DNA from: Bacteroides sp.
GTDB taxonomy: Bacteria; Bacteroidota; Bacteroidia; Bacteroidales; GCA-2748055
Reading direction: 5' to 3'
Length of the DNA stretch: 32,689 nt
NCBI GenBank assembly: GCA_011056635.1
Contig: DSEO01000096.1
Coordinates: 1-32,689 of the forward strand
Shown here: positions 1 through 32,689 of the stretch, piece after piece
How positions within the stretch are numbered: the first letter of the stretch is position 1
Layout: every line of letters begins with the position of its first letter
The notes under the pieces: model-generated
Databases searched by the model: none
What the model was told of the DNA's origin: nothing
Seen by the model: only the letters and a program-made list of their open reading frames with translations
Made by a program: the position numbers and the translations under genes

Positions 1-537
1 CAGCTTTTCATTCCTCAAACCATCCAGTTCTTCTCTTTTCTTTTCCAGTTCTGCAATCAGGTGTTCTATTTCTTCCGCTTTGCTTTTTCTGTAGTCGGCA
101 ATGTATTTCAGGTATTTGTAACGCTGATAGGACTGCGAGATGGTTTCTCCCGCCAATATATACATCAGTTTCTCATAGTTCGTGTGATTCTTGTAAGCAT
201 AATAGATCATCCGCGCGTATTCATCCTTATTCTTTTTGTTCTGTGCTTCAAGTCTTCGAATTTGGTCCTGCGCTTCTGTTATCTCAGCTTCCAGCAATGC
301 GATTTCTTCTTCCAGGGCTTGGATCAGCCTGTCCCTCGAGTTGATACCCTTTTGCAAAATTCCCAGCTGCTGAAGAGAACTGCTTCTTTCTGCCACAGTC
401 TTTTCCATGAGCTCCCTGGCCAGCTTTATTTCATCGAATGCCTTCTGCTTCTTTCTTTCCAGTTCATTCCTGTCCTGCCCATAAAGCATCAGATGCATCC
501 CCATTAAAACAATCCATATGAGGGAAATTCGCTTCAC
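1..537 (-). CDS. EnvC-like murein hydrolase activator (M23 family), N-terminal part, runs off left edge
   Basis: The visible 179 codons encode a signal peptide (MKRISLIWIVLMGMHLMLYGQ region) followed by a long, charged, heptad-like coiled coil. The segment MIYYAYKNHTNYEKLMYILA followed by a QSYQRYKYLKYIADYRK stretch is the conserved region of Bacteroidota EnvC-like proteins. The C-terminal LytM/M23 domain would lie left of base 1. Family members sit in the periplasm and activate cell-division amidases rather than cutting peptidoglycan themselves. The start is a GTG at 535-537, whose first bases form GTGA with the TGA of the preceding DUF4292 gene. This 4-bp overlap implies translational coupling. 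The gene is the last visible member of a seven-gene minus-strand run. Family assignment is good, but whether the M23 domain is intact cannot be seen. Confidence 0.85.
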   Translation of the reverse strand, partial: MKRISLIWIVLMGMHLMLYGQDRNELERKKQKAFDEIKLARELMEKTVAERSSSLQQLGILQKGINSRDRLIQALEEEIALLEAEITEAQDQIRRLEAQNKKNKDEYARMIYYAYKNHTNYEKLMYILAGETISQSYQRYKYLKYIADYRKSKAEEIEHLIAELEKKREELDGLRNEKL

Positions 538-1337
538 TGCAATTCTATGAATGTATACTTATCTTCATTAACTTCCATCTTTACATCCACATCATGATTA
601 TAAACTGTGGTCCCTCCCCTCGCAGTAATCACAATGTTACCGATCATAAAATTAGTATATATCTTCAGACCTTCCCCGGTTCTTTCTCCCATCAGATATT
701 CATTCGTTTTCCTGTGGTAGAACTCAAATGTTCGAAGGGAGAGGTCCTTTTTTTCCGCCACGATCCTTTTCTTAATATATGTTTCATCCATATCATAGGT
801 AACCGATTCTCCAGATCCTGCCAGCATTTGAGCCCCCTCCCTGCAAAGAAAATATCTGGATACAACACACTGCAGGTCCCTGTAATTCACCGGATGCTGG
901 TAGCCGTACTCCTTATTCAGCGGAGTGCGGTATACAATCCTGTTCAGGCGATCGATCAGCTTGATACTGTTCTGTTCCACGCTGGCTCTTATAATCTCAA
1001 ATCCGCTGTATATGGCCGACAGGTAGATAATGGAATCTTTTTCCACAAAGAGGGTGATTTTCACTTCATATTTTTCATCCTCAAAAGCGATCAAAGCTTC
1101 CGCTCCATGGATCATGATGTTTTTTATCGTATCCTCCGCCAGGCAGATTGTCTCCAATACGGTTAGTTCTGGCCTGGAAGGCTTGATTTCCTCCTTCACT
1201 TTTTCATCCTTTTCCCCGCGTGCGGATCCTTCCGCTGCGGGTTCTTTGTTTCGCTGTATCTCCCTTGTAGCTTTGCACTGTGGTAATCCCATTGCTGCTA
1301 CCAGTAGAATCATTACCAGGTATCTATTCGGCGCCAT
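534..1337 (-). CDS. DUF4292 family lipoprotein
   Basis: This 267-residue protein has an N-terminal hydrophobic segment (about residues 5-19) ending in a cysteine at about residue 21. That matches the lipoprotein layout of DUF4292 proteins in Bacteroidota. The residues before the Cys are GLPQ, so the -1 position is Gln and not the usual Gly/Ala/Ser. A charged, low-complexity linker (about 22-55) precedes a beta-rich domain. The pattern of a short FVEKDSIIYLSA-type strand, then a conserved NR-Y stretch and a long C-terminal beta sheet, fits the family, whose function is not established. It overlaps the upstream TPR gene by 14 bp and the downstream EnvC-like gene by 4 bp. This TPR-DUF4292-M23 order recurs in Bacteroidota, which suggests an envelope role. 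Confidence in the family is moderate to good; function is unknown. Confidence 0.75.
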   Translation of the reverse strand: MAPNRYLVMILLVAAMGLPQCKATREIQRNKEPAAEGSARGEKDEKVKEEIKPSRPELTVLETICLAEDTIKNIMIHGAEALIAFEDEKYEVKITLFVEKDSIIYLSAIYSGFEIIRASVEQNSIKLIDRLNRIVYRTPLNKEYGYQHPVNYRDLQCVVSRYFLCREGAQMLAGSGESVTYDMDETYIKKRIVAEKKDLSLRTFEFYHRKTNEYLMGERTGEGLKIYTNFMIGNIVITARGGTTVYNHDVDVKMEVNEDKYTFIELQ

Positions 1338-3030
1338 GATTTCTTATCCGATATATTTTTTCTTCCAGTTTTGACTTTTCACCTCCCAGGATGATCGCTT
1401 TTCTGTAATAAGAAACGGCCATCTCATAACTTTTCAGCGCATATTGAATATCTCCTGCATGTTCATTTACCTCCGGATCGTTGCTGCCACCTTTTCTCAG
1501 TGCTTCCATGATATATGTCTCTGCATCCTCATATTGTTCCATTTTATAGAGGATCCATGCATAAGTGTCCAGATAGGTAAAATTGTCAGGATGATTACGG
1601 ATGACTTTCTCACTCCACAACCGGGCATTTCCCAGCTTTTCACCGCGCTCTGCCAGATAGTAGCTGTAATTGTTCAGTATCATATAATTTTCTGGATCCT
1701 CAGCGATCATTTGTTCGAATATTGAATCTGAGCTGTTGTATTCCCCGAGTCTGTAAAGGGCTTCGGCAATAAGCATATTGGCCTGAATACTGTAATCACG
1801 CTGGCTGTAATTCTCCTTCGATACCTGGGCAAAATTTTCCACAAGCTGTTCATATTGCTTCTCTTCATACATGCCGATTCCCCTGAAAAACCTGATGTCC
1901 GCACTATCCGGATACATTTTCAAAGCCTTTCCCGTCATTTCAATAATTTCTTCGTTCAGTGCTGCAGCATTTGCAAGAATAATGGCCTGTAAGTAAATCG
2001 GGTAACTTCCCCCTTCCTTCTCCAGGTAATTTTTCAACTGAAAATATGCTTCTTCATAAGCAGTAGTCTTCATAAAGAACTCTGCAGCCATCAGTTTAAT
2101 ATCCGGTTCATCCGGGTATATTTCAAGCAATACTTTCAGCAACGAAGCGAGTTCTTCCGGGTACCCGGTAACAAACGCATCCTCTGACAGGTAATAGGAA
2201 AGGATGGCCATTTTTCGTTTCACATCGATCAAATCATTCCTGAATGATCTGGCCAGATAGGAAAAGCTGGATTTGTAATCCCCTTTCTTCCGGTAATAAT
2301 CGGTCAGATTCGTCAACGCAAAAATATTGGTACTGTCCATCTCCAGGATCTCATGATAGTACTGTGCTGCACTCTTTTCGTCTCCTCCCTTCATGGACAG
2401 CTCAGCTGCCAGGACCCGAAACTGCACTGCTTCCGGGAAAAGATTCATGACTTTTTCGACCTCCACCCGTGCCAGACCATAATCTTCCTGGCTCTCATAG
2501 ATGGAAGCCTTCAGCAGGGTAACCTTTTCACTGAATCCTCGCTCTTTCTCTATCTTCTCCAGTATGTTTATCGCTTTTTTGTTCTTGCCCTGGCCATGGC
2601 GTACACTGGCTAGCTGGTATTCCCATTCTGCTTCCCCGGGATCAGTCCTGGTTCGACGTTTCAGAATCTTTGCTGCAGCTCTGTAATCTTCTCTTGCTAC
2701 CAGGACATTCAGATACCCGAGTGTGTACCATTGATTGTCAGGGATCATTTCATAAGCCCTTGCCAGGTATTCCTCGGCAAGATCCATCTGACCGGTGATA
2801 AAATAGATGGTACCCAGTTCATAATATGCTGCATCACAATCGGGTTTAGCCTGAATAACCAGTCTGTATAATTTGACCGCCTCGGGAATATTTCCCAGGT
2901 TCTTCTGCTTGACCGCTTCAATGAGCGCATACTGGTAATCGTTGTTCTCCCCGGGTTCCTGTCCATGGCTCGTGATAATCCATCCGGCCAGCCAGCACAG
3001 CAATATGATTGCTCGTTGTACGTATTTCAT
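1324..3030 (-). CDS. Secreted TPR-repeat protein
   Basis: The 568-residue protein begins with a signal peptide (MKYVQRAIILLCWLAGWII, cleavage near SHGQ). The rest is nearly all helical TPR units. Clear repeats include one around residues 33-66 (YRLVIQAKPDCDAAYYELG), its neighbour (GQMDLAEEYLARAYEMIPDN), and several in the C-terminal third (YLAERGEKLGNARLWSEKVI; YKMEQYEDAETYIMEALRKG). Such proteins are periplasmic or outer-membrane scaffolds, and no catalytic domain is visible. It starts 34 bp downstream of dut and overlaps the DUF4292 gene by 14 bp, so it is very likely co-transcribed and translated with it. The partner is unknown; the neighbouring EnvC-like and DUF4292 proteins are candidates. 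Confidence 0.85.
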   Translation of the reverse strand: MKYVQRAIILLCWLAGWIITSHGQEPGENNDYQYALIEAVKQKNLGNIPEAVKLYRLVIQAKPDCDAAYYELGTIYFITGQMDLAEEYLARAYEMIPDNQWYTLGYLNVLVAREDYRAAAKILKRRTRTDPGEAEWEYQLASVRHGQGKNKKAINILEKIEKERGFSEKVTLLKASIYESQEDYGLARVEVEKVMNLFPEAVQFRVLAAELSMKGGDEKSAAQYYHEILEMDSTNIFALTNLTDYYRKKGDYKSSFSYLARSFRNDLIDVKRKMAILSYYLSEDAFVTGYPEELASLLKVLLEIYPDEPDIKLMAAEFFMKTTAYEEAYFQLKNYLEKEGGSYPIYLQAIILANAAALNEEIIEMTGKALKMYPDSADIRFFRGIGMYEEKQYEQLVENFAQVSKENYSQRDYSIQANMLIAEALYRLGEYNSSDSIFEQMIAEDPENYMILNNYSYYLAERGEKLGNARLWSEKVIRNHPDNFTYLDTYAWILYKMEQYEDAETYIMEALRKGGSNDPEVNEHAGDIQYALKSYEMAVSYYRKAIILGGEKSKLEEKIYRIRNHGAE

Positions 3031-3064
3031 TCCTGATCTTTGCTCCTTCTATTATTAACGGATC

Positions 3065-3499
3065 CTACTCCTTTCCCGTATGTCCGAAACCTCCCCCTCC
3101 CCGTTCGGTAACCTCGAGGTTTTCCACGGGCTTCCATGTAACCTTCTCCACTTTATTGATCACCATCTGGCAAATCCTGTCTCCATCATTGATCAGAACC
3201 GTAGTATCCGAGAGATTCACAAGGATGATCCCGATCTCGCCCCGGTAATCCGCATCAATGGTACCCGGGGTGTTAAGCACCGAAATTCCGTTTTTTAATG
3301 CCATCCCGCTCCTGGGTCTTATCTGGGCTTCATATCCTTCCGGTAATTCGATAAAAAGCCCTGTGGGTATCAGTTTTCGCTCAAGCGGTTTTAATGTGAC
3401 CGGTGCTTTCAGGTTTGCCCTGAGATCCATCCCGGCTGAATGGATCGTGCTGTAGGCTGGTAATGAATGTCCTGACCTGTTCACGATTTTCACTTCCAT
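3065..3499 (-). CDS. dut: dUTP diphosphatase (trimeric dUTPase)
   Basis: The protein hydrolyses dUTP to dUMP and pyrophosphate, keeping uracil out of DNA and feeding dTMP synthesis. All five trimeric-dUTPase motifs are present in 144 residues: AGMDLRA (22-28), RPRSGMALK (61-69), [12 protein letters not shown] (79-90), GDRICQMVI (106-114) and the C-terminal glycine-rich lid [10 protein letters not shown] (133-142). Length is exactly as expected for bacterial dUTPases. It lies 3 bp after the flippase stop and 34 bp before the TPR gene, so it is a housekeeping gene embedded in an envelope operon. Confidence 0.97.
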
Positions 3500-3502
3500 G
3501 GA

Positions 3503-4978
3503 TCATCCTCCGTATTTATAAGCATTCAATGTGTCCTTTTCCCGTAAATAAATGATTCCTCCAAACAGCATCAAAAGAGCCAGCCTGATAATCTCTTTCC
3601 ACCTGAAAGCGTCCTGCAAAAATAGTTGATTGATAAAAAATATCATCATTGCCAGAAAGATATAGGCCATAATTCTCCTGATCCGGTAGGGTACCGCGTA
3701 ATGCTTCCTTGACCAGAGGTATGAAAAAACAACCATCAGGCTGTAAGCCAGAAGATGTCCCCACGCCGAAGCAGAATACCCGTATTTTGGTATGAACAGT
3801 ACGTTGACAATCACTGTGACCAATGCGCCCGCAATGACCAGAACCGCTCCGTAGAGGGTTTTGTTGGTCAGTTTATACCAGATAGAAAGACTGAAAAAGA
3901 TACCCATGATCAGATTGGCAAGCAGAATGACCGGAACGATGTGCACCCCTTCCCTGAAATTCTCCCCGATAAACAGGATAAAATAATCCAGATAAAGGTT
4001 GACCATCAGAAATATAAACAATCCGGCCACCACGAAAAAGGTCATGACATCCGCATACAGCTGTTTGGCATTTTTATCGGATGATTTTGAGAAAAAGAAT
4101 GGTTCTGCCGCATATTTGAACATCTGCACGAAAAGTGTCATAAGTACGGCCATTTTGTAATTCGCACCGTAAATTCCCAGTTGTTCCATGGGTGACTGGT
4201 CCAATGGCAGCAAATGCTTCAGTAACACCCTGTCAAGGGCTTCATTCACCGTTCCTGCCAGTCCCGCTATCAGCAGCGGATATGAATATTTCAAGACTTT
4301 TCTCAGAATCACTGGATCCATCCGCTGTCTGAATGCTGTTATGATTTCGCCGGACAGCAGGATCAATTTGCAGAGGGAAGCAACCAGGTTTGAAATGAGC
4401 ACATACCCCACACCGATCTCTTCCATGTACACCATGGATACCAGTTCGCTCCCGGGATGCCGCGGACAGTAATAGAGAAAGAAAAGGTTAAGCAGTATAT
4501 TAACAGCAACTTCCGCAACACGTATGACCGCATATTTTACGGCCCGGTTATGGAGCCGGATTCTGGCAAACGGAATGGCGGTAAAAGCATCAATTCCCAC
4601 GATCATGGCCAGCCATCTGATATATTCGGGATTTTGCCCGTATCCCATCCAACTGCCGAGGCTTTCCGACCATAGCACGGCAGCGCCTATGAAAAGCGCC
4701 GAAGTTACAAACAGGGAGGTGAGAACACTGGAATAAACCTTCTCTTTTTGATCAGAGCCGCTCGCATAACGGAAATAGCCTGTTTCCATACCGTAGGTGA
4801 GGATCACCAGCAGGAATACAACGTAGGCATAGAGCTCTGTGATGATTCCATATTCCGCTCTTTGGAAGATCCTCGTGTAGAAAGGGGTCAGCAGGAGGTA
4901 ATTTAATACACGGGGCAATACGATCCCCAGGCCATATACTGCCGTCTGTCCGAATAACTGTTTGATCGGATTTTTCAA
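3503..4978 (-). CDS. Polysaccharide/lipid-linked oligosaccharide flippase (MATE/MOP superfamily)
   Basis: The 491-residue integral membrane protein has about 12-14 hydrophobic helices and begins MKNPIKQLFGQTAVYGLG, the usual start of Bacteroidota polysaccharide-biosynthesis flippases. The segment FYTRIFQRAEYGIITELYAY is characteristic of the Wzx/PST branch. These proteins move undecaprenyl-linked glycans across the inner membrane. No glycosyltransferases lie nearby, so the cargo cannot be inferred from context. Its ATG overlaps the stop of the upstream epimerase gene in a 4-bp ATGA at 4975-4978. MurJ is a more distant alternative. Confidence 0.85.
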   Translation of the reverse strand: MKNPIKQLFGQTAVYGLGIVLPRVLNYLLLTPFYTRIFQRAEYGIITELYAYVVFLLVILTYGMETGYFRYASGSDQKEKVYSSVLTSLFVTSALFIGAAVLWSESLGSWMGYGQNPEYIRWLAMIVGIDAFTAIPFARIRLHNRAVKYAVIRVAEVAVNILLNLFFLYYCPRHPGSELVSMVYMEEIGVGYVLISNLVASLCKLILLSGEIITAFRQRMDPVILRKVLKYSYPLLIAGLAGTVNEALDRVLLKHLLPLDQSPMEQLGIYGANYKMAVLMTLFVQMFKYAAEPFFFSKSSDKNAKQLYADVMTFFVVAGLFIFLMVNLYLDYFILFIGENFREGVHIVPVILLANLIMGIFFSLSIWYKLTNKTLYGAVLVIAGALVTVIVNVLFIPKYGYSASAWGHLLAYSLMVVFSYLWSRKHYAVPYRIRRIMAYIFLAMMIFFINQLFLQDAFRWKEIIRLALLMLFGGIIYLREKDTLNAYKYGG

Positions 4979-5826
4979 CTTTCTCGCACGAGGTTTTTCA
5001 TGGCCTGCCCGATATCAGGGTACCTGAATTTAAAATCTTCTTCCAACAGGCGGGCAGGTATTACATGCTGGCCTTCCGTAACCAGCCTGTGGGCTTTCCC
5101 CATGATGATGCTCAGCAGCCACACCGGGATCCTGATCTTCAGCCGCGCATTGGTTTCACGCGCCAGGGTCGTTATGAATGTTTCATGATCCACGGGATTC
5201 GGCGAACAGAGATTGAACACTCCATTCAATTTTTTCTTGATGATAAAGCTTATGGATTCATTCAGATCCTGGAGATGAATGAACGAATAAATCTGCTTCC
5301 CTGATCCCATAACCGGGGCGATTCCGAATTTCATGATCTTCCGGAACGGGACCATGGAACCTCCTCCATTCCCCAAAACCATTCCGATCCGCAGAATTGC
5401 ATGTTGCACTGATCCGTCCAGCCAACCCACAGGTTCCTCCCACTTTTGCACCACCGTGGCCATAAAGTCCGTTCCCGGCCTTCCGGTATATTCATCGTGT
5501 ATCCCCTGATGACCGTATATTCCGATGGCCGAAGCAGAAATGAAAAATTCCGGTTTGTGCGCAAGGCCGTTTATGGCCGTCACCATGTTCCTGTTCACGC
5601 CATGACGGCTGTCGTGGATTTTTCTTCTGTTTCTGGCGGTCCATCTTCGATTGATCGGTGACCCGCTCAGATTGATCACGATCTGCACCCCTTCCATGGC
5701 CCGGCCAAGCACAAGCGGATCACCATACAGCACCTCCCTGGACAACCGGATATACTCCCATCCGGGATGCTCCTTCATGAAACTTCTTCCCAGAAAACCG
5801 CTGTATCCTGCAATGGCCAGTTTCAT
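4975..5826 (-). CDS. TIGR01777/SDR39U1-family NAD(P)-dependent epimerase-like protein
   Basis: The 283-residue protein has an N-terminal Rossmann motif (MKLAIAGYSGFLGRSF) and the INLSGSPINRRW stretch typical of the YfcH/SDR39U1 family. Around residue 120 it has the ISASAIGIYG strand. The C-terminal DUF1731-like tail contains PARLLEEDFKFRYPDIGQA. The substrate of this family is unknown; an atypical short-chain dehydrogenase fold is expected in the cytoplasm. It overlaps both neighbours by 4 bp (patatin upstream, flippase downstream), indicating translational coupling. Family is secure; specific function is not. Confidence 0.9.
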   Translation of the reverse strand: MKLAIAGYSGFLGRSFMKEHPGWEYIRLSREVLYGDPLVLGRAMEGVQIVINLSGSPINRRWTARNRRKIHDSRHGVNRNMVTAINGLAHKPEFFISASAIGIYGHQGIHDEYTGRPGTDFMATVVQKWEEPVGWLDGSVQHAILRIGMVLGNGGGSMVPFRKIMKFGIAPVMGSGKQIYSFIHLQDLNESISFIIKKKLNGVFNLCSPNPVDHETFITTLARETNARLKIRIPVWLLSIIMGKAHRLVTEGQHVIPARLLEEDFKFRYPDIGQAMKNLVRES

Positions 5827-8117
5827 TCTTCGTTCGACCTTTTATTGAACAGGAGATATCCGAAACTCAGCTGAAATACCCAGGGCTTTTCCTCCTCGGT
5901 AATGTACCCGATATGAAAAGCCAGGGGGCCTGCCCGTGACACAATGTTCAGCGATGCGTTAAAGATTGTCTTCATCCGGTTAAAATAACTCCCAAGATAC
6001 GCATTGTTAAATTCATCGGACAGAATCTCCTGCACGGGGAAAAAAGCATATGCTTCTATCTTTGCATGTATCTGCTGGTTTATTTCATAGAGCGGCATGA
6101 TCCCGGCAGCGATGAACTGATGAGCCCGGTATCCTTTCATGAACATGCTTTTCGTGATCACGTTCGGCCGGAATACCGGAGCCTCAATGATGCTTGACAG
6201 ATAATTGACCTGTAGTGGTTTAAAGGTAGCCTGCATCAAATAGTAATAACCCAGTCTGAACCGGTTGCCCAGGGGAATATGGTCCATCTGCTCCATGGTC
6301 GCCGAAAACCAGAAATAATTCAGTCGTTCATCCAGGATCCTGTCCGCAGTGGATCCCGGTGTGTAGGATTCGATACCGTAACCGGCTCGTATGGCAAGTT
6401 TTTTCCTTTCCCCGCTTGTTGCGAATTGTTTATTGTTCAATGTGTTGGTCTCAGAGGCCACATACAGGGACATCAGGCTCACGTTGGAAACATCTGAGGT
6501 ATCTTCCGTGGTGAATTCCCTGGACATGTAATAAACTTCCCGGTTGTTTCCAATCCCCAGTCCCCCTTTGATCACTCCGTTCACTTTCCACGGAATGCCC
6601 ACATCGAATTTAAAATTGAATTCATTTTCTATGACGTAAGAAGGCTTCAGGTCCTCAAAAAAGAAATTGGGATTGGATGAATTATAATTGAACCGGTTGT
6701 AATTGAAATCCCCCTGGAAAAAGATGGGAACCTTCCACGGGTAGTCAAATCTTATTCCTGCGTTGACACCATCGTAAAGTCGCCCGAACTGAATACTCCC
6801 CCTCAGGTGGGTGCTCACATCCGATATTTGCCTGTAGCTGAAGCCGAAGTATGTCTGTGCCAGTCCCGTGGTCGAGAAAAACAGTCCGAATCGCGCCTCA
6901 AGGGGAGCCTTGGGAATAACTCTCAACCCAAGTGTGAACAGACTGTCCTTTTTATCATAGCTGGCAAGCGGATAAAGATATACCAGGCTCTGATCATGGG
7001 CCAGTTTGAAATATTCTCTCCTCAGCTGTTGGATGGTGATCAAAGAATCTGTCTTCCTGATGCTGTTCTCCACGTACGATCGCTGACCCTGCTCCATGCC
7101 GCTCACTATCACATCCTTAAACTTTAATTCGGGCCATTTTTCCCTGAATGCGCTCCTTCTTTCATGGATGCTTCGGGAATCGGCTGTCCGCAACCCTACC
7201 AGCTCCCTGATGCTGTCCATTTTAGCCATCGTCTTGCTGTAGCCGATTTCCACATATTCATCAATTCTGCTGAAGTCCAGCAATGAAGCATTCCTGAATT
7301 CCATATCCAGCAAAATCCCTGTCCCTTCTTCAATGTGGTAATTAGCAGGTTTCATCACGATGTTCTCGATCTGTGCCATGATATCAAACTCATCCGGAGG
7401 CTTATTCCTGTCGGCTGCCTTACTGCCTATAATTACATCCGGCTTGAAGAATTTTTTCACGTGTTCCACCGGAAAATTATTATAGATCCCCCCGTCATAC
7501 ATGATGTTTCCGTCAATCAGGATAGGCCTGAAATAAAGCGGGATGGTCATGGAGGCTCTGACGGCCTGGGCAAGATTCCCTTTTCTGTGTATGACTTCCC
7601 GATTATTGCTAATATCCACGCTGTTACAGAGAAACGGCACGAACAGGCTGTCAAAATCATAATCTGCGGCTGCGCTGGCCCCGGAAAAGATCTCCATGAA
7701 TGCAAAGTCCATCAGGTGACTGGGTACCAGGCTCATGGGCAGCTGGGTCCTGGAAATGGAATCCTTCAGATTAAGCCCCACACTGATGATGTCGGGACCC
7801 GGAAGGTCTGCTTTAAAATAATATCTGTAACGTGAATCGATCTTACCGGTCAGCCAGTTCTGAAACTGATCCGATTTAAAAATACGGATCATTTCATCCG
7901 TGGTCATCCCTATGGCATACAGTCCTCCCACGATGGCTCCCATGGATGTTCCGCCTACGTAATCAATGGGAATCCCGTTCTCTTCAAGAGCCCTGATCAC
8001 ACCAATATGAGCAATTCCTTTGGCCCCGCCTCCACTGAGTACGAGTCCCACCGATTGTCCGCACATCATACACGGGATCAATCCAAAACCCAGCAGTATG
8101 ATCCATTTATTGCGCAT
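5823..8117 (-). CDS. Patatin-like phospholipase with C-terminal outer-membrane beta-barrel
   Basis: From the ATG at 8117 the protein is 764 residues with a signal peptide (MRNKWIILLGFGLIPCMMCGQ). The patatin domain has the oxyanion GGGAKG motif at about 29-34, the nucleophile motif GTSMG with Ser at about 58, and the catalytic-dyad Asp in YDGG at about 208. The C-terminal half (from about residue 350) is rich in alternating, aromatic-capped strands and resembles an Omp85/BamA-type barrel. This arrangement is seen in secreted patatins such as PlpD (type Vd). It probably cleaves acyl esters in phospholipids. A longer reading frame begins at 8150, but a perfect promoter -7 element lies at 8152-8159, so 8117 is preferred. 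The 3' end overlaps the epimerase gene by 4 bp. Confidence 0.9.
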   Translation of the reverse strand: MRNKWIILLGFGLIPCMMCGQSVGLVLSGGGAKGIAHIGVIRALEENGIPIDYVGGTSMGAIVGGLYAIGMTTDEMIRIFKSDQFQNWLTGKIDSRYRYYFKADLPGPDIISVGLNLKDSISRTQLPMSLVPSHLMDFAFMEIFSGASAAADYDFDSLFVPFLCNSVDISNNREVIHRKGNLAQAVRASMTIPLYFRPILIDGNIMYDGGIYNNFPVEHVKKFFKPDVIIGSKAADRNKPPDEFDIMAQIENIVMKPANYHIEEGTGILLDMEFRNASLLDFSRIDEYVEIGYSKTMAKMDSIRELVGLRTADSRSIHERRSAFREKWPELKFKDVIVSGMEQGQRSYVENSIRKTDSLITIQQLRREYFKLAHDQSLVYLYPLASYDKKDSLFTLGLRVIPKAPLEARFGLFFSTTGLAQTYFGFSYRQISDVSTHLRGSIQFGRLYDGVNAGIRFDYPWKVPIFFQGDFNYNRFNYNSSNPNFFFEDLKPSYVIENEFNFKFDVGIPWKVNGVIKGGLGIGNNREVYYMSREFTTEDTSDVSNVSLMSLYVASETNTLNNKQFATSGERKKLAIRAGYGIESYTPGSTADRILDERLNYFWFSATMEQMDHIPLGNRFRLGYYYLMQATFKPLQVNYLSSIIEAPVFRPNVITKSMFMKGYRAHQFIAAGIMPLYEINQQIHAKIEAYAFFPVQEILSDEFNNAYLGSYFNRMKTIFNASLNIVSRAGPLAFHIGYITEEEKPWVFQLSFGYLLFNKRSNEE

Positions 8118-8123
8118 TCCTTC

Positions 8124-8131
8124 TATATTTG
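8124..8131 (+). promoter_or_regulatory. Bacteroidota -7 promoter element (TATATTTG) for the cyclophilin gene
   Basis: The sequence is a perfect TAnnTTTG match about 39 bp upstream of the cyclophilin ATG at 8170. No convincing -33 TTTG is visible at the usual distance. It lies back to back with the opposing element at 8152-8159. Confidence 0.5.
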
Positions 8132-8151
8132 CATGCGGTCCATTCTGCAAT

Positions 8152-8159
8152 CAAAAATA
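8152..8159 (-). promoter_or_regulatory. Bacteroidota -7 promoter element (TATTTTTG on minus) for the patatin operon
   Basis: Read on the minus strand this is a perfect TAnnTTTG, with transcription expected to begin near 8145. That leaves a leader of about 30 nt before the ATG at 8117 and makes the longer start at 8150 implausible. The element is within 30 bp of the plus-strand element for the cyclophilin gene, so the two transcripts would overlap at their 5' ends. Confidence 0.5.
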
Positions 8160-8169
8160 ATTGAATAAT

Positions 8170-8850
8170 ATGAAGAAATACCCCTTTTTCCTGATTGTTT
8201 CCCTCGCATTGCTGATCCAGGGCATGCGGGTAACAGCACAGCCGGAACGGTCTTCCGAAGCAACACTCATTCGCATGGAGACCACCATGGGACAGATGAT
8301 CATCAGGCTGTACAAGGAAACGCCCCGGCATCATGACAACATGATCAGACTGATCGAAAACGGGTATTACAACGGACAATTGTTCCACAGGGTGATCGCG
8401 GATTTTATGATCCAGGGGGGAGATCCTGAATCGGCAAATTCCGCAAAGGGCCAGCGTCTTGGGTCAGGCGGACCCGGCTATACCCTTCCGGCTGAACTTC
8501 ATGACCACCTGATCCATAAAAAAGGAGCGCTTGCGGCGGCGAGAGAGGGCGACCAGGTCAATCCTGAAAAACGATCCTCCGGCTCCCAGTTTTACATCGT
8601 GCAGGGCAGGGTGTTCTCCCCGGAAGAACTGGACCTGCTTGTGGAACGACAGATGCACGCACCTTTCACACCTGAGGCCATAGCCCTGTACACCTCCATC
8701 GGAGGGACCCCGCACCTGGATGGTTCCTACACAGTTTTCGGAGAAGTGGTGGAAGGGCTGGATGTCATCGACAGGGTGGCTTCGGTGGAAACCGATTCCC
8801 ACGACCGGCCTGTGGAAGATGTGGTATACTCCATAACCCTGGTAAAGTAA
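8170..8850 (+). CDS. Cyclophilin-type peptidylprolyl isomerase, exported
   Basis: The 226-residue protein has a signal peptide (MKKYPFFLIVSLALLIQGMR, ending VTAQ) and a cyclophilin domain. Family signatures are METTMGQMIIRLY, NGYYNGQLFHRVIADFMIQGG (Phe, His and Arg of the active site), KRSSGSQFYIVQG and the C-terminal FGEVVEGLDVIDRVA. Compared with minimal cyclophilins it carries a short insertion (about residues 145-190, FSPEELDLLVERQMHAPF and following) that is common in Bacteroidota members. It would act in protein folding in the periplasm. A TTG codon at 8161 would add three residues, but the ATG at 8170 is the natural start. It is divergent from the patatin operon, and pheS follows with its own promoter. 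Confidence 0.93.
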   Translation: MKKYPFFLIVSLALLIQGMRVTAQPERSSEATLIRMETTMGQMIIRLYKETPRHHDNMIRLIENGYYNGQLFHRVIADFMIQGGDPESANSAKGQRLGSGGPGYTLPAELHDHLIHKKGALAAAREGDQVNPEKRSSGSQFYIVQGRVFSPEELDLLVERQMHAPFTPEAIALYTSIGGTPHLDGSYTVFGEVVEGLDVIDRVASVETDSHDRPVEDVVYSITLVK

Positions 8851-8862
8851 AGTTTCTTTTTT

Positions 8863-8870
8863 TACTTTTG
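8863..8870 (+). promoter_or_regulatory. Bacteroidota -7 promoter element (TACTTTTG) for pheS
   Basis: This perfect TAnnTTTG match lies in the 40-bp gap between the cyclophilin stop and pheS. With a start point near 8877, the ATG at 8879 would have almost no leader. This favours the in-frame ATG at 8891 as the pheS start. Confidence 0.5.
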
Positions 8871-8890
8871 TACACTGAATGCAATCAGGT

Positions 8891-9910
8891 ATGCTTCATA
8901 ATATTGAAAGGATCCTTGAAGAGGTACGCCGTTTCAGTGCTGATTCCAGGGAAGAAATTGAACAGTTCAGGATTAAATACCTGGGTAAAAAAGGGGTGAT
9001 ATCCGGTCTTTTCAATGAATTCCGGCATGTGCCCGCCGCAGAGAAAAAAATAACCGGACAAAAGATCAATGCGCTCAAGCAATCTGTTTCTGACAGGATC
9101 GATGCGTTGCTTGAACAGGTAGCTTCAGAAGCGAGTGCAGACATTGCAACAGATCTTACGCTTCCCGGTCCGCCTCTTCAACTGGGATCCAGGCACCCTA
9201 TTTCAATTATTCGCAACCAGATCATAGAGATCTTTTCCCGGATTGGTTTTACCATTTCAGAGGGGCCCGAAATCGAGGATGACTGGCATGTGTTCACAGC
9301 CCTTAATTTTCCCCCTGAACATCCTGCAAAGGATATGCAGGATACGTTTTTTATTGATAAGGATCCGGACATTCTGCTCAGAACACAAACCTCATCGGTA
9401 CAGGTGCGTGTCATGGAGAATCAACCTCCGCCCATCCGGACCATATCCCCCGGAAGGGTCTTCAGGAATGAGGCTGTTTCAGCAAGGGCCCACTGTATTT
9501 TCCACCAGGTGGAGGGATTGTACATTGATGAACATGTATCCTTTGCCGATCTGAAACAGACCCTGCTTTATTTTGCATTCGAAATGTTCGGAACGGAAAT
9601 CGGCACCAGGCTCCGTCCCTCCTATTTCCCTTTTACAGAACCTTCCGCTGAAATGGATGTTCGTTGTCAGCTCTGCGGAGGAAAGGGATGCAATGTCTGT
9701 AAATATACCGGATGGCTGGAAATACTCGGCTGCGGGATGGTGGATCCCCATGTACTTGAGTTCAGTGGCATTGATCCGGAAAAATACACCGGTTACGCAT
9801 TCGGTATGGGGATCGAGCGGGTGGCTATGCTCAAATACCAGGTAAGGGACCTTCGTTTATATTTTGAGAATGATATCCGTTTCCTGGAACAATTCCGGTC
9901 TGCTTACTGA
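8891..9910 (+). CDS. pheS: Phenylalanine-tRNA ligase alpha subunit
   Basis: PheS forms the catalytic core of the alpha2beta2 enzyme that charges tRNA-Phe. From the ATG at 8891 the protein is 339 residues, the usual length. It has the N-terminal coiled-coil arm (residues about 1-85, KYLGKKGVISGLFNE). Class II motif 2 is GRVFRNEAVSARAHCIFHQ, and the C-terminal motif 3 is GYAFGMGIERVAMLKY. A C-x2-C-x4-C-x2-C cluster (CQLCGGKGCNVC) precedes GWLEILGCGMVDPHVL; this is typical of Bacteroidota PheS. Its stop overlaps the stop of the convergent OsmC-like gene by 7 bp. pheT is not adjacent, as is common in the phylum. An ATG at 8879 would add four residues but sits at the expected transcription start. 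Confidence 0.97.
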   Translation: MLHNIERILEEVRRFSADSREEIEQFRIKYLGKKGVISGLFNEFRHVPAAEKKITGQKINALKQSVSDRIDALLEQVASEASADIATDLTLPGPPLQLGSRHPISIIRNQIIEIFSRIGFTISEGPEIEDDWHVFTALNFPPEHPAKDMQDTFFIDKDPDILLRTQTSSVQVRVMENQPPPIRTISPGRVFRNEAVSARAHCIFHQVEGLYIDEHVSFADLKQTLLYFAFEMFGTEIGTRLRPSYFPFTEPSAEMDVRCQLCGGKGCNVCKYTGWLEILGCGMVDPHVLEFSGIDPEKYTGYAFGMGIERVAMLKYQVRDLRLYFENDIRFLEQFRSAY

Positions 9911-10344
9911 TCTGCGGATCCCGCTCCTTGCGTATCAATGATGATTTCGTTTGTAACCGGAAAAGCCTCCTCCAGATTGGCCGTAACACCGCAATATTTC
10001 GTGGTGGACAACGTTACCGCCTTCTCTACATTCGTTCGGGAAATGTTCTTTCCCTTTACCCGGTAGATCACTTTCATCCCGGTATATTTCTTGGGATGTT
10101 CCTCTGCCAGTTCCCCTTCCACCTCCACAGAAAATTCTTCCACTTCTTCCCTCATTTTTTTCAGGATCGAGACCACATCCATGGCGGTACACCCGGCCAG
10201 TGCCACCATCAATAATTGTTTTGGCCTGGGGCCTTGTTCCTGTCCCCCGTGTTCTGGAGTGCTGTCTATATAAAGTTTGTATCCGTCCACCTGCACTTCA
10301 AAAACCATCTCATTCAGCCAGTCTATTTTCACGGTTTCTTTCAT
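9904..10344 (-). CDS. OsmC/Ohr-family protein
   Basis: The 146-residue protein has the OsmC fold signature PKQLLMVALAGCTAMDVVSI with one conserved cysteine at about residue 52. A second lies in TTKYCGV at about 118. Paired cysteines of this type act as a peroxidatic/resolving dithiol in organic-hydroperoxide reductases. Length is normal for the family. It is divergent from a Crp/Fnr regulator, and an FNR-spaced dyad lies 8 bp upstream of its ATG, so it is a plausible target of that regulator. Its 3' end overlaps the 3' end of pheS. The exact substrate is not determinable; many Bacteroidota OsmC proteins of this YhfA-like type are uncharacterised. Confidence 0.9.
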   Translation of the reverse strand: MKETVKIDWLNEMVFEVQVDGYKLYIDSTPEHGGQEQGPRPKQLLMVALAGCTAMDVVSILKKMREEVEEFSVEVEGELAEEHPKKYTGMKVIYRVKGKNISRTNVEKAVTLSTTKYCGVTANLEEAFPVTNEIIIDTQGAGSADQ

Positions 10345-10351
10345 CCTTCTC

Positions 10352-10365
10352 AGATTATTAAATCT
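10352..10365. promoter_or_regulatory. FNR-spaced inverted repeat AGATT-N4-AATCT
   Basis: The sequence AGATTATTAAATCT is a perfect 5-bp dyad with a 4-bp spacer. FNR/CRP-family boxes of the TTGAT-N4-ATCAA type have the same geometry. It lies in the 64-bp gap between the OsmC-like gene (start 10344) and the Crp/Fnr gene (start 10409). It sits between the two starts and upstream of the regulator's own -7 element. It is a candidate operator for autoregulation and control of the OsmC-like gene. The half-site differs from the E. coli FNR consensus. Confidence 0.4.
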
Positions 10366-10382
10366 ATGTGATTATAATTGTG

Positions 10383-10390
10383 TAATTTTG
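10383..10390 (+). promoter_or_regulatory. Bacteroidota -7 promoter element (TAATTTTG) for the Crp/Fnr gene
   Basis: This perfect TAnnTTTG match ends 18 bp before the ATG at 10409, which implies a short leader. The AGATT-N4-AATCT dyad is centred about 28 bp upstream of the element. Confidence 0.5.
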
Positions 10391-10408
10391 CCATGCAAAT
10401 TTAATCAT

Positions 10409-11110
10409 ATGAGTGACATACTTGATCATCTCTCCTGTGATTCCTGTATCAGCAAAATTCATCCCCTTTTTCGGCATCTGAACGAGGAGGAATGTAACCA
10501 TATTTCGCTCAACAAGATAACAGAATCCTACAAAAGAGGTTCACTCATTTATCAGGAAGGCAACAGAATGAAAGGTTTCTTCTGTGTGCAAAAGGGAATC
10601 ATCAAAATATTCAAAACAGGCTTCGATGGAAAAGAACAGATCATCCGTTTTGCCAAACCCGGTGATATTATCGGATACAGATCCGTGATCAGCAATGAAC
10701 CGGCCTGTACTTCCACTGAAGTTATTGAGGACTGCATCGTCTGTCATATTCCCCCGCAGATACTGATGACCCTCATAAAAACCAACGGTGATTTCGCGCT
10801 TGAATTGATGAAGCTTTCATGCAAAGAGTTGGGAGAAGCCAACTCTTTCATTACGGATATTGCCCAGAAAACCGTCAGGGAAAGGCTTGCTGAAATCCTT
10901 TTGTACCTGGACAATGAATTCGGCATGGATCAGAATGGTGTGCTGAATATATTCCTAACCAGGGAGGAGTTGTCAAACATCGTGGGCACTGCCACTGAAT
11001 CGATTATCAGGTTGCTCTCTGAATTCAAGAATGAAAAGCTGATCGAACTGAATGGGAGAAAAATAAAAATCCTGGACAGGCCAGGATTAAAATTGATTGC
11101 AAATATCTAG
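10409..11110 (+). CDS. Cysteine-rich Crp/Fnr-family transcriptional regulator
   Basis: Starting at ATG 10409 the protein is 233 residues, normal for the family. The frame is open 132 bp further upstream, but that part is untypical and overlaps the divergent gene. The cyclic-nucleotide-binding-like domain includes YKRGSLIYQEGNRMKGFFCV and FAKPGDIIGYRSV. A dimerisation helix follows (ANSFITDIAQKTVRERLAEI), then a winged helix-turn-helix with LTREELSNIVGTATESIIRLL. Cysteines at about 10, 13, 29, 59, 100, 109 and 112 resemble FNR, where three N-terminal cysteines and one internal one hold an iron-sulfur cluster. The Ser that gives FNR its TTGAT preference is replaced by Ile. It is probably a redox or oxygen sensor, which is an inference. 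It is divergent from an OsmC-like gene with a dyad between them. Confidence 0.9.
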   Translation: MSDILDHLSCDSCISKIHPLFRHLNEEECNHISLNKITESYKRGSLIYQEGNRMKGFFCVQKGIIKIFKTGFDGKEQIIRFAKPGDIIGYRSVISNEPACTSTEVIEDCIVCHIPPQILMTLIKTNGDFALELMKLSCKELGEANSFITDIAQKTVRERLAEILLYLDNEFGMDQNGVLNIFLTREELSNIVGTATESIIRLLSEFKNEKLIELNGRKIKILDRPGLKLIANI

Positions 11111-11116
11111 CAACAA

Positions 11117-11287
11117 TCACTTCACATATTTATTGATGAAAATATGAAGCAGCAGGCCTCCGACAACGAGTATTGCACTGATGGCCAGTTTGGCATTGGT
11201 TTGTGATTTGGTAAAGATCACGATTGCGAGAATGATCACTCCCACAAGTATGACAATAAGACCTGCATTTTTTAATAAATCTTTCAT
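11117..11287 (-). CDS. Small membrane protein, 56 residues, two transmembrane helices
   Basis: A short open frame encodes MKDLLKNAGLIVILVGVIIL and continues for a further 36 residues. It contains two hydrophobic helices (about 8-26 and 34-50) separated by a KSQTNAK loop. It ends with a short charged tail, INKYVK. Similar proteins starting MK(E/D)LLKNAG are found in other Bacteroidota as unnamed small membrane proteins; this is from memory of the family. The function is unknown. It lies 55 bp downstream of ruvB on the same strand and has a perfect -7 element in that gap. It ends 6 bp from the convergent Crp/Fnr gene. Coding appears real because the frame, start, signature and promoter agree. 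Confidence 0.7.
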   Translation of the reverse strand: MKDLLKNAGLIVILVGVIILAIVIFTKSQTNAKLAISAILVVGGLLLHIFINKYVK

Positions 11288-11325
11288 CCGTTCTTATATT
11301 TCAGGGTGTCTGTTTCAGTATCACA

Positions 11326-11333
11326 CAAATATA
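11326..11333 (-). promoter_or_regulatory. Bacteroidota -7 promoter element (TATATTTG on minus) for the small membrane protein
   Basis: On the minus strand the gap between ruvB and the small gene contains a perfect TAnnTTTG about 38 bp upstream of the ATG at 11287. This would let the small protein be made independently of the nadA-ruvB transcript. Confidence 0.5.
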
Positions 11334-11342
11334 TACAAAATA

Positions 11343-12362
11343 TCAAAACAATAAATTCTGGTCATTTCTATATTTACCCAGGTGCTCGTATGCGATTCTT
11401 GTCACTTCCCTCCCTCTTGGTGTTCTTTTGAGATATCCTTCTTTGATCAGAAATGGTTCGTAAACTTCCTCAATGGTTCCTGCCTCTTCTCCCACGGCAG
11501 TTGCAATGGTATTGAGTCCCACCGGTCCGCCCTGGAATTTATCCATGATAGTCAACAGGATCTTGTTATCCATTTCATCCAATCCTGATTCATCAATATT
11601 CAGTGCATCCAGACCATACCCCGTGATCCCCATATCAATATTACCATCTCCTTTGACCTGTGCAAAATCCCTGATGCGTCTCAGCAATGCATTTGCGATT
11701 CTGGGCGTACCCCTGCTCCTTCGTGCAATTTCTTCGGCAGCATTGTCATGAATATGTACTCTCAGAATTCCTGCCGATCTCCTGACAATTCTTGTGAGTA
11801 TCTCAGCATCATAGTACTCCAGCAATGAGGTTATCCCAAACCTTGCCCTGAGCGGACCCGTCAGCAATCCCGATCGTGTGGTGGCACCGATGAGTGTAAA
11901 TGGCTGAAGGGTCAACTGCACTGATCTTGCTGACGGACCCTTATCGATCATGATATCGATGCTGTAATCTTCCATGGCCGAATACAGGTACTCTTCCACC
12001 ACGGGAGAAAGCCTGTGGATCTCGTCGATGAACAGTACATCTCCCTCCTCCAGTCCTGTCAGCAATCCGGCAAGGTCCCCCGGTTTATCCAGTACGGGTC
12101 CCGACGATATCTTGATACCCACATCCATCTCATTGGCAATAATATGGGCAAGGGTAGTCTTTCCCAATCCGGGCGGTCCATGAAGCAATACATGATCCAG
12201 TGCTTCATCCCTCAGTTTCGCCGCTTCCACAAAAACCTTCAGGTTTTCAATTATCTTCTTCTGGCCTTCAAAATCATAAAACTTCTGGGGCCGGAGCTTG
12301 GCGTCCATTTCCAGGTCACGATCCGATAATTGTTTTTCCCTGAATTCAAAATTTTCTTTCAT
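11343..12362 (-). CDS. ruvB: Holliday junction branch-migration helicase RuvB
   Basis: RuvB is the AAA+ motor that drives branch migration with RuvA. The 339-residue protein has Walker A GPPGLGKT (62-69) and Walker B LFIDEIHR (110-117). Sensor 1 is [18 protein letters not shown], and the C-terminal winged helix includes [15 protein letters not shown] and [13 protein letters not shown]. Length and motifs are normal. It starts 8 bp after the MORN-repeat gene, in a nadA-MORN-ruvB run. ruvA and ruvC are not present here. Confidence 0.98.
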
Positions 12363-12370
12363 ACCAAAAC

Positions 12371-13948
12371 TTAACGGATCAGTGTTACATCATTTTCGGG
12401 AAGCTTGATGCGTATTCCGTTTATTCGCTGTTCCCTGTTGTTCCTGTATGTGATGGTCATCATTAGATTGCCTTCTTCGTCGTATTTCTTCCAGTTTTTT
12501 TCCCTGATCCCCATTTCATAGTACTGTTCTTCCTTCAACACTCCGGAAGGATAGTAATATTTGTGTTTCTTATCCGGGTTTCCCCTGGAATAATAGCCTT
12601 CGTATTTCAGGATACCATCATTGTAGAAATACTTCCATTCACCTTCCCTGAGCCCGATCACATAATTTCCTCTTTCCGTATGGTCGCCTACCTGGTACAG
12701 CCACTCCCCGTTCTTTTCCCCGTTCACATATTGACCCCTGGCAAGAATCTGCCCTCCCTGGTCATACTCCACAAATTCCCCATCCTCCCGGCCATTCAGG
12801 TACCACTCTTCCCTCCATACATTCCCATTCGGGTAATACCATGTCCACGATCCGTGGAACCTTCCCCGTTCAAATCTTCCTTTCTGCTCGATGGAACCGG
12901 ACCGGTAAAAGAAGGTCCAGCTTCCTGATTGCTGATTATTCAAATAAGTTCCTTTTGCCCTGACTTCCCCCGAGGTGTAAAAATCAGTCCACGCACCCAT
13001 CCTTCTTCCCTGTTCATCGATGATCCCCTCAGAGATTTTCTCTCCGTTTTCATTGTACAAATGGGCATTGATTACAGTGCCTGTGGTATCATAATACCTG
13101 TGAATTCCCACGGGTTTGTCCTCAATATATCCCCCACGAAAAATCAATCTTCCCTGTTCGTCATAGGTGCTTTTCATGTCCAGTAACTCCCTGAGATCCT
13201 CGTCGATCTCCTCTATGATCTTCCCCCTTTCATACCTGATTGCCATGACAATTTCGCCACTGCCGTCAAACTCCCTGTAATACCCATGCATCTGATCATC
13301 CAGATAATTCACTTCCCTTTTGATTCTTCCGCTCTCATAATAATCCCTGAATGTTCCCTGCTTTCTTCCCTGCGCATCTTTCCTGTTTATTCTTTCCCTG
13401 TTCACAAGGTAATTTTCATTATAATCCATCACCGTCACCAGTGTACTGTCCCTCGAATACTCCCTGGCCAGCCCGTGTTTTTTCCCGTCCCTGTAATAAA
13501 CCATCTGCTTCAGTTCACCGGTCGGATAATAATAAAAGGAATTACCCTCCTTCTTCCCGTTCAGATACAACTCTTTAGAAATAACTGTTGGCCGGCCCGG
13601 TTTCAATGGATTGTCATAACTGTAGGTGATGGAATAACCACTTTTTTCACCCAGTTTGTAGTCGATCTGCTGTACCAGCTCTCCTGCCTGATTATAGAAA
13701 TTCCAGGTACTGTCCAGCAGGTAATTGGTCCTTTTTCCTTCAGATTTTACCACCCCGGTCACATAATAGGTTCTCCAGTAACCATCGGGTTTACCTTCCC
13801 GCATGATCCCTTCACTGGAAACCTGTCCGTTGGGGTAGAAAAACTGAACGAACCCGTTTTTCACAGGTTCATCCTGTCCCCTTCCGATTACCGAAACGAC
13901 CAGTGAAAGAACAATTACAAAACAATATTTTACCATCCTGGCGTTCAT
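12371..13948 (-). CDS. Secreted MORN-repeat (YwqK-like) protein
   Basis: The 525-residue protein has a signal peptide ([20 protein letters not shown], ending GQ). It then consists almost entirely of about 20-residue MORN-type units, for example [40 protein letters not shown] and [21 protein letters not shown] count roughly 18 units. Such proteins are often annotated as YwqK-type antitoxins, but this comes from repeat similarity and no toxin gene is adjacent. The repeats form an extended beta-meander, probably a periplasmic or surface-associated binding platform. It lies 10 bp after nadA and 8 bp before ruvB, so it is co-transcribed with housekeeping genes. The role is unknown. Confidence 0.85.
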
Positions 13949-13958
13949 GGGTCCGTTC

Positions 13959-14954
13959 CTATAACTTTAGCTTTTCTGAGATCTCCAGCATCCTCAAAAT
14001 CGGTTTCCTCGCCCTTCTGATAATTTCATCATCTAAAGTTATCTCAGGCAGTTCATACTTCAAAGTATTATAAATCTTTTTCATAGTGATCAACTTCATA
14101 AACATGCAATCGCTGCAGCCACATGTGGAATCTTTCGGCGGAGCGGGAATATATGTTTTGCCGGGCTTGTCTTTTCTCATCTGATGCAGGATCCCCGACT
14201 CGGTTGCAACAATATACTTTTGGGCCTCATCATGCATGATAAATTTCAGCAGCTGGCTGGTGGAACCGACGTAGTCCGCCGCAATCAGTATGGGTTTTTC
14301 ACACTCAGGATGTGCGATCAGCCTGGCATCCGGATGTTCCTTCTTCAGTTCCAGGATACGCTCCAGACTGAATTCTTCATGCACATGGCACGCACCGTCC
14401 CAGATGACCATTTCCCTTCCTGTAATTCGTTGTATGTAATTTCCCAGGTTCCTGTCAGGTGCGAATATAATTTTTTCATTGGGAGGAAGGCTACTGACGA
14501 TCTCCAGTGCGTTGCCTGAAGTACATGCAATATCCGTCATTGCCTTTATCTCTGCTGTTGTGTTCACGTAAGTAACTATGGTGTGACCTGGATATTGCCT
14601 GATAAACGCTTCAAATTCTTCAGGCGGACAGGACTCAGCCAGTGAACAACCTGCTCCCAGGTCTGGGATCAATACTTTTTTATCGGGTGCAAGGATCTTA
14701 GCTGTTTCAGCCATAAAGTGAACCCCTGCAAATACAATGATTTCCGCATCCGTCTTCGCAGCCTGCCTGGATAATCCCAGGCTGTCTCCCACGTAATCAG
14801 CAATTTCCTGTATTTCACCCTCCTGATAATAATGGGCCAGGATGATGGCATTTTTCTCCTTTCTCATCCGCGCAATTTCACTGACCATGTCCACGGATTG
14901 ATCCACTTCCACGTCCACATATCCTTTCCCGATAATCTTATCAACAGAATCCAT
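13959..14954 (-). CDS. nadA: Quinolinate synthase NadA
   Basis: NadA condenses iminoaspartate with dihydroxyacetone phosphate to make quinolinate for NAD synthesis, using a [4Fe-4S] cluster. The 331-residue protein shows IILAHYYQEGEIQEIADYVG near the N-terminus, the first cluster region GAGCSLAESCPPEEF, the middle DIACTSGNALEIV and the C-terminal CGCSDCMFMK. These match the three-cysteine arrangement of NadA. Length is normal. It is the first gene of the minus-strand run with the MORN protein and ruvB. nadB and nadC are absent from the window. Its upstream region is the 434-bp AT-rich gap shared with rpiB. Confidence 0.97.
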   Translation of the reverse strand: MDSVDKIIGKGYVDVEVDQSVDMVSEIARMRKEKNAIILAHYYQEGEIQEIADYVGDSLGLSRQAAKTDAEIIVFAGVHFMAETAKILAPDKKVLIPDLGAGCSLAESCPPEEFEAFIRQYPGHTIVTYVNTTAEIKAMTDIACTSGNALEIVSSLPPNEKIIFAPDRNLGNYIQRITGREMVIWDGACHVHEEFSLERILELKKEHPDARLIAHPECEKPILIAADYVGSTSQLLKFIMHDEAQKYIVATESGILHQMRKDKPGKTYIPAPPKDSTCGCSDCMFMKLITMKKIYNTLKYELPEITLDDEIIRRARKPILRMLEISEKLKL

Positions 14955-15120
14955 CGTATATAAATTAAGTAATATTATAAATAAATTTTTCTATGATGAT
15001 ATTATCCGGTTCAAACTGTTTTTAAATAACGGATAGTTTTTTTGGTAATTTCAATATTCAATTATAAATCACATGCTATTAACAAATCCATAAATTGTTA
15101 GGTTCTGAATAGAGGAATAT

Positions 15121-15128
15121 TAGTTTTG
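15121..15128 (+). promoter_or_regulatory. Candidate -7 element (TAGTTTTG) within the nadA-rpiB gap
   Basis: This perfect TAnnTTTG has a possible TTG at 15095-15097, 23 bp upstream. It lies about 260 bp before rpiB, so it would make either a long leader or a separate small RNA. Chance matches are likely in AT-rich DNA. Confidence 0.25.
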
Positions 15129-15238
15129 AATTCAACAGTTGTTCATAACATACAGGATTAAAAAAAAGAAAGAGAAATCAAAAATAATCTTTGTGGATAT
15201 ACTGTGTATGTTTCTTGATATAAAAAGTGTTTTCATGA

Positions 15239-15268
15239 AGGAAGCGGCATTTTGCAGTCTGGCTTCCT
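15239..15268. other. Inverted repeat AGGAAGC-N16-GCTTCCT
   Basis: A perfect 7-bp stem with a 16-nt loop sits in the GC-richer island of the nadA-rpiB gap. It could be part of a small RNA or a leader structure. No T-run follows directly on either strand, so it is not a standard intrinsic terminator. Confidence 0.35.
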
Positions 15269-15315
15269 GCGGTCCGGCTGTTATTAAAATGAATCAACAA
15301 CAATTATAACATTCA

Positions 15316-15345
15316 TTTGTTAAAAAAATATATTCTGTAATATTG
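15316..15345 (+). promoter_or_regulatory. Candidate rpiB promoter: TTTG-N18-TAATATTG
   Basis: The -33-like TTTG (15316-15319) and a seven-of-eight -7 element TAATATTG (15338-15345) are separated by 18 bp, close to the Bacteroidota spacing. The expected start point near 15352 leaves a leader of about 37 nt to the ATG at 15389. This leader contains the GATCA-N7-TGATC repeat. Confidence 0.45.
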
Positions 15346-15388
15346 TATTCCACCAACTCCATTGATCATCCTTTTTGATCTGTAGAAT

Positions 15389-15829
15389 ATGAAAAAAAAG
15401 ATTGCGATTGCATCTGACCATGCAGGTTATAAAATGAAGCTTTCAATCATTGAATATCTTAAGAATCAGGGATATGAAATTATTGATCTGGGTACGGATT
15501 CGGTGAAGGATGTAGACTATCCGGATTTCGGTCACCCCCTGGCCCAGATGGTTGAAAGTGGCAGGGTCCATACAGGGATCTCATTGTGCGGAAGCGGAAA
15601 CGGGATCAATATGGTGACAAACAAACATCAGGGAATCAGGGGTGCCCTTTGCTGGAATGTGGAAATATCGAAGCTGGCCAGGAAACATAACGATGCAAAT
15701 ATTTGTTCGCTCCCTGCAAGGTTTCTGGATCTTGATCAGGCAAAAGAAATAGTGATTGTATTTCTGAATACGGAATATGAAGGCGGCAGGCATGCACAGA
15801 GGCTGAAAAAAATCCCATTAAATAGATAA
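15389..15829 (+). CDS. rpiB: Ribose-5-phosphate isomerase B
   Basis: RpiB interconverts ribose 5-phosphate and ribulose 5-phosphate in the non-oxidative pentose phosphate pathway. The 146-residue protein has the IASDHAGYKMK start (Asp10, His11), the active-site loop SLCGSGNGINM with Cys at about 67, and RKHNDANI with His at about 100. These correspond to the RpiB/LacAB catalytic residues. Length is as expected. The Rrf2-type regulator starts 2 bp after its stop, so the two are almost certainly one operon. Confidence 0.96.
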   Translation: MKKKIAIASDHAGYKMKLSIIEYLKNQGYEIIDLGTDSVKDVDYPDFGHPLAQMVESGRVHTGISLCGSGNGINMVTNKHQGIRGALCWNVEISKLARKHNDANICSLPARFLDLDQAKEIVIVFLNTEYEGGRHAQRLKKIPLNR

Positions 15830-15831
15830 TA

Positions 15832-16263
15832 ATGTTGTCAAATACAAGCAAATATGCAATCAGGGCAGTAATCTATCTGGCATTGTATTCTTCAAATAAA
15901 AAAATGATTGGAATCAGGGAAATTTCTGAAGGCCTGGGTATTCCAACCCCATTTCTGGGAAAAATTCTGCAAATGCTGGCCAGGCATCAGATACTTGATT
16001 CCCATAAAGGACCCCACGGAGGATTCAGTCTGAAAAGACCAGCCATCGATATATCACTGATGGATATTGTGGAGATTATTGACGGAACCGATGTATTTGA
16101 TACATGTGTGATCCGGACTACCAAATGCAGCGAGGGAGCACCCTGCAGCCTTCACCACAGGCTGGCACCAATCAGAAAAGAGATCAAAGCGATTTTCAAT
16201 ACCGAGACCATTGCGGACCTGGTCACTGAATTCAGATCGGGAAGAGAAAAGATCAGGATCTGA
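15832..16263 (+). CDS. Rrf2-family regulator with three-cysteine cluster motif (IscR/NsrR-like)
   Basis: The 143-residue protein has the Rrf2 winged helix-turn-helix (MLSNTSKYAIRAVIYLALYS, then IREISEGLGIPTPFLGKILQ and GPHGGFSLKRPA). Cysteines at about 92, 99 and 105 (DTCVIRTTKCSEGAPCSLH) give C-x6-C-x5-C. This is close to the C-x5-C-x5-C iron-sulfur motif of IscR and NsrR. It is likely an iron-sulfur-dependent sensor, but the ligand and signal (cluster status, nitric oxide or iron) cannot be told. It is coupled to rpiB, which is unusual for IscR proper. Its 3' end overlaps the convergent VanZ-like gene by 11 bp. Confidence 0.9.
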   Translation: MLSNTSKYAIRAVIYLALYSSNKKMIGIREISEGLGIPTPFLGKILQMLARHQILDSHKGPHGGFSLKRPAIDISLMDIVEIIDGTDVFDTCVIRTTKCSEGAPCSLHHRLAPIRKEIKAIFNTETIADLVTEFRSGREKIRI

Positions 16264-16627
16264 GCATACTAAAAACCCGGAAGGCGATATACCCTGCAAA
16301 CAATCCCGAACCGTTGGCCAGCAGATCGAGCCATTCGGCAGAGCGGGCAGGCACGACGGTAGCCTGGAGTACTTCAATAACAGCACTGAGTGTAAAAATA
16401 GCCAGAAGCAGCAATACATGGAAACGCAAACAATCCGTACCGCAGCGGCTTTCAAGCAGTGCCACAAAACAGAAAAGGGTATATAGACTGAAATGAGCGA
16501 TTTTGTCCAGGGCCGGGATGGAAAACAGGGACGAATCAGGCATGCTGTTTCCGGGGAGGAGACTCAGCATGGCAATGAACACTGCCAGGGTAATGGAGAA
16601 CTTGTAACGGATCAGGAAATTCAACAT
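16253..16627 (-). CDS. VanZ-like family membrane protein
   Basis: From the ATG at 16627 the protein is 124 residues (MLNFLIRYKFSITLAVFIAM onward) with about four transmembrane helices. VanZ-like signatures are LDKIAHFSLYTLFCFVAL and SAVIEVLQATVVPARSAEWLDLLANGSG, including the conserved Glu-Gln, Arg and Asp in the second half. An upstream extension to 16699 is open but lacks similarity and is less likely. VanZ homologues affect glycopeptide tolerance in some Gram-positives; in this phylum the role is unknown and no resistance should be inferred. Its 3' end overlaps the Rrf2 gene. Confidence 0.85.
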   Translation of the reverse strand: MLNFLIRYKFSITLAVFIAMLSLLPGNSMPDSSLFSIPALDKIAHFSLYTLFCFVALLESRCGTDCLRFHVLLLLAIFTLSAVIEVLQATVVPARSAEWLDLLANGSGLFAGYIAFRVFSMLRS

Positions 16628-16701
16628 GGTAAAATACATGTACATAACGGGATGGTTCCCATGGTTTAAAGTAAAACAAATTATACGAGGTAATTCCAAT
16701 C

Positions 16702-16737
16702 TTCCGGGTGAAATTGCATGTAAAACAAATCCCGGAA
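16702..16737. promoter_or_regulatory. Inverted repeat TTCCGGG-N22-CCCGGAA upstream of hemW
   Basis: A perfect 7-bp inverted repeat (16702-16708 and 16731-16737) ends 20 bp before the hemW ATG, in the divergent gap with the VanZ-like gene. The arms are GC-rich in an AT-rich gap. It could be a stem-loop in the hemW leader or a spaced operator. The spacer is too long for a classical single-dimer site. Confidence 0.4.
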
Positions 16738-16757
16738 ACCTGGTTTAAAATCTGTAA

Positions 16758-17906
16758 ATGGCCGGTATTTACCTACATATTCCATTCTGCAAACAAGCCT
16801 GCAGGTATTGTGATTTTTTCTTTTCGGTCAGTGTCAGGTATAAAACGCAATTTGTGGATTGTCTGCTTGATGAGATCCGTTTGCGGAAACAGGAAGGAGT
16901 GGATAACCAGGCGGAAACATTGTACCTTGGGGGAGGAACTCCTTCTTTACTGAACGGAGAGGAACTGGATCGGATCCTGGATGTACTCCATCGCCAATAC
17001 ACTTTTGGGAATGATGCGGAATGGACCATCGAATGCAACCCGGATGATCTGGACCGGGATTACCTGGAGGGACTCAGAAAAAGAGGTTTCAACCGGATCA
17101 GCATAGGGATCCAGTCATTCCGGGAAGAAGACCTGAAACTCATGCGCAGGTCTCACACTGCGGAACAGGGAGAAATGGCCGTCCTGGAGGCAGCCCGGGC
17201 TGGTTTTGAAAACATCACGATGGACCTGATTTACGGGATCCCGGGTCAGACCCTCCGGCATTGGGAAGAAAGCGTTTCAAAGGCCCTTTCTCTTCCCCTG
17301 TCACACCTTTCGGCCTACCATCTCACATTCGAGCCGGGGACAGTTTTCGATCACTGGCGCATAAAAAACCGGCTTAGCCCGGTAAGTGAGGAAACAAGCG
17401 AACAAATGTACCGTCTGCTGAGGGATCAATTGGAACAGGAAGGTTTCGATCATTATGAAATTTCCAATTTTGCGCGAAACGGAAACATATCGGAACACAA
17501 CATGATCTACTGGACCGGTAATCCTTACACAGGATACGGTCCTTCAGCACATTCTTATGACGGTACCCTGCGAAGCTGGAATATATCTTCACTGAAAGGA
17601 TACATGGACGGAATAGCCCGGGATGAACCGGTGAAAGAAGTGGAGCGGCCGAACCTGACTGAAAAATACCACGATTACCTGATCACCTCATTGCGCACCA
17701 GATGGGGAGCCGATCCTGATTACATCCGGGAACAATTCGGACAGGAGATCCATGCCTGTTTTGAGAAGGGCGCCGAAAGGTACCTCCGGGAAGGAACCAT
17801 GTGGCTCCAGGAAGGAAAGGTGGCCATCACACCCGGGAAATGGCTGATTACAGATCATATACTCAGGGAGTTGTTCACCACCGGGTCATCCAAGTACGAA
17901 TTCTGA
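16758..17906 (+). CDS. hemW: HemW, radical SAM heme chaperone (HemN-like)
   Basis: The 382-residue protein begins MAGIYLHIPFCKQACRYCDF, giving the radical SAM motif C-x3-C-x2-C at Cys11, 15 and 18. It continues with ETLYLGGGTPSLL, TIECNPDDL, GFNRISIGIQSFREEDLKLM and the ITMDLIYGIPGQT strand. The C-terminal HemN-like domain includes YEISNFARNG and HNMIYWTGNPYTGYGPSAHSY. HemW binds and transfers heme; it lacks the extra cysteine and N-terminal region of true coproporphyrinogen dehydrogenase HemN, so automated CPO annotations would be misleading. Its last 21 bp overlap the convergent coiled-coil gene. An inverted repeat lies just upstream. Confidence 0.93.
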   Translation: MAGIYLHIPFCKQACRYCDFFFSVSVRYKTQFVDCLLDEIRLRKQEGVDNQAETLYLGGGTPSLLNGEELDRILDVLHRQYTFGNDAEWTIECNPDDLDRDYLEGLRKRGFNRISIGIQSFREEDLKLMRRSHTAEQGEMAVLEAARAGFENITMDLIYGIPGQTLRHWEESVSKALSLPLSHLSAYHLTFEPGTVFDHWRIKNRLSPVSEETSEQMYRLLRDQLEQEGFDHYEISNFARNGNISEHNMIYWTGNPYTGYGPSAHSYDGTLRSWNISSLKGYMDGIARDEPVKEVERPNLTEKYHDYLITSLRTRWGADPDYIREQFGQEIHACFEKGAERYLREGTMWLQEGKVAITPGKWLITDHILRELFTTGSSKYEF

Positions 17907-18773
17907 AGATCCGATCAGTTTGCCATGCACATACAACTCCACCCGGTGAGCGCCGGGAACAATTTCACCATCATTGGTCCAGAAGATGGACACAGGAAGA
18001 TCACTGTTCTCATAGTACACTGTCCGGGATGCTGATGCGGGGATCAATTCCCCACCCGACTCGATCACTTCCATTTCGGGTGAACCCAGCACCACTTCAT
18101 CAGGCCTGATGATCCTCAGGTAAATGGTTGTTTCTCCCGCAGGGGCCACCTTGTTGGCACGCAGTACGAAATCCACCCTGACCTTTTCGGCTGACCGGAT
18201 CCTGTTGACTTCCCTGTCCCGCTTATTCATCAGTACCAGATTGACTTCGGTAGCCTGTAACGTGGTAGCCAGGTCTTTGATCTCTTCAAGCTGTTCCTTG
18301 TCCTGCTGAAGCCGTTCTTTTTCCGTGGTCAGCTGAAGTTCCGTATTTCTGAGCTGTTTGTTCTCAGCCATGAGTTCCTGGTTTTTCAGGTTCAGGGAAT
18401 CGATCTGTACAATATAACTCCGCAGAACGGAACGCAATGTTTCCATTTCCCGGCGGTACATTTTTATTTTGTAGGCGTCATCCGCCTGGATAGCGATCAG
18501 CTTCTCGATCTTTTCCTGCTGAAGCTGCATTTCTTTCTGGATCTCCACATTGTCAGTCTCCAGCGAATCGTATCTGTAATATATATTTCTCAGTTCTCCC
18601 TCGAGTGAATCCCGTTCCATTCGGAAATATTGTGTTTTCTCAGCCAGATCCTGTGACACAAGGGTCAGGTTTTTTCTGGTATCCAGCAACATATATACAG
18701 AAACCCCGAGCACAACGATAAGCAATCCGAGAATCCCGTACAGGACGCCTGTTTTAGATTTATTCTCTGTCAT
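17886..18773 (-). CDS. Membrane-anchored coiled-coil protein of unknown function
   Basis: From the ATG at 18773 the protein is 295 residues: a short cytoplasmic N-terminus (MTENKSKTG), one transmembrane helix (about 10-30), a long coiled coil (about 35-175) and a C-terminal beta-rich domain (about 180-295). The coiled coil is rich in Glu, Gln and Leu. The C-terminal part, with IYLRIIRPDEVVLGSPEMEV and a final VHGKLIGSSEFVLG, looks like an immunoglobulin-like fold exposed to the periplasm. I do not recognise a named family. A frame starting at 18797 exists, but a -7 element at 18795-18802 excludes it. Its 3' end overlaps hemW by 21 bp. Confidence 0.75.
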   Translation of the reverse strand: MTENKSKTGVLYGILGLLIVVLGVSVYMLLDTRKNLTLVSQDLAEKTQYFRMERDSLEGELRNIYYRYDSLETDNVEIQKEMQLQQEKIEKLIAIQADDAYKIKMYRREMETLRSVLRSYIVQIDSLNLKNQELMAENKQLRNTELQLTTEKERLQQDKEQLEEIKDLATTLQATEVNLVLMNKRDREVNRIRSAEKVRVDFVLRANKVAPAGETTIYLRIIRPDEVVLGSPEMEVIESGGELIPASASRTVYYENSDLPVSIFWTNDGEIVPGAHRVELYVHGKLIGSSEFVLG

Positions 18774-18794
18774 TTCACAATTTTTTATCTGATA

Positions 18795-18802
18795 CAAATA
18801 TA
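18795..18802 (-). promoter_or_regulatory. Bacteroidota -7 promoter element (TATATTTG on minus) for the coiled-coil gene
   Basis: This perfect TAnnTTTG on the minus strand lies between the LuxR-type gene stop and the coiled-coil ATG at 18773. It implies a leader of about 15 nt and separates this gene from the upstream lgt run. Confidence 0.5.
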
Positions 18803-18806
18803 TAAA

Positions 18807-19409
18807 TTACCGTTCATGTTTTGAGGTAACTTCATCAATGGTAATAATGTTATTCACAATGGCATAAACCGTGAGTCCCGAAACAGATTTGATACCCAGC
18901 TTGTGGATGATGTTTTTCCGGTGGGTAGTGACGGTATGGGTGGAAAGAAAAAGCCTATCCGCAATCTGCCTGTTGGTTAATCCCATGGAAAGAAGCCTGA
19001 CGATGGTTTTTTCACGATCGGTCAGTGAACCATGGGTATTTGCCCGGTAATCCCTGAAGTAGGGATTCAACAATTCATTGATCTTGGAAATAATCTCTTC
19101 TTTCTCCTCTGACAGGGAGATGCATCCCCTGGTTTTTTTCCCGCGATCTTCGGCCGAAGGATCACGGTTCAGCAGGATGGTCCGCTCCAGAAGGGCGGGA
19201 TTATTCATATACAGGTCCGTGGCATTGGCAAAAAGTGTATCACTGATGATCAGAAAATCCATACCGTGATGTTCCAGGTAACGGGTCAGCAGATCCACGG
19301 AGCCGAACTCCTTGACCACGGATGCCCCGGGGATGCGCTGCAACACCACGGCCATTCCCTTGCGCACAAGATAGGATTCAACAGCCAGTATGAAATTCAC
19401 TTGTTTCAT
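18807..19409 (-). CDS. LuxR/NarL-type regulator with degenerate receiver domain
   Basis: The 200-residue protein has a C-terminal LuxR helix-turn-helix (SLTDREKTIVRLLSMGLTNR, then QIADRLFLSTHTVTTHRKNI) and an N-terminal receiver-like domain. In the receiver an Asp at about 57 (FLIISD) could be the phosphorylation site. However, the acidic pair at the end of strand 1 is reduced to Glu-Ser, the switch Thr/Ser after ILL is Asn, and the conserved Lys is replaced within GCISLSEE. This suggests a non-classical or phosphorylation-independent receiver. Its ATG overlaps the stop of the hemerythrin gene by 4 bp, so the two proteins are made together and probably act together. Confidence 0.9.
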   Translation of the reverse strand: MKQVNFILAVESYLVRKGMAVVLQRIPGASVVKEFGSVDLLTRYLEHHGMDFLIISDTLFANATDLYMNNPALLERTILLNRDPSAEDRGKKTRGCISLSEEKEEIISKINELLNPYFRDYRANTHGSLTDREKTIVRLLSMGLTNRQIADRLFLSTHTVTTHRKNIIHKLGIKSVSGLTVYAIVNNIITIDEVTSKHER

Positions 19410-20140
19410 CCGGCGTTAAATTTCCGCGTCAGTTGCTGCTCCAATTCAATAACCCTGGGAACCAAAATTTTATCTTCCATGTGCGCATGGTCAACCAGGT
19501 CTCTTACCAGGTCTGACAGGTCGGTCAGTACCTGGTGACAAAGGTCAAAATCCTCGAAAGGAGGAAGATATTTGATAATCAGTTTGGAAAGGTTTTCCAG
19601 GCTGTTCTCGAGGCGATCGTGCTCCTGGGCAAATTCTTTGATGGTATCGTTCTGAAGTGAGCGCAAAAAGCCACTGTCCGGTTCTTCTTTCATGGATTGT
19701 TTTTCCAGCTCCAGGATGTAAGGCAGTACGCTATCTTCCTCCCTGGAGATATGATCCAGGAATTCCTTTTTGTAATCGTCAAAAAAACCAGCTACCAGAC
19801 CGCGTTCTTTTTCTGACAGGTTGGAACCTTCCAGCAACCGGCTGATCTTGCTTTCTATCTTCGGAAGAGCAATATGGAGGTAATAATCGTGGGTGCTGGT
19901 CAGGTATGCCACCACAGAACCGATCGGAAACAGCGACAGATCGGTCTGGGGAATATAATCCTCATCCAGGTAGGCATTGGCAATTTCCAGGAAAAAGTCG
20001 GTATTCACCCTGTTGAGCCGGCATACCTCCTCAACATTCTTTTCGCCGAAACCGAGTTTGATGTTGAAACGGGGTAACAGCGGCAGCAACTGATGGTGTT
20101 TCAGTACTGCCTGGCACATGGGCAGGTTCCTGTGTATCAT
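19406..20140 (-). CDS. RIC/YtfE-like hemerythrin-domain protein lacking the N-terminal CC motif
   Basis: The 244-residue protein has a short ScdA_N-like N-terminal region (about 15-60) and a four-helix hemerythrin domain. Predicted di-iron ligands are His84, His130 with Glu134 (HISRE), His174 (EHD) and His218 with Glu222 (HAHME). They match the YtfE/RIC ligand order, including His84. The CC pair that RIC proteins carry in the N-terminal domain is replaced by GF (LGFGEKNVEEVCR). RIC proteins repair iron-sulfur clusters after nitric-oxide or oxidative damage; without the cysteines a sensor or oxygen/NO-binding role is also possible. The start lies 35 bp after the CDF gene, and the 3' end overlaps a LuxR-type regulator by 4 bp. 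Confidence 0.88.
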   Translation of the reverse strand: MIHRNLPMCQAVLKHHQLLPLLPRFNIKLGFGEKNVEEVCRLNRVNTDFFLEIANAYLDEDYIPQTDLSLFPIGSVVAYLTSTHDYYLHIALPKIESKISRLLEGSNLSEKERGLVAGFFDDYKKEFLDHISREEDSVLPYILELEKQSMKEEPDSGFLRSLQNDTIKEFAQEHDRLENSLENLSKLIIKYLPPFEDFDLCHQVLTDLSDLVRDLVDHAHMEDKILVPRVIELEQQLTRKFNAG

Positions 20141-20175
20141 ATTTCAGTTCTTTCGATTAAAATTCTTCTTCTGAA

Positions 20176-21105
20176 TTAATGATCCTGATGAATAAGACGG
20201 GAAGAGTGGTCCGTTCCAAATTCAAACTGCAGGGTCACATGATGAACGTGAAAATCCGTCTGGAGCAACTTCTCAATTTTTTGCTGTGTATGCTTCAGCT
20301 CACTGAGCTTCAGGTCGGTTTTCAACTCCACATGTGCTTCCAGGTGAACCTGGTGCTCGGTCATGTTCCAGGCATGTAAATGATGGATGTTGCTCACCTC
20401 AGGAAATTGTTCCACCGCCTGTTTAACCCTGGATAGACTGAGGGCTGAAGGAGTGGATTGCATCAGGATATCGACCGATTCCTTCAGGATGACAAAAGCG
20501 GCCCGGAGGATATAAATACAGATCAGCAGGGTAATCAGGGGATCGATCCAGTAGATTTCGAAAAGTTGGATCAGGAGTCCGCCGAGGATTACGACCACCG
20601 AGGAGAGACTGTCTCCGATCAGGTGCACATAAGCGGCCCGGACGTTGATACTTTTCATCGAATCCTTTCTCAGGATCATTACCGCGAGAACATTGGCCAG
20701 CAATCCGATCATTCCCACCACGAGCATAATCATTGAATTGATGGTCTCTGGTTCCTTCCAGCGGAGATAAGCTTCCTTCAGCAGGTAAATGCTCATGATG
20801 ATCAGGATCACAGCATTGAGGACCGCAGCAAGGATTTCAATCCGCTTATAGCCGAAGGTCTTTTTGGGATTGGCTTCTTTCCTGCCAATGAGGGTGGCCA
20901 GGTAAGCGATGAACGTGGCAAATGTATCTCCCAGGTTATGTAAGGCATCGGAAAGAAGGGCAAGGCTGTTGGAAAGGATACCGCCGGCAAATTCTGCAAT
21001 GGTGATCACAAAATTCAGCAGGGTGACCACCAGCAGGTTCTTTTCATTAACCGGATGATGGTGAAGCGGGGATTTGCTTGTATGGCTATGCCTCTTTTCA
21101 GTCAT
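20176..21105 (-). CDS. Cation diffusion facilitator (CDF) metal exporter, zinc type
   Basis: The 309-residue protein has a His-rich N-terminus (RHSHTSKSPLHHHP), six predicted transmembrane helices and a C-terminal cytoplasmic domain with LHAWNMTEHQVHLEAHVEL. The transport site is HxxxD in helix 2 (ALHNLGD, His56 and Asp60) and HxxxD in helix 5 (VHLIGDSLSS, His161 and Asp165). This is the zinc/cadmium-type signature. It probably exports Zn2+ from the cytoplasm using the proton gradient. It starts 1 bp after the ZIP gene and is co-oriented, so uptake and efflux proteins are on one transcript. Confidence 0.94.
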   Translation of the reverse strand: MTEKRHSHTSKSPLHHHPVNEKNLLVVTLLNFVITIAEFAGGILSNSLALLSDALHNLGDTFATFIAYLATLIGRKEANPKKTFGYKRIEILAAVLNAVILIIMSIYLLKEAYLRWKEPETINSMIMLVVGMIGLLANVLAVMILRKDSMKSINVRAAYVHLIGDSLSSVVVILGGLLIQLFEIYWIDPLITLLICIYILRAAFVILKESVDILMQSTPSALSLSRVKQAVEQFPEVSNIHHLHAWNMTEHQVHLEAHVELKTDLKLSELKHTQQKIEKLLQTDFHVHHVTLQFEFGTDHSSRLIHQDH

Positions 21106-21106
21106 C

Positions 21107-21937
21107 TCAAATAAAAAACAATAAACTCAGGGCCATGATTGCCATTCCTGCCACGAAACCATATACGGAGTGGTGATGCAGTCCGTATTCCCTCGCAGTG
21201 GGCAGCAGCTCGTCAATGGAAATAAAGACCATGATACCTGCTACTCCTGCAAAGAGAAAACCGAAAAGAACGGGACTTAAAAACGGCATCAGGATAAAAT
21301 AGGCAAGCAATGCTCCGACTGGTTCTGCCAAACCTGACAGGAAAGAGAGAATGAATCCCCTTTTTTTGCTGCCCGTCCCATATGAAATGGGAACCGATAC
21401 CGCGATCCCTTCCGGGATGTTATGGATGGCAATGGCCACGGCAATGGGAATGGCGATGGAAGTGTCGGAAAGTCCTGCAATAAACGTGGCGATCCCTTCG
21501 GGAAAATTGTGGATGGCGATGGCCAAGGCGGTGAAAAGACCCATTCGTACAAGCCTTGGATCTTTCTTCCCTGTCCTGATTACATCTTCCACCCTTCTGA
21601 TCTCGTGCGGATTTTCAAGTGAAGGGATCAGTTTATCGATCACAGCGATGATCAGGATCCCCGTAAAAAATGCCAGTACAGTATACCAGGAGGCCACTTT
21701 CTCCCCGTGATCCATACCGAATCTACCTGCATATTCCACAATCAGTGATTCCCTGGCTTTCTGCAGGATCTCCACGAAGGAAACATAGACCATTACCCCC
21801 GCTGAAAATCCAAGGCTCAGAGAAAGAAAGCGGGTATTGGTACCCTTTGCAAAAAACGCAAGCGCACTGCCGATACCGGTTGACAATCCTGCAAAAACGG
21901 TTAAACCAAATGCCAGCCAGAAATTACCGTTTTCCAT
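21107..21937 (-). CDS. ZIP-family metal transporter (ZupT-like)
   Basis: The 276-residue protein has about eight transmembrane helices and both ZIP signatures: HNFPEG (143-148) and HNIPEG (172-177). Their His, Asn and Glu residues form the binuclear metal site. N-terminal [15 protein letters not shown] matches ZupT-type proteins. It would import Zn2+ and perhaps other divalent metals across the inner membrane. It lies 5 bp after lgt and 1 bp before the CDF exporter. Specificity cannot be read from sequence. Confidence 0.94.
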
Positions 21938-21942
21938 GCCGC

Positions 21943-22812
21943 CTATTTCTTTGCTTTTTTATCGGGTCGTTTGGGGATGGGGGTCTGGGAAAAATACCCG
22001 GGATGCATTTTGGTCCAGATGATCATCATGATCCCTGCGAGGATGAATGGGACGCTGAGCAATTGTCCCATGTTGAATTTCATCCCGGCCTCAAAAGCCA
22101 CCTGATCGTTTTTCACGAATTCGATCAGGAACCTTGCAGCGAACAAAAGGATCATGAAAACACCGAAAATAAATCCATCGCGGACCTTCATGTATCTTTT
22201 GCGGTAAAAAATGAACAATACGATGAAGATCAGGATGTAACTGAGCGCTTCATAAAGCTGGGTGGGATGTCTGGCCACCACTGGCAAAACCTCTCCGGTA
22301 TTGGGATCGTAAAGCTTGTCCCGCACGAATTCAAAACCCCACGGAAGGTCCGTGGGCAATCCGTAAATCTCAGAATTAAAAAGATTTCCCAGCCTGATAA
22401 AAGCACCTCCAAGGGCTACCACAATCACGATACGGTCCATCAGCCAGAGAAAAGAAAGTCTGTGTTTCCGGACATATAACCAGAGGGTGAGCAGGATTCC
22501 GATGGCCGCACCGTGGCTGGCAAGGCCCCCTTTCCATATTTTCAGAATTTCCACCGGGTTTTTCAGGAAATACTCCGGTTCATAAAAGAAGCAATGTCCG
22601 AGACGGGCTCCGATAACCGTTCCCAGTGCCATATAAATCAACAACTGGTCCAGCATCTCCGGGGTAAGCCGCTCGGTTTTCAGGTATCTGGTAAAAACGA
22701 TATACCCGGACAGGAAAGCGGTGGCGAAAAGCAATCCGTACCAGCGAATACTCAGGCTGCCGATGCTGAATATTTCAGGATCCACATTCCAGGTAATTGC
22801 GTTGATGATCAT
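21943..22812 (-). CDS. lgt: Prolipoprotein diacylglyceryl transferase
   Basis: Lgt transfers diacylglycerol from phosphatidylglycerol to the lipobox Cys of prolipoproteins in the inner membrane. The 289-residue protein has seven predicted helices and the catalytic signatures [11 protein letters not shown] (His about 100), [13 protein letters not shown] (Arg140, Asn143, Glu148) and [10 protein letters not shown]. Length is normal, with a Lys-rich tail. It is first in a tight minus-strand run with the ZIP and CDF metal transporters. A promoter with both -33 and -7 elements lies upstream. Confidence 0.97.
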
Positions 22813-22842
22813 CGGTTCTATAATTATATGTCAGACAGGCTA

Positions 22843-22871
22843 CAAATATAATAACATTCCCGGGTTTCAAA
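22843..22871 (-). promoter_or_regulatory. Promoter TTTG-N17-TATATTTG for the lgt operon
   Basis: On the minus strand a -33 TTTG (22868-22871) and a perfect -7 TATATTTG (22843-22850) are separated by 17 bp. This is the best two-part Bacteroidota promoter in the window. The leader to the lgt ATG at 22812 is about 25 nt. Confidence 0.6.
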
Positions 22872-22900
22872 GGGTTTTGGGTCACGGGGCCCGGAAGGAA

Positions 22901-22913
22901 AAAGATATCTTTG
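22901..22913 (+). promoter_or_regulatory. -7 element TATCTTTG inside palindrome AAAGATATCTTT
   Basis: The perfect TAnnTTTG is at 22906-22913, and 22901-22912 is a 12-bp perfect palindrome. The expected start of transcription near 22920 rules out the TTG at 22911 as a start codon and supports the GTG at 22938. The palindrome could be a regulator site or may arise from the -7 element by chance. Confidence 0.45.
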
Positions 22914-22937
22914 TATGTTTGCATAAAAATCATCGCA

Positions 22938-24758
22938 GTGCGATTCAGAACAGCCATCATCGTGTTGACGGGACTTCTGCTGGGAAGGGAGTGTGCGCAG
23001 CAGGGCTCTCCTTCGGGCGGACCGCGGGATGAGGATCCCCCCGGGGTGGTGTCCTGTGAGCCGCCCAATTATTCAACCCGTTTCGCGGCCCGCAGGATCG
23101 ATATCACCTTCGACGAGTTCATCGTACTGGATAATGTGAACCAGGAACTGCTGGTCTCACCCCCAATGAAGGAAAAACCCGAGGTAAAACTCAGAAAAAA
23201 AACACTCATCATTGAATTTACGGATACCCTGAAGGAAAATACCACCTACACTTTCAATTTCGGAAGTGCCATCAAGGATCTGCACGAAGGGAACAAACTG
23301 CTTAACTACGAATATGCATTTTCCACGGGAGATGTGCTTGATTCCCTGTCGGTGAAGGGTACCCTCAGATATGCCGGGGATTTGTCCGTTCCCGAAGAAC
23401 CATTCACCATCATGCTGTACACCGACCTGGGAGATTCGGTACCCCTGAAACAGATCCCTTTGTATGTGGGGAGATCAGACGACAAGGGGATATTCAGTGT
23501 GAATAATCTGCGACCCGATGTTTACAAGGTTTTTGCACTGAAGGACGGGAATTACAACCTGTTGTATGACCTGCCTACCGAAGTGATCGGGTTCCTTGAT
23601 TCGAGCCTGCAGGTCAATGCTGAATTTGCACGCTCCATCCTGGAAGCTTCGGGAATGACGGATTCAACGAAAATGGAAACGGGAACAACGGCGGACACCA
23701 TTGGAATGGCAGCGGACACCATTGGAATGGCAGCCGATTCGCTTGCATCGGAAGGCCCAGACCTGAACTCCATCTATATTGACCTGATGCTTTTCACAGA
23801 AGCTTCACAGGTCCAATACATTACCGATTATAAGCGGGATGATCGCAGAAGAATGGAGGTCGTCTTTGCACTGCCCGTCACTGACAGTTTCCGTTACCGG
23901 TCGGTTCAAAAAGAGGCGGAAAATGAAGCCTGGCTGCTGGAACACTTCAGCGTTAACCGCGATTCACTTACCCTCTGGATCCGTGATTCCCTGGATTATA
24001 AAAAGGACACCCTGCAGATGGAGTTTTCGTTCACAGTGAAAGACACGGCCAGCAGGTTTGTGACCAGCACGGACACCCTGGCGTTCACCTACCGGAAAAA
24101 GCAGACAAAAAAACAGAAGGAACAACCGGATGAGATTGAAAAACTGGAAGTTTCAACCATACGAAACAAATCCCAGCTTCATCTGAACAGCCATGTTCCA
24201 CTGAATGTTAATTTTCCGATCACCCGGGTCGAGGATTCCCTGATCCGGCTCTATCATATACCGGATTCGGTGGAGGTCCCCGAACCTTTCCGGGTGATGA
24301 AAGACTCTCTTTTGCTCACCAGGGCCTGGATAGCGGCTGACTGGAAATCCGATGCAAAATACCGGCTGTTCATGCTGCCCGGAGCCATTTCCAATATGTA
24401 CGGACTGGAACACGATACCCTGGATCTCGCTTTCAGTACAAGGGATATTGAGTATTACGGACAGATCCTGCTGAACCTTGACAGTGTGGATCACCGGGTG
24501 ATCGTTCAACTGATCAACAGGGATAAGGTTTCACGGAGCAAGGTGGTCGAATCGGACGGACAGGTGATTTTCAGTTACCTGGTACCGCAGGAGTATACCA
24601 TCAAATTCATCCATGACCTGAACGGGAACGGGAAATGGGATACGGGCAACTACCTGAGACATCTGCAGCCGGAACCGGTGGAGTTTCTCAAGGCCCCCGT
24701 CACGGTCAGGTCCAACTGGGACCACGAAGTGACCATGCAGCTTGAAAAACAGGACTAA
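22938..24758 (+). CDS. Ig-like-domain (Big_5) lipoprotein, Bacteroidota type
   Basis: From the GTG at 22938 the protein is 606 residues: MRFRTAIIVLTGLLLGREC, then AQQGSPSGGPRDEDPPG. The QGSP(S/T)GGP(R/K)DE start after the lipid-modified Cys is the hallmark of a widespread Bacteroidota lipoprotein family with an N-terminal bacterial Ig-like domain (RRIDITFDEFIVLDN onward, with NTTYTFNFGSAIKDLHEGN). The lipobox is unusual: GREC has Glu at -1. The remainder is beta-rich and contains an exact 7-residue tandem duplication (ADTIGMA) in an Ala/Thr/Ser-rich linker. It is divergent from lgt and ends in a 4-bp overlap with the ROK kinase gene. Function is unknown; a cell-envelope role is likely. Confidence 0.85.
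   Translation: MRFRTAIIVLTGLLLGRECAQQGSPSGGPRDEDPPGVVSCEPPNYSTRFAARRIDITFDEFIVLDNVNQELLVSPPMKEKPEVKLRKKTLIIEFTDTLKENTTYTFNFGSAIKDLHEGNKLLNYEYAFSTGDVLDSLSVKGTLRYAGDLSVPEEPFTIMLYTDLGDSVPLKQIPLYVGRSDDKGIFSVNNLRPDVYKVFALKDGNYNLLYDLPTEVIGFLDSSLQVNAEFARSILEASGMTDSTKMETGTTADTIGMAADTIGMAADSLASEGPDLNSIYIDLMLFTEASQVQYITDYKRDDRRRMEVVFALPVTDSFRYRSVQKEAENEAWLLEHFSVNRDSLTLWIRDSLDYKKDTLQMEFSFTVKDTASRFVTSTDTLAFTYRKKQTKKQKEQPDEIEKLEVSTIRNKSQLHLNSHVPLNVNFPITRVEDSLIRLYHIPDSVEVPEPFRVMKDSLLLTRAWIAADWKSDAKYRLFMLPGAISNMYGLEHDTLDLAFSTRDIEYYGQILLNLDSVDHRVIVQLINRDKVSRSKVVESDGQVIFSYLVPQEYTIKFIHDLNGNGKWDTGNYLRHLQPEPVEFLKAPVTVRSNWDHEVTMQLEKQD
23691..23732 (+). repeat. Exact 21-bp tandem duplication within the Ig-like lipoprotein gene
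   Basis: Two identical copies of the unit beginning GCGGACACCATTGG and ending AATGGCA occupy 23691-23711 and 23712-23732. The unit is in frame and encodes ADTIGMA twice in a linker. Such units expand and contract by slippage. Confidence 0.9.
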
Positions 24759-25729
24759 AGTTCGCCCTGCTGTTCCAGGCGTTTCCAGATCAGGGCGGCA
24801 GCTCCGAGTACTGCAATATTCCTGTTCAGGAGGGCGGATGGGACAATCTCGATCTTATTCCTGTAAATGGGCAGCAGGTGCTCTTCCAGGCTTCGCTTGG
24901 TGGGATTAATGATCCAATTGCCTGCCTTTGCGAGTCCGCCGAATAAAAAGATCCTGGCGGGACTGATGTGGGCTACGGAGTCAGCCAGACACCTTCCCAG
25001 CAGGTAACCGGTTTTTTCAAAGGCTTTGATGGCTATAGGATCACCTTTCTCAGCCAATGTGGTAATCATTTTCGGGCTAAGCCTGGAGAAGGTAATTTTC
25101 CGGAACTCGCTGTCCGCTGTTTCTTCGGCAAGGAGTTCAAAAACAGTTCGCTTGATCCCCGAGGCGGATACATAGGTTTCCAGGCATCCGCGCTTGCCGC
25201 ATCCGCACTGCCGACCGTTTTGCACGGCCATGACATGTCCCAGTTCACCCGCAAAACCGTCGTTTCCATATACGATCTCACCGTTGACGATCAGTCCGCT
25301 CCCCAATCCGGTTCCCAGTGTGATCATGATAAAATGATTGAGCCCCCTGGCTGCTCCGAAAAGCATTTCCCCAAGGGCTGCCGCATTGGCATCATTGGTA
25401 AGTACAGCGGGTACCCCGAATGCTTTTTCGATCAGCTTAACCAGCTCGATCCTGCCTTTCCAGACAAGGTTGGGCGGATATTCGATGCATCCGGTATAAT
25501 AATTCCCGTTGGGTGCTCCTATTCCGATTCCCTTGATGGTAAAACGCTCTTTTTTTCGGTCGATGTGCACATCCAGATGACGATGCAGGGCCATGATGAA
25601 ATCTTCAATAATTTTATGGTCCCGCGTGCTGATCTCATCTTCCAGGTAAATCCTTCCGGATTGATCCACAAGGCCATATTTGGTGAATGTGCCGCCAATA
25701 TCGACCCCGAGGACAACTTCCCTGTGCAT
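24755..25729 (-). CDS. ROK-family sugar kinase (glucokinase-like)
   Basis: The 324-residue protein has the phosphate loop GVDIGGTFTKYG (Asp10) and the catalytic Asp in LTNDANAAALGE (about 113). It also has the substrate Glu and zinc His in FAGELGHVM (about 162 and 165) and the zinc cysteines CGCGKRGCLE (175, 177, 182). No N-terminal DNA-binding domain is present, so it is a kinase and not a NagC-type repressor. It phosphorylates glucose or another hexose/aminosugar; the specificity is not readable. It is the only sugar gene here and is divergent from the universal stress protein. Its 3' end overlaps the lipoprotein gene by 4 bp. Confidence 0.93.
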   Translation of the reverse strand: MHREVVLGVDIGGTFTKYGLVDQSGRIYLEDEISTRDHKIIEDFIMALHRHLDVHIDRKKERFTIKGIGIGAPNGNYYTGCIEYPPNLVWKGRIELVKLIEKAFGVPAVLTNDANAAALGEMLFGAARGLNHFIMITLGTGLGSGLIVNGEIVYGNDGFAGELGHVMAVQNGRQCGCGKRGCLETYVSASGIKRTVFELLAEETADSEFRKITFSRLSPKMITTLAEKGDPIAIKAFEKTGYLLGRCLADSVAHISPARIFLFGGLAKAGNWIINPTKRSLEEHLLPIYRNKIEIVPSALLNRNIAVLGAAALIWKRLEQQGEL

Positions 25730-25748
25730 AACAGATCAATTATTTTTT

Positions 25749-25756
25749 TAAAAGTA
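25749..25756 (-). promoter_or_regulatory. Near-consensus -7 element (TACTTTTA on minus) for the ROK kinase
   Basis: Seven of eight positions match TAnnTTTG, 20 bp upstream of the ATG at 25729. The rest of the 151-bp divergent gap (25730-25880) is AT-rich. An ATAATT-N4-AATTAT repeat at 25859-25874 is of low significance given the composition. Confidence 0.35.
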
Positions 25757-25880
25757 AGAAATATCAGCCATTCACGGAATCAGAAGCAACACGAAATATT
25801 GTTCTGTATGGATGATTTGGTTAAATTAGCTGAGAAAACTCAATGATATTATTATCAAATAATTAAAAAATTATAAACGC

Positions 25881-26735
25881 ATGAACAATTTCATTGTACC
25901 CATCGACTTTTCAATCGAATCTTTGAAAGGCCTGGATTGGGCGGTGCTGTTTTCAAAGAAAAAGCGTGTCCATATCCAGATGGTCTATGTGCTGACAAAC
26001 AGTTCCAGCTTTCAGCCAAGCGTAGTGGAACAGGAACATAAATATGCCGAATCTGAATTTAAAAAACTGTTAATGGAATATCAGACAAAGCTGGGGAATG
26101 ATTCGAAGCTCGGTTATATCATCAAAAAAGGAAAAGTATACCGGGAGGTGGTGAATCAGGTGAATTCCTATAAGAATGCGGTGGTTTCCGCATCCACACA
26201 CGGTGCGTCAGGTTTCGAGGAATTGTTTGTGGGCAGCAATGCGCTCAAGATCATGTCGGCCACAGAGCGGCCGGTCTTCACCCTGCGCCATTCACCCGTA
26301 CCCTCGGAAATCAATAAAATCATTGTGCCCATCAAGCTGCATGTGGATACCAGGCAGAAGGCGCCGGTGGCTGGCGACATGGCAGAATTGTTCGGAGCGG
26401 AGCTGCATGTGATCTCCATTTCCACCACGCAGAATAAACGTGATCTTTCACGGCTGGAATCCTATGCCAGGCAGGTAGCTAATTATTTCAGGGCGAGGAA
26501 ACTCAATACCATTTCAAAAACCCTGGTAGGCGACAACCTGTCCACGCTCACAAGCAACTATGCCGATGCAGTGAATGCGGACATGATCGTGGTCATGTCC
26601 AGTTCCATTGATAAATGGAATGTATTTCTGGGAAGCTATGCCCAGCAAATGGTAAGCAAGTCCACTGTCCCGCTTCTCAGTATTACTCCGAAAGAGAAAC
26701 ATATTCCCTCGGGATTCAGTGCTACGGGTGGGTGA
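25881..26735 (+). CDS. Universal stress protein with two UspA domains
   Basis: The 284-residue protein has an N-terminal UspA domain (NNFIVPIDFSIESLKGLDWA) ending in STHGASGFEELFVGSNALKI. This resembles the ATP-binding motif (Gly-x2-Gly-x9-Gly-Ser) with the first Gly replaced by Ser. The second domain starts at about residue 145 (NKIIVPIKLHVDTRQKAPVA) and is more degenerate at the nucleotide site (VVMSSSIDKWNVFLGS). Tandem Usp proteins are cytoplasmic stress-response factors. The stop lies 17 bp inside the next gene, a hybrid histidine kinase, so the two are translated together. Confidence 0.9.
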   Translation: MNNFIVPIDFSIESLKGLDWAVLFSKKKRVHIQMVYVLTNSSSFQPSVVEQEHKYAESEFKKLLMEYQTKLGNDSKLGYIIKKGKVYREVVNQVNSYKNAVVSASTHGASGFEELFVGSNALKIMSATERPVFTLRHSPVPSEINKIIVPIKLHVDTRQKAPVAGDMAELFGAELHVISISTTQNKRDLSRLESYARQVANYFRARKLNTISKTLVGDNLSTLTSNYADAVNADMIVVMSSSIDKWNVFLGSYAQQMVSKSTVPLLSITPKEKHIPSGFSATGG

Positions 26736-28629
26736 GAAGAAAGACCATATCAGGGAATCGCTCGTAAATGAGCGGGATTTATTAAGAGCCCAGCTGAACG
26801 CATTGATGGAAGCGCTGCCTTTTGCCGCCTGGTTCATGGACAAAAACGGCAATGTGGACATCCGCAGTACCCCGGGAGGTAAATTTCCGCAAGGGATTCC
26901 GCAGGAAGTCGACGAAATAAAAGCACAGGCAGCCACGCATCAGGGCAGGACCAGCCGCACCACGCACTCAAGGGATCAACGGGTATACAACACCGTGAGT
27001 TTTCCGGTTTTCAATGTGCAGGGAGAAATCATCGGCACGGGAGGATACCAGGAGGATATTACCAACCTGACCGGTTCGTTGCAGATCCTTCACCATGAGC
27101 GGGAATACCTGGAGGCGTTGATGGAAAACATGCCGTTATACATTTTCTTTACGGACAGCTGCCACAAATACATCCGGATCAACAGCAGAATGGCCGGGTT
27201 ACTCGGAGTATCCAGTCCCGGTGAAGCCCTGGGCAAAGGAAATGATGAATTTTTTTCCGGCAGGGTTGCCAGGAAAATGATTGAAGAGGACAGGCAAATT
27301 TTTAAGACGGGTGAACCGATCATCAACAGGATCATCTTTTTCGAAGACAACGGGGTGGAGGGTTTCTGGATGGAAAAGAACAAAATACCCATCAGGGATG
27401 AGCTGGGACTGATCAACATGATCGTTGGAATATACCGGGATGTTTCTCCCATGATGGAGATCGAAAACGAGCTTAAGAAAGCCAAAAACAGGGCGGAGGA
27501 ATCAGACCGGCTGAAAACAGCCTTTCTTGCCAACATGTCCCATGAGATCCGGACGCCCATGAACGGGATCATCGGGTTTGCGAATCTTCTGCGGGATCCC
27601 GGTCTATCAGACAGCCAGAAGGATGCATACCTGAAACACATCGACCAGTCATCCCGGCAGCTGTTGCACATCATCGACGACATCATTGATATTTCCAAGA
27701 TCGAATCAGGACAGCTGAAAATCTCCAACAAACCCACACGGATCAACAGTATCATGGATGAGATCTATTCTTCTTATTTTCACCGGATCAGGGGAGATGA
27801 ACCCGGACAAAAAAAATTTTCGTTCAAACTGGAAAAAGGAGAGAAATCCGCAGATTTTACCATTGTGACCGATCCGTTCAGACTGCGGCAGGTATTCAAC
27901 AACCTCATCAACAATGCCATCAAATTCACGAAGAAAGGACGGATCACTTTCGGATATGCCATCAGGGAGCAGCGGCACATCGAATTTTTTGTGAGCGATA
28001 CGGGGATCGGTATTCCAGATGAGCAGAAGGATTTCATATTCAGCCGGTTTGGACAGCTCAGCAGCAAAAAGGAGTACCAGCCTTCGGGAACCGGACTGGG
28101 TCTGCCCATTTCAAAAAACCTTGTGAATCTCATGGGTGGGGAGATGTGGGTGGAATCGAAGGCAGGGGAAGGCACGACCTTTTATTTCACGCTTCCCTTT
28201 GTATCGGAGGAAGTGCATGAAAAGGAGCAGATCCCCATGACCAACAAAACCTACCTCTGGGATGGAAAATCTGTCCTGGTGGTGGAGGATGAAGAGCTTA
28301 ACTGGTATTTTATCAGAGAAATACTCAGGAAAACCGGGGCTGAGATCATCCGCGCGAAAGACGGAAAAGAAGCTGTCGAAATGGCCAAGGAAGGAAAGCC
28401 CGATGCAATTCTTATGGATATAAAAATGCCGGAAATGGATGGATTTGAAGCGACAACACGCATCCGGGAATTCAACAGGGAGGTCCCCATTATTGCGCAA
28501 ACGGCCTATGTGATGGCCGAAGAGCGGGAAAAAAGCCTTCGGGCTGGATGTAACCATTTTATCACCAAACCCATCGACAGGATCATTCTCATGGAATTGA
28601 TTGACAGTTATTTCAATAAAAAAGAATGA
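26719..28629 (+). CDS. Soluble PAS hybrid sensor histidine kinase with C-terminal receiver
   Basis: The 636-residue protein has no transmembrane helix. It has two PAS domains (about 20-120 and 128-245), then HisKA with the phospho-acceptor His275 (NMSHEIRTPMNGIIGF). The ATPase domain has the N box (NNLINNAIKFT), G1 (SDTGIGIP) and G2 (GTGLGLPI). The receiver has VVEDEE, Asp567 (LMDIKMPEMDG) and Lys617 (ITKPID). It is thus a cytoplasmic hybrid kinase, probably sensing redox, gas or a small ligand by PAS. No heme or flavin signature is certain. The start is a GTG at 26719 (or GTG at 26728); no ATG exists in frame until codon 30. It overlaps the Usp gene by 17 bp and ispD by 4 bp. Confidence 0.92.
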   Translation: MLRVGEKKDHIRESLVNERDLLRAQLNALMEALPFAAWFMDKNGNVDIRSTPGGKFPQGIPQEVDEIKAQAATHQGRTSRTTHSRDQRVYNTVSFPVFNVQGEIIGTGGYQEDITNLTGSLQILHHEREYLEALMENMPLYIFFTDSCHKYIRINSRMAGLLGVSSPGEALGKGNDEFFSGRVARKMIEEDRQIFKTGEPIINRIIFFEDNGVEGFWMEKNKIPIRDELGLINMIVGIYRDVSPMMEIENELKKAKNRAEESDRLKTAFLANMSHEIRTPMNGIIGFANLLRDPGLSDSQKDAYLKHIDQSSRQLLHIIDDIIDISKIESGQLKISNKPTRINSIMDEIYSSYFHRIRGDEPGQKKFSFKLEKGEKSADFTIVTDPFRLRQVFNNLINNAIKFTKKGRITFGYAIREQRHIEFFVSDTGIGIPDEQKDFIFSRFGQLSSKKEYQPSGTGLGLPISKNLVNLMGGEMWVESKAGEGTTFYFTLPFVSEEVHEKEQIPMTNKTYLWDGKSVLVVEDEELNWYFIREILRKTGAEIIRAKDGKEAVEMAKEGKPDAILMDIKMPEMDGFEATTRIREFNREVPIIAQTAYVMAEEREKSLRAGCNHFITKPIDRIILMELIDSYFNKKE

Positions 28630-29300
28630 ATGCGGTAGTAGTAGTGGCCGGGGGAGAGGGCCGGCGCATGAAAAGTGATCTTCCCAAGCAATACATGGAT
28701 CTGGCAGGAAAGCCCCTGATCATCCATACTCTGGAACGTTTCCTGGCATTCGATCCGCAAATCAGGATTGTTTTGGTGATGGCGGCAACCCACCGTCATT
28801 TCTGGGATGTGATTTCCATTTCCTATGACCTGGGAACGGAGATTACTGTGGCTCCGGGAGGGAAAAGCAGGTATGAATCGGTAAAAAACGGACTGGCATG
28901 CATTGAAGCGGATTGTATCGTGGGTATCCATGATGCCGTCAGGCCTTTTGTAAGCCTTGCTACCATTGAGCGGTGTTATGCGTCAGCAGCAAGTGAAGGA
29001 AGCGGGATCCCGGTGATCGGAATGGATGAATCGGTCCGGCTGACGGGCAGTGGAAACGGGTCCACCCACCTGGACAGATCCCGGCTGAGACGTGTGCAAA
29101 CCCCGCAGGTTTTCATTTCAGAAATGCTTAAAAAAGCTTACATGCAGCCTTATCGCTCCTCCTTCACAGATGACGCATCCGTATTTGAATCATTTTATAA
29201 AAAGGTCACGCTGGTGGAGGGGAATCCCGAAAATATAAAGATCACCACGCCGGTGGACCTGCAGCTTGCCGCTCTGCTGGTCAATGGCTTTCGCCGTTGA
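28626..29300 (+). CDS. ispD: 2-C-methyl-D-erythritol 4-phosphate cytidylyltransferase
   Basis: IspD converts MEP and CTP into CDP-methylerythritol in the MEP isoprenoid pathway. The 224-residue protein has the nucleotide loop VVAGGEGRRMKSDLPKQY, the TVAPGGKSRYESVKNGL segment, VGIHDAVRPFVS, RRVQTPQVF and FTDDASVFE. All are family signatures. The ATG overlaps the TGA of the upstream kinase gene (ATGA at 28626-28629), coupling an isoprenoid enzyme to a signalling kinase. ispG, a later pathway gene, is at the right edge on the other strand. Confidence 0.95.
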   Translation: MNAVVVVAGGEGRRMKSDLPKQYMDLAGKPLIIHTLERFLAFDPQIRIVLVMAATHRHFWDVISISYDLGTEITVAPGGKSRYESVKNGLACIEADCIVGIHDAVRPFVSLATIERCYASAASEGSGIPVIGMDESVRLTGSGNGSTHLDRSRLRRVQTPQVFISEMLKKAYMQPYRSSFTDDASVFESFYKKVTLVEGNPENIKITTPVDLQLAALLVNGFRR

Positions 29301-29349
29301 AAATTAGCGTCAAATTATTTATTACCTTGCATTCCTGAGCAGGTTGCAT

Positions 29350-30771
29350 ATGGGCGGGGAAATCAAGGTTATGATACTCATTTTCCTGATCTGCCGGACA
29401 CTGGCAGGGATTTCACAGGAACAATCCGTTTTATCCGATGATGAGCTGATTATCCATGACATCCTCATCACCGGGAACAACGTAACCAAAGATCCGATCA
29501 TCGTGAGAGAGCTGGTTTTCGGGATCGGGGATACCATCCGGAAGATTGAACTGTTGCCTGCTTTCCAGCGAAGCAAAGAAAACCTTCTCAACATCTCCCT
29601 CTTCAATTTTGTCCATTTTGATGCCACCCATTTGCCCGGCAACCGGATCGATGTGCATATCAACGTCACCGAACGGTGGTACATCTGGCCGGTACCCATC
29701 CTGGAATATGCCGAACGCAATTTCAGTTCCTTCATACAACACAGGGAATGGGATAAGATCAACTACGGGCTCTGGCTGAAGTGGAACAATTTCAGGGGAA
29801 GGAGGGAACTGCTCACAGGAAAACTCAGGCTGGGTTACGTGGAAGAATATGCGCTGTCCTATCTCATACCCAACATGGGGAAGAAACAACAGCATGGATT
29901 TTCGCTGGGATTTAACATGAATCAGCAGAATGAGATCTTTCTGAATACGGTCAATAACAAGCCAGTTGAATATGAACCCCTGTCCAGGCCTGCCATGGTG
30001 CGCCTCAATGCCTTTATGAATTATACCTATCGCAGAAAGCTTTACACCACCCATGCGTTGCGGTTTGAATATTTCAATTACGAAATATCCGATTCCGTGG
30101 CTGTACGCAATCCGAATTTCCTGGGAGAAGGAAGCACGGACCTGGGTTTTTTTATGCTGACCTACAATTTCAATTACGATCTGAGAGATTCCAAGATCTA
30201 TCCGCTGGAAGGGTTTGCGGTCAGGATCAGGGCGGAACAGATGGGACTCGGGATCATTACGGACTACCCTTACAAAAATCTGCGCTTTACCGGGGTGATC
30301 CTGTTTCATCAGATGATTGCCAACAGGGTTTACTTTAACAATGCTACGAAGGCCAGGTACTCCATGGAAAAAATGATGCCCTATGTGCTGGGGAGGGGAT
30401 TGGGCTACAATGAGTTCCTGAGCGGTTATGAAGAATATGTAATGGACGGGACCGACTATTTCATCACCAAGTATAATCTGAAGTTCCAGGTGATCAGGCC
30501 CACCACCCGCACCATCCCATTCATCCGCATGGAACAGTTCAATAAGGTACATTACGCTGTTTATATCAATATGTTTGCCGATGCGGGGTATGTCAACAAC
30601 ATATTTCCCGCACCCACCAACACCATGGTCAACGACTGGCAATTTTCCGCAGGGATCGGCCTTGATTTTGTCACCTATTACGACCAGGTATTGCGGATTG
30701 ATTATGTGATCAACAAGTACGGAGCACACGGATTATTTTTTCACATTGAAACACCGTTCTTCAGGTGGTAA
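29350..30771 (+). CDS. Omp85/BamA-TamA-like outer-membrane protein with short POTRA region
   Basis: From the ATG at 29350 the protein is 473 residues with a signal peptide (MGGEIKVMILIFLICRTLAG). One POTRA-like domain follows (about 30-110, IIHDILITGNNVTKDPIIVR, then SLFNFVHFD and IDVHINVTERW). The rest is a beta-barrel of about 350 residues with alternating aromatic strands, ending in F-R-W. The barrel contains GRGLGYNEFLSGYEEYVMDG, a loop region of the surface-antigen family. Because only about one POTRA is visible it is not BamA itself (usually five). It may transport or assemble surface or lipid components. A TTG at 29344 and an ATG at 29371 are alternative starts. Confidence 0.85.
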   Translation: MGGEIKVMILIFLICRTLAGISQEQSVLSDDELIIHDILITGNNVTKDPIIVRELVFGIGDTIRKIELLPAFQRSKENLLNISLFNFVHFDATHLPGNRIDVHINVTERWYIWPVPILEYAERNFSSFIQHREWDKINYGLWLKWNNFRGRRELLTGKLRLGYVEEYALSYLIPNMGKKQQHGFSLGFNMNQQNEIFLNTVNNKPVEYEPLSRPAMVRLNAFMNYTYRRKLYTTHALRFEYFNYEISDSVAVRNPNFLGEGSTDLGFFMLTYNFNYDLRDSKIYPLEGFAVRIRAEQMGLGIITDYPYKNLRFTGVILFHQMIANRVYFNNATKARYSMEKMMPYVLGRGLGYNEFLSGYEEYVMDGTDYFITKYNLKFQVIRPTTRTIPFIRMEQFNKVHYAVYINMFADAGYVNNIFPAPTNTMVNDWQFSAGIGLDFVTYYDQVLRIDYVINKYGAHGLFFHIETPFFRW

Positions 30772-30790
30772 ATCATGCATTGAACAGGAT

Positions 30791-31825
30791 ATGAAAACAT
30801 CCAATCAATATTCCGCGATCATTACCCTGCTGGTCATGCTGCTTGCAGCGGGCGGCATCCTGTTGAGCCTGCTGGTGAATTTCAGATACGATTTCCTGGA
30901 GTACCTGATACCCGCCGTCACTGTTACGGCAGGATCCTTCCTGATCATCAAATTCTTCTTCAACCGTTTTGTGGAACAGAAGATCAATCCCATTTTCAAA
31001 ACCATCCGCCGCCATAGCCTGGCCCAGCAGGAGCTGAAAAACCAAATTGAAAAGGAGGATATTGTAAAGGAACTGAACAAAGAAGTGCAGGTCTGGGCCA
31101 ATAACCATACCGAGGAGATCAAAAAACTCAAGCAGCTTGAAAAGTACCGGAAGGATTTCCTGGGGAATGTCTCTCACGAGCTGAAGACCCCCATATTTAA
31201 TGTTCAGGGATACATTCTGACCCTGCTGGACGGGGGAATGGAGGATTCCAACGTGAACCGGCTTTACCTGAAACGGGCTGAAAAAAGCATCAACAGGTTG
31301 ATCAGTATCGTGGATGACCTGGATTCCATTGCCAGGCTTGAATCGGGTGAGTTCAAGTTGAAGATGGAGCCTTTCAACCTGGTGAAGGTTGCGGAAGAGG
31401 TGTTTGAGGACCAGGAGATGCAGGCGAAAAAACGGAATATCCGTCTGGTTTTTGACAGGAGTTACAGCAAACCCGTACAGGTGGTGGGGGACAGAAGGCG
31501 GATCATGGAAGCAATCAGCAACCTGATCAATAATTCCATCAAGTACGGGAAATCCGGGGGGAAAACGACGGTAGGATTTATCGATGCCGGTGAACACGTC
31601 CTGGTGGACATTACAGATAACGGGATCGGGATCGAGGAAGAGAATTTACCCAGGATCTTTGAAAGATTCTTCAGGGTGGATAAAAGCCGTTCCCGGGAAT
31701 CGGGAGGTACCGGGCTCGGTTTGTCCATCGTCAAACATGTGATCCAGGCCCACAAACAGACCATCACTGTGCGAAGCAAGGTGGGCAAGGGGACTTCCTT
31801 CATTTTTTCCATGGACAAAGCATAG
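30791..31825 (+). CDS. PhoR-like membrane sensor histidine kinase (no adjacent regulator)
   Basis: From the ATG at 30791 the protein is 344 residues. It has two transmembrane helices (about 8-29 and 38-56) with only a very short external loop, then a coiled linker. HisKA has His129 (GNVSHELKTPIFNVQGY). The ATPase domain has NLINNSIKYG, DITDNGIGIEEENL, FERFFRVDKSRSRE and GGTGLGLSIVKHV. The architecture fits Bacteroidota PhoR-like kinases. No response regulator gene is in the window; the partner is elsewhere. An open frame extends upstream to 30746 but lies within the barrel gene. It ends 5 bp from the convergent ispG. Confidence 0.9.
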   Translation: MKTSNQYSAIITLLVMLLAAGGILLSLLVNFRYDFLEYLIPAVTVTAGSFLIIKFFFNRFVEQKINPIFKTIRRHSLAQQELKNQIEKEDIVKELNKEVQVWANNHTEEIKKLKQLEKYRKDFLGNVSHELKTPIFNVQGYILTLLDGGMEDSNVNRLYLKRAEKSINRLISIVDDLDSIARLESGEFKLKMEPFNLVKVAEEVFEDQEMQAKKRNIRLVFDRSYSKPVQVVGDRRRIMEAISNLINNSIKYGKSGGKTTVGFIDAGEHVLVDITDNGIGIEEENLPRIFERFFRVDKSRSRESGGTGLGLSIVKHVIQAHKQTITVRSKVGKGTSFIFSMDKA

Positions 31826-31830
31826 TCGCT

Positions 31831-32689
31831 TTACCGGGGATCCTTCCAGTCGCCTTCCTGTTTCATCAGTTCGATCAGGGCTTTCAGTGCTTCCGATTCC
31901 GGGATCCTCCTGCGTACGGGGGTTTTGCCCTTGTAGAGGGTGATCTTACCGGGACCCGCACCCACATATCCGTAATCCGCATCGGCCATTTCGCCGGGAC
32001 CGTTCACGATGCAGCCCATCACAGCAATTTTCAGGGACGGGAGATGGGAGGTAGCCGCCCTGACCTCCCTGAGCCGGGAGAGAATATCAAATTGCGTGCG
32101 TCCGCAGGAAGGGCAGGCAATATAGGTTGTTTTACTGATCCTTGCCCCTGTAGCCTGCAGGATCGTCAGCAGTATTTCATTGATCAGGGGATCATCCATG
32201 TGCGGGTTCTCTACCCACACCGCGTCTATCATGCCGTCAACAAGTAAAGAACCCAGTTCGCCGGCCAGTCTCATCTGGAAGATCCCGGGATCCTTTTCCA
32301 GGCTTTGCCACCTGAAGAGAATGGGTGCCTGGTGATTCCTGGTGCAGAAATCGGACAGGATCAGTTTCACTTCCTGGATGGAGCGGGAACCCTGCTCCAC
32401 CATCAGGATCTTCCGGCCGTTTCCCAGCAGTGCAGGATCTTTTTGCCAGGACGCATGGGGGACAACAAGGGATTTGATGCGGTCCGGGGTCAGATCGGAT
32501 CCCTTTTCCGGGGGAATGGGACTGATGATCTTCACTTTTTTACCGTTGCCGATCCCTGAAACAGGAGAAGCTATGCGGCGTTCGAAATTGAAGGGATCCC
32601 ATGGATGCCCCCGGAATGGATGGTAAGGAAGCTTTGCTGGCCGGGGGAAGAGCCTGATAACCTCTCTGGCCACGGGCATCTCTGTTTCA
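31831..32689 (-). CDS. ispG: 4-hydroxy-3-methylbut-2-enyl-diphosphate synthase (IspG/GcpE), C-terminal part
   Basis: This is the C-terminal portion of IspG, an Fe-S enzyme of the MEP pathway; the N-terminal barrel lies right of base 32689. The cluster-binding motifs are CPSCGRTQFDI and MGCIVNGPGEMADADYGYVG, giving the three cysteine ligands. The stretch upstream of it (FNFERRIASPVSGIGN through QVEQ-like ILMVEQGSRSIQEVKLILSD) belongs to the insertion domain found in long-form IspG of Bacteroidota and plants. The protein ends WKDPR. The frame remains open to the edge, so the Met at 32679 is internal. It is convergent with the PhoR-like kinase, 5 bp apart. Confidence 0.95.
   Translation of the reverse strand, partial: ETEMPVAREVIRLFPRPAKLPYHPFRGHPWDPFNFERRIASPVSGIGNGKKVKIISPIPPEKGSDLTPDRIKSLVVPHASWQKDPALLGNGRKILMVEQGSRSIQEVKLILSDFCTRNHQAPILFRWQSLEKDPGIFQMRLAGELGSLLVDGMIDAVWVENPHMDDPLINEILLTILQATGARISKTTYIACPSCGRTQFDILSRLREVRAATSHLPSLKIAVMGCIVNGPGEMADADYGYVGAGPGKITLYKGKTPVRRRIPESEALKALIELMKQEGDWKDPR

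Follow-up and report, generated by a model that had tools for sequence, protein, structure and literature searches.

A conserved hemerythrin-LuxR gene pair of Bacteroidales as a candidate iron-status switch

Introduction

The Bacteroidales are dominant gut and oral bacteria, and their iron sensing has been described as poorly known. A gene pair in which a LuxR-type regulator gene stands behind a hemerythrin gene was named in 2023 as PG1236-cdhR in P. gingivalis and BT_0519-0520 in B. thetaiotaomicron, with a fused form in Prevotella intermedia (PMC10434189, in the passages considered here), and the pair as such is not new. According to the same passages, BT_0519-0520 rises 16-20-fold in low iron, and the PG1236-37, flavodoxin, feoB, hmu, pflAB, eno and TetR/ABC loci are also up under this condition. 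These passages call the mechanism of CdhR unclear, state that iron binding by CdhR was not shown, and describe molecular mechanisms in Bacteroidetes as scarcely known. CdhR is reported to control hmuYR (PMC9666725 and the passages of PMC10434189), as well as mfa1 and luxS (PMC9666725, PMC4082711); these last two are not iron genes, which speaks against an iron switch.

Iron sensing by hemerythrin domains is known from BRUTUS of plants and FBXL5 of humans, where, in the passages of PMC12022348 considered here, such a domain gauges iron (and O2) over iron uptake. We propose a similar role for a bacterial pair, but BRUTUS and FBXL5 are eukaryotic E3 ligases that act by degradation, whereas here the partner is a bacterial transcription factor.

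We analyzed a pair of this kind on a 32,689-nucleotide stretch of contig DSEO01000096.1 from Bacteroides sp. (hereafter, the window). Its architecture, the existence of fusions and the taxon range suggest that it is of the PG1236-CdhR type. As in PG1236-PG1237, BT_0519-BT_0520 and PIN17_RS10465, for which fused forms are known, the hemerythrin gene precedes the regulator gene; the low-iron induction and the effect on hmuYR were published for those systems, in species other than the window organism.

The gene pair and its locus

The pair lies inside an operon-like run on the minus strand, lgt-ZIP-CDF-hemerythrin-LuxR-coiled coil (Table 1). The 4-bp overlap of the two genes that had been reported in a preliminary description of this DNA was recovered at the same coordinates, the two ORFs having an ATGA in common. 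This member of the family sits in a metal-transport operon, a difference from the PG1236-CdhR systems. For those, the passages of PMC10434189 considered here give no operator. In both congeners of the window organism, a second CDF gene stands between the CDF and hemerythrin genes (L152:5267-7934; L153:8427-11188), and the window is without it (20176-21937).

Table 1. Coordinates and annotation of the hemerythrin-LuxR locus in the window
Feature	Position	Strand	Basis and remarks
Hemerythrin/RIC-fold gene	19406..20140	-	244 aa (P0001); ORF, Pfam, model, ligand alignment; proposed di-iron sensor
ScdA_N-like N-terminal region, residues 1-65	19946..20140	-	LGFG for CC pair, Arg24, Cys40; alignments, helical in model, full-length YtfE match
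LuxR/NarL-type regulator gene	18807..19409	-	200 aa (P0002); ORF, GerE, model; proposed phosphorylation-independent activator
Pseudo-receiver domain, residues 1-115	19065..19409	-	Val10-Glu11 for Asp-Asp, Ser56 for phospho-Asp; receiver-like alternating alpha/beta model
GerE helix-turn-helix, residues 128-186	18852..19028	-	Recognition helix HTVTTHRKNI
ATGA stop/start overlap, translational coupling	19406..19409	-	Most frequent type of junction in 59 named pairs
CDF cation efflux gene	20176..21105	-	Immediately 5' of hemerythrin gene; family by eye; probably co-transcribed
ZIP-family metal transporter gene	21107..21937	-	Family by eye; context
Coiled-coil protein gene, function unassigned	17886..18797	-	Directly 3' of LuxR gene; kept in genus; context

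A predicted di-iron protein of RIC fold below the RIC family cut-off

The hemerythrin ORF matches the Pfam Hemerythrin family with 39.8 bits (cut-off 25.3). Against the RIC family TIGR03652 it scores 72.7 bits, below the curated cut-off of 204.7, which rules out membership by score, and no match to Pfam ScdA_N was obtained in this ORF at E<=1. The AlphaFold2 model computed from the natural alignment (pLDDT 92.2) has E. coli YtfE and S. aureus ScdA as its best PDB matches, and model and alignment agree on the two-domain RIC/YtfE fold with a four-helix di-iron bundle and its ligands. The six ligands listed in the preliminary description (His84, His130, Glu134, His174, His218 and Glu222) are all exact and are invariant in an alignment of 63 homologues. 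They are also present in most members of a wider set of 32 sequences, in which one member lacks all six and two fused proteins align an Arg at His174.

The CC pair of ScdA_N had been described as replaced by LGFG. The protein indeed reads KLGFGEK there, in place of the DfCCgG motif of the RIC ScdA_N domain (PMC9268430), and LGFG is the norm of the family, the LGFG and Lys34 columns of the 63-sequence alignment being biased because the search pattern demanded them. Arg24 and Cys40, the latter a cysteine other than those of the CC pair, are (nearly) invariant in the 63 homologues. The window protein thus shares with YtfE, ScdA and DnrN all six ligands and the fold of the two domains, but differs from them by its score, by LGFG and Cys40 instead of CC, and by its nearly constant linkage to a LuxR gene. 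One paired homologue (L068:1316-2035) has lost all six ligands and kept its LuxR neighbour, and constitutes a natural test of the metal requirement.

A response regulator that has lost its phosphorylation site

The second ORF contains a GerE helix-turn-helix (64.4 bits, Pfam) and no Pfam Response_reg match at E<=1. Its AlphaFold2 model from the natural alignment (pLDDT 87.9) matches LiaR, RcsB and NarL over the full length, and therefore the receiver fold is retained despite the degenerate sequence; the protein combines a receiver-like fold with a GerE domain. Like the rest of the family, it does not have the set of residues that makes a NarL/FixJ receiver phosphorylatable (phospho-Asp, acidic pair, Thr/Ser and Lys). 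The preliminary description had the receiver keeping an Asp57. This residue exists, but alignment to receivers puts Ser56 in the phospho-acceptor column, where Asn is commonest in the family, and Asp57 falls one residue further at an unconserved position, which is occupied by Glu or Gln in both congeners. Likewise, the acidic pair said to be lost is lost in part: its first acid is replaced by Val10, but Glu11 remains, and most of the family has Ala-Glu. The reported loss of the switch Thr and of the Lys holds for both and extends to the whole family. Because the phosphorylation residues are missing family-wide, input from a dedicated kinase was rejected as the likely default. Compared with LiaR, RcsB and NarL, the overall fold, the GerE domain and a putative palindromic operator near the promoter core (see below) are alike, whereas the phospho-acceptor, first acid, Thr and Lys are missing and the partner is a hemerythrin instead of a histidine kinase.

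Linkage and fusion of the two genes across the order

The conservation of the pair, set beforehand as a test of the proposal, was followed in 198 Bacteroidales genomes drawn evenly, the order being named from relatives. A hemerythrin homologue was found in 140 of them. Among the 150 order-wide hemerythrin matches listed, 134 are accompanied, at no more than 700 bp and on the same strand, by a LuxR homologue, 6 are single fused frames and 2 have the genes in swapped order, still adjacent; at least two of the apparently unpaired ones among these matches stand at the end of a contig or of the list. In a separate collection of 80 named loci, gathered with a pattern for the hemerythrin only, linkage was complete (80/80), with 60 adjacent pairs, mostly showing the identical 4-bp overlap, and 20 fusions. 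A hemerythrin beside, or fused to, a LuxR-type HTH is therefore found at 18807-20140 of the window and throughout the order, so that the test favors the proposal and a conserved, functional pairing is supported; Bacteroides caecigallinarum, Phocaeicola plebeius and Parabacteroides gordonii are among the carriers of homologues.

The fused proteins, from Alistipes and others, mostly have about 305-342 codons, and the hemerythrin runs directly into the HTH; with such lengths there is no room for a receiver. The near-universal linkage, the receiver-less fusions and the lost phosphorylation residues together argue that the hemerythrin, not a kinase, is likely the input of the HTH protein, and this sequence evidence is strong. 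This part of the initial proposal thus stands as likelier than a kinase; the signal that it had named is not supported in that form (see below).

No wider neighborhood is conserved: the flanks differ, and the pair alone is constant. A CDF gene beside the pair, which recurs in Alistipes, in one further family and in the genus of the window, was considered as a theme and set aside, as three independent cases are too few. In Alistipes and relatives it is the fused hemerythrin-HTH gene that is directly followed by a CDF-like transporter (L082, L085-L087, L091, L092, L094, L097, L098, L104, L107, L145). One congener (L060, G007:C78:4000-12000) carries two further close hemerythrin-LuxR pairs, one with a longer and more divergent hemerythrin.

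A palindrome at a fixed distance from the -7 box

A palindrome, AATACCTA-N4-TAGGTATT, is common to the regions upstream of the named pairs. At 13/16 positions or better, it occurs in 34 of 78 such regions, against 0.08 expected from shuffles, and in 24 of 36 such sites it stands 21 or 22 bp upstream of a -7 box TAnnTTTG. An activator in contact with the polymerase would require such a fixed spacing, at the position of the -33 element. The half-site TACCTA/TACCCA, which we take to resemble a NarL-type heptamer, fits a GerE HTH. The palindrome and its promoter geometry seem to be new, no operator for the hemerythrin-CdhR pair being described in the literature searched. Covariation of the recognition helix with the half-site could not serve as a test, the helix being too conserved. 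No operator was found upstream of many Parabacteroides pairs, and in the order-wide loci that are more distant, no dyad was clearly enriched 5' of the pairs.

With 3 mismatches, the plain operator is no more frequent than its reversed control, and therefore only <=1 mismatch or a composite promoter was used, in which the operator is followed after 20-22 bp by the -7 box. In the 198 genomes, this composite promoter gave 86 sites and its reversed version about 3. It is present in 52 of the 140 hemerythrin-positive genomes (88 have none) and in 4 of the 58 hemerythrin-negative ones (Fisher p=9e-6, phylogeny not accounted for). Two of these four have their site upstream of feoAB; one of the two is 70% complete, and the other has a family relative with the pair.

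The window genome has no consensus operator at <=2 mismatches, nor has the window itself, and none was found upstream of the pair in its genus. The genome contains exactly one composite site (G000 C21:12799-12842), located 5' of a permease-feoAB operon, and both congeners likewise have one each in front of permease-feoAB. These sites are of a genus variant, AATACCCA-N4-T(A/G)GGGAT, and when the permease-feoAB promoters of the three genomes are aligned, the block with the highest conservation is AAAATACCCA-N4-T(A/G)GGGAT. Since it carries the sole composite site, feoAB is the predicted target of the window pair.

Genes behind the operator sites

The genes behind 85 distinct composite sites were classed by similarity to hand-picked representatives, the FeoAB, CobN, imelysin, PFL and DUF2249 examples being identified by Pfam. 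At most regulon sites overall, 20-22 bp separate the palindrome from the -7 box of Bacteroidota that follows it. Iron uptake dominates: feoAB comes first in 22 and permease-feoAB in 3, and TonB receptors follow about 14, some after a small His-rich gene. The pair itself is found at 3 sites, in one case followed by feoAB. Two Parabacteroides genomes have exact operator sites upstream of feoAB, and a genome other than these two has the order operator, hemerythrin, LuxR, feoAB. DUF2249 genes account for 7 sites, most with a COX1-like gene, flavodoxin for 2, and TetR and CobN for 1 each, and CobN/HmuS-like genes also belong to the predicted regulon. About one third of the sites are unclassified, including several look-alike porins, two PepSY-like proteins and a CDF.

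In B. caecigallinarum, seven exact or one-mismatch sites were found genome-wide. One belongs to the pair and one to the putative small RNA that follows it; the other five are at pflB, an HdeD-like gene, a TetR-methyltransferase-ABC locus, a TonB locus and eno, and these last two are without the standard -7 spacing. A porin-imelysin locus was discarded as a target, as the -7 box spacing indicates the divergent HdeD-like gene instead. Flavodoxin, feoB, TetR/ABC, pflAB, eno and the pair are at once operator targets and among the published low-iron-induced genes. DUF2249 (in some cases with DUF1858) together with a COX1-like membrane protein is a recurrent target, possibly NO-related (L231, L233, L235, L291, L292, L296), and peroxiredoxin genes lie near two sites.

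A proposed iron-status switch and its alternatives

Taken together, the predicted targets suggest that the pair switches on iron-uptake genes in iron scarcity, and an iron-status switch, perhaps tuned by O2 or NO, is the best reading. We consider it rather probable that the pair amounts to a single regulator split over two genes, in which iron status gauged by the hemerythrin is passed to the LuxR protein, to the palindrome and to iron acquisition. The occupancy of the di-iron site (or its redox/NO state) would report iron status, and the hemerythrin would act by direct contact on its co-translated partner; since phosphorylation of the latter's receiver is no longer possible, the hemerythrin would replace the kinase as input. 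Iron-loaded hemerythrin would restrain the LuxR protein and the apo form would free it for activation, the opposite direction being possible. In iron-starved cells, the LuxR protein would bind the palindrome just 5' of the -7 box and activate iron promoters, above all feoAB, as well as its own operon in many species; BT_0520 and the window LuxR would bind AATACCTANNNNTAGGTATT and the window-genus site. Binding of the operator by LuxR, its contact with the hemerythrin, iron as ligand and the direction of the switch are parts that we infer, and the link between operator and regulator is suggested by correlation. Several observations speak against this reading: hemerythrin-negative genomes with a composite site, the 88 hemerythrin-positive ones that show none, the many Parabacteroides pairs and the pairs of the window genus that have no operator in front of them, and the paired homologue that has lost its ligands.

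The preliminary description had proposed an O2/NO/redox signal. Hemerythrin domains bind O2, DUF2249/DUF1858 and COX1-like genes recur among the targets, and peroxiredoxin genes are close to two sites. RIC relatives show responses to NO as well as to H2O2 (PMC9268430), which also speaks for an oxidative/nitrosative-stress switch in which the hemerythrin senses O2/NO (redox) and the iron genes follow through a link between Fe-S damage and iron demand. We nevertheless hold such a switch to be unlikely: strict anaerobes are numerous among the hosts, the targets are dominated by iron uptake of the ferrous and TonB-dependent kinds, and the induction published in the passages of PMC10434189 is by iron limitation. 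The feoAB, TonB, flavodoxin and CobN/HmuS-like targets, with this induction, thus favor iron first. O2 or NO could still feed into the same di-iron site, and the recurrent DUF2249 and COX1-like targets are a reason why they may modulate the switch.

Unlikelier still is an operator belonging to another iron regulator, with the pair merely one of its targets and the hemerythrin engaged in Fe-S repair or iron handling. This would account for the four genomes that have operator sites and no detected hemerythrin, and for the window genus, with its operator at feoAB and none at the pair. However, operator and hemerythrin co-occur, the half-site that we take to be NarL-like fits a GerE HTH, and the hemerythrin-HTH fusion argues for a sensory role. 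Iron regulation of the pair itself (passages of PMC10434189) would fit this alternative, but the reported control of hmuYR by cdhR (same passages; PMC9666725) goes against it. Finally, control of the LuxR protein by other means (a tyrosine phosphorylation pathway, AI-2 or protein level), with the hemerythrin only stabilizing it, is very improbable, since the dependence of P. gingivalis cdhR expression on Ptk1/Ltp1 (PMC4082711) that supports it was an effect on cdhR transcription, and the invariant di-iron ligands and receiver-less fusions imply a metal-dependent input.

The iron-status switch turns a gene pair that was only vaguely known into a testable circuit with an operator, a promoter geometry and a target list. 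If true, the input of a response regulator has passed to a metal protein, in a bacterial parallel to the hemerythrin iron sensing of FBXL5 and BRUTUS; the feoAB and TonB targets fit such control of iron uptake, while the sensing itself is presumed. More tentatively, a hemerythrin in direct control of a phosphorylation-independent LuxR activator might be the main iron gauge of Bacteroidales, with a single, -7-phased operator and an order-wide iron-starvation regulon made up of feoAB, TonB/heme uptake and flavodoxin, to which Bacteroides and Phocaeicola would add the small RNA linked to the pair.

A conserved element behind the pair

In Bacteroides and Phocaeicola, the operator of the pair and a -7 box recur immediately 3' of the LuxR gene, before an element of roughly 97 nt that is 97-100% conserved (L176:3565-3713, L184:3531-3678, L187:2674-2823; also L134-L137 and L144). 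It ends in a GC-rich hairpin followed by a T-run and is a candidate iron-responsive small RNA. It has no Rfam match; in 61 family genomes, it gave 3 good matches and 1 short one.
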